64,000 bases of DNA, taken from assembly GCA_945872795.1 (NCBI GenBank), contig CAMCAZ010000003.1:1-64000 (forward strand), in the 5' to 3' direction. Below, in pieces: positions 1 to 64,000 of this stretch. A program made the translations under genes and the position numbers. The notes under the pieces were generated by a model. That model had not been told where the DNA came from. It did not search any database and saw only the letters and a program-made list of their open reading frames with translations. Each line of letters starts with the position of its first letter. Positions within the stretch are counted from its first letter, which is position 1. The DNA comes from Chryseobacterium gleum. GTDB lineage: Bacteria > Bacteroidota > Bacteroidia > Flavobacteriales_F > PHOS-HE28.

Positions 1-130
1 ACACCACCAGCTCATGGCATCCGTCAGGAACACAAGAGTTACACGAACGCTCAACATGGTTGAGCGCTTAAGGGTCGACAATGTATCGGGATCGGCAAGT
101 ATGGCGAAATGGACAAAAGGGCCCAGGATG

Positions 131-162
131 GAAAAGCAGAACGCGCCCCGAAAGGCGCGTTC
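131..162 (-). terminator. Rho-independent terminator after the lysyl oxidase protein gene
   Basis: A perfect 9-bp stem (139-147 pairs with 154-162, 6-nt loop) lies 28 nt past the stop codon of the minus-strand gene ending at 190. Read on the minus strand it is followed by a T-rich stretch (TGCTTTTCC). Nothing else was recognised in positions 1-130. Confidence 0.7.
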
Positions 163-189
163 CAATGCCATAAAGGTGCCCGGACCCGA

Positions 190-3100
190 TCAGGGCATCT
201 GTTCCTGTCGGGTGGCGGTCGGTACCGTTCCGCCGATGTTGGAGAGGATGATGTCCCGGTCGTTCGCCGCACCGGTGTATTTCACCACGCCGCTTAGATT
301 GGTATCCTCCAGGTAGTATCCCACCACGGTGCCCGTGGGCAGCGATCCGCCCACCACGCTCAGGATCGGATCGCGATCATTCGTCTGGCCTGCATAGCTC
401 AGTTTCTCATCGGGGGTGGCATTTCCTGCCCACATCAGCATGGATGCACCGTCCTGTTTGCGGGCCTCCGTGCCCCACATGGTCACCGAAGGTGAGCGCA
501 GATCCACGGTGACCGCGCTGCTGGACAACGCCACGGGGGCAAGGATCATGATGCCCAAGTGGTTGCGGTGACGGATGGCCAACTGGTAGTTCCCGGGGAC
601 CACCGGCAGCAGCACGGCCGAGGTGCCGTCCGCGGCGACGATATCACCATCGCGTTGCAAAAGCGCAGCACGCGCGCCGAGGACAGCGTGCGGCGAGGTC
701 GTGGACCGTGCTTCCACCCAGATCCAGTCCACGATGGCATTCGGGCCAGTGACGTCCAGCACACCGGAAGCGATGGTCTCCCCAACCGTTCCGCCCGTGT
801 AGCCAAGGGCGGTGTAGGGCTCCACGTTCGGTATCAGGGACTGTGTCCGGAGGTCATCACGCATCAGGGACTGAGCGGCATCAAAAGGTCCTTCGAGGAA
901 AACCTTGGGGTTGACCGCCACAACGTTCGGGACCGTCAGGCAGCCGTCCACGATGCTGGTGATGACGTTGTTCGCCTGGTCGTTCACGATGTCCACGATA
1001 TCACTGATGCAGACATTGCCCGCGGTCAAGGCGAGGTAGCTGATGCGGCACAGGGGCGTGAAGTCCGTGTGCTTCACCAGGCTGCTGTCCGTGTAGGATA
1101 GACCGATGATACGAGAACCACCAAGTCCGGAACTGATGGCGATATCGCCCACCAGGTTGGGGGCCAGGTTGGTGACGGTCTGCACTTGCAGTCCGGCCAT
1201 GACGAATTCATAACCGAGCACCCGACAGCTGGGATTCCTGATCAGCACATCCACCGTCTTGGCCACGGGATCCAGGTTGGCAAGCTTGAGGTCAACCTGG
1301 TCTTCGGCACTGAGCCAACCGCGTGGGAACTCGCACCACGGATGGTAATCCACGATGGTGGTCGCATTGTGGATGTCGCGCTGCGTGTAGCAGTTCACCA
1401 TCAACGCCGCATCGGTCACCGTGATGGCGTTGTCGCCGTTGAGGTCGTTGCAGGCGTTGGGGGAGATGTCATCGCCCAAGATCGCCATCACGTACTCCTG
1501 CGCATCTGGCTGTGTTTGGAAGTTGTCACTGTTCAGGTCGCCATCCTTCACCGTTCCTGCGCAGGTACCCATGCAGTCGTAGCGCGCGCTGCCATATGGT
1601 TGTCCCAGACAATCGGTGTAGGGTGCGCAGTTGCTCACCACTGAGAACGAGGGCACGTTCTGGGCGTTGCGGGTAAGGTTGATGCAGACCTGGGCGAAGT
1701 TGTTCGTGTAATCCATCTCGTGGCGCCCCAGGGCATCGGGGGCCCTTTGCCAGTTGGTGCGGAGCACCAAGGTGTATTGCCCGGCGGGCACGTTGGTCAC
1801 ATCGATCCAATTGCATGTGGTGCCCGAACCATAGATGTCGTAACAGCCCTTGGAGATGCCCATGTTGCTGCAACCGTACTGGCCGGTGTTCCCAGGGTAG
1901 CAGCCCACGTCGATCACACAGAAGCCGTTCTTGAAGCCCACGGGGATCGCGTTGCCCGCCTGGTCGAAGAGGATGTAGTCCGCATAGCCGGAGTAGTGGG
2001 CGTGACCATGGCAGTTGATGGTATTGAACATCCACGGCTGCGCGCTGGGGCTGCCGATGTAATAGTCGGTGGTGCCGATGTTCTCGATGCGGGTGGTGAA
2101 GCGCAACACGTAGCGCTGGCCCATTCCACCGGTGCAGCCCTCCTGCGGGGCGCAGGGGTCGGTAATGTTCACCGTGGACAGGGAAAGGCTGCTCTGCAGG
2201 GCCGATGAGCTCATGATCAGGTCGGGACCTTCCGGACACTCCGGATCCCCGAAGGGCATGCAACAATCGACACAGGCGATGGTGGCGAGCGGGTTGTAGT
2301 TGCAGGATTGTGAGTTCATGCATCCGGTGACAGGGCCGTTGTACACGATGGAGAAGGTCACGGAACCACCGCACGCCCCCGCATTGTCGCCGACCCTCAT
2401 GTGGTGGAGCACGCCACCGGGCATGTTGGCGTTCACCTGGGCCTGGAGGCCGCATCCGCCTTCATCATCATCGGCGAAGGTGGCACCCTCGACACCACTG
2501 CTCAAGACGATCGAGGAACAGCTCATATCATAGAGCCACAAGCGGGTGTCGCAACTGTTCGTTCCGCAGGTGGTGATGGTGTAGGCACCGGTCTGCGGTG
2601 GGGTCCAGTCATACCATTGCTCCACGGCGGTGGTGGTCACCGTGGCCAGGGTCTGCGGATAGGTTCCCGAGAGCGGGGCCAGGGTGAGCGGCAGGGCGGA
2701 ACTGCAGCTGAAGCCGGGGGGACAGTTGAAGGTGGTCTCCTCGAACGCACCGAACTGGCCACCCTGCTTGATCAGGACACCATCGAGCCAGACGTAATAG
2801 GCCCCGAAACCATAGGTATTGTGGTAGATACCATCGCCGGCCGTGTCGTCGATCCGGAACACGAGGCACGTGTTGTTGGGTACACAGATGGTGGTGCCGG
2901 TGCGATTGGTGGTGCTGTTCCCGCTCACGATGGTGGCTCCGGTGGATCCGTTCTTCAAGGTCCACGAGGTCTCGCCCTGATAGCTGTCGTTCATGATATC
3001 GATGCGCAACCGCTTCTGGCCGGCAGGGCAGCTGTAATTGCAGGTGCCGTTGTTCAGGTTCACGGCAGCACTGTAGTTGTTGGCCGTCGGTTCGCTGCAT

Positions 3101-3714
3101 CCCAGGTTCGGCGTCAGGTTCCCGACGAACACATCATCAATGGCGATATCGCTCAGTTCTCCCGCACCCGTGATCGCCCTGAAGCGGATCCGCAGATCGG
3201 TCTGCCCGGCCCACGGCGCCAGGTTCAACCAGCCCTGCTTCCAGTAAAGGCCCTGGTCACCGGTGGCTGTCCATTGGCTCAGGGTCACCACGCCACCGGC
3301 ATTCACATCCACCTGCAACGACCCCGTCTGTGTGCCCCGCATATGATACCAGAATACGAGGTAGGGGCTGGACAGCCCGGAGATGCTGTAACACGGCGAT
3401 TGCAGGATGGCCACCTTGGCCGGCGTATTGGTCGCACCAGAGCTCTCCACGTACATGTACTTCGCATTGGCCGTGGTGTTGCTCAAGGTGTGATCCACGA
3501 TGGGACCGGTCTCCGCCGTGGGCGTACCATTGTTATCCACGTTCCAATCGATGTCGTCGATGGTGAGGTTGGACCAGTTATTGATCAGTGTTCCGGGCGT
3601 CCCCACAGTGAAACCGCTGAAGGCCTCGTTCGAAGGGAACGTGCTCACACACTGGGCACGGGCAACGGTCGCCGCGAGGATCACGGCGGCAGCCAGGGTA
3701 GTGGTTCGTAACAT
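190..3714 (-). CDS. Large secreted modular protein with a lysyl oxidase domain
   Basis: Predicted secreted protein of 1174 residues. A Sec signal peptide ends in VARAQ. Next come a MAM-like domain (about 20-200, ending SDIAIDDV), Cys-rich GC-type spacer modules, a lysyl oxidase domain (about 495-680), dockerin-like calcium loops (about 724-780, DLNGDNAITVTD), a cohesin-like beta domain (about 795-925) and a C-terminal part carrying two YxGxxNDRDxIL motifs. In the oxidase domain the copper ligands H569, H571 and H573 (CHGHAH) are present. K595 and Y628 match the lysine and tyrosine that form the LTQ cofactor in animal enzymes, so oxidation of lysine side chains on an extracellular protein is plausible. 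The frame is open upstream to 4308, but that would cover fabI on the other strand; ATG 3714 gives a clean signal peptide. No Por-type T9SS tail is seen. Substrate unknown. Confidence 0.82.
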   Translation of the reverse strand: MLRTTTLAAAVILAATVARAQCVSTFPSNEAFSGFTVGTPGTLINNWSNLTIDDIDWNVDNNGTPTAETGPIVDHTLSNTTANAKYMYVESSGATNTPAKVAILQSPCYSISGLSSPYLVFWYHMRGTQTGSLQVDVNAGGVVTLSQWTATGDQGLYWKQGWLNLAPWAGQTDLRIRFRAITGAGELSDIAIDDVFVGNLTPNLGCSEPTANNYSAAVNLNNGTCNYSCPAGQKRLRIDIMNDSYQGETSWTLKNGSTGATIVSGNSTTNRTGTTICVPNNTCLVFRIDDTAGDGIYHNTYGFGAYYVWLDGVLIKQGGQFGAFEETTFNCPPGFSCSSALPLTLAPLSGTYPQTLATVTTTAVEQWYDWTPPQTGAYTITTCGTNSCDTRLWLYDMSCSSIVLSSGVEGATFADDDEGGCGLQAQVNANMPGGVLHHMRVGDNAGACGGSVTFSIVYNGPVTGCMNSQSCNYNPLATIACVDCCMPFGDPECPEGPDLIMSSSALQSSLSLSTVNITDPCAPQEGCTGGMGQRYVLRFTTRIENIGTTDYYIGSPSAQPWMFNTINCHGHAHYSGYADYILFDQAGNAIPVGFKNGFCVIDVGCYPGNTGQYGCSNMGISKGCYDIYGSGTTCNWIDVTNVPAGQYTLVLRTNWQRAPDALGRHEMDYTNNFAQVCINLTRNAQNVPSFSVVSNCAPYTDCLGQPYGSARYDCMGTCAGTVKDGDLNSDNFQTQPDAQEYVMAILGDDISPNACNDLNGDNAITVTDAALMVNCYTQRDIHNATTIVDYHPWCEFPRGWLSAEDQVDLKLANLDPVAKTVDVLIRNPSCRVLGYEFVMAGLQVQTVTNLAPNLVGDIAISSGLGGSRIIGLSYTDSSLVKHTDFTPLCRISYLALTAGNVCISDIVDIVNDQANNVITSIVDGCLTVPNVVAVNPKVFLEGPFDAAQSLMRDDLRTQSLIPNVEPYTALGYTGGTVGETIASGVLDVTGPNAIVDWIWVEARSTTSPHAVLGARAALLQRDGDIVAADGTSAVLLPVVPGNYQLAIRHRNHLGIMILAPVALSSSAVTVDLRSPSVTMWGTEARKQDGASMLMWAGNATPDEKLSYAGQTNDRDPILSVVGGSLPTGTVVGYYLEDTNLSGVVKYTGAANDRDIILSNIGGTVPTATRQEQMP

Positions 3715-3815
3715 GGTTCGGAGCAGGTTGGGAGCGGAATCTACTGGAACGGGATGAAAATGCAAAACCGTTCGTGCCTGCAGATGAGGACCCAATTCGC
3801 AAGTGATGGACCTGC

Positions 3816-3823
3816 TATCTTCG
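3816..3823 (+). promoter_or_regulatory. Bacteroidota -7 box for fabI
   Basis: TATCTTCG, 23 nt before the fabI ATG, matches the TAnnTTTG-type -7 element of Bacteroidota. It lies in the divergent gap between fabI and the lysyl oxidase gene. Confidence 0.55.
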
Positions 3824-3846
3824 CAAGCATCAATCAAAATGCTGCC

Positions 3847-4665
3847 ATGGCCAACGGACTGTTGAAGGGAAAACGGGGGATCATCTCCGGTGCATTGAAC
3901 GACCAGAGCATTGCCTGGAAGGTGGCCGAACTGGCGCACGCAGAAGGGGCGACCATCATTCTGACGAACGCTCCGGTGGCCATGCGCATGGGCGAGATCA
4001 ACAAGCTGGCCGAGACCATCGGGGCCTCCATAGTTCCTGCGGATGCCACCAATGATGCCGACCTGGAGAAGCTCTTCACGGACAGCCAGGCAGCGCTCGG
4101 TGGTCCGGTGGATTTCCTGCTGCACAGCATCGGCATGAGCCCCAACGTGCGCAAGGGCCGGAGCTACGACAACCTCAACTACGAGTGGTACAAGCAGACC
4201 CTGGACGTGAGCGCCATGAGCCTTCATCGCATGTTGCAGGCGGCACACAAGCAGAACGCCCTTGCCCATGAGGCTTCTGTTGTGGCCCTCAGTTACATCG
4301 CCGCGCAACGGGTATTCCCGGATTATGGCGACATGGCCGACGCCAAGGCCCTGCTGGAATCCATCACCCGCAGCTGGGGCTACCGCCTAGGCAAGGAGAA
4401 CCGTGTGCGGGTGAACACCGTGAGCCAGAGCCCCACATGGACCACGGCCGGTTCGGGTGTGAAAGGCTTCGACGGGTTCTTCGGCTTCGCTCAGGCCATG
4501 AGCCCGCTGGGCAATGCACCCGCTGAGGATTGTGCCCGTTACTGCATCTCCCTGTTCAGCGACCTCACCAAGTTCGTCACCATGCAGAACCTTTTCCACG
4601 ATGGTGGTTTCAGCAGTACGGGTGTGACACCGGAGGTGATGGCCAAATTCGTGGGCAGCGAATAA
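3847..4665 (+). CDS. fabI: Enoyl-[acyl-carrier-protein] reductase (NADH), FabI
   Basis: Last step of each fatty-acid elongation cycle in the cytoplasm: reduces trans-2-enoyl-ACP with NADH. The 272-residue protein is full length for the family. It has the FabI-type N-terminal nucleotide-binding segment (GLLKGKRGIISGALNDQSIAWK), here slightly divergent, and the catalytic Y-x6-K arrangement in YGDMADAK. ATG 3847 was chosen because it fits the family N-terminus and lies after the -7 box at 3816; the frame is open further upstream (3754). The stop codon overlaps a possible ATG (4665) of the next gene, so the two may be co-transcribed. Confidence 0.95.
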   Translation: MANGLLKGKRGIISGALNDQSIAWKVAELAHAEGATIILTNAPVAMRMGEINKLAETIGASIVPADATNDADLEKLFTDSQAALGGPVDFLLHSIGMSPNVRKGRSYDNLNYEWYKQTLDVSAMSLHRMLQAAHKQNALAHEASVVALSYIAAQRVFPDYGDMADAKALLESITRSWGYRLGKENRVRVNTVSQSPTWTTAGSGVKGFDGFFGFAQAMSPLGNAPAEDCARYCISLFSDLTKFVTMQNLFHDGGFSSTGVTPEVMAKFVGSE

Positions 4666-4706
4666 TGGACCGCCTGGTCAGTGTGGACCTTCCGGCACGG
4701 CAACGG

Positions 4707-6893
4707 ATGAACACGGAGTTCCGTAGGTGCCTGCTCCTGTGCCTGCTCGTCGGGTTGTTCGTCCTGCAGGCTGCGGCGCAAGGGGGTAAGGCCTTTCTGA
4801 AGGAAGGGGATGCCTTACGGAAGGCCAACGAACTCGACCGGGCCTTGGAACGATATGACCTGGCCATTCAGGTGGACCCGGACATGGTCAAGGCCTATGA
4901 GGCACGTGCAGAGGTGAACACGTTGCTGGGTAAGCAACTGGCCGTGGCCACGGACCGGGCGAAGATCGCCGAACTGGACCCTGCCGAACCGAACCACGCC
5001 GCTGCGGCAGCGGCCGCCTACCTGGAGGTCGATAGTGCGGCCCAGGCGCTTGACTACTGTGAGCGGGCCTTGCGGATGGACAGTAAGAACATGCCCGCCC
5101 TTCAGACAAAGGTCAGGGCCGCCCTTGCACTGAACGACCTCGACGCGGCCACACAGGCGTCCGATGCAGCGCTCGCGCTCAAGGCCACCACGGACACCTA
5201 TTACTTGCATGGGCTGGTGCGCACCGCCACCCGGGATTATGCCACGGCGGAATTCGACCTGGACAAGGTCATTGAGTGGAACCACCTCTACGAACCGGCC
5301 TACGTCGCTTTGTCAGAGGTGCAGCTGAAACTGTACCGGCAGTACAGCGGCACCACCATGCAGATGCGCACCTTGGAGAAGGCCATCGAGAAATGCACGC
5401 GGGCCCTGGAACTGAACCCGCAAAGCACCGATGCCCTGTTCACCCGCAGCAAAGCTCTGGCCTTGCAGAAGGAATACGCCAAGGCCATCGACGACGTCAG
5501 CCGCTGCATGGCCCTGGGACGCACCGATCGTGCCGTGTACGAACAGCGGGCCCGCTATTACGAGGGCTTCGGCCAGCAGCAGAACGCCATCAACGACCTG
5601 AACAAAGTGCTGTTGGAGCATCCGAAGGATGTGGACCTGCTCTTGTTGCGCGCCGAATGCCGGGAGGCGAACCTGGACATGGATGGGGCCTTGAAGGACC
5701 TGGAGACCGCGCAAAAGATCATGGAAGGCGATGCTTCCTACAGTGCCGACCAGCGCAAGGGGATCGAGGCTTCCCGGGCTCGGATCGCCCTCCAGGTGTT
5801 CGAGATGAACCGGGAAAGCGACCCTCCCCGGCTTACCGTGCTGGAGCCTTTCAGCCGGGACAGTGTGGCCCAGGTCTCGGCATCGTTGGCCTACCTGAAG
5901 GTCACCGGCTACGTGCTGGACAAAAGCCACCTGAAGTCCATCACAGTGAACGGGACACCAGCTCAGTTCGACAAAGAGGAAAAGGACCCCCAGTTCTTCA
6001 TTTCCATTCCCTGGGGACCTGCTGATGCGGAGATCGTGGTGCAGGCGGTCGATGCCTACGACAACTTCACCTCCGTGGTGCTTCGCGTGGAACGCACCGA
6101 AGGCCTTGCTCCCTTGGTATCCCTGACCGCGCCCGGAGCTGATGCTGACCGGGTCATCACGATCACCGCCGGCAAGGAGAGCATCTTCCTGGAAGGCAAG
6201 GTGACGGATGCATCCCTGATCCGCCTGATAACCGTGGACGGCGTAAATGCCAGCTACGCCCCCGATCAGATGAGCCCGGACTTCAGCATCAAGCTGGATG
6301 TGAAGGACAAGGAACAGTTCACCGTCCATGTGGAAGACCAGCACGGCAACAGCTCGGACCAGGTCTATCGCCTGTCGCGGAAAGCCGAACCGGTGGTGGC
6401 CGCCAAACCACCTGCTGAGACCGTGGCGGCCGGTACGCCCGCCACGCCGGTCGTACCCACCTCCCGGAACGGCAACACCTGGGTGATCCACATCGAGAAC
6501 GCGAACTACCGGAACTTCCCGGCCATCCAGTCCTCCGCTGCTGATGCGACGAAGATGCAGAAGGCCTTTGCGAACTACTCGATCTCCAAGACCATCACCA
6601 AGAAGAACCTCAGCAAGGAACAGTTGGAGCGCTTCTTCAACATCGAACTGCGCGACCTGGTGCGCACGAACAAGGTGGGCACCATCCTCGTGTGGTACTC
6701 CGGTCACGGACGATCGGTGGGTGGGAAGGCCTACTGGGTGCCGGTGGATGCCCGCAAGGATGACATCTACAGCTACTTCAACTATGGCTCGCTGAAGGCC
6801 CAGATGCAGAACTACAGTGAGAGCGTCGATAAAACAGTGGTGGTCTCCGATGCCGCTGGCAGCGATGCGTCCTTCTACGAACTGACCCGTTAG
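4707..6893 (+). CDS. Secreted TPR protein with truncated, inactive caspase-like domain
   Basis: 728 residues. Signal peptide (LLLCLLVGLFVLQAAAQ), then TPR repeats to about residue 370, beta-rich Ig-like segments (about 375-570), and a C-terminal caspase/peptidase C14-like domain from about 590. The catalytic histidine is present (H667 in YSGHG). The position where relatives have the catalytic Cys (DAC-x-SG) reads DAAGSD, with Ala717 in place of Cys, and the protein ends 11 residues later, so the last part of the caspase fold is absent. It is therefore probably a non-proteolytic scaffold or sensor. An in-frame ATG at 4665 overlapping the fabI stop is an alternative start; 4707 gives the better signal peptide. 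The adenylate cyclase gene starts 7 nt after its stop, suggesting co-expression. Confidence 0.85.
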   Translation: MNTEFRRCLLLCLLVGLFVLQAAAQGGKAFLKEGDALRKANELDRALERYDLAIQVDPDMVKAYEARAEVNTLLGKQLAVATDRAKIAELDPAEPNHAAAAAAAYLEVDSAAQALDYCERALRMDSKNMPALQTKVRAALALNDLDAATQASDAALALKATTDTYYLHGLVRTATRDYATAEFDLDKVIEWNHLYEPAYVALSEVQLKLYRQYSGTTMQMRTLEKAIEKCTRALELNPQSTDALFTRSKALALQKEYAKAIDDVSRCMALGRTDRAVYEQRARYYEGFGQQQNAINDLNKVLLEHPKDVDLLLLRAECREANLDMDGALKDLETAQKIMEGDASYSADQRKGIEASRARIALQVFEMNRESDPPRLTVLEPFSRDSVAQVSASLAYLKVTGYVLDKSHLKSITVNGTPAQFDKEEKDPQFFISIPWGPADAEIVVQAVDAYDNFTSVVLRVERTEGLAPLVSLTAPGADADRVITITAGKESIFLEGKVTDASLIRLITVDGVNASYAPDQMSPDFSIKLDVKDKEQFTVHVEDQHGNSSDQVYRLSRKAEPVVAAKPPAETVAAGTPATPVVPTSRNGNTWVIHIENANYRNFPAIQSSAADATKMQKAFANYSISKTITKKNLSKEQLERFFNIELRDLVRTNKVGTILVWYSGHGRSVGGKAYWVPVDARKDDIYSYFNYGSLKAQMQNYSESVDKTVVVSDAAGSDASFYELTR

Positions 6894-6900
6894 CCTGCGC

Positions 6901-9900
6901 ATGTCCCGAACATTGCCCTTCCGCCGCCTCTTCACCGGTGCTCTCCACCATGCCCGACCGGTGCTTATCGCGTTAGTGATAGGGGGGAGCGTTCCGGCGA
7001 TCGCGCAGCGCTACTTCTTCGAGAACGTTGCGGTGCAGCAAGGGCTCACCTCCAAGGTGTACACCGCTCTGCAAGATCCCTTTGGCCTGATCTGGATCGG
7101 CACGGAGACGGGCCTTTCCAGCTACGACGGCAATGTGGTGGTCAACTACGGCACCCAGGATGGGCTGGCGGCCAACGGCGTGCCTGCTCTTTGCATGGAC
7201 AAGGATGGTGGGCTTTGGATAGGGCACCTCGACGGTGGTCTCACGTATTACGACGGCCACCGGTTCCGGGCGCTTGCGGTGGCAACCAGCATGCAAAGCG
7301 ACATTACAGGCATTGCCCAGGCCGTTGATGGATCCATCTGGCTGAGCACCGCAGGCCAGGGAGCGTTCCGGTTGGAAGGTGCCCCCGATGAACGTGGCAC
7401 GTTGAAGGTGCAGCAGTTCGAGGAGGCTTCCGGCCTGCGCAAGGTGCTGCGCGGTGTGGTGAAGCTGCAGGATGACCGGCTCTGCTTCGTGCAGGATGCC
7501 GGCACGATCCGCGCCTACGATCCCGGATCCAAGCAATTCGCCTTGGTGGAACTGCCCGGTGTGAACGATGTCTTCAACGCGATCACCCTCTTCCAGGACA
7601 GTCGCCGGTCGCTCTGGGTGGGCACCGTGGAGGGTGGCGCATTCCAATTTGACGAAAGCGGCAAGCTGATCTCGCGCTACGACCTCTCCAATGGTCTGGC
7701 CAGCGGTACGGTCTTTTCGTTCGGTGAGGATGGCGACGGTCTGATCTGGGCGGGTACCACGGACGGTGGCATCAGCCTGATCCAGAAAGGCGGGTTGCGC
7801 ACCTTCAACAAGGGCAATGGGCTTCACAGCGATTTTGTGCGCTGCATCGTCCGCGACCGGGAAGGCAATCTCTTGATCGGCACCAACGACAGCGGTCTCG
7901 ACATCTTCAAGGGCGATCGTTTCATCAGCTTCGGCGAAGCTGACGGTCTTTCGGACCCACAGGTCTTCGCCGTGACAGTGGATTCGCAAGGCCGGACCTG
8001 GTTCGGCACCAACGGCGGCATTGTCATCATCTCCGGGAAGGAGGGCGGGGGGGTGGCACAGACCATCACCTCACAACAAGGCACGCTCACCACCAATTTC
8101 ATCCGCTGCCTGCGTGAGGATGACAAGGGCTACATGTGGATCGGCACCCACAACGGAGGCCTCATCCGCTATGACCCACGTAGCGGCAAGGCGGTGTACG
8201 ATGTCGAACTGTCCGCCAGCCTTGGAGATAACCGCGTGACCGCCCTCGAGGTCGGCCAATCGGGCGAGCTTTGGGTGGGCGGTGTCAACGGATTGCGCCG
8301 CTACCTGCCCGGATCGGGCACGGTTCCTACCGTCTACACAGAGGAGAACGGCCTTGCAGGCAACAACATCGTTTCGGTGTACAGGGACCCCAAAGGCAGC
8401 ATCTGGGTGGGCAGCCTGGCCAAGGGTGTCACGCGCATTGACAATGGCCAGGCACAGCGCTTGGACCTTGGTCGACTGTTCACCCCCACGGCTTTCGTCC
8501 AGGACCTCGAAGGCCGCATCTGGGTCGGCACGGAAGGGCAGGGCATCCTGGTGCTGGAGAACGGCAAGGTGGTACAGGAGTTCACCACCAACGAAGGGCT
8601 GCTGCACAATAGCATCAAGGCATTGGGCATCGACGACCACGGCCATGTGTGGATCGGCACCAGCCGGGGCCTCAACAAGTGGCGGCCCAAGAAGGGAGGA
8701 TTCATCGCCTTCACCGAGCGGGCCGGGTTCACCGGGCTTGAGGTGAAACCCAACGCCGTGTGGACCACACGCACGGGTGACCTGTGGTTCGGCACGGTGA
8801 ACGGCGCCACCCGCGTGGGCAGTGAAAAAGGTGCTGAACGTTCCATCGCCCCACTGGTGGCCCTGCGTGGCTGGAAGGTGAACCTCGAGGACCGCTCCAT
8901 GACGGAATCCCGACTGAGCCACAGCGACCGGAACGTGCGTATCGCCTTTGGCAGCGTCTCACTCAGCGATCCGGCAGCCGTGCGCTACATGTACAAGCTG
9001 GACGGACTGGATGAGGACTGGCAACCCATCACCACCACCGCCGAAGCGTACTACCCGGCGCTGCCTCCAGGCAACTACACCTTCCAAGTGAAGGCAATGG
9101 ACCGCAGTGGCCTGTGGAGCGATCCCCCAGCGCGACTGGAGTTCACCATCCTGCCGCCATGGTACCGTTCGTGGTGGTTCTACACTGCGCTCGCACTGGT
9201 CATCGGCATCGTACTGTTCAGCTACATCAAGGTACGGGAGCGGCAACTCCGGCTGCGCAACCAGATCCTGGAGCGCAAGGTGAAGGAGCGGACCGCGGAG
9301 GTGGTGGCACAGAGCAAGGAGATCGAAGGACAGAAGGGCCGGATCGAGGACCTGCTGCTGAACATCCTGCCCAAGGAGATCAGCGAGGAGCTCAAGGACA
9401 AGGGCAAGGCCACCGCACGCCGCCATGAGAAGGTCACCGTGCTGTTCACGGATATGAAGGGCTTCACCCAGGCAGCGGAGAAGATGACGCCGGAAGAGCT
9501 GGTCAACGAACTGGATGAGTGCTTCATCCGCTTCGACGAGATCGTGGGCCATTACGGGATCGAGAAGATCAAGACCATCGGCGACAGTTACATGTGCGCC
9601 GCCGGCGTTCCCACCAGCGACCCGTTCCATGCGCATAAGTGCATCCTGGCTGCCTTGGAGGTGCGGGACCTGATGGACGATTGGCGGCGCGAACGCGAGG
9701 CACAGGGGAAGACCCCGTGGATCCTGCGCATCGGTGTGCACAGCGGACCGGTGGTGGCCGGTGTGGTGGGCAAACGGAAGTTCGCCTACGACATCTGGGG
9801 CGATACCGTGAACACGGCCAGCCGGATGGAGAGCAGCGGTGCTCCCGGAGAAGTGAACATCAGCGGTGCCACTTACGAGCTGATCAAGGACCGCTTCGAG

Positions 9901-10065
9901 TGCGAATCCCGTGGGCAGGTCGCCGCCAAGAACAAGGGAGCCATCGACATGTACTTCGTGCGCCGGATCAAACCGGCGTACAGTGCGGATGAGCAGGGGA
10001 CCCGCCCCAACGACACGTTCCGGCGCGAAGTGGGATCACCCCTGGCCGCCGAACAGGTCGCGTAG
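6901..10065 (+). CDS. Beta-propeller sensor fused to class III adenylate cyclase
   Basis: 1054 residues. An N-terminal signal/anchor is followed by many two-component-regulator propeller repeats (IWIGT, LWVGT and WVGS motifs, about 40-640), a Y_Y_Y-type beta domain (about 690-755), one membrane helix (about 760-783), a coiled coil (about 785-825) and a class III cyclase domain (about 840-1020). Cyclase residues seen: metal-binding D851 (FTDMKGFT) and D895 (GDSY), the adenine-selecting pair K891 (KTIGD) and D964 (YDIWG), and the transition-state pair N971/R975 (NTASR). This predicts ATP to cAMP conversion. In Bacteroidota this sensor architecture usually ends in a histidine kinase, so a cyclase output is uncommon. 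The ligand is unknown. Its 3' end overlaps the converging Nudix gene by 30 nt. Confidence 0.9.
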   Translation: MSRTLPFRRLFTGALHHARPVLIALVIGGSVPAIAQRYFFENVAVQQGLTSKVYTALQDPFGLIWIGTETGLSSYDGNVVVNYGTQDGLAANGVPALCMDKDGGLWIGHLDGGLTYYDGHRFRALAVATSMQSDITGIAQAVDGSIWLSTAGQGAFRLEGAPDERGTLKVQQFEEASGLRKVLRGVVKLQDDRLCFVQDAGTIRAYDPGSKQFALVELPGVNDVFNAITLFQDSRRSLWVGTVEGGAFQFDESGKLISRYDLSNGLASGTVFSFGEDGDGLIWAGTTDGGISLIQKGGLRTFNKGNGLHSDFVRCIVRDREGNLLIGTNDSGLDIFKGDRFISFGEADGLSDPQVFAVTVDSQGRTWFGTNGGIVIISGKEGGGVAQTITSQQGTLTTNFIRCLREDDKGYMWIGTHNGGLIRYDPRSGKAVYDVELSASLGDNRVTALEVGQSGELWVGGVNGLRRYLPGSGTVPTVYTEENGLAGNNIVSVYRDPKGSIWVGSLAKGVTRIDNGQAQRLDLGRLFTPTAFVQDLEGRIWVGTEGQGILVLENGKVVQEFTTNEGLLHNSIKALGIDDHGHVWIGTSRGLNKWRPKKGGFIAFTERAGFTGLEVKPNAVWTTRTGDLWFGTVNGATRVGSEKGAERSIAPLVALRGWKVNLEDRSMTESRLSHSDRNVRIAFGSVSLSDPAAVRYMYKLDGLDEDWQPITTTAEAYYPALPPGNYTFQVKAMDRSGLWSDPPARLEFTILPPWYRSWWFYTALALVIGIVLFSYIKVRERQLRLRNQILERKVKERTAEVVAQSKEIEGQKGRIEDLLLNILPKEISEELKDKGKATARRHEKVTVLFTDMKGFTQAAEKMTPEELVNELDECFIRFDEIVGHYGIEKIKTIGDSYMCAAGVPTSDPFHAHKCILAALEVRDLMDDWRREREAQGKTPWILRIGVHSGPVVAGVVGKRKFAYDIWGDTVNTASRMESSGAPGEVNISGATYELIKDRFECESRGQVAAKNKGAIDMYFVRRIKPAYSADEQGTRPNDTFRREVGSPLAAEQVA

Positions 10066-10674
10066 TTCGGCGATCATCATGGCCGTGGCACCCCACACCA
10101 TGTGGCCCTGCACGTCGAAGTAGGGCACCTCCATCGTGCGTTCCATCACCTGCACGAAGCGATCTCCTTTTTTCAGGATGTCAGCGCGCAACAGCAGTTC
10201 CAACGGTGCCTCGATGAGCGCCTGCACCTCGTAGGGGTCTGGCATCAAGGGACCCATTTCGGCGGTGCTTGCCACATAGGGCGTCACCAGGCTCCGGCTC
10301 GGCGGAATGTACACCGGTGAAAGGGAGCCATGGACGGTGACACCTTCGATCGCCGCGCCCGTCTCTTCCCTGAATTCCCGAAGCGCGGTATCCTTCAAGG
10401 TGGCGTCCACTTCCTCCCGGCGCCCTCCAGGAAAGGCGACCTGACCGCTGTGCACGCCATCGTACTGGGGCCGCACCATCAGCATCACATGGGCCGTCAA
10501 GCCCTTGGGGTAGACCATGGCCAGCACGGCGCTCTCGCGGGGTGGCGGCACCATCGAACGCACCTGATCCAGGTCGGGACGGGGATAGCCGGACATCTGC
10601 AGGAAACGGTCGTGCCCGGGCAACGGTCGCTGGAACGCCTCTGTGAGCTGCTGCAGCGCCTCCTCGTAGGTCAC
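10036..10674 (-). CDS. CoA-type Nudix hydrolase
   Basis: 212 residues, similar to coenzyme A pyrophosphatases (NudL/UPF0035 type), which hydrolyse CoA or acyl-CoA to 4'-phosphopantetheine products and 3',5'-ADP. The CoA-specific signature is visible around 68-84 (VRPQYDGVHSGQVAFPGG), followed by a Nudix box with TALREFREETGA at about 96-107. The start appears to be GTG 10674, overlapping the TGA of the upstream lipoprotein gene by 4 nt, which suggests translational coupling. The 3' end overlaps the adenylate cyclase gene tail to tail. The exact substrate is inferred from the family. Confidence 0.85.
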   Translation of the reverse strand: MTYEEALQQLTEAFQRPLPGHDRFLQMSGYPRPDLDQVRSMVPPPRESAVLAMVYPKGLTAHVMLMVRPQYDGVHSGQVAFPGGRREEVDATLKDTALREFREETGAAIEGVTVHGSLSPVYIPPSRSLVTPYVASTAEMGPLMPDPYEVQALIEAPLELLLRADILKKGDRFVQVMERTMEVPYFDVQGHMVWGATAMMIAELRDLFGGQG

Positions 10675-11165
10675 TGTTCCAACATCTTCAGCAGTTCCTG
10701 GGCCTCACGCTGGTACGTATGCCGGCCCGCTTCAGCGATGCGCCGTGTCTCGGTGACCGCGCGGTCATGCTGCTCAGTGCACACCCAGCAAAGCAGCGTA
10801 TACCATTCGGTCTGATCGCTCATGTCCTTCAGGTTGCTGGCCTCCAGGTGGTCCAGTTGCAATTCGGCATCATAGGGCCGCCCCTGGGCCAACTGGGCGC
10901 TGGCCAGGTAGATCAGCGCGATGTCCTTCGAAGCAGGACGTCGCACATAGGTTTTCAGCAGTTCCTCCGCACCGGCATAATCCCCGGCTCGGTACTTGGC
11001 CATGGCATCCAAGAGGTCCGCGTTCTTCACGGTGCGTTCGGTGTTCGCGAACAGGTCCGGGTACGGAGTGAAGAACTTCGTACAGGCATCCTTGTCCTGC
11101 GCTCCACCACATCCCTCCAGAACCAAGGCCGCAACTACGAGAAACCCACCGGACCAGATCTTCAT
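10671..11165 (-). CDS. TPR-like lipoprotein, function unknown
   Basis: 164 residues from ATG 11165. A signal sequence ends in a lipobox (LVLEGCGG), so it is probably a lipoprotein. The rest is helical and looks like two or three TPR-type repeats (AKYRAGDYAGAEELLKTYV; LAQGRPYDAELQLDHLEA). An in-frame ATG at 11186 overlaps the stop of the upstream signal peptidase gene and is an alternative start. That version adds seven residues before the lipoprotein signal. The gene lies in a tight run with two signal peptidases and a Nudix gene. No specific function recognised. Confidence 0.75.
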   Translation of the reverse strand: MKIWSGGFLVVAALVLEGCGGAQDKDACTKFFTPYPDLFANTERTVKNADLLDAMAKYRAGDYAGAEELLKTYVRRPASKDIALIYLASAQLAQGRPYDAELQLDHLEASNLKDMSDQTEWYTLLCWVCTEQHDRAVTETRRIAEAGRHTYQREAQELLKMLEQ

Positions 11166-11182
11166 GGGGGTAAAAATACCCC

Positions 11183-12139
11183 TCATTTCAGCGTGCGCGG
11201 ACCGCGCCGTTCTCCGTTGGCGCCGTGGCCGGTGATCACCAGTCCGGTCCTGCCCACCACATGGTCCCGCGGAACGAATCCCCAGTAGCGTGAATCGGCA
11301 CTGTGATGCCGGCTGTCGCCCAGCACGAAGAAATAGTCCTGTTCGATCACATAGTGCTCCAGCGGCGCATCGTCCAGCATGAGCACGTTGCCGTTGGCCA
11401 CCAGGCGATGTCCTTCATACCGACTGATGATCCGGTCATACAGCGGCAGGTTATCGATGGTGATGGTCACCGTATCACCCCTGGCCGGCACTAACAGAGG
11501 CCCGTAATCGTCGCCGTTCCACCGGAAGCGTGGACTGAACGGAAAGATGTGGCCCGGTGCACCCGTGGCCGGCCCCATCGGTGAAACGCTCACCACGTCG
11601 GGACGTTGTTCCAGCTCCTGCGCAAGGCCGTCGTTCAACGGCAGTTCGATGAATGACCTGCCTTCCATGATCTCCATGCCTTCGAGGCCCAGGAACTGCA
11701 GCACCCCGGCCGGAGAGGCCCCGGATCGCAAGCGCACCAGATGGCTGCGGGTCTGGCCCGGGGCGGTATCCTGTCGTTGTCCATTGATGGTCAGCACGCC
11801 GTTCCGGATCTCCACGGTGTCGCCCGGCATGCCCGCGATGCGCTTCACCATGAGCGGGCGGCGCCACAAGGGCGTCCGGTCCTTCAAGGGGTCGCGGAAC
11901 AGGACGATGTCACCGCGGTCCACACCGGTCCACTTGGCCCACCGCTGCACCATCACCAGGTCACCCGGACGAAGCGTGGCATACATACTGGTGTTCTCCA
12001 CCACGGCCCAGCGTACCACGAAGAGGTGCAGCAGGACCAGCAGCCCAAAGGCCGCCACCAGGGCGCGCGACCAGTCTCCCAGTGAACGCCAGCGCTGCCT
12101 CACAGCACTTCCGAACGGTGTGCCTGGAACGCCCTCCAT
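11183..12139 (-). CDS. lepB: Signal peptidase I (second copy)
   Basis: 318 residues, S26 family; cleaves signal peptides of exported proteins at the periplasmic face of the inner membrane. One N-terminal membrane helix (about 26-45) precedes the catalytic serine S51 (NTSMYATL). The general-base lysine is K99 (MVKRIAG), and the conserved box GDSRHHSADSRYWGF is near the C-terminus. The insert between the lysine and the GDSR box is larger than in E. coli-type enzymes' core, as is usual in Bacteroidota. It follows a longer signal peptidase gene, 47 nt downstream, and the two share the same box order, so they look like an old tandem duplication. Confidence 0.92.
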   Translation of the reverse strand: MEGVPGTPFGSAVRQRWRSLGDWSRALVAAFGLLVLLHLFVVRWAVVENTSMYATLRPGDLVMVQRWAKWTGVDRGDIVLFRDPLKDRTPLWRRPLMVKRIAGMPGDTVEIRNGVLTINGQRQDTAPGQTRSHLVRLRSGASPAGVLQFLGLEGMEIMEGRSFIELPLNDGLAQELEQRPDVVSVSPMGPATGAPGHIFPFSPRFRWNGDDYGPLLVPARGDTVTITIDNLPLYDRIISRYEGHRLVANGNVLMLDDAPLEHYVIEQDYFFVLGDSRHHSADSRYWGFVPRDHVVGRTGLVITGHGANGERRGPRTLK

Positions 12140-12186
12140 TCAGGAATACAGGTTGAGACGACGGAGCCGGTGGATCGCACGCAGGA

Positions 12187-13731
12187 TCACTTGACCAAGG
12201 TGAACAGGCGTTTCCAGCGGATGCCCGTGTACGGGTCCTTGGTGAACCAAACGAGAACGGCCTTGCCCACGACATGGTCATGCGGCACGAAGCCCCAGAA
12301 CCGACTGTCCTGTGAACGGTGACGGTTGTCGCCCATCATCCAGTAATAATCCTGCTTGAAGGTGTAGGTGTCCGCAGCCGCACCGTTGATCAGGATGGCG
12401 CCGTCCTTCACCACCAGCGTGTTGCCTTCGTACAGCGTGATGGCGCGGCGATAGAGCGGCAGGTTCTTCTCCGTCAGGGTAATGGTGGCACCGGCCTTCG
12501 GGATCCAGATCGGGCCGAAGTTGTCCTCCGTCCAGTGATACTCCGGGGTGTTGGGGTAGATGGGCCAGCTGCCATAAGGATCGTAGAACCCTTCGGGGTG
12601 GTCCTGACGGGTCATGCTCACCACGTTGTCGAACTTCCCCACTTTCTCCGCCACCTCGTCCGTCATGGGGATGAGCGCCATGCGGCCGTTGTCCTGCACA
12701 TCACTGGGTGAGATGTCGAAGCGCTTCTTCAGCAGATCCGGCCGGAAGGAGCTCTTCAGCTGGAACTCATAGGCGTACTGTCCGGTGTTCGCAAGGGGTG
12801 AGGCCTTCCCGTTCACCAGCACCTGCCCATGCACCACCTGCAGGCTGTCGCCGGCGATGGCCACGCAGCGTTTGATGTAGTTCTCGCGCTTGTCCACGGG
12901 GCGCACCAGGATGCCTCCGGTGGGCTTCATGGTACGCCGACCGAGCTCATCATAGCTCTCGATGCGGGCATTGGGGTCGTGCAGTTTCTGCCGGCCGTAT
13001 TGCCGGGCCATCTGGTAGTAGCTCTGGTTCTGGAAATTGGCCACCACGGTATCACCCTCCGGGAAGTTGAAGACCACCGCATCGCCACGTTGCGGGGTCC
13101 CGAAACCGGGAAGCCTGCGATAGGGCTGGCTGAACCAGTTCACGAAGGAGGGCGTGCTGGTGGTGAGCGGAAGGGTGTGGTGCGTGAAGGGGAAGGTGAT
13201 GGGGGTGATGGGCAGGCGTGGGCCGTAGCTGAGCTTGCTCACAAAGAGGTAGTCACCCACCAGCAGGCTCTTCTCCATGGACGGCGTGGGAATGGTGAAG
13301 GCCTCGAAGGTGAAGGTGCGGAAGACGGTGGCCACGATCACTGCGAAGAGGATCGCATCACCCCACTGGCCCACCATGCCACGCTTGCGCTGCGCCACGG
13401 GGATGGGGCCCACGAAGGCCTTGTCGGAGTAGCACAACTGGGGGACCTTCCACCAGGGGACGAACACCATCAGCACATGGTCCTTCAGCTCGCGCTCGCC
13501 CAGCACGATGCTGATGTTCACGTTCATGATGATGAACATGAGCAGGTTCACACCCGGGACCACGAAGAGGAAGATCCACCACCAGGGTTTGCCGGTGATC
13601 TGCAGCCACACCAGGATGTTGTACCCCGGAACGAATCCGGCCCAGGCAGGCTTACCGGCCTTCTGGAACAGCTTCCACAGGCTGGCCATCAGCACAGTGA
13701 AATAGGCGAAGAGGAAGAGATAGGGGATCAT
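12187..13731 (-). CDS. lepB: Signal peptidase I with N-terminal DUF5684-like membrane domain
   Basis: 514 residues. The N-terminal about 90 residues hold hydrophobic segments with a GKPAWAGFVPGYN motif, typical of the DUF5684-type module found fused to LepB in Bacteroidota. A further helix (about 125-140) leads into the S26 catalytic domain: serine S151 (PTPSMEKSL), lysine K287 (YIKRCVAIAGD) and the C-terminal GDNRHRSQDSRFWGFVP box. A long insert separates serine and lysine. Upstream are dapB, DUF5683, parB and parA, a gene order common in this phylum. Confidence 0.93.
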   Translation of the reverse strand: MIPYLFLFAYFTVLMASLWKLFQKAGKPAWAGFVPGYNILVWLQITGKPWWWIFLFVVPGVNLLMFIIMNVNISIVLGERELKDHVLMVFVPWWKVPQLCYSDKAFVGPIPVAQRKRGMVGQWGDAILFAVIVATVFRTFTFEAFTIPTPSMEKSLLVGDYLFVSKLSYGPRLPITPITFPFTHHTLPLTTSTPSFVNWFSQPYRRLPGFGTPQRGDAVVFNFPEGDTVVANFQNQSYYQMARQYGRQKLHDPNARIESYDELGRRTMKPTGGILVRPVDKRENYIKRCVAIAGDSLQVVHGQVLVNGKASPLANTGQYAYEFQLKSSFRPDLLKKRFDISPSDVQDNGRMALIPMTDEVAEKVGKFDNVVSMTRQDHPEGFYDPYGSWPIYPNTPEYHWTEDNFGPIWIPKAGATITLTEKNLPLYRRAITLYEGNTLVVKDGAILINGAAADTYTFKQDYYWMMGDNRHRSQDSRFWGFVPHDHVVGKAVLVWFTKDPYTGIRWKRLFTLVK

Positions 13732-13859
13732 GATCGCGGGTTGCGGGGATGGATGCGGTCAGCGAAGGTGCGAACTACGACCGACGTAGGCCTCGGACCG
13801 ATCGTGAAATGCTGTGAACGGCGGTACAGGTGGTGATCGGGAACGATGAACGGCGGGTT

Positions 13860-14579
13860 TCAGGAGACATCCAGCACATCATCCATGGTGAACAGCCCGT
13901 TGCGGCCCTGCAGCCATTCCGCGGCCACCACCGCGCCGCTCGCGAAACCCGTGCGGCCATAGGCCTCGTGGGTGATGGTGATGCGATCATCCGGGCCGGC
14001 CCAGGTCACAGCGTGTTTTCCGGGGACCTCACCGCTGCGCTCGGCATTGATGGGGATGGAGCTGGGTGTACCGGTGGGAGCAGTGTCCGGTGCCAGGGAC
14101 CAACCGGAATAAGCCTGATGCTTCAGGTCGATGTCCCGCGCCAGCGTGATGGCGGTCCCGCTGGGAGCGTCCAACTTGTGGATGTGGTGGACCTCATCGA
14201 TGTGCACGCCGTACTGCGGCTGGCGGTCCATAAGCCCGGCCAGCATGCGGTTCACCCGGAAGAACAGGTTCACCCCGATACTGAAGTTGCTGGCCCACAG
14301 TAGCGTCCCGCCCGTTCGACGCACAAGCGCCTGCACAGTGTTCAGTTCGTCATACCAGCCTGTGGTGCCCACCACCACGGGAACGCCATGCTCCAGGCAC
14401 AGCCGCATGTTACCCAGCGCTTGCTCCGGCCTGCTGAACTCGATGGCCATGTCGGCGCCGGTGGGCGGGGTGCCCGCATTGGAGGCATCCACGCGCAGCA
14501 CCACCTCGTGCCCGCGGCTGAGGGCAATGGCCTCAATGGCCTTGCCCATGCGGCCATATCCATAAAGTGCGATGCGCAT
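13860..14579 (-). CDS. dapB: 4-hydroxy-tetrahydrodipicolinate reductase
   Basis: 239 residues. Reduces 4-hydroxy-tetrahydrodipicolinate with NAD(P)H in the lysine/diaminopimelate pathway. Visible features are the N-terminal Rossmann glycine motif (GYGRMGKAIE), VGTTGW in the middle, and the catalytic/substrate segment EVHHIHKLDAPSGTA (about 148-162). The length is near the shorter members of the family. A TACCTTCG box 75 nt upstream (14655-14662) may drive it. Confidence 0.95.
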   Translation of the reverse strand: MRIALYGYGRMGKAIEAIALSRGHEVVLRVDASNAGTPPTGADMAIEFSRPEQALGNMRLCLEHGVPVVVGTTGWYDELNTVQALVRRTGGTLLWASNFSIGVNLFFRVNRMLAGLMDRQPQYGVHIDEVHHIHKLDAPSGTAITLARDIDLKHQAYSGWSLAPDTAPTGTPSSIPINAERSGEVPGKHAVTWAGPDDRITITHEAYGRTGFASGAVVAAEWLQGRNGLFTMDDVLDVS

Positions 14580-14654
14580 GGCGGGGATAGCTCTGGTTCG
14601 GTGGTCCTGGATACGCTGACACCGAAGGGATGATCACGTGCTCAGGACCGGTGC

Positions 14655-14662
14655 CGAAGGTA
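14655..14662 (-). promoter_or_regulatory. Bacteroidota -7 box upstream of dapB
   Basis: TACCTTCG on the minus strand, 75 nt before the dapB ATG, in the 115-nt gap after the DUF5683 gene. Confidence 0.45.
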
Positions 14663-14694
14663 AACGCCAGGCACACGTGCCCGGCTGCGATGCA

Positions 14695-15333
14695 TCAACG
14701 CAGGGCCAGGGAGAACGACAGGCCGGCCGCCCCCCTTGAGGCCAGCTCCAGGGATGGCCCGACGTTCAAGCTCAGGTCGCGGCTCACATCGAAATGAACG
14801 AAGTTGGCGTCCACACCGGCATCGACGATGTTCAGCATGTACACCAGGCCGAAGGCGATGTAGCTCAGGTCACGCCAGCGCCGGTAGGTATCCGTCATAT
14901 CCAGCACCTGGGCAGCGCTGAACTGGCCATTGAACTCATCGGTGGTCGTGGGGTCACCGTCCACCAAGGCGATGTAGGCATCCTTGTAGCGCCGGTATTC
15001 GGCACTGTTCTCCTGGATGAAATAGACGCAGGTGCCCAGTCCGGCCCAGACGATGGGCGCCTTCCAGTATTTACGGTTGTAGATCTGCCCCGCTCCGGGC
15101 AGGACGGCAGAAAGGATGGAGGCTTTGTGCGGTGAATGCCGTGCCCGCCAATCCAAGGTGTCTGCGGCTTGTGAGGGCGCAACCGACGTTGTGTCCATCA
15201 CCGGTTCCGGAACACCGCCGGTGACGATCAGTGTGTCCGGGTCCTGGGGCAGGGGTAAGGTGTCGGCCTGTGCGAATGACCCCGCGATGTGCAGGAACAG
15301 GCCACAGGCGGTAAGCAGAACGCGGGATACCAC
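14695..15333 (-). CDS. DUF5683 family secreted or membrane protein
   Basis: 212 residues. N-terminal signal peptide (LLTACGLFLHIAGSFAQ), a Pro/Thr-rich linker, then the family core: SAVLPGAGQIYNRKYWKAPIVWAGLG followed by RRWRDLSY, with two hydrophobic segments (about 80-110 and 165-185). This family sits beside parB and dapB in many Bacteroidota, and the same arrangement is seen here. No biochemical function is established; it is likely inserted in or attached to an envelope membrane. Confidence 0.85.
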   Translation of the reverse strand: MVSRVLLTACGLFLHIAGSFAQADTLPLPQDPDTLIVTGGVPEPVMDTTSVAPSQAADTLDWRARHSPHKASILSAVLPGAGQIYNRKYWKAPIVWAGLGTCVYFIQENSAEYRRYKDAYIALVDGDPTTTDEFNGQFSAAQVLDMTDTYRRWRDLSYIAFGLVYMLNIVDAGVDANFVHFDVSRDLSLNVGPSLELASRGAAGLSFSLALR

Positions 15334-15406
15334 GGTCCAAAGTTCGTCACAAAGCGGTCATGGCCGGTACGATGACCCACCTGATGCAAGGCGCGGTAGC
15401 GCGGCC

Positions 15407-16288
15407 TCAGCCAAGCACTGCCAAGATCCGCTGCAGTTCCTCCGGGGTCCGGAACGCGATCTCGATCTTGCCCTTGCCCTCGGTGCTCTGCTTCACGCTC
15501 ACCTTGCTGCCGAAACGCTGGGCCAGCTGTTTGCTGAGGTCCTTGTTGGGCCGCAGACCGGGTTTGGCGCTGCCTTTCACACCTTTGGGTAACGCGGTGC
15601 GTGCCATGTCCTCCACAGCGCGAACGCTCATCTGGCTCTCCACGATGCGGTGGTAGAGTTCCACCTGTTTGGCGGGATCACTGATGCCGATGAGGGCGCG
15701 CGCATGGCCCATGCCGATGGTGCGCTGGCGCAGCCCCAACTGGATCTCCGGTGGCAGCTTCAGGAGTCGCAGGTAGTTGGCCACCGTCGCGCGGTCCTTG
15801 CCCACCTTCTCGCTCAGTTGCTCCTGGGTCAGTTTCACTTCATCGATCAGCCGTTGGAAACTGATGGCCACCTCGATGGCGTCGAGCTCCTCGCGCTGGA
15901 TGTTCTCCACCAGCGCCATCTCCAACATGGCCTCGTCGTTGGCGATGCGGATGTAGGCGGGCACCTCGGCCAATCCGGCCAACTGCGAGGCGCGGAAGCG
16001 GCGTTCACCGCTGATCAGCTGGTAGCGGTCGTAGCCCACCTTGCGGACGGTGACCGGCTGGATGATGCCGAGCTCGCTGATGCTCTGTGCCAGTTCCGCC
16101 AGCGCCTCATCACTGAAATGGGTGCGGGGCTGGAAGGGGTTCGGCTCGATCTGCGCGATCAGGATGGTGCCGATGGGACCGGCGCTGCGCGGTGGCGCGT
16201 TCATCGCCTCGTTGCGCGTGGTGATGTCGGTGCTCGGGTCCTCCAGCAGGGCGCTCAAGCCGCGTCCCAGGCCTTTCTTCTTGGTCAT
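15407..16288 (-). CDS. parB: Chromosome partitioning protein ParB
   Basis: 293 residues. Binds centromere-like parS sites and, with ParA, segregates the chromosome origin. The N-terminus reads KKGLGRGLSALL, then the ParB/Spo0J nuclease-like CTP-binding region with NPFQPR and the GERRFRAS box (about 95-102), then a helix-turn-helix region (LTQEQLSEKVGKDRATVANYLRLL). The start codon overlaps the parA stop by 4 nt (ATGA), so the two are translationally coupled. No canonical parS palindrome was found in the flanking gaps. Confidence 0.95.
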   Translation of the reverse strand: MTKKKGLGRGLSALLEDPSTDITTRNEAMNAPPRSAGPIGTILIAQIEPNPFQPRTHFSDEALAELAQSISELGIIQPVTVRKVGYDRYQLISGERRFRASQLAGLAEVPAYIRIANDEAMLEMALVENIQREELDAIEVAISFQRLIDEVKLTQEQLSEKVGKDRATVANYLRLLKLPPEIQLGLRQRTIGMGHARALIGISDPAKQVELYHRIVESQMSVRAVEDMARTALPKGVKGSAKPGLRPNKDLSKQLAQRFGSKVSVKQSTEGKGKIEIAFRTPEELQRILAVLG

Positions 16289-17100
16289 TGTTCGTCCGCT
16301 ATCGCAATGGTGCGCTCACTGTCCGGGATCCGGGTGAGGCTGTTCTTCTGCAGGATCTCACGCGCCAGGTTCAGGTAGTTCGTGGCACCCTTGCTGCTGG
16401 CATCGTGCATGATGATGGTCTGGCCATGGCTGGGGGCCTCGCCCAGTGCCACGTTGCGGTGGATCACCGTATCGAAGACCAATTGCTGGAAGTGGGTCTT
16501 CACTTCCTCCACCACCTGGTTGGCCAGGCGCAGGCGGCTGTCATACATCGTCAGCAGCATGCCCTCGATCACCAGTTCGGTGTTCAGGCGCTGCTGCACG
16601 ATCTTGATGGTGTTCAGCAGTTTGCCCAGGCCTTCCAGCGCAAAGTATTCGCACTGCACCGGCACGATCACGCTGTCACTGGCCGTCAGGCTGTTCACCG
16701 TAACCAGACCGAGGGAAGGGGAGCAGTCGATGATGATGAAATCATACAGTTCTCGCAGCGGTTCCAGCACGGCCTTCAACTGTTGCTCACGCTCGCGCAT
16801 GTCGATCATCTCGATCTCGGCGCCCACCAGGTCGATGTGGCCGGGGAGAAGGTCGAGGTTGGGGTTATCGGTCCCCAGGATCACCTCGCTCGCTGGAGTG
16901 TTGTTGATGATGCACTCGTAGATGCTCGCCTTCACGTTGCGCGGGTCATAGCCCACACCGCTGGTGGCATTGGCCTGGGGGTCGGCGTCCACTAGGAGGG
17001 TGCGACGCTCCAGCACGCCCAGGCTGGCGGCCAGGTTGATGGCGGTGGTGGTCTTGCCCACGCCGCCTTTCTGGTTCACGATGGAGATGATCTTGGCCAT
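16285..17100 (-). CDS. parA: Chromosome partitioning ATPase ParA (Soj)
   Basis: 271 residues. Walker-type ATPase that partners ParB. The deviant Walker A motif KGGVGKTT is at about 10-17, Walker B is in DFIIIDCSPSLG, and a VPVQCEYFALEGL segment follows. The length is typical of chromosomal ParA without an N-terminal helix-turn-helix. A TACTTTGC box at 17159-17166 is a plausible promoter. The gene diverges from a small unknown gene at 17333. Confidence 0.96.
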   Translation of the reverse strand: MAKIISIVNQKGGVGKTTTAINLAASLGVLERRTLLVDADPQANATSGVGYDPRNVKASIYECIINNTPASEVILGTDNPNLDLLPGHIDLVGAEIEMIDMREREQQLKAVLEPLRELYDFIIIDCSPSLGLVTVNSLTASDSVIVPVQCEYFALEGLGKLLNTIKIVQQRLNTELVIEGMLLTMYDSRLRLANQVVEEVKTHFQQLVFDTVIHRNVALGEAPSHGQTIIMHDASSKGATNYLNLAREILQKNSLTRIPDSERTIAIADEQ

Positions 17101-17158
17101 GTGTTATGCTCGGTTCAGTTGGCGCCATACCCGTTGGGTCAACGCTTATGGGGCGTCG

Positions 17159-17166
17159 GCAAAGTA
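17159..17166 (-). promoter_or_regulatory. Bacteroidota -7 box for parA-parB
   Basis: TACTTTGC on the minus strand, 58 nt before the parA ATG. Confidence 0.5.
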
Positions 17167-17291
17167 CCGGCACAAGCCCCCTATGTCCGTGTTGATAAGT
17201 CGATGAGTTTTGAACAGTGGAACGGTGACGCCCGTTCCCGATCGCCCGGCGCCGTTCCCCAAGATCGCCGTCACTTTTCCGCACAGCTTGC

Positions 17292-17321
17292 GTTGAAAGG
17301 GAAGTACCACAACCCTTCAAC
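17292..17321 (+). other. Hairpin in the leader of the gene at 17333
   Basis: Imperfect inverted repeat: GTTGAAAGGG (17292-17301) against CCCTTCAAC (17313-17321), a 9-bp stem with one bulged A. It ends 11 nt before ATG 17333. It could be an operator or a translation-modulating hairpin, or chance. Confidence 0.3.
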
Positions 17322-17332
17322 ACCTCACGCAC

Positions 17333-17875
17333 ATGGCCCTGCATGTCACCTACAAGCCCGGCAAGGCTCAATCCGAGCAGGCCGCCCGATATTTCCAAGA
17401 GGCCGTCTCCGCATTGCTCGACACCATGATGCAGGACCTGACGGAGCACACCTACCTGGTGGATGGCCGCTCCGGCCCGTCCCTGAAATTGCGTACCTGG
17501 AGCCGTAAGCCGCTGATCGACCCGCAGTTGCACGCCCTGTTCGACCGGATCGTGGGCGTACGAAGCGATGTGCAGCGTTTGGAAAAGGGGATCTTCACCC
17601 ATGGGCAGGTGCACCACACGATCAGTTCCTGGATGGAGGTGGCCATGGATGGAGAAGACCTCTTTGTGGAGCTCACCGTCGTGGACCCCTCAGAGGAAAC
17701 GGAGGAACATCCCGCCTTGAGCCTGGGCTTTGTGCAGGGCAGGAGCGTGTTGGTGAGCAGCGATCGGCTCCTGTTCACCTGGCTGGACCAGGACATCTTC
17801 GGCCTTGCCATCGCCGGGCAGGGCAGTTACCTCTTTGAAGTACAGGAGGACCGCGCCCTACGCATCGCCTCGTGA
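17333..17875 (+). CDS. Hypothetical protein
   Basis: 180 residues with no signal peptide or membrane segment. The family is not recognised. The sequence is mixed alpha/beta and acidic, with a helical N-terminal half (SEQAARYFQEAVSALLDTMM) and a beta-rich C-terminal half. It diverges from parA and converges on the DUF3276 gene (30-nt gap). Third-position GC bias across the frame supports real coding. A hairpin precedes the start. Confidence 0.65.
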   Translation: MALHVTYKPGKAQSEQAARYFQEAVSALLDTMMQDLTEHTYLVDGRSGPSLKLRTWSRKPLIDPQLHALFDRIVGVRSDVQRLEKGIFTHGQVHHTISSWMEVAMDGEDLFVELTVVDPSEETEEHPALSLGFVQGRSVLVSSDRLLFTWLDQDIFGLAIAGQGSYLFEVQEDRALRIAS

Positions 17876-17905
17876 ACTGAGGCCAGGAGCACTACGGACA
17901 GGACC

Positions 17906-18271
17906 TCAGATATCCTTGCGGTCAAGGTCCTCGAAATTCACATCGGTGTAAGGGGAGGAGGTGGATGGAGTGCTCTCCCCGTTGGTCGCAGCTCCCGCGC
18001 CATCCTCGCGATCGAAGTCGCCATTGGCCCGCAGCCGGTCGATCTCATCGATCGCATCGCGCAGGCCGTCCACGAACTTGTCGAAATCCTCCTTGTACAG
18101 AAAGATCTTGTGCTTGTCATACGTGGCGCTGCCGTCCTCGTGCGTGTGTTTCTTGCTCTCGGTGATGGTGAGGTAAAGATCACGACCCCGCGTGCTTTTC
18201 ACGTCGAAGAAGTAGGTGCGTTTACCCGCCCGCACGGCCTTGGAATACACGTCCTCGCGATCGTCCACCAT
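17906..18271 (-). CDS. DUF3276 / PUR-family nucleic-acid-binding protein
   Basis: 121 residues. The core (VYSKAVRAGKRTYFFDVKS, then DLYLTITESKKH and KIFLYKEDFDKFVDGL) matches the DUF3276/Pur-alpha-like family, whose members bind single-stranded DNA or RNA. The C-terminal about 40 residues are acidic and low-complexity. The frame is open to 18337, but a TATATTTG box at 18308-18315 lies inside that extension, so ATG 18271 (MVDDRED) is preferred. The cellular role in this phylum is not settled. Confidence 0.85.
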   Translation of the reverse strand: MVDDREDVYSKAVRAGKRTYFFDVKSTRGRDLYLTITESKKHTHEDGSATYDKHKIFLYKEDFDKFVDGLRDAIDEIDRLRANGDFDREDGAGAATNGESTPSTSSPYTDVNFEDLDRKDI

Positions 18272-18307
18272 CGGAAAAGAGGCCCCACATTTGGCATGGG
18301 TACAATC

Positions 18308-18315
18308 CAAATATA
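18308..18315 (-). promoter_or_regulatory. Bacteroidota -7 box for the DUF3276 gene
   Basis: TATATTTG on the minus strand, 36 nt before ATG 18271. Its position argues against the longer start at 18337. Confidence 0.55.
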
Positions 18316-18449
18316 GAAGAGATCGGCAGATATGCAAAACGCACGGGGACGGGGACCCTGGCCCGTTTACTGCATCGCGGTATTGGTCCCTTGCTTCCTA
18401 AAACCCGGGAAAGCCATCATTAGCGCCACGCTGGACGCGACATCGGTGA

Positions 18450-20327
18450 TCAACCGTGGGCCTCTTCCAGGAGCTGTTCCTCGTGCAGGCGGGCGTACAG
18501 CCCGTTGCGCTGCAGGAGCCCTTCGTGCGTGCCCTCCTCGGCCACCGCGCCCTGGTCCAGGACCAGGATGTGGTCGGCATCGCGCACGGCACTGATCCGG
18601 TGACTGATGATCACCGTGGTGCGCCCTTTCATCACGCTCCGAAGTTCGCGCAGGATGGCCTCCTCCGTGGCGGTGTCCACAGCGCTCAGGGCATCGTCGA
18701 AGAGCAGGATCCGCGGCCTGCCGATGACGGCCCGCGCGATGCTGACGCGTTGTTTCTGCCCTCCGCTCAAGGTGATCCCGCGCTCGCCCAGCAGCGTGTC
18801 GTAACCCTTGGGAAGGTCCATGATGTTCTCGTGCACCTGCGCCACGCGGGCGGCCTGTTCCACGCGCTCCTGCAGGTCGCTGACCGCCTCCAGCCGGAAG
18901 GCGATGTTGCTGCGGATGGTGTCGCTGAACAGGAATACATCCTGCGGGACGAAACCCAGCTGGCTGCGCAGCTTTTCCAGTTTGATGCGCTGGATGGGGA
19001 CACCGTCGATGAGAACGGTGCCGGACGTGGCGTCGAACATGCGGCCGATGAGCTCGGCGATGGTGCTCTTGCCGCTCCCCGTGTGCCCCACAATGGCCAG
19101 CGTGCCGCCCGCCGGGATGTGGAACGACACGTTCCGGAGCGCGGCGAGCCCGGTGTCGGGATAGGTGAAGCTCACATCCCGGAAGGTCACCGCGCCGTGC
19201 ATCTCCTGCAATTCGTCGGCCTCCTCCCGGATCGCGGGCTCGGTGTCCAGGAACTCATTGATGCGCACCATGCTGGCGGAGGCCTGCTGGATGAGCGAGG
19301 TGACCCAGCCCACGGACGCAAAGGGCCAAGTGAGCATGTTCACGTAGATGACGAACTCGGCGATGTTGCCCACCGTCACCGTGGCGTCGCCACTGATCAG
19401 CTTCATGCCCCCAATGAAGATGGTGAGCACCGTGCTGAGCCCGATCAGGAGCATGATCGCCGGCATGAAGAGTGCATCCACCTTGGCCTGGGCCAGGCTG
19501 CGTTCGCGGTAGGTGGCGGCAGCCTCGGCGAAACGACCCACGGCCATGGGCTCCTTGGCGTAGGCCTTCAGCACACGGATGCCGCTGAAGCTCTCCTGAG
19601 CGAGGGTGCTCAGGCGGCTTTGCTGTTCCTGCACATCCATGCTGCGCCGGTTGATGATGTCGCTCACGTAGTAGATCACCACGCTCATCACAGGCAGCGG
19701 GGCCAGTGTCCACAGGGTCAGTTCGGGGTTCACGTGCAACATGAAGCCGATGCACATCACAAAGAGCACAACGAGGTTGATGGTGTACATCACCGCAGGA
19801 CCGAGGTACATGCGCACCTTTCCCACGTCCTCACTGATGCGATTCATCAGGTCGCCGGTGCTGTTGCGCTTGTAGAACGCGCGGTCCAGCTTCTGGTAAT
19901 GGGCGAACACATTGTTCTTCAGGTCGTATTCGATCAAGCGGCTCACCACGATGATGGTCTGCCGCATGAGGAACATGAAGAAGCCCTTGAGCACTGCGAA
20001 CACGAGGTAGAGGATGCCGAGCATGCCGGCAAGCCAGACCACCGTGCCCTTCACGGCATCGTCGTCATGCAGGTCCTTCAAGCGGCCTTCGAGGTCCAGG
20101 CCTGTCCAGCCCACCCACACCTGCAGCATGTCCGGCACGGGCAGGTGCCGCTGGTCCACGGGTAGCTTCATCTGCGCGATGCCATCAGCGATGAGGTCGA
20201 TGGCCTCACGCACCACCTGGGGTGCATACACGGCGAACAGGTTGCTGAGCCCGATGAACAGCGCCCCCAGGAGGATGTGCCAGCGATACTTGGCGAAGTA
20301 GGGGTTCAGCTTCAACAACGGACGCAT
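18450..20327 (-). CDS. ABC transporter, fused permease/ATPase (MsbA-like)
   Basis: 625 residues. Type I exporter half-transporter with six membrane helices in the first about 330 residues and a C-terminal ATPase: Walker A GHTGSGKST, Q-loop region LGFVPQDVFLF, signature LSGGQKQR, Walker B ILLFDDALSAVD, and the switch histidine in IISHRIS. It probably works as a homodimer exporting a lipid or hydrophobic compound; the sequence does not identify the substrate. A promoter box lies at 20392-20399, and a GC-rich hairpin (20357-20372) lies in the predicted 5' leader. Confidence 0.92.
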   Translation of the reverse strand: MRPLLKLNPYFAKYRWHILLGALFIGLSNLFAVYAPQVVREAIDLIADGIAQMKLPVDQRHLPVPDMLQVWVGWTGLDLEGRLKDLHDDDAVKGTVVWLAGMLGILYLVFAVLKGFFMFLMRQTIIVVSRLIEYDLKNNVFAHYQKLDRAFYKRNSTGDLMNRISEDVGKVRMYLGPAVMYTINLVVLFVMCIGFMLHVNPELTLWTLAPLPVMSVVIYYVSDIINRRSMDVQEQQSRLSTLAQESFSGIRVLKAYAKEPMAVGRFAEAAATYRERSLAQAKVDALFMPAIMLLIGLSTVLTIFIGGMKLISGDATVTVGNIAEFVIYVNMLTWPFASVGWVTSLIQQASASMVRINEFLDTEPAIREEADELQEMHGAVTFRDVSFTYPDTGLAALRNVSFHIPAGGTLAIVGHTGSGKSTIAELIGRMFDATSGTVLIDGVPIQRIKLEKLRSQLGFVPQDVFLFSDTIRSNIAFRLEAVSDLQERVEQAARVAQVHENIMDLPKGYDTLLGERGITLSGGQKQRVSIARAVIGRPRILLFDDALSAVDTATEEAILRELRSVMKGRTTVIISHRISAVRDADHILVLDQGAVAEEGTHEGLLQRNGLYARLHEEQLLEEAHG

Positions 20328-20391
20328 GCAGCGGGGAGGAACTTCCTACTTTTGCGCCGCCCCTGCGGGCGGTGTTTCCTTGGAAGTGCTG

Positions 20392-20399
20392 CAAAGGTA
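20392..20399 (-). promoter_or_regulatory. Bacteroidota -7 box for the ABC exporter
   Basis: TACCTTTG on the minus strand, an exact match to the consensus, 64 nt before ATG 20327. Between the two is a perfect 6-bp GC hairpin at 20357-20372. Confidence 0.6.
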
Positions 20400-20522
20400 G
20401 GGGCGGAGCGAGGAGCGGATAGTACGTGGCGCATTGACCGAATGACCTTTGTGGAGCGTGGCGTACTGGAACTCCCGATCGATGGTGAACAACAACTGCA
20501 ACCACTGACCACCCCCACGACC

Positions 20523-21623
20523 ATGGTCCACACAAGCACGAAGACCGCCACCGCCGAACTGGTGCTGGCTCGTATGGAGAAGTACGATCATGAGGAAGTG
20601 CTCTTCTGTTTCGATCGTCCCACAGGGCTCCGTGCCATCATCGCCATCCACGACACCACGCTGGGCCCCGCGCTCGGAGGCACACGTATGTGGCCCTACG
20701 CCACCGAGGCGGAAGCGCTGCATGACGTGCTGCGCCTGAGCCGGGGGATGACCTACAAGAGCTCGCTGGCCGGGCTTGACCTGGGCGGCGGCAAGGCAGT
20801 GATCATCGGCGATGCACGCACGCAGAAGACCGAAGCCATGTTCCGGCGCTTCGGACAGTTCGTGGAAAGCCTCAACGGCCGGTACATCACCGCTGAGGAT
20901 GTGGGGATGAGCACCACCGAGATGGTGAACATCCAGAAGGAGACGACCAATGTGGCCGGTTTGCCGGAGGAGATGGGTGGCAGCGGCGACCCCAGCCCGG
21001 TGACCGCTTACGGGGTGTATTGTGGCATGAAGGCCGCCGCGAAGACCGCATATGGCAGCGATGACCTGAACGGACGAAAGGTGGGCATCCAGGGTGCCGG
21101 CAACGTGGGCAAGGCCTTGGTGGCCTACCTCGTGAAGGAGGGCGCCAAGGTGTTCCTCACGGACATCCATGAAGAGAAACTGGCCGCCATCAAGGCAGAG
21201 TTCCCGGCGATCACGGTCGTGAAGTCGGAGGACATCTACGACCTCGATATGGACATCTATTCACCCTGCGCGCTCGGTGCCACGGTGAACGACGACACGC
21301 TGAAGCGCCTCAAGTGCAGCGTGATCGCCGGGGCTGCCAACAACCAGCTTGCGGACGAGATCATCCACGGCAAGGCGGTGATGGAGAAGGGTATCCTCTA
21401 CGCACCTGATTTCCTGATCAATGCCGGGGGCATCATCAATTGCGCCTGGGAGCGCAAGGGGTACAACCACCAGGCGGCGATGAACCAGACCGCGGCCATC
21501 TACGACACGGCCATCCGCATCTTCAAGGCCAGCGCCGACCTCGCGATCCCCACTTACCTGGCCGCGAACCAGGCCGCCGAACACCGCATCAGCAGCATGC
21601 GCTCGGCAGGCATCCGTTTCTGA
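20523..21623 (+). CDS. Glu/Leu/Phe/Val dehydrogenase (leucine dehydrogenase-like)
   Basis: 366 residues. NAD-dependent oxidative deamination of an amino acid, most like leucine/valine dehydrogenases by length and motifs. The catalytic/substrate region is LGGTRMWPY, then GLDLGGGKAVI with its lysine. The NAD-binding Rossmann motif is GIQGAGNVGKAL, followed by an acidic residue in FLTDIHEE. A C-terminal segment, ANNQLADE...LINAGGIINCA, is typical of the family. ATG 20523 fits the family N-terminus; an in-frame ATG at 20443 would add 27 residues. The nusB gene begins 9 nt after its stop. Confidence 0.9.
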   Translation: MVHTSTKTATAELVLARMEKYDHEEVLFCFDRPTGLRAIIAIHDTTLGPALGGTRMWPYATEAEALHDVLRLSRGMTYKSSLAGLDLGGGKAVIIGDARTQKTEAMFRRFGQFVESLNGRYITAEDVGMSTTEMVNIQKETTNVAGLPEEMGGSGDPSPVTAYGVYCGMKAAAKTAYGSDDLNGRKVGIQGAGNVGKALVAYLVKEGAKVFLTDIHEEKLAAIKAEFPAITVVKSEDIYDLDMDIYSPCALGATVNDDTLKRLKCSVIAGAANNQLADEIIHGKAVMEKGILYAPDFLINAGGIINCAWERKGYNHQAAMNQTAAIYDTAIRIFKASADLAIPTYLAANQAAEHRISSMRSAGIRF

Positions 21624-21632
21624 ACCATCTAC

Positions 21633-22583
21633 ATGCTCAATCGCCGTTTTCTCCGCATCAAGGTCTACCAATCGCTTTACGCGTTTTGGCAGGGTGATGA
21701 TGCCAGTGCCGCCCGGATCGAAAAGGAACTGTTCAACAGCATCGAACGGACCTACGATCTGTACCTCTCGCTGTTGCTGGTCTTCGGCGAACTGCGGCAC
21801 ATCGCCGAGCTCCGCATCGAGGAGCGCGGCAAGAAACGGCTGCCCACCCCGGAGGACCTGAACCCCAACCGGCGCTTCGTGGACAATCCGCTACTGAAGG
21901 CGCTGACTGCCAGCGACCGGCTGCGACTGGAATGTGAGAAACGCAAGATCAGCTGGGTGGGCAACCACGAGCTGTTCACCAAGATGTTCAGGGACGTGGA
22001 GAGCAGTCCCGAGCATGTGGCGTACATGAGCGAGTCCACGGCGGACTATCGTCGTGACCAAGGTTACCTCGTGCGCATGTTCACCGACCAGATCGCCAAC
22101 AGCGAGGACCTCCAGGAAGTGTTCGACGCGCGCACCATCTACTGGCTGGAGGACCTGGACCTGGCGGCCTACATGGTGAAACGATCCTTGGAACTGGTGC
22201 GCGAAGGCTCCAATGCCGACACCGTGCTGGACGACCTGGCGCGCGACCGGCAGGAGGAGCAGGAGTTCGTGTCCACCTTGTTCCGTAGGACCATCCAGCA
22301 AGGCGAAGAGCACGAGAAGGCCATCGCGGAAAAGTCCAGCAACTGGGAAAGTGACCGGATCGCCCTGAGCGACATGATCCTGATGAAGATGGCCCTGACC
22401 GAAGTGCGCATCTTTGACCAGATCCCGGTGAAGGTGACCCTGAACGAGTACATCGAGATCGCGAAGGCCTACAGCACGCCAAAGAGCAAGAACTTCATCA
22501 ATGGCGTCCTCGACAAGTTGTTCATTGAGATGAAGGCTGATGGTCGCATCCACAAGGTGGGCCGTGGACTTCTGGAAAGCTGA
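21633..22583 (+). CDS. nusB: Transcription antitermination factor NusB (long Bacteroidota form)
   Basis: 316 residues, longer than E. coli NusB (about 139). The N-terminus MLNRRFLRIKVYQSLYAF and the C-terminal NusB core (DRIALSDMILMKMALTE ... KVTLNEYIEIAKAYSTPKSKNFINGVLD) are clear; the middle is an extra helical region common in this phylum. NusB helps assemble antitermination complexes on rRNA operons. It starts the cluster nusB-DUF1573-yajC-coaE; the DUF1573 gene begins directly at its stop. Confidence 0.93.
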   Translation: MLNRRFLRIKVYQSLYAFWQGDDASAARIEKELFNSIERTYDLYLSLLLVFGELRHIAELRIEERGKKRLPTPEDLNPNRRFVDNPLLKALTASDRLRLECEKRKISWVGNHELFTKMFRDVESSPEHVAYMSESTADYRRDQGYLVRMFTDQIANSEDLQEVFDARTIYWLEDLDLAAYMVKRSLELVREGSNADTVLDDLARDRQEEQEFVSTLFRRTIQQGEEHEKAIAEKSSNWESDRIALSDMILMKMALTEVRIFDQIPVKVTLNEYIEIAKAYSTPKSKNFINGVLDKLFIEMKADGRIHKVGRGLLES

Positions 22584-23126
22584 ATGAACATGCTACCCAT
22601 GTCACCCCGGACCACTCTGCACCAGCCCTCTGGCTTTACCAGGCCCCCAACCTGGACCACCGTTGCCGTGATGGCATTGGTACTGACCCTGTTCGGCTGC
22701 CGCATCACGGACCATAGCGAACGGGATGCGGACGTGGGCACCGAGCACCTGAACTTCCCCGTGACGGGTGAGGGGCAGGTGGACCCGAAGGACCTTCCAC
22801 AGATCACCTTTGACTCCACCCATGCGGACATGGGACGGATCGCTCAAGGTTCCAAGGTGGACCGGACCTTCACCTTCACCAACACGGGTGGTGGTGCACT
22901 GGTGATCACCGACGTGCGGGGATCGTGTGGTTGCACCGTGGGCAAGGATTGGCCCAAGACCCCGGTGAAACCCGGTGAAAAGGCCAGCATCAGTGTGACC
23001 TTTGACAGTGAAGGCCGCAGCGGGCGACAGGACAAGACCGTCACCATCGTAGCCAACACCGTGCCGCCCAGCCATGTGCTGACGCTGAGCGGGGAGGTTA
23101 TCGGCCCCGCCACCACAGCACCCTAG
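22584..23126 (+). CDS. DUF1573 lipoprotein
   Basis: 180 residues. Hydrophobic segment with a lipobox (LTLFGC) after an unusually long, Pro-rich N-terminal stretch, so a start further in is possible (MLPMSPRTT). The DUF1573 Ig-like domain spans about 70-170: DMGRIAQGSKVDRTFTFTNTG, then the SCGCTV motif and PGEKASISVTFDS. Function unknown; the family is frequent in Bacteroidota envelopes. It abuts the nusB stop. Confidence 0.88.
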   Translation: MNMLPMSPRTTLHQPSGFTRPPTWTTVAVMALVLTLFGCRITDHSERDADVGTEHLNFPVTGEGQVDPKDLPQITFDSTHADMGRIAQGSKVDRTFTFTNTGGGALVITDVRGSCGCTVGKDWPKTPVKPGEKASISVTFDSEGRSGRQDKTVTIVANTVPPSHVLTLSGEVIGPATTAP

Positions 23127-23156
23127 ACCTTACAACACACCTACACACCGCAGAAC

Positions 23157-23468
23157 ATGCTACTTCAAGGACAAACGGGTGAGAACCCGGCCAGCTTCTG
23201 GATCATGATGGGCCTCCTCATGGTGGTCTTCTACTTCTTCATGATCCGCCCCCAGCAGAAGAAGGCCAAGGACGCCAAGAAATTCAGGGAAGCACTGCAG
23301 AAGGGCACCAAGGTGGTGACCATCGGCGGCCTGCATGGCCGGATCTCTGAAGTGAACGACACCACCGTGCTGCTGGAAGTGGACGGCAACGTGCGTATCC
23401 GCTTCGAGAAGAGCGCCATCGCCATGGACAACTCCATGCAACTGAACGAGGCCACGGCGAAGAGCTGA
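23157..23468 (+). CDS. yajC: Preprotein translocase subunit YajC
   Basis: 103 residues. One membrane helix (about 14-30, FWIMMGLLMVVFYFFMIRPQQKK) is followed by the YajC domain with TIGGLHGRISEV. It associates with SecDF at the Sec translocon. It sits between DUF1573 and coaE in the usual Bacteroidota order, although the YbbR-like gene often found here is absent. Confidence 0.93.
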   Translation: MLLQGQTGENPASFWIMMGLLMVVFYFFMIRPQQKKAKDAKKFREALQKGTKVVTIGGLHGRISEVNDTTVLLEVDGNVRIRFEKSAIAMDNSMQLNEATAKS

Positions 23469-23529
23469 GCGCTCATCGCGCAAGTGGCTACGACCGTCGT
23501 TCCGGGATGTTGCCTACAACACTTCTCCC

Positions 23530-24117
23530 ATGATCACCGCAGCCCTCACGGGTGGCATCGGCAGCGGCAAGAGCACCGTGGCGCGGGTATTCCGCGTTCT
23601 CGGTGTGCCGGTGTTCGAGGCCGACCGGGAGGCGCGCGCGCTGCAGGACGGTGACGAAGATCTGAAGAAGGCCATCGCGGAGCGCTTCGGTGCCGACCTC
23701 TATGCCTCTGGTACGCTTGACCGACGGGCATTGGCCCAACGCGTCTTCGGGAATGACCAGGCGTTGGCGGAGCTGAACGCGATGGTGCACCCTGCCGTGA
23801 GGGCGGCTTTCCATCGGTGGGCGGCCGCGCAGCACGCACCCTATGTCATCATGGAATCAGCCCTCGTGGTCGGATCCGGAAGAGAGTCTGCTTTTGACCG
23901 CACCATCGTGGTGAGCGCGCCGGAAACAGTACGCATCCAGCGCGTCATGGAACGGGACGGGGTGGGAGCGGAGGCGGTCAAGGCGCGACTGCGTCACCAG
24001 GCCAGCGATGAGGAACTGCATGCCGTAGCCGACCATGTGATCCTGAACGACGGCAGCAGCCTGGTGATCCCGCAGGTTTTGAAGACCCATGATACCTTGT
24101 TGACCCTGAGCACATGA
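23530..24117 (+). CDS. coaE: Dephospho-CoA kinase
   Basis: 195 residues. Last step of coenzyme A synthesis: phosphorylates the 3'-hydroxyl of dephospho-CoA. The P-loop GGIGSGKST is at about 8-16; other motifs are the substrate aspartate in FEADREAR, RRALAQRVF, and MVHPAVR. Length is normal. The last codons overlap the start of a small membrane protein gene by 4 nt. Confidence 0.95.
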   Translation: MITAALTGGIGSGKSTVARVFRVLGVPVFEADREARALQDGDEDLKKAIAERFGADLYASGTLDRRALAQRVFGNDQALAELNAMVHPAVRAAFHRWAAAQHAPYVIMESALVVGSGRESAFDRTIVVSAPETVRIQRVMERDGVGAEAVKARLRHQASDEELHAVADHVILNDGSSLVIPQVLKTHDTLLTLST

Positions 24118-24404
24118 CACCGGACGAGGCACGACCACTACCCCTGAGCATGGTGACGCTGATCTTCGGCGCGCTCTCCGTCCCGCTCGCCTTCACGCGT
24201 CATCTCGTTTCGCTCGCCCTGGTACTGGCGGTGTTGGCCATCGCTTTCGGCTGGTGGGGACGCCATCGCACCAAGGGCCTGGGGCTGCAGTTCACCGCCA
24301 ATAGTGTGCGACGATCATCCTGGGGTTTCCGTGCGGGGCTCATCGGGCTGTCCGCATCCGTGGTGATGTGGACCCTGTGGCGCACGAACGTGCTGCTGAA
24401 CTAA
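24114..24404 (+). CDS. Small membrane protein, function unknown
   Basis: 96 residues with three likely membrane segments (about 10-28, 29-48 and 72-90). Translationally coupled to coaE (ATGA overlap at 24114-24117). It converges with the exonuclease gene and overlaps it by 4 nt. The layout loosely resembles DUF4190-like proteins, but no family was firmly recognised. Confidence 0.7.
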   Translation: MTPDEARPLPLSMVTLIFGALSVPLAFTRHLVSLALVLAVLAIAFGWWGRHRTKGLGLQFTANSVRRSSWGFRAGLIGLSASVVMWTLWRTNVLLN

Positions 24405-24958
24405 TCGACCATTCGGGGCCAGTTACCCACGTGCTCCATGAGCACCTCGTTGCCATGCTCGGCCAGGAGATGGGCCAGCAGCTTGGACGTGGCCTCCGCA
24501 TCACTGAGCGCACGGTGTGCGGATAGGAAGGGGATACCCAGATGCCTGCAAATACTACCCAGATTATAGTGGGAAAGGGATGGCATCAGGCGTCTCGACA
24601 GGTGTTCGGTGCACAGGGTGTGGCGGTCGAACACCAGGCCCGTGCGGGCGAATTCGTGTTCGAGTGCGGTCATGTCAAAGCGCACATTGTGCGCCACCAC
24701 GATCCGGTCCTGGGTCACCGTCTCCAGCGTCGTCACCACCTCGTGAAAGCGTGGGGCATCCCGCAGTAGGCCGTCGGAAATACCCGTCAACCGGCGAATA
24801 AAGGGCGGGACGGTGCCCCGGGGACGGACCAGCGAGCTCCATCGAAGTCGTTCGGTTCCTCCGTCCATGGCGATCACGGCGACCTCCATGACCTGCCCTA
24901 CACGGGGATCACCGCTCGTGGTCTCCACATCCAGCACTGCAAATCGCGCCCCCTCCAT
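24401..24958 (-). CDS. DEDDh 3'-5' exonuclease (DnaQ-like)
   Basis: 185 residues. Exo motifs are in order: Exo I DVETTS, Exo II HNVRFDMTALEHEF, and Exo III HRALSDAEAT with the DEDDh histidine. This is the DNA polymerase III epsilon-like fold. It stands alone, without a GIY-YIG or polymerase fusion, so it may act in repair or RNA processing rather than as the replicative proofreader. The frame is open to 25273, but ATG 24958 is where homology begins and avoids overlap with the divergent promoter at 25024. Confidence 0.88.
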   Translation of the reverse strand: MEGARFAVLDVETTSGDPRVGQVMEVAVIAMDGGTERLRWSSLVRPRGTVPPFIRRLTGISDGLLRDAPRFHEVVTTLETVTQDRIVVAHNVRFDMTALEHEFARTGLVFDRHTLCTEHLSRRLMPSLSHYNLGSICRHLGIPFLSAHRALSDAEATSKLLAHLLAEHGNEVLMEHVGNWPRMVD

Positions 24959-25023
24959 GGCGCCCTGATACGCGGTTTCGTGTGACGGGGTTCCGGGGGC
25001 AGCACCCGTACTCTCCACACGGC

Positions 25024-25031
25024 TATATTGC
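25024..25031 (+). promoter_or_regulatory. Bacteroidota -7 box for the gene at 25052
   Basis: TATATTGC, 20 nt before ATG 25052. It supports that start over an in-frame ATG at 25028. Confidence 0.4.
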
Positions 25032-25051
25032 GGACCGAAGTCCCCTCTCAC

Positions 25052-25456
25052 ATGGCATTGATGGAACCCATCGAACTGCGCCTGGCCACCTTGGAGCGAC
25101 TGCCCTCCGGTGTGCTCATCGTACGCTTCAGGCCCGGTCGCCACTTGGACAATGCCGGCGTGGCCGAGGTCATCGAGGCCCGCTATCGAGCCTCGGTGGA
25201 GCAGGGGGCTGCCGTGATGGTCGTTCTCCACGAAGAGAACCTGTCCGATATGGAAGTGAACATCACCGATCACGGTCTACGCGTGGCACCGGTCACCATC
25301 GCCGAAGCGACCGTAGCCCTCTCGAGGGCAGAACAGCGCTTGGCCGACTTGTACTACACCCATCATGTACAGCCCTTTCCCACGGCGGTCTTCCGGAATG
25401 AAGCGGAGGCGATCGAATGGTTGCAGCCCTTCGCACACAGTACGGTGAAGCCATGA
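25052..25456 (+). CDS. STAS-like hypothetical protein
   Basis: 134 residues, soluble. Alternating beta/alpha pattern with a late helix (FRNEAEAIEWLQ) resembling the STAS-like/DUF7793-type small proteins of Bacteroidota; this assignment is tentative. Its stop overlaps the start of the acyltransferase gene (ATGA), so the two are co-translated. Confidence 0.7.
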   Translation: MALMEPIELRLATLERLPSGVLIVRFRPGRHLDNAGVAEVIEARYRASVEQGAAVMVVLHEENLSDMEVNITDHGLRVAPVTIAEATVALSRAEQRLADLYYTHHVQPFPTAVFRNEAEAIEWLQPFAHSTVKP

Positions 25457-26001
25457 GGTCCATCTACCGCTTCTTCTTCATCACGCTCGCGGGCTGGCGG
25501 ATCGAGGACCTACGCAGCGGTCCCTTGGAACGCTTCATCGTGGTGGTGGCGCCACACACCAGCAATTGGGATTTCTTCGTGGGTCTGTGTGTGCGCAGTC
25601 TCTCGCACATGGACGGGACCAAGTACCTGGCGAAACGGTCCCTGTTCACCCCCCCACTGGGCTGGATCTTCCGGGCACTGGGCGGCTATCCGGTGGACCG
25701 CAGCAAACACAACAACCTGGTGGACGCGGTGGTGGCCATGTTCCAGCGGGGCGAGATCACGCGCATCGCGATCACCCCGGAGGCCACGCGGAAATACCAG
25801 CCCCAGTGGAAAAGCGGGTTCCACAGGATCGCCACCGGCGCGGGCGTGCCCATCATCCTGTGCGCCTTCGACTATTCGCAGAAACGCATCGTCATATCCG
25901 ACCCCTTCCCGCTGACCGCCGACCTGGAAGGGGATATCGAACGGATGAAGGACTGGTTCAGGCCCTACAAGGGAAGGAACCCCGAGGACGGCATCCGATG
26001 A
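25453..26001 (+). CDS. 1-acyl-sn-glycerol-3-phosphate acyltransferase-like protein
   Basis: 182 residues, short PlsC-type acyltransferase. The HX4D catalytic motif is seen as HTSNWD (about 36-41). Motif III, usually PEGTR, reads PEATR here, followed by KYQPQWKSGFHRIA. Such short forms transfer acyl chains in phospholipid or ornithine-lipid synthesis; the true acceptor is not determined. Coupled to the upstream STAS-like gene by a 4-nt overlap. Confidence 0.85.
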   Translation: MRSIYRFFFITLAGWRIEDLRSGPLERFIVVVAPHTSNWDFFVGLCVRSLSHMDGTKYLAKRSLFTPPLGWIFRALGGYPVDRSKHNNLVDAVVAMFQRGEITRIAITPEATRKYQPQWKSGFHRIATGAGVPIILCAFDYSQKRIVISDPFPLTADLEGDIERMKDWFRPYKGRNPEDGIR

Positions 26002-26042
26002 TCGGCATGATGATCGCTTGCCATCCGTCGAACCTGACATCC

Positions 26043-26570
26043 ATGCGGAACGCACTGCTCTTCACCAGCCTATTCGTGACCCTGCCTCTTCTGGCCCAGG
26101 AGATCTTCCCGACCCTGCAGGGTGAAACCACGAACGGATCGACCGTCACCTTGCCGATGATGAAGAACTCGTCCAAGTTCACCATCATCGGCCTTGCCTA
26201 TGGTCAGAAGGCCTCTCCGCTGCTGGAGGAGTGGTACGGACCGGCCTACCTGCGCTTTGTGGCGAAACATGGCCTTTTCGCCAGTGTCTATGAGGCCGAC
26301 GTCTATTTCGTGCCGCTCTTCGTGGGGGCCAACAAGGCGGCCTATGAGCCCAGCCTGCGTAAGTTCCGCAAGAGCGCGGAGCCGGAGATCGTCGACCATG
26401 TGCTCTTTTCCAAGGATGACCTGGAGCCCCTCCAGGAAGCACTGGGCCTGGATAACAAGGACATTCCCTACTTCTTCGTCCTGGACGCTTCAGGGCGGGT
26501 GATCCATCGAACCCAAGGCACCTTCAGCGATGAGAAGCTGGAGGCCATGGAGGAGATCATGCTGCAATGA
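26043..26570 (+). CDS. Secreted thioredoxin-fold-like protein without CXXC
   Basis: 175 residues. Signal peptide ([15 protein letters not shown]), then a thioredoxin/ATP10-like alpha/beta pattern: [11 protein letters not shown]..., a central YFVPLFVG strand and a C-terminal [17 protein letters not shown] hairpin. The position where thioredoxins carry CXXC reads YGQK, so it is unlikely to be a disulfide reductase. An upstream in-frame ATG (26001) is possible, but 26043 places the signal peptide correctly. Confidence 0.7.
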
Positions 26571-26580
26571 ACAGCACCGC

Positions 26581-26588
26581 TACCTTTG
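26581..26588 (+). promoter_or_regulatory. Bacteroidota -7 box for the cyclophilin gene
   Basis: TACCTTTG, an exact consensus match 19 nt before ATG 26608. Confidence 0.6.
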
Positions 26589-26607
26589 TCCGCACATCAG
26601 ACCGAAC

Positions 26608-27297
26608 ATGACCATGCCGATCACAACAACCATCGCGGCCTTCATGGGCCTGGTATTTACTGCATGTGGCCCCGGAGGAGGCGACCAAGCCCCCGGTACC
26701 ATGGAACAGACAGCCGTCGCCGAACAACAATCCCCAACCAACACCGTGGAGAACAACGAAGAAGGGCTTTTCGCCAAGATCAAGACGACCAAGGGCACCA
26801 TCACCATCCGCCTGGAGTATGAAAAGGCACCGATGACCGTGGCCAATTTCGTGGGTCTTGCCGAGGGCAAGGTGAAGAACACCGCCAAGCCGGAGGGTAC
26901 CCCTTATTACGACGGGCTGAGCTTCCACCGTGTGATCGCCGATTTCATGATCCAGGGCGGAGACCCCACGGGTACGGGAGCTGGAGGTCCTGGCTATGCA
27001 TTCGCCGATGAGATCCACCCCGATCTGAAGCATAACCGTGCAGGCACGCTGAGCATGGCCAATTCCGGCCCTGCGACCAACGGCAGCCAGTTCTTCATCA
27101 CGCACAAGGAAACGGCCTGGCTCGACGGCCGCCACACGGTGTTCGGCTACGTGACCGAAGGTCAGGAGGTCGTGAACGCCATCGTTCAGGGTGACAAGAT
27201 GGAGTCCATCACCATCGAACGGATCGGTAAGGAGGCCAAGAAGTGGGATGCCATGAAAGTGCTGGCGGATAACGCCGGCCAATTCAGGGCGCGCTAA
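26608..27297 (+). CDS. Peptidyl-prolyl cis-trans isomerase lipoprotein (cyclophilin type)
   Basis: 229 residues. Signal sequence with lipobox (VFTACG), a Gln/Glu/Thr linker, then a bacterial cyclophilin domain (about 55-205): [15 protein letters not shown] with the catalytic arginine, GSQFFIT, and [11 protein letters not shown]. It likely assists folding of envelope proteins from the periplasmic face or outer membrane. ATG 26608 follows the promoter box at 26581; a longer frame (26530) overlaps the previous gene and is rejected. The 3' end overlaps the helicase gene by 4 nt. Confidence 0.92.
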
Positions 27298-28541
27298 CGG
27301 CGACCGCCTCCGCCACCACCGGGTCGACGGCCACCTCCACTACGGCGGTGGCCGTTGCCGTTTCCAGCAGCGGCCGGCCGGCCTTTGGGGTCGTAGCTGG
27401 GACCCTTGCCGATCTGCTCGGGCATGGGCATCTTCTTCACTTCATAGCCGATCAGGGACTCGATGCGACCGAACTCGCGCATCTCCTTCTCGTTCACGAA
27501 GGTCACGGCCTGGCCCTTCTTGGAGGCCCGGGCCGTGCGGCCCACGCGGTGCACATAGTCCTCAGGGTCGCGGGGCACGTCGTAGTTGATCACCAGGTCG
27601 ATGTCGTCGATGTCGATCCCGCGGCTCACGACGTCCGTGGCCACCAGGATACGCAGCTTGCGGTTCCGGAAGCTCAGCATCACCTCTTCCCGTTCGGATT
27701 GGTCCAGGTCGCTGTGCATGGCCCGCGCGTTGAACCCGCGTTTCTGCAGGTGGCGGTTCAGGTTCTTCACCTCGATCTTGCGACCGGCGAAGATCACGAT
27801 GCTGGTGGCCTCGCTGGTGTTGAGGATGTGCTCCAGGATCTGCGCCTTCTGCATGTCGAAGATCACATAGGCCTGCTGATCGACCCCGGCGGCGGGCTTG
27901 CTCAGCGCGATGGTGATCTCCACGGGGTCCTTCAAGAGGTTCTTGGACAGGTCACGGATGCCAGGAGGCATGGTGGCGCTGAACAACAGGGTCTGCCGCT
28001 CCTTGGGCAGGAAGGTGATGATGCGGTTGATGTCATCCACGAAGCCCATGTCCATCATGCGGTCTGCTTCGTCCAGGACGAGGAACTCCAGGCCGCTGAT
28101 GGGCACGTAGCCCAGGTTGAGGTGGCTGAGCAACTTGCCCGGCGTCGCCACCACGATCTCCACGCCACCCACAAGGGCCTGTTTCTGCTGGTCGAAGTTG
28201 GCGCCATCGCTTCCACCATAGAGGGGAATGGAGGTCACCGGTGTGAAATAGGCGATCGCCTGGATCTGTTGATCGATCTGCAGGGCCAGTTCGCGCGTGG
28301 GCACCACGATCAATCCCCGGATGGAACCGTCCACCTTGGGCCGATAGCTGATGATGGTATCGATGAGCGGCAGCAGGAATGCCGCGGTCTTGCCGGTTCC
28401 GGTCTGGGCACAGGCGATCAGGTCGCGCTGGCCCAATGCGGCAGGGATGGCCTGTTGTTGGATCGGGGTGGGCGCCTTGATGTTCATGGCATCAAGGCCA
28501 TCGAGCAGTTCCTCGCAAAGTCCTAACGTTCGGAAGTCCAT
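27294..28541 (-). CDS. DEAD-box RNA helicase (RhlE-like)
   Basis: 415 residues. Motifs in order: the Q motif region ([11 protein letters not shown]), Walker [21 protein letters not shown] in [13 protein letters not shown] in LLFSATMP, then the helicase C motifs [12 protein letters not shown] and HRVGRTAR. A short Gly/Arg-rich tail ([12 protein letters not shown]) suits RNA binding. Likely in ribosome assembly or RNA decay. ATG 28541 matches the family start (MDFRTLGL); 28568 is an alternative. Confidence 0.94.
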
Positions 28542-28592
28542 AGGGGTGGCCTCTCCGGCCAGGTTCAAATGATACCCGGTCCACCGGGTGCG

Positions 28593-28600
28593 CGAAGATA
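28593..28600 (-). promoter_or_regulatory. Bacteroidota -7 box for the DEAD-box helicase
   Basis: TATCTTCG on the minus strand, 51 nt before ATG 28541 and 24 nt before the alternative start 28568. Confidence 0.5.
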
Positions 28601-28620
28601 GGTCAGGGCAGTGGGGCGCC

Positions 28621-30483
28621 TCAGGAAGCCTTCCGGAACAGCTTCAGCTCGGGCCTGAAGACCAGGCTGATGGACGTGCCCTGGCCGCGAAGGGTGCGCA
28701 GTTCGCCGTTCAACTGCCGCGCGAGGATGCCCACGAGCTCCATGCCGAAGGACGGCTCCTTTCCGGGTGACCTGGCGAGGTGGCCCTCGCTGCCCACACC
28801 GTCGTCGCTGTAGAGCAGTTCCACCGAATCGCCCGCTGGACGGACCACCAATTGGATGCGCCCGGTGTCACGACCGACAAAGGCGTACTTGATGGAATTG
28901 GTGAGCAGTTCGTTCACCAACAAGGTCAGGGGCAGAAGCACCTCTTCGGCGAGGTCGAGCTGGGCCACATCCACGTGTATCGAGATGCGGTCATGCGCCC
29001 CGAAAGCGACCAGAATGTTCCTGGACAATTTCTCCAGGTGATCACGCAGGGGGCCTTTGTGCGAACCGGTGGCCCGGTAAATGGTCTCGTGCACGAGCGC
29101 CATGGATCGGATGCGTCCCTGGGCTTCGCGGAAATGGCGTTCGAGCTGGGGATCGCCGTGATGACCCACCTGAATGCCGAGCAGACTATCCACGATCTGA
29201 AGGTTGTTCTTGATGCGGTGGTGGATCTCGCGGATCATCACCTCCTTCTCCTCCTCGCTGACGAGGGTCTCGGAAAGCCGCATGTTCTGTCGGACCAGTT
29301 CCAGGTTCTTGGCATGGATCTGATCATGCTGCTCCCGGATGAGCTCGTTCTTCAGCTTCATCCGGCGCACCATCCGAAGGCTGTAGCGGCTGGTGAACAC
29401 CAGTGCGATGGCCAGCACCACCAGCACCGCCACCAGGATGAGCAGTACATGATTGCCCGTCCTGAACTCGGCCAGGGTCGCTTCCTTGAGCGCGTTGGCC
29501 TCGCGCAGTTCCGCGTTGGCGTTCTCCCGCACATCCACTTCGTGCAGTACCTGCAGGGCTGCGATGGACTGAGCGACCTGTGCCTGATGCAGGGAATCAT
29601 CCAAGGCCTTGAGCTGCTGCAGATGTGCCAATGCTTCGCCGGACCTGCCTGCACCGAGCGCGTACTCATATTGAAGGTGCAATGCGATCTTCGCGGAAGT
29701 GAACGAACCCAGCTGACCGGCCAGTTCCATGACCAGCTTCAAGTGGAGTCCCGCCTGATCCATCCGGCCGATGCCGATCATGGCCTTCGTCTGATCCACG
29801 GCGAGCATGAACCGTTGGTCAAGAGAACCGTCCGATCCCAGCACACGGGTCGCCTTGGTCAGGAAAGGTAATGCATCACTGTATTTGTGCTGTGCCAGCA
29901 TCACGCGGGCCATTTGAAGCCAGACCCACCCCTGGGCCGGAACATCGCCACGGGCCTCGGCCTGCTTCATGGCCTCCTCACCCACCCGAAGCGCCATCGT
30001 GTACTGTTCGGCCTGCATCTCCGTGTCCATCAGGAACAGTCGGTGCTCATGAATGAGGACGTCATCCTGCAGGGGCAAGGCGAGGGCCAAGGCATTGCGC
30101 GCCTCCACGATCGCCTTGTCCAGTTGTCCGCTGACCCTGTAGGTCATGGACAGATCACGGAGGTCCATGGCCATCGCCCGCGGATCGCCGAGGCTGCGGG
30201 CCAGGTCCAGCGCTCTCAGACTCGTGCGGAGGACGTCCGCCTGAAGCCCGCATGCTTTCTCCGCCTGCACCTTCATGCGCAGGGCCGCGTGCTCTGCACG
30301 AAGGTCATTGGTGCGTTCCGCCTCGGCCAGCTGTTCCTTGGCGCTGGCCAATAATTCCAGTGGAGATCCCGCTCCGTTCGAAGCAACGATAGTGCTCGCC
30401 AGCCCGAACAGGAGGACGAAGGCCAGCGATCGGAAGGAGGAGAACAACCTGATGGGGGGGGACGGCATGCGCATACGGCGCAT
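28621..30483 (-). CDS. TPR sensor histidine kinase of the HisKA_2 type
   Basis: 620 residues. A signal segment (about 15-35) precedes a periplasmic helical TPR-like region (about 45-340), a short coiled coil, one membrane helix (LLILVAVLVVLAIALVF), then a cytoplasmic kinase. The phospho-acceptor motif is IHHRIKNNLQIVDSLLG (HisKA_2). The ATPase N box is NELLTNSIKYAF, followed by YSDDGVG and a late GQGTSISL. No response regulator is next to it, so the partner is elsewhere. Codons 8-10 contain an 8-base C run (30454-30461 read on the minus strand). ATGs at 30474 and 30468 are alternative starts. Confidence 0.9.
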   Translation of the reverse strand: MRRMRMPSPPIRLFSSFRSLAFVLLFGLASTIVASNGAGSPLELLASAKEQLAEAERTNDLRAEHAALRMKVQAEKACGLQADVLRTSLRALDLARSLGDPRAMAMDLRDLSMTYRVSGQLDKAIVEARNALALALPLQDDVLIHEHRLFLMDTEMQAEQYTMALRVGEEAMKQAEARGDVPAQGWVWLQMARVMLAQHKYSDALPFLTKATRVLGSDGSLDQRFMLAVDQTKAMIGIGRMDQAGLHLKLVMELAGQLGSFTSAKIALHLQYEYALGAGRSGEALAHLQQLKALDDSLHQAQVAQSIAALQVLHEVDVRENANAELREANALKEATLAEFRTGNHVLLILVAVLVVLAIALVFTSRYSLRMVRRMKLKNELIREQHDQIHAKNLELVRQNMRLSETLVSEEEKEVMIREIHHRIKNNLQIVDSLLGIQVGHHGDPQLERHFREAQGRIRSMALVHETIYRATGSHKGPLRDHLEKLSRNILVAFGAHDRISIHVDVAQLDLAEEVLLPLTLLVNELLTNSIKYAFVGRDTGRIQLVVRPAGDSVELLYSDDGVGSEGHLARSPGKEPSFGMELVGILARQLNGELRTLRGQGTSISLVFRPELKLFRKAS

Positions 30484-30528
30484 TCGTACGTTCGGCGGGG
30501 GCCAAAGTTCCGCTGGGGAACGGAACGC

Positions 30529-30536
30529 TATTTTCG
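30529..30536 (+). promoter_or_regulatory. Bacteroidota -7 box almost adjoining cutC
   Basis: TATTTTCG ends 4 nt before the cutC ATG. If used, the transcript would be leaderless or nearly so. Confidence 0.45.
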
Positions 30537-30540
30537 GGCC

Positions 30541-31278
30541 ATGCAAGTGCAGGTGGAAGTGTGTGTGGCCTCCGTGGAAGAGGCCGAGGTCGCGGTAGCC
30601 TGCGGTGCCGATCGCTTGGAGGTCTGCAGTTGGCTGGCCTGCGGTGGGATCACGCCCAGTTCGGGCCTTGTGGATACGGTGCGCAATGCCGTCCGTGTCC
30701 CGGTCCGGGTGCTCGTGCGGCCCACACCGGGGGGGTTCCATTATTCCGCAGCAGAGTCGGCAGTTATCCTGACCGATGCCGAGGTGTTCGGTGGGGGGGC
30801 CTTGGGCCTGGTCACCGGAGCGCTCGATGAGGCCGGTGGGCTGCACGTTCCGATCATGCGCTCCGTGATCGAACTGGCGCCGGAAAGCGAGATCACCTTC
30901 CACCGGGCCATCGACAGGTCAACTGACCCGATGCGTGTGGTGGATGCGTGCATTGACCTGGGGATCGATCGGATACTGACCTCCGGAGGTGCCACGCTGG
31001 CCATCGATGGCGTCACCGTGATCCAACGCATCATCAAGCAAGCAGGGGATCGCTGTTCCGTGACCATCGCGGGAGGTATCGGGCCGGCCAATGTGGTGGA
31101 ACTGGTGGAGCGCACCGGTGCACAGGAGATCCACTTCGCCGCCCAGCACGCATTGTCGGGCCCCGTTGCAGGAGCATCCATGAGCTCGTCACAAGCCGGC
31201 ATGAACTTTCTCAGCGAACCCGATGCGGCGAAGATCGAGGGGGTCCTCAACGCCTTGGTCAAGGCAGGCCTGCGATGA
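30541..31278 (+). CDS. cutC: CutC family protein (annotated as copper homeostasis)
   Basis: 245 residues, predicted TIM barrel, full length. Family motifs: VEVCVASVEEA at the N-terminus, GADRLEVCSWLACGGITPS, VRPTPGGFHYS, FHRAIDRSTDP, and RILTSGGATLAIDG. The family was named for copper tolerance, but its biochemical activity is uncertain. Here the stop codon overlaps the start of the GH2 beta-mannosidase gene (ATGA at 31275-31278). Other N-glycan genes lie within 13 kb, so a carbohydrate-related role deserves consideration. It has no signal peptide and is therefore cytoplasmic. Confidence 0.88.
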   Translation: MQVQVEVCVASVEEAEVAVACGADRLEVCSWLACGGITPSSGLVDTVRNAVRVPVRVLVRPTPGGFHYSAAESAVILTDAEVFGGGALGLVTGALDEAGGLHVPIMRSVIELAPESEITFHRAIDRSTDPMRVVDACIDLGIDRILTSGGATLAIDGVTVIQRIIKQAGDRCSVTIAGGIGPANVVELVERTGAQEIHFAAQHALSGPVAGASMSSSQAGMNFLSEPDAAKIEGVLNALVKAGLR

Positions 31279-33284
31279 GGTGCGGGCTGCCGATCGTCGG
31301 GTTCTGCCTCAGCATCGTGCCCTGTGCAGCACAGGTGTCCACGCGTTCACTGAATGACGGCTGGCAGTTCACCGAGGCCGGAAAGGAGCAATGGTTCCCG
31401 GCAGAGGTGCCGGGCGTGGTACACACGGACCTCCATCGCAATGGCCTGATCCCCGACCCGTTCCGGAATTTCAATGTGGACAGTATCCAATGGGTGGAGG
31501 ACCGGGATTGGAGCTACCAACGCACGCTTGTGGTCCGTCAAAGCGACCTGGAGAACGAGCATATTGACTTGGTCTTCAACGGATTGGACACCTACGCCGA
31601 GGTCTCCTTGAACGATTCGGTGATCGGCATCACGGACAACATGTTCCGGGTGTGGACCTTTCCGGTCAAGGCGGTGCTCAGGGTGGGGGAGAACCGGCTG
31701 GTGGTCACTTTCCGCAGTCCGCTGAAGGAAGGCGCCAAGGCACGGGAACGCTACGGCGTCCAACTTCCCCACGACAGTGATCCATCGGGCATTGCCCCCT
31801 ATGTACGGAAGGCCGCCTACCAGTTCGGCTGGGACTTCGCGCCGCGCACGGTCACATGCGGCATCTGGCAACCCGTGGAACTGCGGCTGTCCGGACCGGT
31901 GGGCCGCATGACCGCTTCGGTCACAAGCACCTGGAGCGGGGAGGACCTTTCCGTGGTGGTGCGCCCTTATTTCGTCGAACGGCCACGAACAGCCCCCGAC
32001 CTGGAACTCGTGGCCTCGGTATTCCTGGATGGTGAGCAGATGGCCAGCGCAGCAGTCTCCAAAGGAACGGGAACGCTGCCGGCTCTACGATTCGAGCTGT
32101 CCAGACCCGAACGCTGGTGGCCAAAAGGCGAGGGCGGCCAGCGTGTGCATCAGCTCCGCGTAGAGCTCCGGTCCGGAGACGCACTGCTGAGCACCTATGA
32201 GCGACCTCTGGGATTTCGGGAGGTGGAGTTGGACCGGACAGCGGATGATGATGGTGAGCCTTTCCGCTTCCTGGTGAACGGGCGACCGGTCTTCATGCGG
32301 GGTTGTAACCTGGTGCCGCCGGACATGTTCCTGCCCCGGGTAGGCGACAGTGCATGGGTGGCGTTGGTGAAGCACATGGCCGACGCACACATGAACATGG
32401 TCCGGGTCTGGTCCGGAGGGGTGTACCCGCCCGATGCCTTCTTCACGGCATGCGACACGGCCGGCATTCTCGTTTGGCAGGACCTGATGTTCGGTTACAT
32501 GGCCCCGGGCGGTGATAGTGCTTTCATCCGGACGGTCACTGCAGAGGTCAGGGAGCAGGTGGAGCGCATTGCGGTGCATCCCGCATTGGCCTTGTTCTGT
32601 GGGAATAATGAGCTGGACGTGGCCTGGTCCAACTGGGGATGGCAGCAGCGATACGCGCTTCACGGGGCCGATTCAGCGCGGGTCTGGCAGGACCATCATC
32701 GGTTGTTCGACGTGCTTCTGCCGCAACTGACCGCCCCGTGGACCTATACGACCACCAGCCCCCTGAGCAATTGGGGAAATGCCGCAGGCTTGCGCCGGGG
32801 CGACCTGCACTACTGGGGGGTGTGGCATGGGGACAGCACTTTTGCGTCCTTCAAGGGAAATGTGGGGCGCTTCGTGAGCGAGTATGGCTTCCAGAGCTAT
32901 CCGGACAGCAGCACCTTGGCCCGCTACATCGACCCCGACATGCTCTACTTGGGCTCACGGGCGCTGGCTTACCGGCAACGCAGCTACCGCACCGACGCAC
33001 CCATCCGGCAGGCCATTGAACGCGAATTGGGTGAACGGCCCATCACATTGGGGGGGTTCATCGAAGCCTCACAGCAGGTGCAGGCCCTGGCCTATGAACT
33101 GGCGGTACGGGCTCACTGGGATGCCCGGCCGCGTTGCATGGGCACCCTGCTTTGGCAGTTGAACGAGCCATGGCCGGGGGCCAGTTGGAGCATCGTGGAC
33201 CACGCCGGCGTGCGAAAGCCAGCCTATTTCAGGGTCCGTGACCAGTATGGGCAGATGCTGGAGAGCGCACCCTCCGACCGGTGA
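31275..33284 (+). CDS. Beta-mannosidase, glycoside hydrolase family 2
   Basis: 669 residues. Signal peptide (IVGFCLSIVPCAAQ), then the GH2 sugar-binding domain (about 20-190, VPGVVHTDLHRNGLI; QFGWDFAPR), an immunoglobulin-like domain, and the catalytic barrel. The acid/base is E446 (GNNE) and the nucleophile is E536 (SEYGF); the late WQLNEPWPGASWS motif is typical of beta-mannosidases. It would release beta-linked mannose such as the Man-beta-1,4-GlcNAc of N-glycan cores. The protein stops at the end of the barrel, about 150-200 residues short of well-known beta-mannosidases, which carry extra C-terminal beta domains. Coupled to cutC. Confidence 0.9.
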   Translation: MRCGLPIVGFCLSIVPCAAQVSTRSLNDGWQFTEAGKEQWFPAEVPGVVHTDLHRNGLIPDPFRNFNVDSIQWVEDRDWSYQRTLVVRQSDLENEHIDLVFNGLDTYAEVSLNDSVIGITDNMFRVWTFPVKAVLRVGENRLVVTFRSPLKEGAKARERYGVQLPHDSDPSGIAPYVRKAAYQFGWDFAPRTVTCGIWQPVELRLSGPVGRMTASVTSTWSGEDLSVVVRPYFVERPRTAPDLELVASVFLDGEQMASAAVSKGTGTLPALRFELSRPERWWPKGEGGQRVHQLRVELRSGDALLSTYERPLGFREVELDRTADDDGEPFRFLVNGRPVFMRGCNLVPPDMFLPRVGDSAWVALVKHMADAHMNMVRVWSGGVYPPDAFFTACDTAGILVWQDLMFGYMAPGGDSAFIRTVTAEVREQVERIAVHPALALFCGNNELDVAWSNWGWQQRYALHGADSARVWQDHHRLFDVLLPQLTAPWTYTTTSPLSNWGNAAGLRRGDLHYWGVWHGDSTFASFKGNVGRFVSEYGFQSYPDSSTLARYIDPDMLYLGSRALAYRQRSYRTDAPIRQAIERELGERPITLGGFIEASQQVQALAYELAVRAHWDARPRCMGTLLWQLNEPWPGASWSIVDHAGVRKPAYFRVRDQYGQMLESAPSDR

Positions 33285-33336
33285 CCCAAGCTTACCAGAG
33301 TGGAGGTTCCTCTGCGCCCATCGATCGGCGAAGTAC

Positions 33337-33344
33337 TACCTTCG
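33337..33344 (+). promoter_or_regulatory. Bacteroidota -7 box for the CUB-repeat protein
   Basis: TACCTTCG, 33 nt before ATG 33378. It supports that start over the in-frame ATG at 33300. Confidence 0.55.
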
Positions 33345-33377
33345 CTAACCACAGACCCCACTCAAAATCAGACCAGC

Positions 33378-36300
33378 ATGACCCGAACGCGACACGTATT
33401 GGCCAGTGCGCTTTTGTTGACAGGACTAGGGCTTTCGAGCCACGTCCTGGCGCAAGGCGGATGTACGAATGCAACACTATACCCCTTGAACGCCATTACG
33501 CCGGCGACCAACGGAACTCCCACGGTCATCTCCACCTGCACTTTCGAGGAAGAGCACTCCCAGGTGACCGGTATCGCTGGCGGAGGAACATATGAGTTCG
33601 CCAGTTCCTTGGGTTCCTACATTACCGTTCGCTCCGGCACCTTCGATGGTCCTGTGGTGGCGGAAGGTCTTTCACCCGTGCAGTTGACAGCGGTCGACAA
33701 TAGCGACCTGTTCCCGCACTGGAACGTGGACGCTACCTGCACTACGGATGATACCGAGTGTGCCGAGACCTCCGTTCAACGCATCCTGAACTGCACTCCT
33801 CCTGAGTTCACCTACACCTATACGGAGAATTGTGAGTTTGGCGAGTTCTACTTGGACATTAATGTCACCTCCACAGGTGATGGTTCCACGGTGAACATCA
33901 CCTACGATGTGTTCGGTTCGATCCAGACCATTGGAGCCGGCACCGGCGTGACCCAGATCGGCCCTTTCTTCATCGGTGATCAAGTGGACCTGACCATTGA
34001 GCACGAGTCCGATCCCGATTGCAACATCGCGCTTGGTCTGCTGGAGCTTACCTCTAACTGCCCGACCCCCATCGGATGCGGAGGTGCGCCGATCAGCAAC
34101 ACTTACTGTTACACGAACAGTGACAGCCGGACGTGGACCTACCAATCTGTAGGTACCGGGTCCTTGATCCTGAACTTCATCCAGGGCACCATTGAAAGCT
34201 GCTGCGATGACCTGACGATCTATGATGGATCGGACGCCACCGGCACCATCCTCTACCAGTTCGTCAACGGCCAGCCTGGTGATGTCTCGAACATCAGTGT
34301 GATCTCCCTCACCGGTTCATTGCACATGGCCATGACCTCCGATGGTTCCGTAAGCTGCACCAGTGGATCCACCACGGAATGGATCTGGGAAGTGAACTGC
34401 CTGAACTGTGTGTATCCACAGGTGACCACCACCGTGGTGGAGGACTGCCCGAACAACCAATGGTCGCTGGAAGTGGACGTGGTGAGCACGGGTGACGGCT
34501 CCACGGTGAACCTGAACTACACGGTGAACGGCGGCGGCATCCAGAGCGAGATCGGCGTTGGTGCCGGGGTCACTGTCCTTGGGCCCTTCGTGGTGAATGA
34601 TGAGGTGGACCTGGAAGTGGCACATGAAAGTGACGTGTTCTGCAACCTCGCCCTTCCCACGATCACCGACCCAGGCAACTGCCCAAACCTCGTGACCTGC
34701 GGAGCTCCGGCCTTCACGGACGAATATTGCTACACGAACAACACCACCGAGAGCTGGCTGTACACGGCCATCAGTGCCGGTACGCTCCGCCTGACCTTCA
34801 CGGCAGGTACCATCCAATCGAGCATCAACGATCGTCTGATCATCTATGACGGAGTGGACGCCACCGGGCCCATCCTATACGAGCACCTGGGACCGAACTT
34901 CCAGAACCAATTGGCAGGCATCCAGGTGAGCACCACCTCGGGCAGCCTGTTCATGGAGACCACCTCGGATGCGTTCACGAGCTGCTCCGATGCCAACCAG
35001 ACCGCCTGGGAGTGGAACGTCCAGTGCCTCGATTGCCTGCTTCCCGCTGCCACCACGACCATTGTGGAGGATTGCGCGAACAACCAGTTCACGATCCCGC
35101 TGAATGTGACCAGTGTGGGCGATGGAGCCTCTGCCACGGTGTCCTACACGGTCAATGGTGGGGCCGTCCAGACCATCACCGGCGTTGGCGTAGGTCAGAC
35201 CATCCTCGGTCCCTTCACGGTGAACGATGTGGTGAACCTGACGCTGGAGCACGAGAGCAACCCCTTGTGCAACATCCCCTTCGGCGATCTCACCGATCCC
35301 GGTACCTGCCCCACGATCATCGTGTGCGGCGCCACGGCCATCACGGAAACCTATTGCTACCTGCCCAGCGACGCGCAGGAATGGCGTTACCAATCCGGAG
35401 GTGCTGGCACGCTGCGCCTGCGTTTCAACCGCGGCACCATCGAATCGAACACCTTCGATGACCTGGCCATCTACGATGGTCTGGATGCCACGGGCACCCA
35501 GGTCTTTGTCCACAACAACACCAACACGTGGAACCTCGGCCCGGTAGGCAGCGCGATCAACAACACCCTGACCCAGTATTACGAGGTGGAGATCTATTCC
35601 ACCACCGGCAACCTGTACATGCAGATGTCATCCGATGGTTCCGTGCAGTGCGGTGGCCAGTTCCCGACGACCACGTTCGATTCCTGGGAATGGGAGGTGG
35701 TCTGCTTGGATTGCACCATCCCCGCGGGTACCGTCACCATCGTGGATGACTGCGCCAACGAGCAGTTCAGCTTGAGCGTCGATGTGACCGGCACCGGTAA
35801 TGCCGCCACGGCGAACATCGAATACACCGTGAACGGTGGGGCACTTCAAGTGGAAGCCGGTGTGGGTGTAGGTATCACCGTTCTGGGCCCCTTCGCCTTC
35901 GGCGATGTGGTGAACGTAGTGCTTGCCCATGAAAGCAACGTGCTGTGCAACATCGATGAGGGTGACTTCTCCGAGACCGGTACCTGCCCGCTGCTGATCG
36001 TCTGCGATGGCGCCTTCGTGCAGGATTCCGTCTGCTTTGGCAACAACCAGGACCTTCGTTACTATTACCAGGGCACGGGAACCTTCCCACTGGGTCTGTT
36101 CTTCGACAATGGCTTGCTGAGCTTCGGTGATGTGGTGACCGTTCACGATGGTGGTGACATCACCGCCCCGGTGATCTTCCAGAGCGCACCGAACGCGAAC
36201 CTCACCGGCGTGTTCGTGTCCACCACGAACCCGGAGAACCGCATGACCATCCGGATCCTGGCCGATGGATTCACCTCCTGCGCGGATGGTGGCCTGGCCG

Positions 36301-37868
36301 ATGATATCGCTTGGCAGGTCGGCTGCCTGGATTGTGTGCCTCCTGTGGCTGAATTCTCGATCATCCAAGATTGCGAGGACTTCCAGTACTCCGTGGAAGT
36401 GGTGGTGACATCACTGGGTACGGACCCTGAAGTGGAGATCGCCAACACGGGCGGGGTGGCTTCCACCTTCATCACGGCACCAGGTACCTATCAGGTGGGC
36501 CCCTTCGTTTCGGGCACCGAACTGGAAGTGACCTTGGTGAACGATGCGAACAACCTGTGCAACCTTTACTCGGGCACGTTGGTGAACCCCTTGTGCCCCA
36601 CGATCCTTTGCGGCAGTTCGCCCGTGGCAGAGACCTACTGCTACATCAACAACGAAAACCGGGCCTGGGCCTATGAGGTACCTGCAGGAGCAACGATCCA
36701 GTTGGTCTTCCAACGCGGTACCATCGAAAGCAACACCTGGGACGACCTGACCATCTTCGATGGCCCGGATGCGAGCGGCCCCGTGCTGTTCAGCCACATC
36801 AACACCTCGACCTACAACCTCGGGCCTGAAGGCAGCGCTGTGAACACCACGTTCAACCCATACTATGCTGTGGATGTGACCACCACCACCGGTAACCTGT
36901 ACATGACACTGACCACGGATGCTTCCGTATCCTGCGAAAGCCAGGCCGGTGCTTGGGACAGCTGGGAATGGACGGTCCAGTGCCTCGGTTGCCAGGCGCC
37001 CGGTGTGGCTTACAACCTGGTGGCGGATTGTATCGCCCGCACCTACGTGGCCGAAGTGATCGTCACTCAGACCCCCGGAGCGAACGGCCTTGAGATCGTG
37101 AACGAGAGCACCGGTGAGGATTCCGTGGTGACCGCACCAGGTGTTTACGTCTTCGGTCCATATGCCCAGAACGATACCACCGTGTTCGGTATCACGGACC
37201 TGGCCAACACCACCTGCACGTTCATCTCCGATTCCCTCACCTACTCGAGCGACGATTGCATCATCAGCACCTGCCAGGTACTGACGACGGACCTTTGCTA
37301 CGCGAACAATGAGGACCGCTGGTACACCTATCAGTCCATTGAGAATGTACCGATGACAGTGGCATTCGAACAGGGCCAGATGCTCACCGGTGACCGAATC
37401 GTGGTCTACAACGGCTTTGATGAGACCGCCACCGTGATCTACCAAGGCGCCAATGGTGGCAACCTGGCCGGTTTCGCGGTGAACTCGCAGAACCCGAACA
37501 ACGTGATCACCCTGCGCATCCAATCCAACAATGCCGGCTCCTGTGCTGATGGGGCGGCCACGGTGCCCCTGCGTTGGGCCGTGGGTTGTGGTGCTGTAGG
37601 CATCGACGAGGCTTCCTCGGAGGGCTTCAGCGTTTACCCGAACCCGACGCGTGACCTGCTGACGATCGCCCTGGGAGGCAATGTGAGCGGCGATGTGCTG
37701 GTGCGTGTCCTTGACATGAGCGGCCGCGTGGTCCTCGAATCGCCTTACGTGGTGAAGGGCGGCGGAAGCAACACCATCAGCCTGGCAGGTCTCCAGACCG
37801 GCCAGTACATGATCCAATTGAACACGGACAACTGGGTGAAGACCCAGCGTGTGCAGGTGGCCCGCTGA
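33378..37868 (+). CDS. T9SS-secreted protein with six CUB-like repeat units
   Basis: 1496 residues. Signal peptide (LASALLLTGLGLSSHVLAQ), an N-terminal CUB-like segment, then six units of about 200-225 residues. Each unit opens with a Cys-x2-Pro linker and a beta domain (STGDGSTVN; VLGPF; HESD-x2-CN), then a CUB-like domain (YCYTNN; GTIES-x3-DDL-x-IYDG-x-DATG; SCSD). The C-terminal about 75 residues are a T9SS type A sorting domain (FSVYPNPTRDLL ... GQYMIQL ... QRVQVAR), so the product should be exported through type IX secretion and attached to or released from the cell surface. No catalytic motif is seen; adhesion or glycan/protein binding is likely. It sits inside the N-glycan gene block but on its own promoter and terminator. 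Confidence 0.9.
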   Translation: MTRTRHVLASALLLTGLGLSSHVLAQGGCTNATLYPLNAITPATNGTPTVISTCTFEEEHSQVTGIAGGGTYEFASSLGSYITVRSGTFDGPVVAEGLSPVQLTAVDNSDLFPHWNVDATCTTDDTECAETSVQRILNCTPPEFTYTYTENCEFGEFYLDINVTSTGDGSTVNITYDVFGSIQTIGAGTGVTQIGPFFIGDQVDLTIEHESDPDCNIALGLLELTSNCPTPIGCGGAPISNTYCYTNSDSRTWTYQSVGTGSLILNFIQGTIESCCDDLTIYDGSDATGTILYQFVNGQPGDVSNISVISLTGSLHMAMTSDGSVSCTSGSTTEWIWEVNCLNCVYPQVTTTVVEDCPNNQWSLEVDVVSTGDGSTVNLNYTVNGGGIQSEIGVGAGVTVLGPFVVNDEVDLEVAHESDVFCNLALPTITDPGNCPNLVTCGAPAFTDEYCYTNNTTESWLYTAISAGTLRLTFTAGTIQSSINDRLIIYDGVDATGPILYEHLGPNFQNQLAGIQVSTTSGSLFMETTSDAFTSCSDANQTAWEWNVQCLDCLLPAATTTIVEDCANNQFTIPLNVTSVGDGASATVSYTVNGGAVQTITGVGVGQTILGPFTVNDVVNLTLEHESNPLCNIPFGDLTDPGTCPTIIVCGATAITETYCYLPSDAQEWRYQSGGAGTLRLRFNRGTIESNTFDDLAIYDGLDATGTQVFVHNNTNTWNLGPVGSAINNTLTQYYEVEIYSTTGNLYMQMSSDGSVQCGGQFPTTTFDSWEWEVVCLDCTIPAGTVTIVDDCANEQFSLSVDVTGTGNAATANIEYTVNGGALQVEAGVGVGITVLGPFAFGDVVNVVLAHESNVLCNIDEGDFSETGTCPLLIVCDGAFVQDSVCFGNNQDLRYYYQGTGTFPLGLFFDNGLLSFGDVVTVHDGGDITAPVIFQSAPNANLTGVFVSTTNPENRMTIRILADGFTSCADGGLADDIAWQVGCLDCVPPVAEFSIIQDCEDFQYSVEVVVTSLGTDPEVEIANTGGVASTFITAPGTYQVGPFVSGTELEVTLVNDANNLCNLYSGTLVNPLCPTILCGSSPVAETYCYINNENRAWAYEVPAGATIQLVFQRGTIESNTWDDLTIFDGPDASGPVLFSHINTSTYNLGPEGSAVNTTFNPYYAVDVTTTTGNLYMTLTTDASVSCESQAGAWDSWEWTVQCLGCQAPGVAYNLVADCIARTYVAEVIVTQTPGANGLEIVNESTGEDSVVTAPGVYVFGPYAQNDTTVFGITDLANTTCTFISDSLTYSSDDCIISTCQVLTTDLCYANNEDRWYTYQSIENVPMTVAFEQGQMLTGDRIVVYNGFDETATVIYQGANGGNLAGFAVNSQNPNNVITLRIQSNNAGSCADGAATVPLRWAVGCGAVGIDEASSEGFSVYPNPTRDLLTIALGGNVSGDVLVRVLDMSGRVVLESPYVVKGGGSNTISLAGLQTGQYMIQLNTDNWVKTQRVQVAR
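33789..37595 (+). repeat. Six tandem in-frame repeats inside the CUB protein gene
   Basis: Units begin near 33789, 34404, 35030, 35709, 36330 and 36987, each about 610-680 nt. Units 2, 3 and 4 are the most alike (Y-T-VNGG, G-GVGVG-T-LGPF). Unit 6 is the most diverged. Confidence 0.8.
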
Positions 37869-37888
37869 TCGGCACAGTAGTTCATAAG

Positions 37889-37915
37889 GAAGCCCCGGCA
37901 ATTCGCCGGGGCTTC
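37889..37915 (+). terminator. Rho-independent terminator after the CUB-repeat gene
   Basis: Perfect 11-bp GC-rich stem (37889-37899 with 37905-37915, 5-nt loop) 20 nt past the stop, followed by a T-rich stretch. It lies between convergent genes and could serve the minus-strand GH92 gene as well. Confidence 0.85.
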
Positions 37916-37936
37916 TTCGTTTCCGGTTTCCCCCAA

Positions 37937-40936
37937 CTACTCGATCAGGATCTCATCGGCGAAGATCCAGCTGGTGCCGCCGGCACCCGGATGACCTTCG
38001 GGACAGGGACCCGCATACCGCGCGATGACCTTGATGTAGCGGGCTTTGCGGCCGAGCTCACCGGTCCGGATCTCCACCTTGCGGGAGCCATCGAGGTCCC
38101 GGGGCACCGTGTTCACCACCGTGGTGCTGCTCCATTGGCGGCCATTCGTGCTGGTCACGAACTCCACCTCGGCCGGATACCAGATCCAGCTCTTCGGGTC
38201 CTGCAGCACGCTCAGTCCGAGACGCTCCACGCGCTGTGCACGTCCGAGGTCCACGGTGGCCAGCAGGTCCTTTCCTTCAAAGCCCTGCCACTCGCCCGTG
38301 CGGAAGTCCTGACCACCGCGCAGTCCGTCCACCAGGGCCTGATCACCACCGGCCGCGTACTGGGCGGCATAGGTGCTCTCCAAGGTCATGGTCCGTTGAC
38401 CCTCGATCCGGACGAACTGCCCCGTGACACGGCGATCACCGGCGATGGCCGTGACCGCACTGCTACTGCGGATGACGAAGGGCTCCTGGTAAGGGGTCTC
38501 CGGACCATCGCCGATCCGGTAGAACAGATCTCCGGGTGTGATACAGCTCACGGTGATCACCAAGCTGTCGCGGAAAGCAGCACCCACGGCGGAAATGATC
38601 GGCACGGCACCGACCATCGACCCAGGCGCCTCCTCCAACTGCATGGTGCTGGGGCCTGAACCGGCGCGTGGGCCCAGCTCAAAATGCAGGGAACCGCCCT
38701 TGATGAGATCGGCGTGATCCAGTTGCCGGAAGGCGGCAGGCTCGTTGCCGTTCCATTGGACCGTCTCGATATGGTCCGCCTGGCCACCATGGATGTTGGA
38801 GGTGATGGTCAGGGGGCCCTGCGCAAGGTTCATCTGGATCTTCGGGAACAGGGGCTTGCCGATCGTGTAGGCCGGAAGGCCAGGGGTGGTGGGGTAGAGG
38901 CCCATGGCGCTCCACACGTACCACGCGCTCATCTGCCCACAGTCCTCATTCCCGGAAAGGCCGTCCGGAGCATCCGCGTAGAGGTCGCGCAGGATCCGGT
39001 CCACGTAAACCTCCGTGCTGTATGGCCGGTCGCTCTGGGCATAGAGGTAAGCGAAGTTGTGGCTGGGCTCGTTGCCATGCGCGTACTGCCCGATCAATCC
39101 GGTGATGTCGCTTTGGTCACGCCCGGTGGTGCTTTCCCGCGCTGCAAAGAGCTCGTCCAGGCGCTTGGTCAATGCCGCCGCACCTCCGATCGTCCGTTTG
39201 TAGTGTTCCAGGTCATGGGGGACGAACAGGCCGTACTGCCAGGCATTCGCCTCCGTGAAATGGAAGTTCACCTCGTAGGGGTCGAAGGGCTCCACGAATC
39301 CACCGTTGCGTCGTGCACGGAAGAAGCCCGTGTTGGGATCAAAGAGGTTCTGCCAGTTCCGGCTCCGCACGAAAAAGCGATCGGCGATGTCCTGCTTGCC
39401 GATGGCCTCGGCGAAGCGGGCGATGCACCAGTCGTCATAGGCATACTCCAAGGTGCGGCTCACGCTCTCCGGCTCATCCTCACTACTGATGTAGCCCCGC
39501 TCGCGATACGCTTGCAGGCCGAAATGGTCCTGCTCCGCACTGGCGACCATCGCCTCCAAGGCCAGTTCCACATCGAAGTCACGGATCCCCTTGAAGTAGG
39601 CATCGGCGATGACGCTCACACTGTGGTAGCCGATCATGCAGTCGGTCTCGTTGCCCCAGAGCTCCCACACAGGCAGTCGTCCACCTTGCTGGTAATGCAG
39701 CAGGAAGGTCCTGATCCAGTCGCGTGTCATCTCCGGTTCCAGCGTGGCCATCAGCGGATGCAACGCGCGGAAGGTGTCCCACAGGCTGAATACGGTGTAC
39801 ACGTTGTGATCCGCGGTGTGCACCTGGCCGTCCATGCCGCGGTACTGGCCATCCACATCGTTAAAGATGTAAGGCGCCACATAGGTGTGATAGAGTGCCG
39901 TGTAGAAGGTGCGTTGCTGCTCGCGTGTGCCGCCCTCCACCTGGGTCTTGTTCAGCTTGGCGTTCCAAGCAGCCTCCGCTTCGCGGCGCACCTTGTCGAA
40001 GTCCCAATGGGGGACCTCGGCATCCAGATTGGCCCGGGCACCTTCTATGCTCACGGCGGAGATGCCGACCTTGACGATCAGGGGGGCCTCCAACGCGCCA
40101 AAGCCATAACCAGCGCCGAAACCATAGAGGTTCGATGGCATCACATCCTCATCCTTTATCGGACTGCTGAAGCGAATGCAGTAAAACAACCGCTGGTCCT
40201 TGGCCCATGATGAGGAGCGCCGTTCGCCGACAACTTCGGTCTCACTCACCTTCCGGATCTCGTGTCCCACGAGCTTGTCGCGATGGGAGAGGTTGAGGAT
40301 CACCCGCGCGGCCTGGCCTTTGGGAAAGGTGTACCGATGCACGCCGACCCGGGCGGAAGCGGTCATTTCCGCTGTGATGGCCGAACCGGGAATGCGCGTC
40401 GGGCGGGCCGCTCGGATGGAACTACCATCGGCACCTGACGGCGGTGGTCCCCACAGGTCCACCTTGTAGTAGCCCGCACTGGCCACTTCCGTGGTATGAC
40501 TGAACAGTGAGCGCGTGGCAGAGCCGTCAAAGGCCATCCCTCCACTACCCGCAACAGGAGAGATCAGCACATCGCACAGGTCCGCCACACCCGTCCCGCT
40601 CAGGTGCGTATGGCTGAAGCCGTAGATGACGCTGTCGCTGTAATGGTACCCGCCGCAGCCATCCCAGTCCATGTAACCATCGGGCCGGGTATCGGGGCTG
40701 AGCTGCACCATGCCATTGGGCACGCACGCACCAGGGAACGTGTGCCCATGGCCACCGGTACCGATGAAGGGGTTCACAAGGTCGCGTGCGATCGATGTCG
40801 AATTGTCGCGGGCGGTGCTCACCTGCGCTTTGACCGTCGCCGTCGCCGTTGCGCAGAACACCAGGCAAATAACTTGTAGCGTCGACCCAATGGGTCGACC
40901 TACAGCATTGGTGGGATGTGAATGTTCCATGTTCAA
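37937..40936 (-). CDS. Alpha-1,2-mannosidase, glycoside hydrolase family 92
   Basis: 999 residues. Signal peptide (VICLVFCATATATVKAQ). The GH92 domain fills about 45-760: VNPFIGTGGHGHTFPGA at the N-terminus, GYHYSDS, YGFSHTHLSGTG, GNEPSHNFAYLY, and GNEDCGQMSAWYVWSAMGLYP with its acidic residues. After it come a chitobiase-like beta segment (PETPYQEPFVIRSSSAVTA) and a discoidin/F5-8-type C-terminal domain (about 860-999). GH92 enzymes are calcium-dependent exo-alpha-mannosidases that trim high-mannose N-glycans. Its start overlaps the stop of the ROK kinase gene by 4 nt. Confidence 0.95.
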   Translation of the reverse strand: MNMEHSHPTNAVGRPIGSTLQVICLVFCATATATVKAQVSTARDNSTSIARDLVNPFIGTGGHGHTFPGACVPNGMVQLSPDTRPDGYMDWDGCGGYHYSDSVIYGFSHTHLSGTGVADLCDVLISPVAGSGGMAFDGSATRSLFSHTTEVASAGYYKVDLWGPPPSGADGSSIRAARPTRIPGSAITAEMTASARVGVHRYTFPKGQAARVILNLSHRDKLVGHEIRKVSETEVVGERRSSSWAKDQRLFYCIRFSSPIKDEDVMPSNLYGFGAGYGFGALEAPLIVKVGISAVSIEGARANLDAEVPHWDFDKVRREAEAAWNAKLNKTQVEGGTREQQRTFYTALYHTYVAPYIFNDVDGQYRGMDGQVHTADHNVYTVFSLWDTFRALHPLMATLEPEMTRDWIRTFLLHYQQGGRLPVWELWGNETDCMIGYHSVSVIADAYFKGIRDFDVELALEAMVASAEQDHFGLQAYRERGYISSEDEPESVSRTLEYAYDDWCIARFAEAIGKQDIADRFFVRSRNWQNLFDPNTGFFRARRNGGFVEPFDPYEVNFHFTEANAWQYGLFVPHDLEHYKRTIGGAAALTKRLDELFAARESTTGRDQSDITGLIGQYAHGNEPSHNFAYLYAQSDRPYSTEVYVDRILRDLYADAPDGLSGNEDCGQMSAWYVWSAMGLYPTTPGLPAYTIGKPLFPKIQMNLAQGPLTITSNIHGGQADHIETVQWNGNEPAAFRQLDHADLIKGGSLHFELGPRAGSGPSTMQLEEAPGSMVGAVPIISAVGAAFRDSLVITVSCITPGDLFYRIGDGPETPYQEPFVIRSSSAVTAIAGDRRVTGQFVRIEGQRTMTLESTYAAQYAAGGDQALVDGLRGGQDFRTGEWQGFEGKDLLATVDLGRAQRVERLGLSVLQDPKSWIWYPAEVEFVTSTNGRQWSSTTVVNTVPRDLDGSRKVEIRTGELGRKARYIKVIARYAGPCPEGHPGAGGTSWIFADEILIE

Positions 40937-41856
40937 GTGCTAAGGGAACCCAATGCCGCAGCCCCCAACAGCGCTGCATCGTCATCGGGCAGGGCAGAGA
41001 CCGTGATGTCCACACGTCCCCGATAGATGTTCAACAAGGCCTCATGGAAGCGTTCACGCAAGGGGGCCATCAGCAGTTCGCCGTTGCGGGCGATCCCGCC
41101 GAACAGCACGATGCGTCCCGGACCGGTGGCACAGACCGCGTTCGCCAGACCCACGGCCAACCAGCCCACCGTCCGTTCGAAGGTGGCCAGCGCCGCAACA
41201 TCGCCTGTTCGGGCGGCTTCAGCGATGGGTAGCACGCCGGTGGCCGATAGGATGCCCTGTCCTTCCGTCACTCCGCTCAGTTCGGCATAGGTCTGCCGCA
41301 TGCCGCGGATGCTGACGTAGGCCTCCAGGCATCCGCGTCGACCGCAGGTGCAGGCGCGACCGTTCACATCCATGATCACATGCCCCAGTTCACCAGCATT
41401 CCCGGCGCTTCCCAGCACCAACTGGCCGTTCACGATGAAGCCACTGCCCACACCCGTTCCCAAGGTGACCACCAGCAGGTCACGGAAGCCCTGACCGGCA
41501 CCGTAGCGCCATTCGCCCAAAGCTGCAGCATTGGCATCGTTCCCCAACACCGCGGGCACGCCCAGGCGATCGGCCATCATACGGGCCAGGGGAACATCGT
41601 ATTTCCAAGGAAGATTGGGGGCCATCTCAATGATGCCCGTGAGCTGGTTGGCGTTCGGCGCACCGATCCCCATGGCTTGCAGTGGTGGAAGGTCCTTTGA
41701 TAGTGTCAATTCACGGGCAGCCTGGGCCAGGGCATCGGCAAATGCCCGATCATCCGCGTGGCCCTCCGTGGCGATCCGTGCTCGCGCGATCACCTGGCCC
41801 TGATGCACCAGGCCCAATTTGCTGGTCGTGCCGCCGATGTCGATGCCCAGGATCAT
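40933..41856 (-). CDS. ROK family sugar kinase
   Basis: 307 residues. ATP-binding DIGGTT at about 5-10, the sugar-binding/catalytic region GNDANAAALGEW with its aspartate, the TLGTGVGSG phosphate loop, and the ROK zinc site GH-x9-CTCGRRGCLEA. It likely phosphorylates an imported hexose (glucose, mannose or N-acetylglucosamine); motifs do not settle which. It overlaps both neighbours by 4 nt, between the MFS transporter and GH92, so the three form one translationally coupled operon. Confidence 0.92.
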   Translation of the reverse strand: MILGIDIGGTTSKLGLVHQGQVIARARIATEGHADDRAFADALAQAARELTLSKDLPPLQAMGIGAPNANQLTGIIEMAPNLPWKYDVPLARMMADRLGVPAVLGNDANAAALGEWRYGAGQGFRDLLVVTLGTGVGSGFIVNGQLVLGSAGNAGELGHVIMDVNGRACTCGRRGCLEAYVSIRGMRQTYAELSGVTEGQGILSATGVLPIAEAARTGDVAALATFERTVGWLAVGLANAVCATGPGRIVLFGGIARNGELLMAPLRERFHEALLNIYRGRVDITVSALPDDDAALLGAAALGSLST

Positions 41857-43235
41857 GCTCGGATCGTCCGTTGAAGTGAACCCTTGAACCCGTACCAGGC
41901 CAGGTATGCATAGCAGATCATGGGCAGAACGAAGCTGCCGTGGAACCCGGTCATGGCGCCGTCCTGCACACCCACCAGGTCGATGATGACGCCCTGCAGC
42001 GGCGGCACCAGGGCACCTCCCACGATCATCATCACCAGCAGGCTCGATCCTTGGGCGGTGTCCTCACCAAGACCGTCGATGGCGAGCGTGAAGATGTTGC
42101 TCCACAGGATGGAGTTGAACAAGCCGATGGCGATGATGGCCCATACGGCGATGAGGCCCTCACCGGCCACCACGATCCCGAGCAGCACCATGGCGACCGT
42201 GGCGAAAAGGCCCAGGGCCCGGGAAGCGTTCGGTCCCGAGAGCACAAATGCGGCCATGTTCAGCAGGATGAGCACGGCCATGGGCCAGGCCTGCTCCAGC
42301 CCCAGGGCGGAACCGGCGTTCAATGCGACCAACAGGCTGAACATCGCGGCGCCCACCGCCACCATGGCCAGGACCCGCTTGGCCATGGGCCAGCCTTTTG
42401 CCAGGGCGATCGCCCCCAGGAAACGACCGGTCATCGCGCCGCCCCAGTAGAGGCTGAGGTAATGTTTGGCGTCATCCTCGCCCAGCCCGAGGATGTGCTC
42501 CAGGCCAAGGAAGCTGATGATCAGGCTGCCGATGGCCACTTCGGCACCCACGTAGCAGAAGATGGCCAGCATGCCCCAGCGCAGGTGTGGATGGCGAAGG
42601 GCCTTTCCGGTGGCAGGGCTTTCGACCCTCGGTGGTTCGGGAAGCCGGGTAAGCCATACGACGAATGCGATCACCACCAGCACGGCGGCCAGCGCGAGAT
42701 AGGGAAGGCGCACGGCTGTTGCGGGATCTACCTGGTTGAAGATGAGCCACCCACCGATCAGCGGTGCGAGCGTGGTCCCCAGCGAATTGAAGGCCTGCGC
42801 CAGGTTCAGTCGGCTGCTGGCACTTTCCGGTGGACCGATGATGGCCACGAAGGGGTTCGCCGCGATCTGCAGCACGGTGAAGCCGAGCCCCAGAACGAAG
42901 AGCGCCGCGAGGTGGGCAGCATAGCTGTGCATGGCCGTGGCTGGCGCGAACAAAGCGCAGCCCAGGGCCGAGATCCCCAGCCCGAGGATGAGCCCCCGTT
43001 TGTAGCCGATGCGCGCAATGGGGTCACCGGAGGAGATCGAAATGAGGTAGTAGGCCAATGAACCGATGAAGTAGGCACCGAAGAAGCAGAACTGCACCAG
43101 CAGGCTTTGGGCATAGCTCAGTTCAAAGAGCCGCTTCCAATGCGGCACCAGCACATCGTTCAGCACGGTGATGAAGCCCCAGAGAAAGAAGAGGGACGTC
43201 AGGACGGCCAGGGGCCGGGCGGTGGAAGTTGGCAT
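41853..43235 (-). CDS. MFS sugar transporter (GluP/NagP/FucP type)
   Basis: 460 residues, about 12 membrane helices. FucP-family motifs: FFLWGFITVLNDVLVPHWK near the N-terminus, ANPFVAIIGPPESASSRLNLAQAFNSLGTTLAP in the middle, and GGALVPPLQG late. This is a proton-linked importer of glucose, mannose, fucose or N-acetylglucosamine across the inner membrane. First gene of the minus-strand sugar operon. The frame is open to 43322, but ATG 43235 matches the family start and avoids the divergent promoter region. Confidence 0.92.
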   Translation of the reverse strand: MPTSTARPLAVLTSLFFLWGFITVLNDVLVPHWKRLFELSYAQSLLVQFCFFGAYFIGSLAYYLISISSGDPIARIGYKRGLILGLGISALGCALFAPATAMHSYAAHLAALFVLGLGFTVLQIAANPFVAIIGPPESASSRLNLAQAFNSLGTTLAPLIGGWLIFNQVDPATAVRLPYLALAAVLVVIAFVVWLTRLPEPPRVESPATGKALRHPHLRWGMLAIFCYVGAEVAIGSLIISFLGLEHILGLGEDDAKHYLSLYWGGAMTGRFLGAIALAKGWPMAKRVLAMVAVGAAMFSLLVALNAGSALGLEQAWPMAVLILLNMAAFVLSGPNASRALGLFATVAMVLLGIVVAGEGLIAVWAIIAIGLFNSILWSNIFTLAIDGLGEDTAQGSSLLVMMIVGGALVPPLQGVIIDLVGVQDGAMTGFHGSFVLPMICYAYLAWYGFKGSLQRTIRA

Positions 43236-43327
43236 GAAGGGAGTTGACGGCCACCAATGTAGTCGGGGTGGATGGAACGAGCACACCCCGGCGATGATGG
43301 AAGAGGGTCGGTGCCCCTCCATGCCGC

Positions 43328-43335
43328 TATCTTCG
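43328..43335 (+). promoter_or_regulatory. Bacteroidota -7 box for the glycosylasparaginase
   Basis: TATCTTCG ends 7 nt before ATG 43343, predicting a very short leader. Confidence 0.5.
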
Positions 43336-43342
43336 GCCCCCG

Positions 43343-44347
43343 ATGAGCGATCGGAGGCATTTCCTGAAAGTGGGTCTGGCCGGTTCGGCAGCCCTCGTTA
43401 CCGGCTGCATGACAGGTGGCGAGCAGCAAGGACCGGAGTCGGAAGCCCTGCCCGCACGGAAAGTGCAGGGTCCGATCGTGCTGAGCACCTGGAAACACGG
43501 AATGGACGCGAATGCCAAGGCGTGGTCAGTGCTTCAGAGCGGTGGCAGCGTGCTGGATGCCGTGGAACAGGGTGTGGCCGTGGTGGAAAGCGACTTCAGC
43601 AACCGCAGTGTGGGACTCGGCGGCATGCCGGACCGCGATGGCAAGGTGACCCTCGATGCCTGCATCCAGGACCACGATGGACGTGCCGGTGCGGTGGCCT
43701 TCGTGCAACGTTTCGAGCACCCCGTGAGCATCGCCCGCGCCGTGATGGAGAAGACCCCGCATGTGATGCTGGTGGGCAGCGGTGCCGAACAATGGGCCCG
43801 GGAGAACGGCTTCACGCCGCGCGACCTGGAGATCCCCGAGGTGCGCAAGGCCTGGCAGGAGTGGCTGGTGACCAGTGATTACAAGCCGGTCGTGAACATC
43901 GAGAACCACGACACCATCGGCATGATCGCCATGGATGCCCAAGGGCGACTGGCCGGCAGCTGCACCACCAGCGGCATGGCCTTCAAGATCCATGGCCGCG
44001 TGGGCGATTCACCGATCATAGGGGCAGGCCTCTTCGTGGATGGCGACGTGGGCGCAGCCTGTGCCACCGGAGTGGGGGAGCTCATGATCCGCACGGCGGC
44101 CAGCCATGCCGTAGTGGAACTGATGCGACAGGGACGCACGGCGGAGGAGGCCTGTCGCGAGGTCATCCATCGTATCCTGCGGAAAGTGTCCGATACCGAA
44201 GGCCTTCAAGTGGGATTCCTGGCCCTGCGCAAGGATGGCGACCACGGAGGGTGGAGCGTCTACAACGGCTTTGAAATGGCCCTTCAGAAAGGAGCCTCGG
44301 GCGAACTGATCGAATGCCGGAGCGAGCGGAAGTGGGAGGGAAGCTGA
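43343..44347 (+). CDS. N4-(beta-N-acetylglucosaminyl)-L-asparaginase (glycosylasparaginase)
   Basis: 334 residues, Ntn hydrolase. Cleaves the GlcNAc-Asn bond, the last step in taking apart an N-linked glycoprotein. The precursor should self-cleave before T191 in HDTIGM. The arginine and aspartate that bind the substrate in the family are in RVGDSP. The N-terminus has a Tat-like motif (RRHFLK) and a lipobox (LVTGC), so it may be exported folded and lipid-anchored. It is divergent from the MFS-ROK-GH92 operon, which supports a shared N-glycan pathway. Confidence 0.94.
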   Translation: MSDRRHFLKVGLAGSAALVTGCMTGGEQQGPESEALPARKVQGPIVLSTWKHGMDANAKAWSVLQSGGSVLDAVEQGVAVVESDFSNRSVGLGGMPDRDGKVTLDACIQDHDGRAGAVAFVQRFEHPVSIARAVMEKTPHVMLVGSGAEQWARENGFTPRDLEIPEVRKAWQEWLVTSDYKPVVNIENHDTIGMIAMDAQGRLAGSCTTSGMAFKIHGRVGDSPIIGAGLFVDGDVGAACATGVGELMIRTAASHAVVELMRQGRTAEEACREVIHRILRKVSDTEGLQVGFLALRKDGDHGGWSVYNGFEMALQKGASGELIECRSERKWEGS

Positions 44348-44395
44348 GCCCACGCCTTGCACATCTTGAACACTTCAGGCTACATTTGAACTTGA

Positions 44396-44746
44396 ATGTC
44401 GCCCATTCGCACCTTCCTAGCTGTGCTCTCCATCGCTGCCTCAGGGCTGGTCGATGCTGCTCCCCGCTTGGATGGCAGCGGACCTGAAGGCGGATCACAC
44501 CTTTCGGTGAGCGCTTCCGGGAGTTCCGCCTTCGTCACCATCCAGCTTCAGCATCATCGGAAGATCGGCATGGTGGTCATGGAGGTGAAGGATGCCCAGG
44601 GGCGTACGCTCTACCGCGAGGAGGGCAAGGCCATGCAGGATGAACTGGTGCGTCGCTTGGACAAGGGCATCCTGCCACGGGGCGAGCACGATCTGGTGAT
44701 CACCACCAAGGACTTCACGCTCAGCGAGCGTTTTACGGTCGAATGA
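44396..44746 (+). CDS. Small secreted protein, function unknown
   Basis: 116 residues. N-terminal signal peptide (IRTFLAVLSIAASGLVDAA). The remainder is a single beta-rich domain (FVTIQLQHHRKIGMVVMEVKD ... GEHDLVITTKDF), which looks like a short Ig-like or sorting-tail-like fold. It does not contain the YPNP motif of T9SS tails. A TACATTTG sequence at 44381-44388 lies only 7 nt upstream of the ATG. Confidence 0.65.
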   Translation: MSPIRTFLAVLSIAASGLVDAAPRLDGSGPEGGSHLSVSASGSSAFVTIQLQHHRKIGMVVMEVKDAQGRTLYREEGKAMQDELVRRLDKGILPRGEHDLVITTKDFTLSERFTVE

Positions 44747-44782
44747 CCGTTCGGAACCCGAGCGCAGCGCTCCGGTCCAAGC

Positions 44783-45679
44783 CTACCATCCGTTCGTAAG
44801 GAAGGCCCACACCTCGGGGTCGGCATCCGCCGTGCGTATCCCGTTCGCTAGCGTGGTCCTGCGATCGGCCTTGGAAGCCGACGCCTTTTCCGCCACCCCG
44901 GAGATGTTCACCGCCGACATGTTGCGGGAGAGCTCCTCCTTGCTGACCGATCGGATGGCCTCCTCCTCCAGTTGTTCATGCACCATATCATCGGCAGCGG
45001 CCACCTCGTCCTTTTCACGGACCACGACCTTGCGTTCATCCAGGTCGATATCCGCCACTTCGGACTCATACACATCCGAACGGGCATTGTCCGTGACCAT
45101 GGCGGGTTCCACCGCTGGAGCACCTGTGGACAGGCGGGCATTGCCTTCCTCGCGCAGGTCCTCTGATGCCGGCGTTGCCTGCTGATCGCTCAGGCCGGGG
45201 CTCACCTCCAGCTCCGCCGCTTTGGGGGCGGCGGGGACACGTTCCACCACCTTGGTCACTTGTTTCACTTCAGCCACCTGCTGCTGAGCACCAGGGACCA
45301 TGGTGGTGGCGAACCAGACACCCAGTCCCACCAGCACGGCCAGCCCACCGAAGGCCATGGCCGGGCGCCAGAAACCATCCGCCTCGCGGACCTGGAACAG
45401 CGCCGCCACACTGTTCAGCCAGATGCGCCACTGCGGTTGTTGCTGCGCGCGGAAAGCCTCGAGGACAGCTCCGCGCACGCGCTCGTCCGCGCTGATCTCC
45501 ATTCGCTCCGGCTCATCTTTCCGCACATGGCGGAGCAGGGAGCGCATGGTCTCGTACTCCTCGCGCCCGCTCACATGGCGGAGCACGAACGCTCGTTCCT
45601 CCGGCAGCAGCTCATCGAAGGAGCGCTCGCTGAGGAGATGCTCTATATCCTCGGGGTCATATCGTTCGTGCCGTTCCAT
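44783..45679 (-). CDS. Putative anti-sigma factor-like membrane protein
   Basis: 298 residues. An N-terminal cytoplasmic helical region (about 1-95; DELLPEERAFVLRHVSGREEYETMRSLL) is followed by one membrane helix (about 107-128, FGGLAVLVGLGVWFATTMV) and a long acidic, low-complexity periplasmic part. It overlaps the upstream ECF sigma gene by 23 nt, so the pair is translationally coupled. The topology fits an anti-sigma factor, although no zinc-binding HxxxCxxC motif is seen. The identification is by context. Confidence 0.75.
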   Translation of the reverse strand: MERHERYDPEDIEHLLSERSFDELLPEERAFVLRHVSGREEYETMRSLLRHVRKDEPERMEISADERVRGAVLEAFRAQQQPQWRIWLNSVAALFQVREADGFWRPAMAFGGLAVLVGLGVWFATTMVPGAQQQVAEVKQVTKVVERVPAAPKAAELEVSPGLSDQQATPASEDLREEGNARLSTGAPAVEPAMVTDNARSDVYESEVADIDLDERKVVVREKDEVAAADDMVHEQLEEEAIRSVSKEELSRNMSAVNISGVAEKASASKADRRTTLANGIRTADADPEVWAFLTNGW

Positions 45680-46265
45680 GGTCGTTCAGGGCATTGGGGT
45701 CGAATTCCTTCAGGCGCTCGGCCAGTTTCTTCAACGTGTAGAAGATCCGCGATTTCACGGTTCCCTCGGAACAGCCGAAGGCCGCGGCGATCTCCTTGAT
45801 GGCCAACTCCTCATGGAAGCGCATGATGAAGGTGGCCTTGTGATCGGGGTCCAGGCGGTCCAGCTCAGCGTCCAGTCGGTCGCGGAACAGTTCACGGTCC
45901 ACCTCCACGCCGTTCTGGGCCTCCACACGGTCGGGGGCCGCACGCATCTCCATGGCCGCCACACGCACCACCTCCTCATGGCGGTAGGCGTTCTTGCACA
46001 TGTTATTGGCCACGCTGAACAACCAGGTCTGGAAAGGCCGTGACGGGTCGTAGCTCGCGGGGCGCTGGGCCAGTTTGGTGAACAGGTCCTGCATGTGGTC
46101 GCGGGCCAATTCGCGGTCCTGCCACAACATCCGGTGGAAGTAGTTCAGCAGCCGGTGGTGGTAGCGGTCGTACAGCGCAGCGAAGGCCCGCTCCTCGCCA
46201 CGCACCACCAGCTCCATGAGCCGCTCGTCGCTCATCCGGTCGAACTCCTTGCTGAACGGTCGCAT
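45657..46265 (-). CDS. ECF-type RNA polymerase sigma factor
   Basis: 202 residues. Region 2 (about 20-90): ALYDRYHHRLLNYFHRML ... DHMQDLFTKLA ... PFQTWLFSVANNMCKNAYR. Region 4 (about 130-185): LDPDHKATFIMRFHEELAIKEIAAAFGCSEGTVKSRIFYTLKKL. ATG 46265 lies 4 nt after the stop of the upstream secreted-protein gene, so the three genes form one unit. The frame is open to 46289, but that start would overlap the previous gene. Confidence 0.93.
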   Translation of the reverse strand: MRPFSKEFDRMSDERLMELVVRGEERAFAALYDRYHHRLLNYFHRMLWQDRELARDHMQDLFTKLAQRPASYDPSRPFQTWLFSVANNMCKNAYRHEEVVRVAAMEMRAAPDRVEAQNGVEVDRELFRDRLDAELDRLDPDHKATFIMRFHEELAIKEIAAAFGCSEGTVKSRIFYTLKKLAERLKEFDPNALNDHGTARTI

Positions 46266-46269
46266 GGGC

Positions 46270-47382
46270 TCAGTGTTGGAGAATACCACTGCGGTACAGG
46301 CGGTCCATGGCCTTCAGTTCCACGCCCAGGGTGCGCAGCGAACGTTCCATACGGGCCATGCCGGCCTCGTCGTTCAGGCTGCGGTAATGCTTCAGCAGCA
46401 CCGAGGCAGGGATCAGGTAGTTCTGCGACAGGGGTCCCGCATCGGTCGCCTTGTTCATGGCAGACCAGCGGACCTCCAGGTCCTTGATGTTCTCACACGG
46501 CGTGCGGGAGAAGCGGAAAGCGATACCGGTCACGTACAGGTGCGGCCTCCACGTCGGATCGATGCGATCGCCCAAGGCCATGGAGAGGAAGAGCGGCCGG
46601 GCAGAAGCGGTCGACAGCGCGGCGATGAAGGTCCCGGAAGTGGTGGGAGCGACGCCTTGGGCACCGGCCTCGGTCCAGATCCGGGTCCGGTAGACGCGAT
46701 CATCGAGCAGCCGCTCATCCACCACCAGCACATCGCGCCGCTTGTTGGTCGCGGACTGCAGGGCCCACGCCGGGTAGGCGTCCATTTCCCCGGCGGTGAT
46801 CAGGATGCCGTTCTTGTCCACGGAGGCCAGCAGGTCCTCGGCCACGCGCCAAAGGCCGGGGGCCACCAGACCGCGCGACCGCAGGTCCGTGCTCCACTTC
46901 GCCAAGGCCGCCTGGTCTCCGCGCTGTGCGGCAGCGGCCAGTTGCGGGCCGATCAGTTCGGTGCGGCTCCGTTCGCGTTGCGCAGCAAGGTCCAGATGTC
47001 CCAGTGCTTCAGGGCTTGGGAAGGCCAGGTAGTAGCTGGCCATGTGCACATCGAAGCCGTCAGGGTCCTGGGCGGCAAACTGGTCACGCAGGTCCACCAG
47101 GCGCTGTCGGGTGCTTGAAGGCAGGGTGCCTTTGCCCTGCACAAGGGCCGTGTTGCGCTCGCTGCGGAACGCATCCAGACCGACCCTGGTGCCCGGAGCA
47201 TTGAAAAGGAGGTCACGGGTTCCGGTGCTCGCACCGACCAGCTCGGTGGACCAACCGCCCTGATACCCATCGAGCACCTGTGCGCCGCGCTGCTGTGGTG
47301 CGGCGGAGGGCGCAGCGGTTTGAGCGCCGCAGAGCAGCGGTACCATCCCAAAGAACCAACCAACGATCCGTAGTGCCTTCAT
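46270..47382 (-). CDS. Secreted protein, function unknown
   Basis: 370 residues. Signal peptide (IVGWFFGMVPLLCGAQ). A central segment (KNGILITAGEMDAYPAWALQ ... RRDVLVVDERLL) resembles the soluble C-terminal part of DUF2723-type membrane proteins, where a similar ILFTNGDxDTFPLWYLQ stretch occurs; this similarity is from memory and needs a profile search. First gene of the unit with an ECF sigma factor and its putative anti-sigma partner. Confidence 0.7.
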   Translation of the reverse strand: MKALRIVGWFFGMVPLLCGAQTAAPSAAPQQRGAQVLDGYQGGWSTELVGASTGTRDLLFNAPGTRVGLDAFRSERNTALVQGKGTLPSSTRQRLVDLRDQFAAQDPDGFDVHMASYYLAFPSPEALGHLDLAAQRERSRTELIGPQLAAAAQRGDQAALAKWSTDLRSRGLVAPGLWRVAEDLLASVDKNGILITAGEMDAYPAWALQSATNKRRDVLVVDERLLDDRVYRTRIWTEAGAQGVAPTTSGTFIAALSTASARPLFLSMALGDRIDPTWRPHLYVTGIAFRFSRTPCENIKDLEVRWSAMNKATDAGPLSQNYLIPASVLLKHYRSLNDEAGMARMERSLRTLGVELKAMDRLYRSGILQH

Positions 47383-47443
47383 TTTTGCTTGATCCGAACA
47401 CCCGTACACGCAACCCTCACAAAGGTTCGATCGCAGGGTGGCC

Positions 47444-47451
47444 TACCTTTG
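47444..47451 (+). promoter_or_regulatory. Bacteroidota -7 box for the DUF493 gene
   Basis: TACCTTTG, exact consensus, 12 nt before ATG 47464, which predicts a short leader. Confidence 0.6.
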
Positions 47452-47463
47452 TAAAGGAAAACC

Positions 47464-47739
47464 ATGCTGAGCGAGGAAGCAAAGAACCGACTTCGGGATC
47501 GGCTTGATGAGGTGCATCAGTGGCCCTCGGTCTACATGTTCAAGTTCGTGCTCGAACCCAGCGAGGAAAGGCTCCAGGCCGTGCTGGACCTGTTCCCTGC
47601 CGAGAGTGAAGTACTGCGGCGCTATTCCACCGGCGGCAAATTCGTGAGCCTCACCATACGCGAAGTGATGATGAACGCTGATGACGTCGTTGCCCGCTAT
47701 GACCTTGCTTCGGTGATCAAAGGGGTGATCGTGCTATAG
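47464..47739 (+). CDS. DUF493 family protein (YbeD-like)
   Basis: 91 residues, ACT-like alpha/beta fold. PSVYMFKFVLEPSEERLQAVLDLFP and GKFVSLTIREVMMNADDVVARY are characteristic. Function unknown across the family. The stop is 3 nt before the next ATG, so it is probably transcribed with the following two genes. Confidence 0.85.
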   Translation: MLSEEAKNRLRDRLDEVHQWPSVYMFKFVLEPSEERLQAVLDLFPAESEVLRRYSTGGKFVSLTIREVMMNADDVVARYDLASVIKGVIVL

Positions 47740-47742
47740 CCC

Positions 47743-48123
47743 ATGGACCTGGAGACCATCCGTACCGCCCTCATCATCACTTTGTCCATCCTGGCGGTCG
47801 TGGTGGCCCTGCGGAAGTTCAAACGATCGGTCCTGGCCAAGGACATGCCGGCCGTGCTTCATGCGGAACTGCTCGCCTTGGAACTGGTGTACCATCCCGC
47901 CCGGATCTTCGTTGAGGTGAAGGTGCCCGACACACAACAGATCCAGTTCAACCTGCTCGATGCCTCGCATACGGTGCTGCATCCGTGGAACGCCGTGAAC
48001 TTCCTCAGTGGCCGCCATTCCCTGGAACTGCTTCTTCCCGAACAAGCGGACGGGACTTATTTCCTGGAGATGCGGACGGACACGCAACGAACGGTGCGCC
48101 AATTCCGTCTTCAACGGCAATGA
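47743..48123 (+). CDS. Single-pass membrane protein, function unknown
   Basis: 126 residues. One N-terminal membrane helix (about 8-24, ALIITLSILAVVVAL), then a beta-rich domain of about 80 residues (ARIFVEVKVPDTQQIQFNLLD; TYFLEMRTD). Translationally coupled to the next gene (ATGA at 48120-48123). No family recognised. Confidence 0.7.
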   Translation: MDLETIRTALIITLSILAVVVALRKFKRSVLAKDMPAVLHAELLALELVYHPARIFVEVKVPDTQQIQFNLLDASHTVLHPWNAVNFLSGRHSLELLLPEQADGTYFLEMRTDTQRTVRQFRLQRQ

Positions 48124-48785
48124 GAACCATCGTCCCGGTCGCACTCTGGATATGTGGCCTTTCCCTCACCGCAACTGCGCAGGACCGCAAGCGACTGCCG
48201 GACGTGTCCACCACCATCAAGGGTGACCTGGCCCTTCCGATCCCGCTGAACAACCCGCTCTTCAGCAGCGTCACCGAGACCGTGGGCATGTTGGGTGCCA
48301 CCATCCAGTTCCCCATCTACAAAGGCCTGGGGGCAGGAGTGGGGGCGAACATGTCCTGGTTCGCGATCGAGGAACGGGCCCTGGCACCCGTCATCACCAG
48401 CGGCGAGATCCGCCGGGCGCATTACTACGGCAAGGTCCAGTACGAACGCTACACCGGCGAACGCACCTTCTACGAGCTGCATGGGAGATTGGGAGTGGCC
48501 AGCTACGTCTACGAATGTGCAAGCTGCCCGGATGAAGCCCCTGCCAGCGTGTTCCATTGGGGCGCCGGCGTGGGCTACTACCTGCATGCCACGGATAACC
48601 TGGCGTTCGGCCTCACCATGACGTACGAGATGGACAATACGCGGTTCTCCGCATCGGACCTTGGGCTGGAGAGTTTTCCGGGCAGGCGGGAGGTGGCGGA
48701 GGATGCCAACTACCAGTCCCTGATCTTCGGCATGACCTTCAGTACCCGGTTGCGTCGTTCTCCGGACAATGACATGGGCTGGTAA
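48120..48785 (+). CDS. Outer-membrane beta-barrel-like protein
   Basis: 221 residues. Signal peptide (VPVALWICGLSLTATAQ). The mature part alternates amphipathic strands with aromatic residues and Gly-rich turns (KGLGAGVGANMSWFAI; YYGKVQYERYTG; WGAGVGYYLHATDNLAFGLTMTYEM; YQSLIFGMTFSTRL), typical of small outer-membrane barrels of the OmpW/porin-like kind in Bacteroidota. Two cysteines (ECASC) may form a disulfide. A terminator follows. Confidence 0.75.
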   Translation: MRTIVPVALWICGLSLTATAQDRKRLPDVSTTIKGDLALPIPLNNPLFSSVTETVGMLGATIQFPIYKGLGAGVGANMSWFAIEERALAPVITSGEIRRAHYYGKVQYERYTGERTFYELHGRLGVASYVYECASCPDEAPASVFHWGAGVGYYLHATDNLAFGLTMTYEMDNTRFSASDLGLESFPGRREVAEDANYQSLIFGMTFSTRLRRSPDNDMGW

Positions 48786-48810
48786 GGCCCGACCTACAGG
48801 CATCAACGAC

Positions 48811-48834
48811 AAAAGCCCGGCGGACCGGGCTTTT
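48811..48834. terminator. Bidirectional terminator between the barrel gene and clpC
   Basis: Perfect 10-bp stem (48811-48820 with 48825-48834, 4-nt loop) with an A run on one side and a T run on the other. It lies between convergent genes and can serve both strands. Confidence 0.88.
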
Positions 48835-48857
48835 GCGTGTCTATGAGGTAGCGTGAA

Positions 48858-51470
48858 CTACTCGGTCTCCGCAGCGGGGGGCAGCTCCTTGCTCTCGCCA
48901 TCGGCCTTGCCCACCTTCTTCTTGCCCTTGGTCACCTTGATGGTGACGTCCGTACGGTCCTTGTTCAGGCCCACCACCAGCTTGTCACCTTCCTCCACGG
49001 CCTGATTGATGATCTCCTCGGCCATCGGGTCCTCGATGAACTTCTGGATGGCACGCTTCAGGGGGCGTGCACCGAACTTCTCGTCGTAGCCCTTCTCGCC
49101 CAGGAAGTCCTTCGCCTCATCGGTGAGCTTCAGGTCGTAGCCCAGCTCATTGATGCGCTTGTAGAGGTGTCCCAGTTCGATGTCGATGATCTTGTGGATG
49201 TCCTCGCGCTTCAGGCTGTTGAACATGATGATGTCGTCGATCCTGTTCAGGAACTCCGGGGCAAAGGCCTTCTTCAGGGCCTTCTCCACCACGCCGCGGT
49301 TGCTGTCGTCCTGGCCGGCCGCCTTGGCCGATGTGCCGAACCCGACGCCCTTGCCGAAGTCGCTCAGGTCACGTGCCCCGATGTTGGAGGTCATGATGAT
49401 GATCGAGTTCTTGAAGTCGATGTGACGGCCCAGGCTGTCGGTCATCTTGCCATCGTCCAGGGCCTGCAGCAGCAGGTTGAACACATCCGGGTGCGCCTTC
49501 TCGATCTCGTCGAGCAGGATGATGGAGTAGGGGCGGCGACGCACCTTCTCGGTGAGCTGCCCACCTTCCTCATACCCCACGTAGCCGGGAGGCGCCCCGA
49601 TCAAGCGGCTCACGGAGAACTTCTCCATGTACTCGCTCATATCGATCCGGATCAGGGCATCATCGGTGTCGAACAGGTAACGCGCCAACTCCTTGGCCAG
49701 CTGCGTCTTACCAACGCCGGTGGGGCCAAGGAAGATGAAGCTGCCGATGGGGCGGTTGGGGTCCTTAAGGCCTGCACGATTGCGCTGGATGGCCTTGACC
49801 ACCTTGCCCACGGCCTCTTCCTGACCGATGACCTTGCCGCTCATCTCCTCCTTCATGCGACGCAGCTTGCCGCTTTCCTTCTCGGCGATGCGCGTCACGG
49901 GGATACCGCTCATCATGGCCACCACTTCGGCCACGTTCTCCTCGGTCACCGTGGTGCGGTTGCTCTTGCTTTCCTCCTCCCACTGTTTCTTGGCGCGCTC
50001 CAGTTCCTCCAGCAACTGCCGCTCCTTGTCGCGGAGCTTGGCGGCCTCCTCGTAGCGCTGGCTGCGCACCACCTTGTTCTTCTCTTCCTTGATGTCCTCG
50101 ATCTTCTGCTCCACGTCGAGGATCGCCTTGGGCACCACGATGTTGCTGATGTGCACGCGGCTGCCGGATTCGTCCATCGCGTCGATGGCCTTGTCGGGCA
50201 GGTGGCGGTCGGTGATGTAGCGGTTGGTCAGCTTCACACAGGCGTCGATCGCCTCCGGGGTGAAGTTCACGTTGTGGTGATCCTCGTATTTCTCCTTGAT
50301 GTTATTGAGGATCTGGATGGTCTCGTCCACCGAAGTGGGTTCCACCAACACCTTCTGGAAGCGGCGCTCCAAGGCACCGTCCTTCTCGATGTACTGACGG
50401 TACTCATCCAGGGTGGTGGCACCGATGCACTGGATCTCACCACGCGCAAGGGCGGGCTTGAACATGTTGCTCGCATCCAATGATCCGCTGGCACCTCCGG
50501 CGCCCACGATGGTATGGATCTCGTCGATGAAGAGGATCACGTCCGGGCTGTTCTCCAGCTCGTTCATCACCGCCTTCATGCGCTCCTCGAACTGCCCGCG
50601 GTACTTGGTGCCGGCCACCAGGGAGGCGATGTCCAGGGCCACGATGCGCTTGCCGAAGAGCACGCGGCTCACCTTGCGCTGGATGATGCGCAGGGCCAGG
50701 CCCTCCGCAATGGCGCTCTTGCCCACACCGGGTTCCCCGATGAGCACCGGGTTGTTCTTCTTGCGGCGGGAGAGGATCTGGCTTACCCGCTCGATCTCCT
50801 TTTCACGTCCGACGATGGGGTCCAACTTGCCCTCCTCGGCCATCTTGGTGAGATCGCGCCCGAAATTGTCCAGCACGGGGGTCTTGCTCTTGCTGTCGCC
50901 CTGCTTGCGCTGACCGCCACCCCCGCCAGCTGCGAAGCTGCCGCTGTCATCATCATCATCTTCCGTGCCCTGCGGGCCCTGGGCCTTGGGCGGTTTGCTG
51001 CTGGTGTAAGGTTCGCCGCCCACGCCGCCGTCGGCCAGGATGGCGTCCACCTCGTGCTTCACGTTGTCATAGTCCACGCGGAACTTGTGCAGCGTGCGGG
51101 TGGCGAGGTTGTCCTCGTCCTTCAGCATGCTCAGCAGCAGGTGCTCGGTGTCGATCTGTGCGCTCTTGAACAGCTTGGCCTCGAGGAAGGTGATCTTCAG
51201 CATCTTCTCTGCCTGCTTCACCAGCGTGATCTTGTCCTTGTCCGGTGGGCGCATGGCGCTGGCGGGCTCCATGGAACCTTCCACGACCTTGCGCAGCTCG
51301 TCGAGGTCCACATCCAGTCGGTGCAAGATCTTCACGGCATTCCCCTCACCCTCGCGGATGAGGCCGAGCAGGATGTGTTCGATGCCGATGTAGTTGTGAC
51401 CCAAGCGCAGGGCCTCCTCGCGACTGAAGGTGATGACGTCGCGGACCCGGGGTGAGAATTTGGCGTCCAT
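48858..51470 (-). CDS. clpC: ATP-dependent Clp protease ATP-binding subunit ClpC
   Basis: 870 residues. AAA+ unfoldase that feeds proteins to ClpP. Two Clp_N repeats (about 5-150; FSREEALRLGHNYIGIEHILLGL), a Gly-rich linker (about 165-185), ATPase D1 (GEPGVGKSAIAEGLA), a UVR/coiled-coil middle region (VRSQRYEEAAKLRDKERQLLEELE), ATPase D2 (GPTGVGKTQLAKELA) and a C-terminal ClpB_D2-small domain. The acidic, Ser/Lys-rich tail ends ELPPAAETE. The middle region marks ClpC rather than ClpB. Divergent from gyrA. Confidence 0.96.
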   Translation of the reverse strand: MDAKFSPRVRDVITFSREEALRLGHNYIGIEHILLGLIREGEGNAVKILHRLDVDLDELRKVVEGSMEPASAMRPPDKDKITLVKQAEKMLKITFLEAKLFKSAQIDTEHLLLSMLKDEDNLATRTLHKFRVDYDNVKHEVDAILADGGVGGEPYTSSKPPKAQGPQGTEDDDDDSGSFAAGGGGGQRKQGDSKSKTPVLDNFGRDLTKMAEEGKLDPIVGREKEIERVSQILSRRKKNNPVLIGEPGVGKSAIAEGLALRIIQRKVSRVLFGKRIVALDIASLVAGTKYRGQFEERMKAVMNELENSPDVILFIDEIHTIVGAGGASGSLDASNMFKPALARGEIQCIGATTLDEYRQYIEKDGALERRFQKVLVEPTSVDETIQILNNIKEKYEDHHNVNFTPEAIDACVKLTNRYITDRHLPDKAIDAMDESGSRVHISNIVVPKAILDVEQKIEDIKEEKNKVVRSQRYEEAAKLRDKERQLLEELERAKKQWEEESKSNRTTVTEENVAEVVAMMSGIPVTRIAEKESGKLRRMKEEMSGKVIGQEEAVGKVVKAIQRNRAGLKDPNRPIGSFIFLGPTGVGKTQLAKELARYLFDTDDALIRIDMSEYMEKFSVSRLIGAPPGYVGYEEGGQLTEKVRRRPYSIILLDEIEKAHPDVFNLLLQALDDGKMTDSLGRHIDFKNSIIIMTSNIGARDLSDFGKGVGFGTSAKAAGQDDSNRGVVEKALKKAFAPEFLNRIDDIIMFNSLKREDIHKIIDIELGHLYKRINELGYDLKLTDEAKDFLGEKGYDEKFGARPLKRAIQKFIEDPMAEEIINQAVEEGDKLVVGLNKDRTDVTIKVTKGKKKVGKADGESKELPPAAETE

Positions 51471-51525
51471 TCTGGATCGTTGGGGGTTCGTATGCAATGG
51501 TGCTACCGATGGTGTCTCGCTCTTG

Positions 51526-51533
51526 CGAAGTTA
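51526..51533 (-). promoter_or_regulatory. Bacteroidota -7 box for clpC
   Basis: TAACTTCG on the minus strand, 55 nt before ATG 51470, in the clpC-gyrA divergent gap. Confidence 0.5.
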
Positions 51534-51662
51534 GCCTTCAGAACAGCGGGGGCAAGCTATTCAACGCCCCTGCGAGCGACCTGTTCCCGGACTTCGCATT
51601 TATCCACAGTTCCGTGTGCGTCTGTGAATAAGTTCTAGGTCGTCAGGATCGGCTGATCGGAC

Positions 51663-51670
51663 TACTTTCG
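51663..51670 (+). promoter_or_regulatory. Bacteroidota -7 box for gyrA
   Basis: TACTTTCG, 57 nt before ATG 51728. The 257-nt gap between clpC and gyrA holds these two divergent boxes and no other recognised feature. Confidence 0.5.
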
Positions 51671-51727
51671 GGCTCCCTTTCGGGAGGCCTGTCCAGCAAG
51701 GACCGGGCCAGTGACGAACTGACAGAC

Positions 51728-54397
51728 ATGGCAGAAGGAGAGAAGATCATTCCGATCAACATCGAGAACGAAATGCGCACCGCCTACATCGATTATTCGA
51801 TGTCGGTGATCGTGAGCCGGGCCCTGCCCGACGTGCGCGACGGACTGAAGCCGGTGCACCGCCGCGTGCTTTACGGCATGCAGGACCTGGGGGTGCTCAG
51901 CAACAGGGCCCACAAGAAGAGCGCCCGTATCGTGGGGGAGGTGCTGGGTAAGTACCACCCGCACGGCGATGGCAGTGTCTATGACGCCATGGTCAGGATG
52001 GCACAGGAGTGGAGCCTGCGCTACCCTTTGGTGGACGGGCAGGGAAACTTCGGCAGCATTGACGGGGACAGCCCCGCAGCGATGCGATACACCGAGGCCC
52101 GCCTAAGGAAGATCGCCGAGGAGGTGCTGGCCGACCTGGACAAGGAGACGGTGGACATGCGTCCCAACTTCGATGACACGCTGGAAGAGCCCAGTGTGAT
52201 GCCCACCAAGGTACCGAACCTGCTGGTGAACGGCGCGGCCGGCATCGCGGTCGGCATGGCCACCAACATGCCGCCGCACAACCTCAGCGAGGTGTGCGAC
52301 GCCATCGCGGCCTACATCGAGAACAAGGACATCGACGTGGACGGCCTGATGCAGCACATCAAGGGTCCTGACTTCCCGACCGGCGGCGTGATCCACGGCG
52401 TGGAGGGCATCCGTGAAGCCTACGAGACCGGCCGCGGAAAGCTCGTCCTGCGGGCCGCCTGCCATATTGAAGAGGATGACCGCACCGGTCGCGAGACCAT
52501 CATCTGCACGGAGATCCCCTTCCAGACCAACAAGGCAGTGCAGCTCGTGAAGGGCGTGGCCGACCTGGTGAACGACAAGCGCATCGAAGGCATCAGCGAT
52601 GTCAACGACTACAGCGACCGCACAGGCATCCGCATCGCCTATGAGGTGAAGCGCGAGGCCATGGGTACCGTGGTCCTCAACCAGTTGTTCAAGTACAGTT
52701 CGCTGCAGACCAGCTTCAGCTTCAACAACATCGCCCTGGTCGGTGGCCGACCGGTGTTGCTGGGTCTCAAGGCCATGATCGGCCACTTCGTGGACCACCG
52801 CCTGGACGTGATCGTGCGCCGCACGAAGTTCGACCTGCGCAAGGCCGAGGAGCGCGCCCACATCCTGGAAGGACTGCTCATCGCCCTGGACCACCTGGAC
52901 GCCGTGATCGCCCTGATCCGTGCTAGCCAGACCCCGGACATCGCCCGTGAGGGACTGATGTCCTCCTTCGGCCTGAGCGAGATCCAGGCCAGGGCCATCT
53001 TGGACATGCGTCTGCAGCGCCTCACCGGTCTGGAGCGGGACAAGATCAAGGAGGAGTATGCCGAGCTGATGAAGCTCATCGACTACCTGCGTTCCGTGCT
53101 GGCCGACGAGAACCTGCGGATGCAGATCGTGAAGGACGAGACCTTGGAGATCAAGGAGAAATACGGGGACAAGCGCCGCACGCAGATCGTTTCCAGCAGC
53201 GGCGACATGCGCATGGAGGACCTCATCGCCGACGAAGCGGTGGTGGTCACCATCAGCCACCTGGGCTACATCAAGCGCACCAGCCTCAGCGAGTTCCGGA
53301 CACAGGGCCGGGGAGGGGTCGGCAGCAAGGGCAGCACCACCCGGGACGAGGACTTCCTGGAGCACCTGTTCGTGGCCACCAACCACAACTACCTGCTCAT
53401 CTTCACCCAGAAGGGCCGCTGTTACTGGATGCGGGTCTATGACATCCCCGAGGGCACCCGCCAGAGCAAGGGCCGGGCGATCCAGAACCTGGTGCAGATC
53501 GAGGGCGACGACAAGGTGGTGGCCTACCTGAACGTGACCGACCTGAAGAGCGAGGAGCACCTGAACAACCACTTCGTGGTGCTGTGCACCAAGAAGGGCG
53601 TGATCAAGAAGACCACGCTGGAAGCCTACAGCCGTCCCCGTTCGAACGGTATCATCGCGGTGAACATCCGGGAGAACGACGAACTGCTGGAGGCCAAGTT
53701 GACCACCGGCAAGAGCCACATCATCCTGGCGAGCAGCGATGGACGCGCCGTCCACTTCAACGAACAGGATGTGCGTCCGATGGGCCGCAATGCCAGCGGT
53801 GTGCGAGGCATGAACCTCAGCGGTGGATCCGAGACGAACGAGGTCATCGGCATGATCGCCGTGGACAGCTCCGAACTCCTGACCCGCCAGGTACTGGTGG
53901 TGAGCGAGAAGGGCTACGGCAAGCGCTCGGCCATGCTGGTCCCACGGTCCAGGAAAGCGGAAGGCGAGGGCGAGGGCTCCGAGCCGGAGGAAAAGAGCAA
54001 AGAGGAGCGGATCCTCAACAGCGAGGGCGAGGAGATGGAGTTCGCCTACCGCATGGTGAACCGCGGTGGCAAAGGGGTGAAGACCCTGCAGGTGACGGAC
54101 AAGACCGGCAACCTGATCGCCATCAAGGACGTGAAGGATGATGACCAACTGATGATCATCAACCGCAGCGGCATGACCATCCGAATGGGCTTGGACGAGA
54201 TGCGGGTACTGGGACGTGCCACACAGGGCGTCCGCTTGATCGAACTTCGCAAGAACGACCAGATCGCAGCCGTCGCCAAGGTGGACGGCGCGCTGAAGGA
54301 GGATGATGTGGTGGAGGACGGAACCACGGAAGGTGGCGACGGACCTGCCCCGGATGCGAATGGCACCGAAGTTGATAATGTCACCAACGAGGAATGA
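51728..54397 (+). CDS. gyrA: DNA gyrase subunit A
   Basis: 889 residues. Breaks and rejoins DNA to introduce negative supercoils, with GyrB. Catalytic Tyr121 ([10 protein letters not shown]), and the GyrA-type N-terminus [24 protein letters not shown] in slightly altered form (NIENEMRT). The C-terminal beta-pinwheel has several blades, including a GyrA-box-like [10 protein letters not shown]. The quinolone-determining loop reads [10 protein letters not shown]: residue 82 is Gly where E. coli has Ser83, while the Asp87 equivalent is kept. An acidic Glu/Asp/Thr tail ends the protein. Confidence 0.96.
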
Positions 54398-54420
54398 CCT
54401 CAGATCACTGAACGCACCCC

Positions 54421-55593
54421 ATGAAGACCTTTTTGACCATCGCTCTTTCCGCAGTGACCCTGGGCCTCAGCGCCCAGAACGCCAATGTGGTCAGCGCCTA
54501 CAACTACATGAACGACGGCAAGCTGGCCAAGGCCATCGAGTTCATCGAACCTGCCATCCTCGATGCCAAGACGGGCGCGACGGAAAAGGCATGGCGTTAT
54601 CGCGGCGATATCTACCGCCTGATCGCCATCGGGGAAGATGAGGCCCTGAAGACGCAGTTCCCCGACGCCTTGGAGCGCTCGGTGGACAGCTACCTGAAGG
54701 CCAATCAGCTGGACACCAAGGGCAGCTACAAGGTGGAGAACGTCCGGGCGCTGGGGGCGCTGCAGGGTGTTTCCCTGAATGCCGGCAACGATGCCTTTAC
54801 CGCGAAGGAGTACGACAAGGCCATCGCCAAATACGGTATCGCCGAACGCATCGCCTCCAACTTCGGACAGGTGGACACCAATGCGGTGTTCAACTCGGCC
54901 CTGGCCTATGAGGCGAAGGGCGATATGCCCAACGCGATCAAGCGCTACCGTGATGCCCTGGCGGCGGGCTACTCCAAGCCGGAGATCTACCGCTACATCG
55001 CCGGTCTTCAGCGGAAGACCGAGGACCTGAACGGGGCCATCAACACCATTCAAGAGGGACGTGCCAAGTTCCCTGATAACAAGGACATTATCCTGGATGA
55101 GATGAGTTACCTTCTTGCGGCCGAACGGTCGGAGGAAGCGGAGGCGAGCGTGGCCCTGGCCATTGAGAAGGACCCCGAGAACGCCGTGCTGTATTCCGTG
55201 CAGGGCAGCCTGTTCGACAAGAAGGCCAGCGCCGCAACGGATGCCAAGGATGAGGCCGCCATGAACATGTGGTATGACAAGGCGGAGCAGGCGTACAAGT
55301 CGAGCATCGCCAAGGACCCGAAGTATTTCGATGCCTACTTCAACATCGGCGTGCTGTACAACAACCGCGCGGCGTTCGAGTACGAGAAGTGCAACGCCAT
55401 CAAGAGCGACACGGAGTACATGAAGTGCAAGAAGGTGGCTGACGACATCTACCTGAAGGCCGTGCCTTATTTCGAGTCCGCCCACGAGTTGGACGCCGCG
55501 GACGTGCAGACCATGCAACAGCTGATGAAGCTCTATGCCAAGACGAACGACCAGGCGAAGTTCGCGGCCATGAAGGCCAAGCTCGGGCAGTAG
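54421..55593 (+). CDS. Periplasmic TPR protein
   Basis: 390 residues. Signal peptide (FLTIALSAVTLGLSAQ), then TPR-type helical repeats through most of the protein (FNSALAYEAKGDMPNAIKRYRDAL; AYKSSIAKDPKYFDAYFNIGVLYNN). It probably scaffolds envelope protein complexes. It follows gyrA by 23 nt, an arrangement often seen in Bacteroidota, and is closed by a terminator. Confidence 0.85.
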   Translation: MKTFLTIALSAVTLGLSAQNANVVSAYNYMNDGKLAKAIEFIEPAILDAKTGATEKAWRYRGDIYRLIAIGEDEALKTQFPDALERSVDSYLKANQLDTKGSYKVENVRALGALQGVSLNAGNDAFTAKEYDKAIAKYGIAERIASNFGQVDTNAVFNSALAYEAKGDMPNAIKRYRDALAAGYSKPEIYRYIAGLQRKTEDLNGAINTIQEGRAKFPDNKDIILDEMSYLLAAERSEEAEASVALAIEKDPENAVLYSVQGSLFDKKASAATDAKDEAAMNMWYDKAEQAYKSSIAKDPKYFDAYFNIGVLYNNRAAFEYEKCNAIKSDTEYMKCKKVADDIYLKAVPYFESAHELDAADVQTMQQLMKLYAKTNDQAKFAAMKAKLGQ

Positions 55594-55613
55594 TTGCCAA
55601 GCCACTAAGTACG

Positions 55614-55642
55614 AAAGGGCCGGACGAAAGTCCGGCCTTTTT
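55614..55642 (+). terminator. Rho-independent terminator after the TPR gene
   Basis: Stem 55614-55624 with 55631-55641 (one G-T pair, 6-nt loop) followed by a T run, 20 nt past the stop. Confidence 0.8.
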
Positions 55643-55750
55643 CATGGGGCCTTGGGCAGATGGAGAGAAGTTCTCTGCGGAATAAGGGCACCTCGGATCC
55701 GAAGCCCAAAGGCTAGGGGTTCAGAACAATACAACTTAACATAATATAAA

Positions 55751-56803
55751 TTATGCGCCAATTAAGGTCCATGATAGGGTCATTCCAGGACGCAGCTTGA
55801 CACCGAACCCGGCTTCATCGCCTTGGACCGTGAAACGGCCTTTCTCCAACCCCAACCCGGTGAACGGATCGTTGCTCAGCAACCACGGGCCGTCCAGATC
55901 CGCCAGGTCAGCCAACCCTGCCAAGGCCAGCATGGTGGCACAGCCCAGGGTGCTTTCGCTCATGGATCCCAGCATCACCTTGAGGCCCAACTCACGCGCC
56001 CGACCGGCCATCTCTGCCGCCTGGTCCAAGCCCCCGCACTTCATCAGCTTCAGGTTCACGCCCCCGAACACACCCGGCGCACGCTCGAGGTCCGCCAGCC
56101 CTTGAATGCTCTCATCGGCGATCACCAGCACTTCGGCACGCTCCGTCAAGGCCTGGTGCAGGTCCCAGCGCTCCTTGGCAAAGGGCTGCTCAATACCGAT
56201 GACCCGTTGTGGATCAAGCTCTTCCAGGACCTTCAACGCTTCGTCCAGTGAACGCCAGCCTTGGTTCGCATCCAGCAGCAAGGGCCGCTCATCCGCCTGG
56301 ATCACGGCATTCAGGATCTCCCGATCGTACGGCGTGCCCAATTTGATCTTCAGCACCGGGAAACCCGGTTCCAGCTGCCGCACCCGATCGGCGTAGTCGT
56401 CCACAGCACCATGGCCCAATGTGACCATCGCCAGGGCCCTTTCAGGGACTTCGAATCTACTCGATACAGATATTCCTTTTACCTTGTTTATCAAGTTAAT
56501 ATACGCTGTATGAAGACCCGACCTGAACGCTGGCTGGAGACGCACATCCGGTCTGGCCAGGAATGCCTCCAGCGCGTCCGCACCCGTCCGCACGGCCCTT
56601 GCCAGCTCGGGATGATGGAGGGCTCGGATCACGCTGGCCTGATCCTCTTCCACATAGGGCGGCATGGTGCACTCGCCATACCCCTGTATCCCCATTTGTT
56701 CCAGGCGGATGAACACGGCATCGGTCCCATCGCGCATGCCATGGGCCGTGCCGAACGGGGACTGGAACCGAAGGCGATACGGCGCGTAGCTCAGGGTCAA
56801 CAT
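55751..56803 (-). CDS. Dipeptide (L-Ala-D/L-Glu type) epimerase, enolase superfamily
   Basis: 350 residues. Muconate-lactonizing-enzyme subgroup: the two-lysine face is KIKLG, metal ligands are the D in LLDANQGW, the E in GIEQPF and the D in IADES, and the second catalytic lysine is in LKLMKCGG. Members epimerise peptidoglycan-derived dipeptides such as L-Ala-D-Glu. The frame is open upstream to 56893, but that region contains the terminator of the next gene, so ATG 56803 is preferred. Bases about 56455-56515 are AT-rich and use codons rare in the neighbourhood (ATA, AGA, GTA). The 3' flank (about 55719-55756) is AT-rich too. Confidence 0.88.
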   Translation of the reverse strand: MLTLSYAPYRLRFQSPFGTAHGMRDGTDAVFIRLEQMGIQGYGECTMPPYVEEDQASVIRALHHPELARAVRTGADALEAFLARPDVRLQPAFRSGLHTAYINLINKVKGISVSSRFEVPERALAMVTLGHGAVDDYADRVRQLEPGFPVLKIKLGTPYDREILNAVIQADERPLLLDANQGWRSLDEALKVLEELDPQRVIGIEQPFAKERWDLHQALTERAEVLVIADESIQGLADLERAPGVFGGVNLKLMKCGGLDQAAEMAGRARELGLKVMLGSMSESTLGCATMLALAGLADLADLDGPWLLSNDPFTGLGLEKGRFTVQGDEAGFGVKLRPGMTLSWTLIGA

Positions 56804-56875
56804 GGCGCACCGAAGGTCGGGTGATCTGGCGCGGCAGCAGGGACCACATCCCAGTGTCGCTCCACGATCGTTCAT

Positions 56876-56907
56876 GGAAAAGCCCCGGTCCATGGCCGGG
56901 GCTTTCC
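56876..56907 (-). terminator. Rho-independent terminator after the SRPBCC gene
   Basis: Stem of at least 10 bp (56879-56888 with 56896-56905) 20 nt past the minus-strand stop codon at 56927, followed on that strand by a TTTTCC stretch. Confidence 0.8.
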
Positions 56908-56926
56908 GTTGCGATGTGCCGATCGA

Positions 56927-57967
56927 TCACTTGATCATGTAGTAGATGTTGGTCAGCCACTTGCTGGTGTCCGGCTCTGACCCCGGATCGGTGACGTATT
57001 CCTCGATCACGTTGCCATAGTGCGTCAGGCCTTGCGCCTTGATGTGCTCATCGATGGCATAATGGGCTTTGGCACTGCCGTCATAGGGACCATAGTAGGC
57101 CACTTGGAGCATTTTGGAAGCGGGCACCACGTGTACATCCATACCGGCCACCTTCAGGTCGCTGGCCGCTTTCACCGGCATCGCAGCCATCATGTCCGCC
57201 TGTCCATTCTGTTCATCCCACTGGAAGAACACGCCGCAGGGGTATCCGGCCATTTCCAGTCCGGCCTTGCCGATCGCGGGACCCGCAGCAGCATAGGTCT
57301 TCCCGTAGAACGCGGTCATCGCATCGAACTTCACGGTGGCACGTTTGCCCACGTATACGGTCTCCGGGCGATCGACGGTCTCGATCACATAGCCGCTCAC
57401 GGTCTTCGACGCCAGGGACGTACGCGCCTCTGCATGTTGAGCTTCCGCCATGCCTTTGAGCTTCGCCAGCCCCTTTTCGAAATCAGGACCGATCATCGCG
57501 TCCATATCCATGAACACCCCGAAGATCTTCCCGACGAAACCGTTCTCGCCTTCCATGCCCCAGGTCAACATGGTGCTATCGCCCAAGGCCTGGAGCTCAT
57601 AGGTCGCCGTGCTCACGGATTCCATGGGCTCCAGGAACTTCAGTTCGGCGCGCACGCTCTTGTTCGGCTCCAGTGCCGTCAACGTCTGCATGCCCTTGCC
57701 CACCGTGTCGCCCTCCCACATCCACACGGCGCCCACCGTACCATCGGCACCCTCGATGGATTGCACCTGGTCCTTGTCCATCTCCTGCCAGGGCCCCCAT
57801 TCCTTCATCATGGCCAGCCGGCTAACGTATCCATACACCACCTCGGGCGGTGCCGCGATGACGGTGGACCGCTCCACCCGGTAACTGGCCGGGCCTACGA
57901 GGCCCAGAATGACCAGCAGTCCCAATAGGGCCGCCAGGATGATCAGGATGGTCTTTAACGCTCTCAT
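56927..57967 (-). CDS. SRPBCC domain protein fused to a GyrI-like effector-binding domain
   Basis: 346 residues. N-terminal membrane anchor (about 5-27, ILIILAALLGLLVILGLVGPA), an SRPBCC/polyketide-cyclase-like lipid-binding domain (about 30-180; IAAPPEVVYGYVSRL), then a GyrI-like (AraC effector-binding) domain (about 190-346; PAIGKAGLEMAGYPCGVFFQW, YYGPYDGSAKAHYAIDEHI). Both folds bind small hydrophobic ligands. The combination is seen in other Bacteroidota, but its role is unknown. ATG 57967 gives the anchor at the N-terminus; the frame is open to 58063. Confidence 0.85.
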   Translation of the reverse strand: MRALKTILIILAALLGLLVILGLVGPASYRVERSTVIAAPPEVVYGYVSRLAMMKEWGPWQEMDKDQVQSIEGADGTVGAVWMWEGDTVGKGMQTLTALEPNKSVRAELKFLEPMESVSTATYELQALGDSTMLTWGMEGENGFVGKIFGVFMDMDAMIGPDFEKGLAKLKGMAEAQHAEARTSLASKTVSGYVIETVDRPETVYVGKRATVKFDAMTAFYGKTYAAAGPAIGKAGLEMAGYPCGVFFQWDEQNGQADMMAAMPVKAASDLKVAGMDVHVVPASKMLQVAYYGPYDGSAKAHYAIDEHIKAQGLTHYGNVIEEYVTDPGSEPDTSKWLTNIYYMIK

Positions 57968-58102
57968 GTCCGGTGAATTTGCCCGAAAGATGCAATTCTC
58001 CCCCTGGGAAACCTCACCTTGGAGCAGGACAGCCTGAACCATTGGTCCCGCCCAAACTGGCACGGTGTTTTCTTTGCAGCACCGAACTCCGAAACCCGAA
58101 CC

Positions 58103-58678
58103 ATGATCACCCTTCGCCCCACCCTGTCCCTGCTTGCCATCGCGGCCTTGACCCTGACCGTGAGCCTCCCCGCCTGCAAGAGCAAAAGCTCACCTGCCGG
58201 CACCAAGGTGGACCAGCCCTTCAGCGGCGGCAAGTACGAGAGCAATGCGGCCTGGTTCCGGGGCACGGGTCAGGGCGTCAGCGTCAAGCAGAACATCGCC
58301 CGTGGCAAGGCCGACATCGAGGCCAAGAACCAGGTGGCGGCGCAGGCTGGCACCAACATCCGCGCGGTCACGGACCAGTACCTGGGCCAGACCGAGAACG
58401 CCAATGCCGCCGATGTGGCCGACAAGTTCCAGAGCCTGATCCGGGAGGTGATGAACACCGAACTGGCCGACCTGCGGAAGATCGGCGAGGAGACCTACTT
58501 CAATGAGACCAGCAAGGACTACACAGTGTACGTGGCCTACGAGATCAAGAAGAACGCCATGTTCCGCTACATGAAGAAGCAGGCCCGCACCGAGGCCAAG
58601 ATGAACGAACAGGAACTGAAGGTGCTGGACGAGATCCTGGACCAGGAGATCAAAAAGGCCGAAGCGGCCGGAGAGTAG
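58103..58678 (+). CDS. Lipoprotein, LPP20-like, function unknown
   Basis: 191 residues. Signal sequence with lipobox (VSLPAC). The mature part starts AAWFRGTGQGVSVKQNIARGKADIEAKNQVA, a pattern like LPP20-family lipoproteins, and ends in a charged helix (QELKVLDEILDQEIKKAEAAGE). The frame is open to 58019, but ATG 58103 begins the signal sequence. Confidence 0.78.
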   Translation: MITLRPTLSLLAIAALTLTVSLPACKSKSSPAGTKVDQPFSGGKYESNAAWFRGTGQGVSVKQNIARGKADIEAKNQVAAQAGTNIRAVTDQYLGQTENANAADVADKFQSLIREVMNTELADLRKIGEETYFNETSKDYTVYVAYEIKKNAMFRYMKKQARTEAKMNEQELKVLDEILDQEIKKAEAAGE

Positions 58679-58689
58679 ACGCTGTCGAG

Positions 58690-58779
58690 GTGTGAGGGGT
58701 GAAGGCTGATCTGTGATCTGTGAAGTAGCAGCCGGGTTAGGTACCTCACAGTTCACACCGCACAGTTCAAACCTCACAC
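58690..58779. repeat. Palindromic element with period-7 arms
   Basis: Two 36-nt arms (58690-58725 and 58744-58779) are imperfect inverted repeats, about 26 of 36 positions matching, around an 18-nt centre. Each arm is itself a row of heptamers: the right arm reads CCTCACA, GTTCACA, CCGCACA, GTTCAAA, CCTCACA, and the left arm is the GTGA-rich counterpart. It lies in the 198-nt gap between a lipoprotein gene and a metallopeptidase gene. Confidence 0.75.
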
Positions 58780-58876
58780 ATTCCCGGCCCGTCCCCTCCT
58801 CCACTGCCGATCTGACCGAACCGCAGGCTTCGGTACCCTGTTTGCTGATCAGGTACCAAACCAAGGAACGACCACA

Positions 58877-59554
58877 ATGGGCGGAGCATATCTGATCATG
58901 GGCCTCATCATGCTGGCAAGCTGGCTGGTGGGCAAACAGTTGAAGGACCGCTTCGAGAAGTATTCCCGTACGCCCTTGCAGAACGGCATGAGCGGACGCG
59001 ACATCGCCGAACGCATGCTGGCTGACCATGGCATCACGGGCGTCAAGGTCATCAGCGTACCCGGCCAGCTCACCGACCACTACAACCCGGCCAACCGCAC
59101 GGTGAACCTGAGCGAGCCCGTGTATCACGCCCGTAACGCTGCTGCTGCTGCGGTGGCGGCGCACGAGGTGGGCCACGCCGTGCAGCACGCGACGGCCTAC
59201 CAATGGCTGGAGATGCGCAGCAAACTGGTGCCGGCGGTGAGCCTGGTGTCGCATTGGCTGCAGTGGATCCTCCTGGGCGGCATCCTCCTGATCAACAGCT
59301 TCCCTCAGCTGCTGCTCATCGGCATCGTGCTCTTCGCGCTCACCACCCTGTTCAGCCTGGTGACCCTGCCGGTGGAGTACGACGCCAGCAAGCGCGCCCT
59401 GGCCTGGATGAGCACCCGCGGCATCGTCACCCGCAGCGAGCACGCCCTGAGCGCCGATGCCCTGAAATGGGCCGCCCGCACCTACGTGGTGGCCGCCATC
59501 GGCTCCATCGGAACGCTGCTGTATTATGTGATGGTATACATGAACCGGCGCTGA
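58877..59554 (+). CDS. Membrane zinc metallopeptidase (YugP-like)
   Basis: 225 residues. N-terminal helix (about 4-19), the zinc-binding HEVGHAVQH motif (about 96-104, an HExxH site), and hydrophobic helices around 130-165 and 200-220. The EYDASKRAL segment after them is typical of the DUF/peptidase family of B. subtilis YugP and may hold the third zinc ligand. Substrate unknown. Confidence 0.88.
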   Translation: MGGAYLIMGLIMLASWLVGKQLKDRFEKYSRTPLQNGMSGRDIAERMLADHGITGVKVISVPGQLTDHYNPANRTVNLSEPVYHARNAAAAAVAAHEVGHAVQHATAYQWLEMRSKLVPAVSLVSHWLQWILLGGILLINSFPQLLLIGIVLFALTTLFSLVTLPVEYDASKRALAWMSTRGIVTRSEHALSADALKWAARTYVVAAIGSIGTLLYYVMVYMNRR

Positions 59555-59573
59555 GATAGCCTATCCCCATGCG

Positions 59574-59606
59574 CAAAGCCCCTTCACCTGTGGTGAGAGG
59601 GCTTTG
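59574..59606 (+). terminator. Terminator hairpin between convergent genes
   Basis: Left arm 59574-59588 and right arm 59592-59606 pair along 13 of 15 positions. The structure lies between the metallopeptidase stop and the minus-strand nuclease stop (59607) and could act on both. Confidence 0.65.
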
Positions 59607-60641
59607 TCACTTCAGCCGCAACACCACCGGCAAGTGATCGCTGAAACCGCCCTTGTAGTGGCCGCCGCTGTAGGTCCGGTCCGGTGACTGGCCATGTTTC
59701 GGGTGACGGAACAGGAGCCGCTTGTCCCACAGGGCTTTTGCGCTTTCGGTGCGCTCCAGGAGGCTGCGGCTCACGACGAACTGGTCCAGGTAGTTCCATT
59801 CTCCTTGGTAGTGGTGGCTGCCATGCCCGGGAGGTTGGTCCATGCACATCAGCGCGAAAAGATCGGCGCCATCACTCGGATTGCAGGAAGCCCGTAGACC
59901 CTGCTGCACGCTGCGTTCTGTGGGGCCATCGTTGAGGTCGCCCATGATCAGGATCTGGGCATCGGGGTCCTGTTCCAGCAGAGCATCCACCTGGGCGCGC
60001 ACCACGACCGCTGCCGCCATGCGCTTGGGTTCGCTCACCTCTTGGCCTCCGCTTCGGCTGGACCAATGGTTCACGAACACGTGCAGATCGGACGGTCCGA
60101 CCACGTCCAGTTGGGCATGGAGGACATCCCGGGTGGCATCATCGTCCAAGGCGATGGGCAGTGCTTCGGCTTGGAGCACCCGCACCCTAGTAGGATCGAC
60201 GAACAGGGCCACATCGATGCCCCGTTCATCCGGCGAGTCGAAATGCAGCACGACGTAGCCGACCGCTGCCAGCTCAGCAGTCCCGGCAAGGTCGCTCACC
60301 ACGCGGGCGTTCTCCACCTCGCACAGGCCTATCACGGCAGGCATGGTCGGCCCGGTCCAGGCGATGGCCTTGGCCAGCTGCTGTAGTTTGTGGTTGTAGC
60401 GCTCCCCGGTCCACTTCAGCTTGCCGTCCGGCAGGAAGTCTGCGTCGTTGGTCCGGGGATCATCCTCCGTGTCGAAGAGGTTCTCCACGTTGTAGAACAC
60501 GATGCTGGAACCGTCCATCGCGATGGTGGGCTCCCCTCCTTTCCCACCCGCGTCCGCTGGCCCCTGTGGTATGGCCCCGGAAGGTCCACAGGCCTGGCAG
60601 AGCAACAAGGCTGCGGCCCAGAGGATGTTCCGTCCGCTCAT
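59607..60641 (-). CDS. Endonuclease/exonuclease/phosphatase family lipoprotein
   Basis: 344 residues. Lipobox in LLLCQACGPSG. EEP-fold motifs: FYNVENLFDT at the N-terminus, GLCEVEN with the metal-binding glutamate, FVNHWSSR, ILIMGDLNDGP with the catalytic D/N, and a late FSDHLPVVL containing the catalytic histidine. It may be a nuclease, phosphodiesterase or phosphatase in the envelope; the sequence does not decide. Its start overlaps the HerA-like gene's stop by 4 nt. Confidence 0.88.
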   Translation of the reverse strand: MSGRNILWAAALLLCQACGPSGAIPQGPADAGGKGGEPTIAMDGSSIVFYNVENLFDTEDDPRTNDADFLPDGKLKWTGERYNHKLQQLAKAIAWTGPTMPAVIGLCEVENARVVSDLAGTAELAAVGYVVLHFDSPDERGIDVALFVDPTRVRVLQAEALPIALDDDATRDVLHAQLDVVGPSDLHVFVNHWSSRSGGQEVSEPKRMAAAVVVRAQVDALLEQDPDAQILIMGDLNDGPTERSVQQGLRASCNPSDGADLFALMCMDQPPGHGSHHYQGEWNYLDQFVVSRSLLERTESAKALWDKRLLFRHPKHGQSPDRTYSGGHYKGGFSDHLPVVLRLK

Positions 60642-62182
60642 CGGCGTCGGCGCGTGGTGGACTTCAAGCCCAGCACGCCCAGCAGGCCGCGCGCCAGTTC
60701 GCGCATCAGGGTGTTGCCCACCTGACGCACCATGGTGTTCTTCGTCACCTTCTCGATGGTGCTTTCCTCCCGCCGTGTGGTGGTCGACGTTTCCTTCCTG
60801 GGCGAGGGTTTCACAGGGGCATCCTCCTCGTTGTCCTTCAAGCGTTCCTCCAGCATCTCGAAGGCACTTTCACGGTCGATCACCTCGTTGTACTTCCGGG
60901 CCATGGTGGAACGCGCCACCAACCCATCGATCTCCAGCGGGCTGAGGATGTCCATGCGGCTGGCCGGTGCGCGCAGCAGGGTGTGGGCCAGGGGCGTGGG
61001 CGTTCCCTTCTCGCTCAGGGCCGTCACCAGCGCTTCACCGATGCCCAGCGCGGTGATCAGCTCCTCCACGTCGTAGAAGGGCGTGATCGGGTAGTTCTGT
61101 GCGGTCTTCTTGATGGTGGTCCGGTCCTTGGCGGTGAAGGCGCGCAGGGCGTGCTGCACCTTCAATCCCAACTGGCCCAGCACACCTTCGGGCACGTCGC
61201 TGGGGTCCTGGGTGCAGAAGTACACCCCCACCCCCTTCGAGCGGATCAGTTTGATGATGGTCTCGATCTGCTCCAGCAGGGCCTTGGTGGCCGTGCTGAA
61301 GATCAGGTGCGCCTCGTCGATGAAGAGCACCAGCTTCGGTTTCTCCGGATCGCCCACCTCGGGGAAGCGGCTGTAGATCTCGGCCAGCAGGCAGAGCATG
61401 AAGGTGCTGAAGAGGCGGGGCTTGTCCTGGATGTCGGTGAGCCGCACGATGTGCACCACGCCCTTGCCGTCGCGCAGTTGCAGCAGGTCCTCCACATCGA
61501 AGGAGCGTTCGCCGAAGAACTTGTCGGCACCCTGCTGCTCGATCTCGATGAGCTTGCGCAAGATGATGTTCACCGTCGATCCGCTCACCGAGCCGTAGTG
61601 TTTCTGGATCTCGGCCTTTCCCTCGTTGGTGACGAACTGCAGGATGCGGCGCAGGTCCTTGAGGTCGAGCAGTGGCAGGCCGTTGTCATCGCAGTACTTG
61701 AACACCAGGGCGAGCACGCTCTGCTGCGTATCGTTCAGTTCCAGGATGCGCCCCAGCAGCACCGGGCCGAATTCGGAGACCGTGGCGCGTAGGCGTGCGC
61801 CGGGCTCATTGCTCAGGCTCAACAGCTCCACCGGCATGGCTTGGGGCACATAGGCCTCGCCGATCTTGGCATGGCGCGCCTCGACCTTTTCGTTGCTCGC
61901 CCCGGATGCCGCAATGCCACTGAGGTCACCCTTCACGTCCATCATCAGTACGGGTACTCCCTGGAGCGATAGCTGCTCCGCCAACACCTGCAGGGTCTTG
62001 GTCTTGCCGCTTCCGGTGGCGCCACAGATGAGACCGTGACGATTCATGGTGCGCAGCGGTACCCGCACCTGGCAGCCCGGAGGCACTTCGCCATCGATCA
62101 GCGCGCCACCCAGCAGGATGCTCTGGCCTTTGAAGGTGTTGCCTGCGGTGATGGCGGCTTGGAAGTCCTCGGTCTTGCTCAT
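60638..62182 (-). CDS. HerA-like ATPase (DUF853)
   Basis: 514 residues. Walker A GATGSGKTKTLQ (about 54-65), Walker B in LVLFIDEAHLIF, and sensor-like TQDPSDVPEGVLGQLGLK. These match the DUF853 branch of HerA/FtsK-type ATPases; the C-terminal about 70 residues are basic and low-complexity (SPRKETSTTTRREE). Probably a DNA-translocating ATPase; the usual NurA partner is not adjacent. Start MSKTEDF at 62182, just after the promoter-like box at 62195. Confidence 0.9.
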   Translation of the reverse strand: MSKTEDFQAAITAGNTFKGQSILLGGALIDGEVPPGCQVRVPLRTMNRHGLICGATGSGKTKTLQVLAEQLSLQGVPVLMMDVKGDLSGIAASGASNEKVEARHAKIGEAYVPQAMPVELLSLSNEPGARLRATVSEFGPVLLGRILELNDTQQSVLALVFKYCDDNGLPLLDLKDLRRILQFVTNEGKAEIQKHYGSVSGSTVNIILRKLIEIEQQGADKFFGERSFDVEDLLQLRDGKGVVHIVRLTDIQDKPRLFSTFMLCLLAEIYSRFPEVGDPEKPKLVLFIDEAHLIFSTATKALLEQIETIIKLIRSKGVGVYFCTQDPSDVPEGVLGQLGLKVQHALRAFTAKDRTTIKKTAQNYPITPFYDVEELITALGIGEALVTALSEKGTPTPLAHTLLRAPASRMDILSPLEIDGLVARSTMARKYNEVIDRESAFEMLEERLKDNEEDAPVKPSPRKETSTTTRREESTIEKVTKNTMVRQVGNTLMRELARGLLGVLGLKSTTRRRR

Positions 62183-62194
62183 GGTGGAAGGCCT

Positions 62195-62202
62195 CAAAAA
62201 TA
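62195..62202 (-). promoter_or_regulatory. Bacteroidota -7 box for the HerA-like gene
   Basis: TATTTTTG on the minus strand, 12 nt before ATG 62182. Confidence 0.45.
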
Positions 62203-62235
62203 GCGGGTGCAGGGGGGATGGGAAAGGAATGCTTG

Positions 62236-62376
62236 AACCACGGATCTACACGGATAAACACGGATATCCAGAGTAGCGAGGCATCACCATTGGGAGACCG
62301 TTCACGATATAACTGATCCAATTCCAGAGATCGTGTGGTTTGGATCATCCGCGACCATCAGTGTCCCTCCGCGGTT
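62236..62376. repeat. Palindromic element with period-10 arms
   Basis: Two 30-nt arms (62236-62265 and 62347-62376) are imperfect inverted repeats, 21 of 30 positions matching. Each arm is three 10-nt steps: the left has CACGGAT at 62239, 62249 and 62259, and the right has the reverse-strand counterparts (ATCCGCG, ATCAGTG, CTCCGCG). The 81-nt centre is more AT-rich than the surroundings and shows no open frame of interest. It fills most of the 288-nt gap between the HerA-like gene and the gene at 62471. Confidence 0.75.
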
Positions 62377-62470
62377 GATGTACTGAATTGAGTGAAACCG
62401 CCATGACGCAAATGACCCGATAGTCTGAGAACCTTCGAACTACTGACCTCCCATACTGTTCATTCCGTAG

Positions 62471-62926
62471 ATGCAACTGCATAACATCAGCTACAACGAC
62501 CCGAAGGTCCGTCGTTCAGTGGAGGCCGAATGTGGTCCGGCCTTCGACCTGTGGGCGACCATCAAGCGCGGAGGGACGGGTACCTCCCGATTCCAGTTGA
62601 TGGATGCGCCGCCGGCGGTGTTGGCGTTGATCGACCGCATGGAGGACCGTCGCTTCTGCAGTCTGGAGATGCGCCCGAACGGGCTCCTTGTGCGGATGCG
62701 CAACCGACTGGAGACCCTGGCCGTGCCCCTGGCATGGTCGAACGTGGGCCACATTACGCTGGGAAGCCCGAACGAGGAACGTCTGGCGCCGTTGCGCATC
62801 CTGGCCAGCGACGGCGAAAGCCTGCTGTTTGCGGTGAACCGGGATCAGTGGGGATCCCTGGACCGCCTGTTGAAGCGTTCGGTCCCGACTGGACTATATA
62901 GGACCAGTGCTGCACGCACGCTGTGA
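62471..62926 (+). CDS. Hypothetical protein
   Basis: 151 residues, soluble, without signal peptide. Not recognised. The sequence is alpha/beta with many arginines and a middle block RMEDRRFCSLEMRPNGLLVRMRNR followed by VPLAWSNVGHITLG, which reads like a PH- or YcxB-like beta domain. It stands between a palindromic repeat and an SDR gene, 31 nt upstream of the latter's ATG. Confidence 0.6.
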   Translation: MQLHNISYNDPKVRRSVEAECGPAFDLWATIKRGGTGTSRFQLMDAPPAVLALIDRMEDRRFCSLEMRPNGLLVRMRNRLETLAVPLAWSNVGHITLGSPNEERLAPLRILASDGESLLFAVNRDQWGSLDRLLKRSVPTGLYRTSAARTL

Positions 62927-62957
62927 ACAGTAGCCTGCCATCGGTCGTTCCGTGTCC

Positions 62958-63653
62958 ATGACCATCCCCCCCTACCTCATCATCGGCGCCGGTCGCGGCA
63001 TCGGCCGTGGCATCGCCGAAAGGCTCATCGCTCAAGGCCTGCCGGTGATCACCGTGGCGCGGAGCAGTGAGGGACCGGCGGGGAGCCTCGACCATATCCT
63101 CGCGGACGTGGTGAAGGATGGTCTGCCCCTCGAACGGCTTCCGGAAACCCTGAGCGGCATGGCCTATTGCCCCGGCAGCATCGACCTGAAGCCCTTCCGC
63201 AGCATGCGTGTGGAGGACCTTCGGAACGCCCTGGAAGTGAATTTGGTGGGTGCCTTCCGATGCGCGCAGGTGGCCGCAGAGCGGCTGAAACGCAGCCCGG
63301 GATCGTCCATGTTGTTCTTCAGCACGGTGGCCGTGGGCCAGGGCATGGCCTTTCATGCTTCGGTGGCCGCTGCCAAAGCGGGTGTGGAAGGCCTGACCCG
63401 CAGTCTGGCGGCAGAGCTCGCTCCCACGGTCCGGGTCAACTGCATCGCCCCCAGCCTCACGGACACGCCGCTGGCCGAACGCCTGATGAACAGTCCGGAG
63501 AAGGCCAAGGCCGCAGCGGACCGCCACCCCTTGAAACGCACGGGCACCGTGGATGACATGGCGGCCATGGCCGCCTTCCTGCTCGGCCCCGAGGCGGGCT
63601 GGATCAGCGGACAGGTGATCGGCGTGGACGGCGGGATGTCGCGCCTGCGCTGA
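62958..63653 (+). CDS. Atypical short-chain dehydrogenase/reductase
   Basis: 231 residues from ATG 62958 (an in-frame GTG at 62952 adds two). Rossmann motif GAGRGIGRGIA, NLVGAFRCAQ, and SDR-like SLTDTPLAERL and GQVIGVDGGMS near the end. In the active-site segment FHASVAAAKAGVEG the lysine is present, but the residue four before it is Val, not the usual Tyr of YxxxK. The NADP/NAD fold is intact, so it may bind nucleotide without normal SDR chemistry or use a different residue. Substrate unknown. Confidence 0.85.
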   Translation: MTIPPYLIIGAGRGIGRGIAERLIAQGLPVITVARSSEGPAGSLDHILADVVKDGLPLERLPETLSGMAYCPGSIDLKPFRSMRVEDLRNALEVNLVGAFRCAQVAAERLKRSPGSSMLFFSTVAVGQGMAFHASVAAAKAGVEGLTRSLAAELAPTVRVNCIAPSLTDTPLAERLMNSPEKAKAAADRHPLKRTGTVDDMAAMAAFLLGPEAGWISGQVIGVDGGMSRLR

Positions 63654-64000
63654 TCAATTGAACGAGATCCGGTCGATGGCGAAACGACCGCTGCCCGTGA
63701 AGAGCAGCGTAACGAAGGCGAAGAGGTAGACCAGGGCAAGCTCCTGTTCCTTGAACGATGCATCGCCCTTCACCATGAACACGATCACGGCCATGCCAAT
63801 GATGAGGGGGATCAGCGCGGTACGGGTCCAGAGGCCCAGTACAACCAGTGCCGAACAGAGCACCTCCGCGAGGATGATGAGGACCAGCGAGAGCGTACCG
63901 CCTAGGCCAAAGGGATCGGGAAAGCTGTCCATGCGCTCCGTGAAGGACATCAGCTTGGGCCATCCGTGTTGCCAGAACATGGTGCCGCCAGCGGTGGCGC
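63654..64000 (-). CDS. DoxX family membrane protein (5' end beyond the window)
   Basis: At least 115 residues. The reading frame continues without a stop to the window edge; an internal Met at 63980 is probably not the start, because the WQHGWPKL motif of DoxX proteins directly follows it and family members have a helix before it. Three further membrane helices are visible (LVLIILAEVLCSALVVLGLW; ALIPLIIGMAVIVFMV; LALVYLFAFVTLLF). Role unknown. It converges on the SDR gene and ends right at its stop codon. Confidence 0.85.
   Translation of the reverse strand, partial: ATAGGTMFWQHGWPKLMSFTERMDSFPDPFGLGGTLSLVLIILAEVLCSALVVLGLWTRTALIPLIIGMAVIVFMVKGDASFKEQELALVYLFAFVTLLFTGSGRFAIDRISFN

Follow-up and report, generated by a model that had tools for sequence, protein, structure and literature searches.

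Lysyl oxidase (LOX) domains have been described in bacteria, including Bacteroidetes, and most prokaryotic LOX proteins are simple, LOX-only proteins [Grau-Bove et al. 2015; PMC4448552]. The bacterial LOX of that survey retain the three core histidines and the LTQ-forming pair, while the first histidine of the animal enzymes is missing, and the same holds for the domain discussed here. One prokaryotic relative that has been assayed is HTU-LOX from the archaeon Haloterrigena turkmenica, an active, copper-dependent and 3-aminopropionitrile-sensitive amine oxidase that accepts lysine polymers and many small amines; no native role has been found for it, and its authors point out that disulfides are highly variable among LOX proteins (PMC6452851). 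HTU-LOX resembles the LOX domain of the present study in being prokaryotic and in keeping the catalytic residues. Unlike the protein studied here, it is archaeal and no MAM or dockerin-like modules have been described in it (PMC6452851). Among the animal enzymes, human LOXL2 shares with our domain the fold, the HxHxH motif, the LTQ lysine and tyrosine, and eight aligned cysteines at about 34% identity, but our domain is without equivalents of LOXL2 His623, His637, and His652, and MAM and dockerin-like modules stand where LOXL2 has SRCR domains. Our literature search returned no biochemical evidence for any LOX from Bacteroidota, and nothing on point for type IX secretion together with LOX, for LOX in connection with biofilm or amine oxidase, or for bacterial MAM domains. 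Bacterial LOX itself is already known (PMC4448552); the fixed multidomain layout, the link to type IX secretion, and the MAM-containing form have no prior description in the literature searched.

The gene lies on the minus strand near the beginning of the stretch of 64,000 nucleotides that was analyzed (here referred to as the window), which is the start of contig 3 in a 3.3 Mb assembly; window position 1 is also the contig start. The open reading frame begins with an ATG at 3714 and ends with a stop codon at 190-192. At 1174 residues, the product hardly deserves the word "giant" that the sequence-only reading applied to it. Its N terminus resembles a signal peptide, and cleavage would be expected after ARA. 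The parts are as follows (all on the minus strand).

190..3714, minus strand: whole gene, predicted secreted multidomain lysyl oxidase of 1174 aa (open reading frame)
3655..3714, minus strand: likely signal peptide MLRTTTLAAAVILAATVARA, residues 1-20 (read from the sequence)
3127..3579, minus strand: MAM domain, residues 46-196 (PF00629, E 5.1e-20; VIA-align Z 21.2 to 8yt7)
2710..3102, minus strand: beta-rich region R205, residues 205-335, without a named family (present in 96/99 A-type proteins)
2275..2709, minus strand: beta-rich region R336 and Cys-rich linker, residues 336-480 (98/99 A-type proteins)
1609..2247, minus strand: lysyl oxidase catalytic domain, residues 490-702 (PF01186, AF2 model, conservation, dN/dS)
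1996..2010, minus strand: copper ligand motif H569-G-H571-A-H573 (alignment)
1930..1932, minus strand: K595, the LTQ lysine (alignment)
1831..1833, minus strand: Y628, the LTQ tyrosine (alignment)
1315..1581, minus strand: dockerin-like pair of putative calcium loops, residues 712-800 (PDB profile matches)
925..1323, minus strand: beta domain, previously called "cohesin-like", residues 798-930 (99/99 A-type proteins)
193..924, minus strand: genus-specific C-terminal module ending in EQLP/EQMP (genome copies, two repeats)

The presence of a bacterial LOX domain, as first proposed from the sequence, was borne out both by profile search and by predicted structure. In the Pfam search, PF01186 matches residues 531-684 with 95.8 bits and an E-value of 3.5e-27 against a cut-off of 20.4, and therefore the match is not a chance result. 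A profile of the LOX domain finds human LOXL2 with an E-value of 2e-32. An AlphaFold2 model of the LOX domain alone, generated from an alignment of 49 A-type domains, has a mean pLDDT of 88.5 and superimposes on LOXL2 (5ze3) with a VIA-align Z of 21.0 and an rmsd of 2.8 over 194 aligned positions, while the next entry has a Z of 8.6; Foldseek also pairs the model with human LOXL2 (E 7e-14).

The residues expected to carry catalysis are where the sequence-only reading had placed them, i.e., H569, H571, H573, K595, and Y628 with a K–Y spacing of 33, and the GCYDIYG...CNWIDVTNVPAGQYTL region is found in the protein as well. The three histidines align to LOXL2 positions 626, 628, and 630, K595 to 653, and Y628 to 689. 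All five are invariant in the 49 A-type LOX domains of the alignment (that of the window and 48 from relatives, with at least one identical pair among the rows). Nine of the ten LOX-family cysteines are likewise invariant in 49/49, and C605 is kept in 47/49. Ten cysteines are fully conserved across the human LOX proteins (PMC9180022), and this ten-cysteine set of the animal catalytic domain is present in the window LOX: eight align to LOXL2, and the remaining two, which occupy the position of the fifth pair, fall past the stretch of LOXL2 that is aligned. Other bacterial LOX domains (Gemmatirosa, a second LOX in the same assembly, and a contig from a viral collection; see below) keep H/H/H/K/Y, but several to most of their cysteines are absent. 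Moreover, comparison of the window LOX domain with four relatives gives a dN/dS of about 0.08-0.14, at high synonymous divergence.

At the positions of the three LOXL2 histidines without equivalents, the window protein has other residues: I or N in place of His623, D in place of His637, and F in place of His652. In LOXL2, the three copper histidines are essential, whereas mutants at 623 or 652 form less than half of the LTQ, with some still formed, and the effect of mutating His637 on LTQ is not significant (PMC9694262). In the crystal structure of the human LOXL2 precursor, K653 and Y689 are 16.6 Å apart (PMC9694262), and a predicted separation of the corresponding lysine and tyrosine would therefore be an unsafe basis for refuting a LOX. 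Collectively, family, fold, residues, cysteines, and purifying selection strongly support the view that the predicted LOX domain is catalytically competent.

Segment profiles derived from the window family were run against the full set of 99 distinct A-type LOX proteins. Unlike the LOX-only prokaryotic proteins (PMC4448552), 99/99 A-type proteins have one multidomain layout, with the common order beta regions, Cys-rich linker, LOX, dockerin-like pair, and beta domain. The region 205-335, for which no sequence relative was found in the PDB, is detected in 96 of them, and region 336-465 and the Cys-rich linker in 98, while the dockerin-like and beta domains are present in every one. The form seen in the window (A1) differs by an added MAM domain and by a C-terminal module of ~245 residues that replaces the type IX tail; it is found in 30 of the 45 genomes of the genus. 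The MAM domain (PF00629, 72.3 bits in the window protein, cut-off 26.4) was found in 26 of 28 A1 proteins.

The earlier list of modules was upheld in part: MAM stands by both profile and fold, and the dockerin-like assignment by family profile, while "cohesin-like" finds no support at the sequence level. On its own, the window protein scores 10.6 bits against the dockerin family PF00404, which is under the cut-off of 22.9. Among family members, 19/29 match PF00404 at E <= 0.01, and a family profile of residues 712-800 yields 12 PDB matches, all of them dockerins (best E 0.0012), which supports regarding this segment as dockerin-like by sequence. A profile of residues 798-930, built from 28 sequences, recovered no cohesin from either PDB or Pfam and matched no family; the cohesin assignment was not adopted on sequence grounds, though a cohesin-type fold may still be present. 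The segment is modeled as strands with pLDDT mostly 78-93; the whole-protein fold search returned matches to MAM and LOX and gave no view of its fold.

Among A-type proteins whose C termini are without the window-type ending, 66/70 match Por_Secre_tail, and those relatives therefore resemble cargo of the type IX secretion system. In the Pfam search, the window protein matched neither PF18962 nor any other recognizable type IX tail. Its genome contains SprA and has 126 matches to TIGR04183. The module that takes the place of the tail carries two D-x-N-x-[DS]-G...NDRDxIL repeats, which are calcium-loop-like, and has no match among Pfam, NCBIfam, and PDB sequences. It has 16 matches in the same genome, where a protease and sugar-dehydrogenase-like proteins are among those that end in it. 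Every one of the 45 genomes of the genus has it, in 4-47 copies, compared with 1/51 other genomes in the same search, and more distant versions occur in 7/394 other genomes of the phylum sample. Judging from its position and the company it keeps, the module probably exports or anchors the proteins that carry it, and it may represent an unrecognized sorting or anchoring domain. A further module-bearing secreted protein of this genome (L221, G000 contig 85) has eight MopE-type putative metal-binding motifs (PF11617).

The LOX gene and an enoyl-ACP reductase gene point away from each other. The latter is followed by a TPR protein with a C-terminal caspase-like (C14) domain (4530-6893, plus strand) and by a propeller/Y_Y_Y sensor with a guanylate/adenylate cyclase domain (6901-10065, plus strand), and in several relatives the TPR/C14 and cyclase-sensor pair stays adjacent to the reductase gene. 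The gene order LOX, reductase, TPR, cyclase is the same in 4/11 relatives inspected, a pattern that fits vertical inheritance. Other congeners have LOX in the company of further secreted-module genes, and in two of them a B-type LOX is found at a distance of up to about 10 kb. Among the neighbors, which are proteases, other secreted proteins, or the enoyl-ACP reductase gene, no substrate gene linked to LOX was recognized.

The assembly also encodes a second, divergent LOX of 872 residues, the B-type (L100 16178-18769, G000 contig 52), whose gene is near that of a reprolysin-like secreted protein. It keeps HxHxH, K, and Y and has the same C-terminal module as the window protein; it differs from the A-type in its Pfam score (34-45 bits), in the absence of most cysteines, and in forming a separate branch in the tree. 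A LOX of either type occurs in 97/395 sampled Bacteroidia genomes, representing 45/196 genera, and the named relatives include Flavobacteriales, Saprospiraceae, Chitinophagales, and Phaeodactylibacter, of which P. luteus and P. xiamenensis carry the A2 form. In the tree, A1 is one group (96/27) within the Bacteroidota A-type, and the B-type stands apart. LOXL2, the sole animal sequence included, is long-branched and placed next to the A-type group with weak support (82/75), and a transfer from animals to bacteria is accordingly not claimed. An origin from phages or plasmids was likewise set aside, since the LOX gene had no phage match and the plasmid search gave a single remote match, in Gemmatirosa. 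One IMG/VR contig of 113.8 kb encodes a weak LOX relative (L186 4878-5531) with 31% identity that retains HxHxH, K, and Y; this contig from a viral collection may be a mis-sorted cellular one.

Taken together, we consider it likely that the window protein is a member of the lysyl oxidase family that is exported and acts as a copper/LTQ amine oxidase, with the MAM and dockerin-like/beta modules probably positioning it. In the proposed scheme, the signal peptide would direct the protein to the periplasm. The closest relatives would leave the cell via the type IX secretion system by means of their C-terminal tail; in the genus of the window, the C-terminal module would stand in for this tail and probably exports or anchors the protein in its place. 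Once the enzyme is extracellular, the copper held by H569, H571, and H573 would cause K595 and Y628 to form the quinone cofactor. The enzyme would then oxidize primary amines, among which lysine side chains or small amines are the likeliest, yielding aldehydes, H2O2, and ammonia, while the MAM domain and the dockerin-like/beta pair probably place it on a partner or polymer. The scheme infers how this variant is secreted, that its cofactor forms, and that the enzyme is active, as well as its substrate and its role in the organism.

The lysine content of potential substrates bears on the role. In the small set of secreted-module proteins examined, lysine accounts for about 0.8-1.3% of residues, and the secreted proteins examined in the genus are generally lysine-poor. 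Elsewhere in the window, a type IX secreted protein of 1522 residues (33300-37868, plus strand) has about 0.1% lysine. Congeners without LOX are about equally lysine-poor (1.3% versus 0.8-1.05%), and lysine depletion as an adaptation to LOX was rejected on this ground. Few proteins were measured; their lysine poverty limits the sites for cross-linking of own proteins and neither favors nor excludes cross-linking.

What the enzyme acts on can be read in more than one way. In line with the matrix cross-linking put forward in the sequence-only reading, its targets might be lysines in surface or floc proteins made by the cell itself, which it would oxidize to aldehydes that form covalent cross-links as in the animal matrix. 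That animal LOX does so, that the protein looks exported and has adhesion-type modules (MAM and dockerin-like), and that LOX sits within a run of secreted-module genes in two congeners all speak for this possibility; we hold it only tentatively, because the low lysine content of the secreted proteins examined (down to the 0.1% of the type IX protein in the window) leaves few own cross-linking sites, the LOX-free congeners show the same poverty, and the surroundings of the gene revealed no partner with lysine-rich repeats. About equal in our estimate, and hence also well short of probable, is a nutritional or detoxifying amine oxidase that strips amines of the environment or of foreign peptides for nitrogen, or inactivates amine compounds. 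The specificity of HTU-LOX is relaxed, covering small amines, glycine, aminoglycosides, and polymyxin, and its authors propose a modest role in nitrogen supply (PMC6452851); in addition, neighboring secreted genes in relatives encode proteases (M36, reprolysin-like, and trypsin-like). The linkage to proteases differs from genome to genome, however, and the full animal cysteine set and the large adhesive architecture point more toward an enzyme acting on proteins than toward a scavenger.

In a mixed community, the protein could also serve antagonism, either as a producer of H2O2 or by modifying surface proteins of other organisms. LOX chemistry yields extracellular H2O2, and the organism's own lysine-poor secreted proteins would largely escape; yet members of the genus are lysine-poor whether or not they carry LOX, and we regard antagonism as improbable. 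Least probable of all is that the domain is a degenerate, non-enzymatic LOX fold with a structural role: although two histidines that affect LTQ yield in LOXL2 are replaced, the essential residues are invariant in 49/49 domains and dN/dS is about 0.1. The preferred reading thus remains an exported amine oxidase, with matrix cross-linking and amine scavenging about equally placed as its purpose.

A broader proposal, which we regard as rather doubtful, is that Bacteroidota have a dedicated, conserved secreted LOX machine that docks or assembles through its dockerin-like and beta modules and cross-links extracellular floc or biofilm proteins. If true, this machine would be a bacterial counterpart of animal matrix cross-linking. 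Together with the presence of an A- or B-type LOX in roughly one in four sampled Bacteroidia genomes, the A-type, with its animal cysteine set and fixed layout, provides a concrete target for understanding both the role of LOX outside animals and the origin of the animal enzyme. The named strains with the A2 form, Phaeodactylibacter luteus and P. xiamenensis, make the role of LOX testable in culture.
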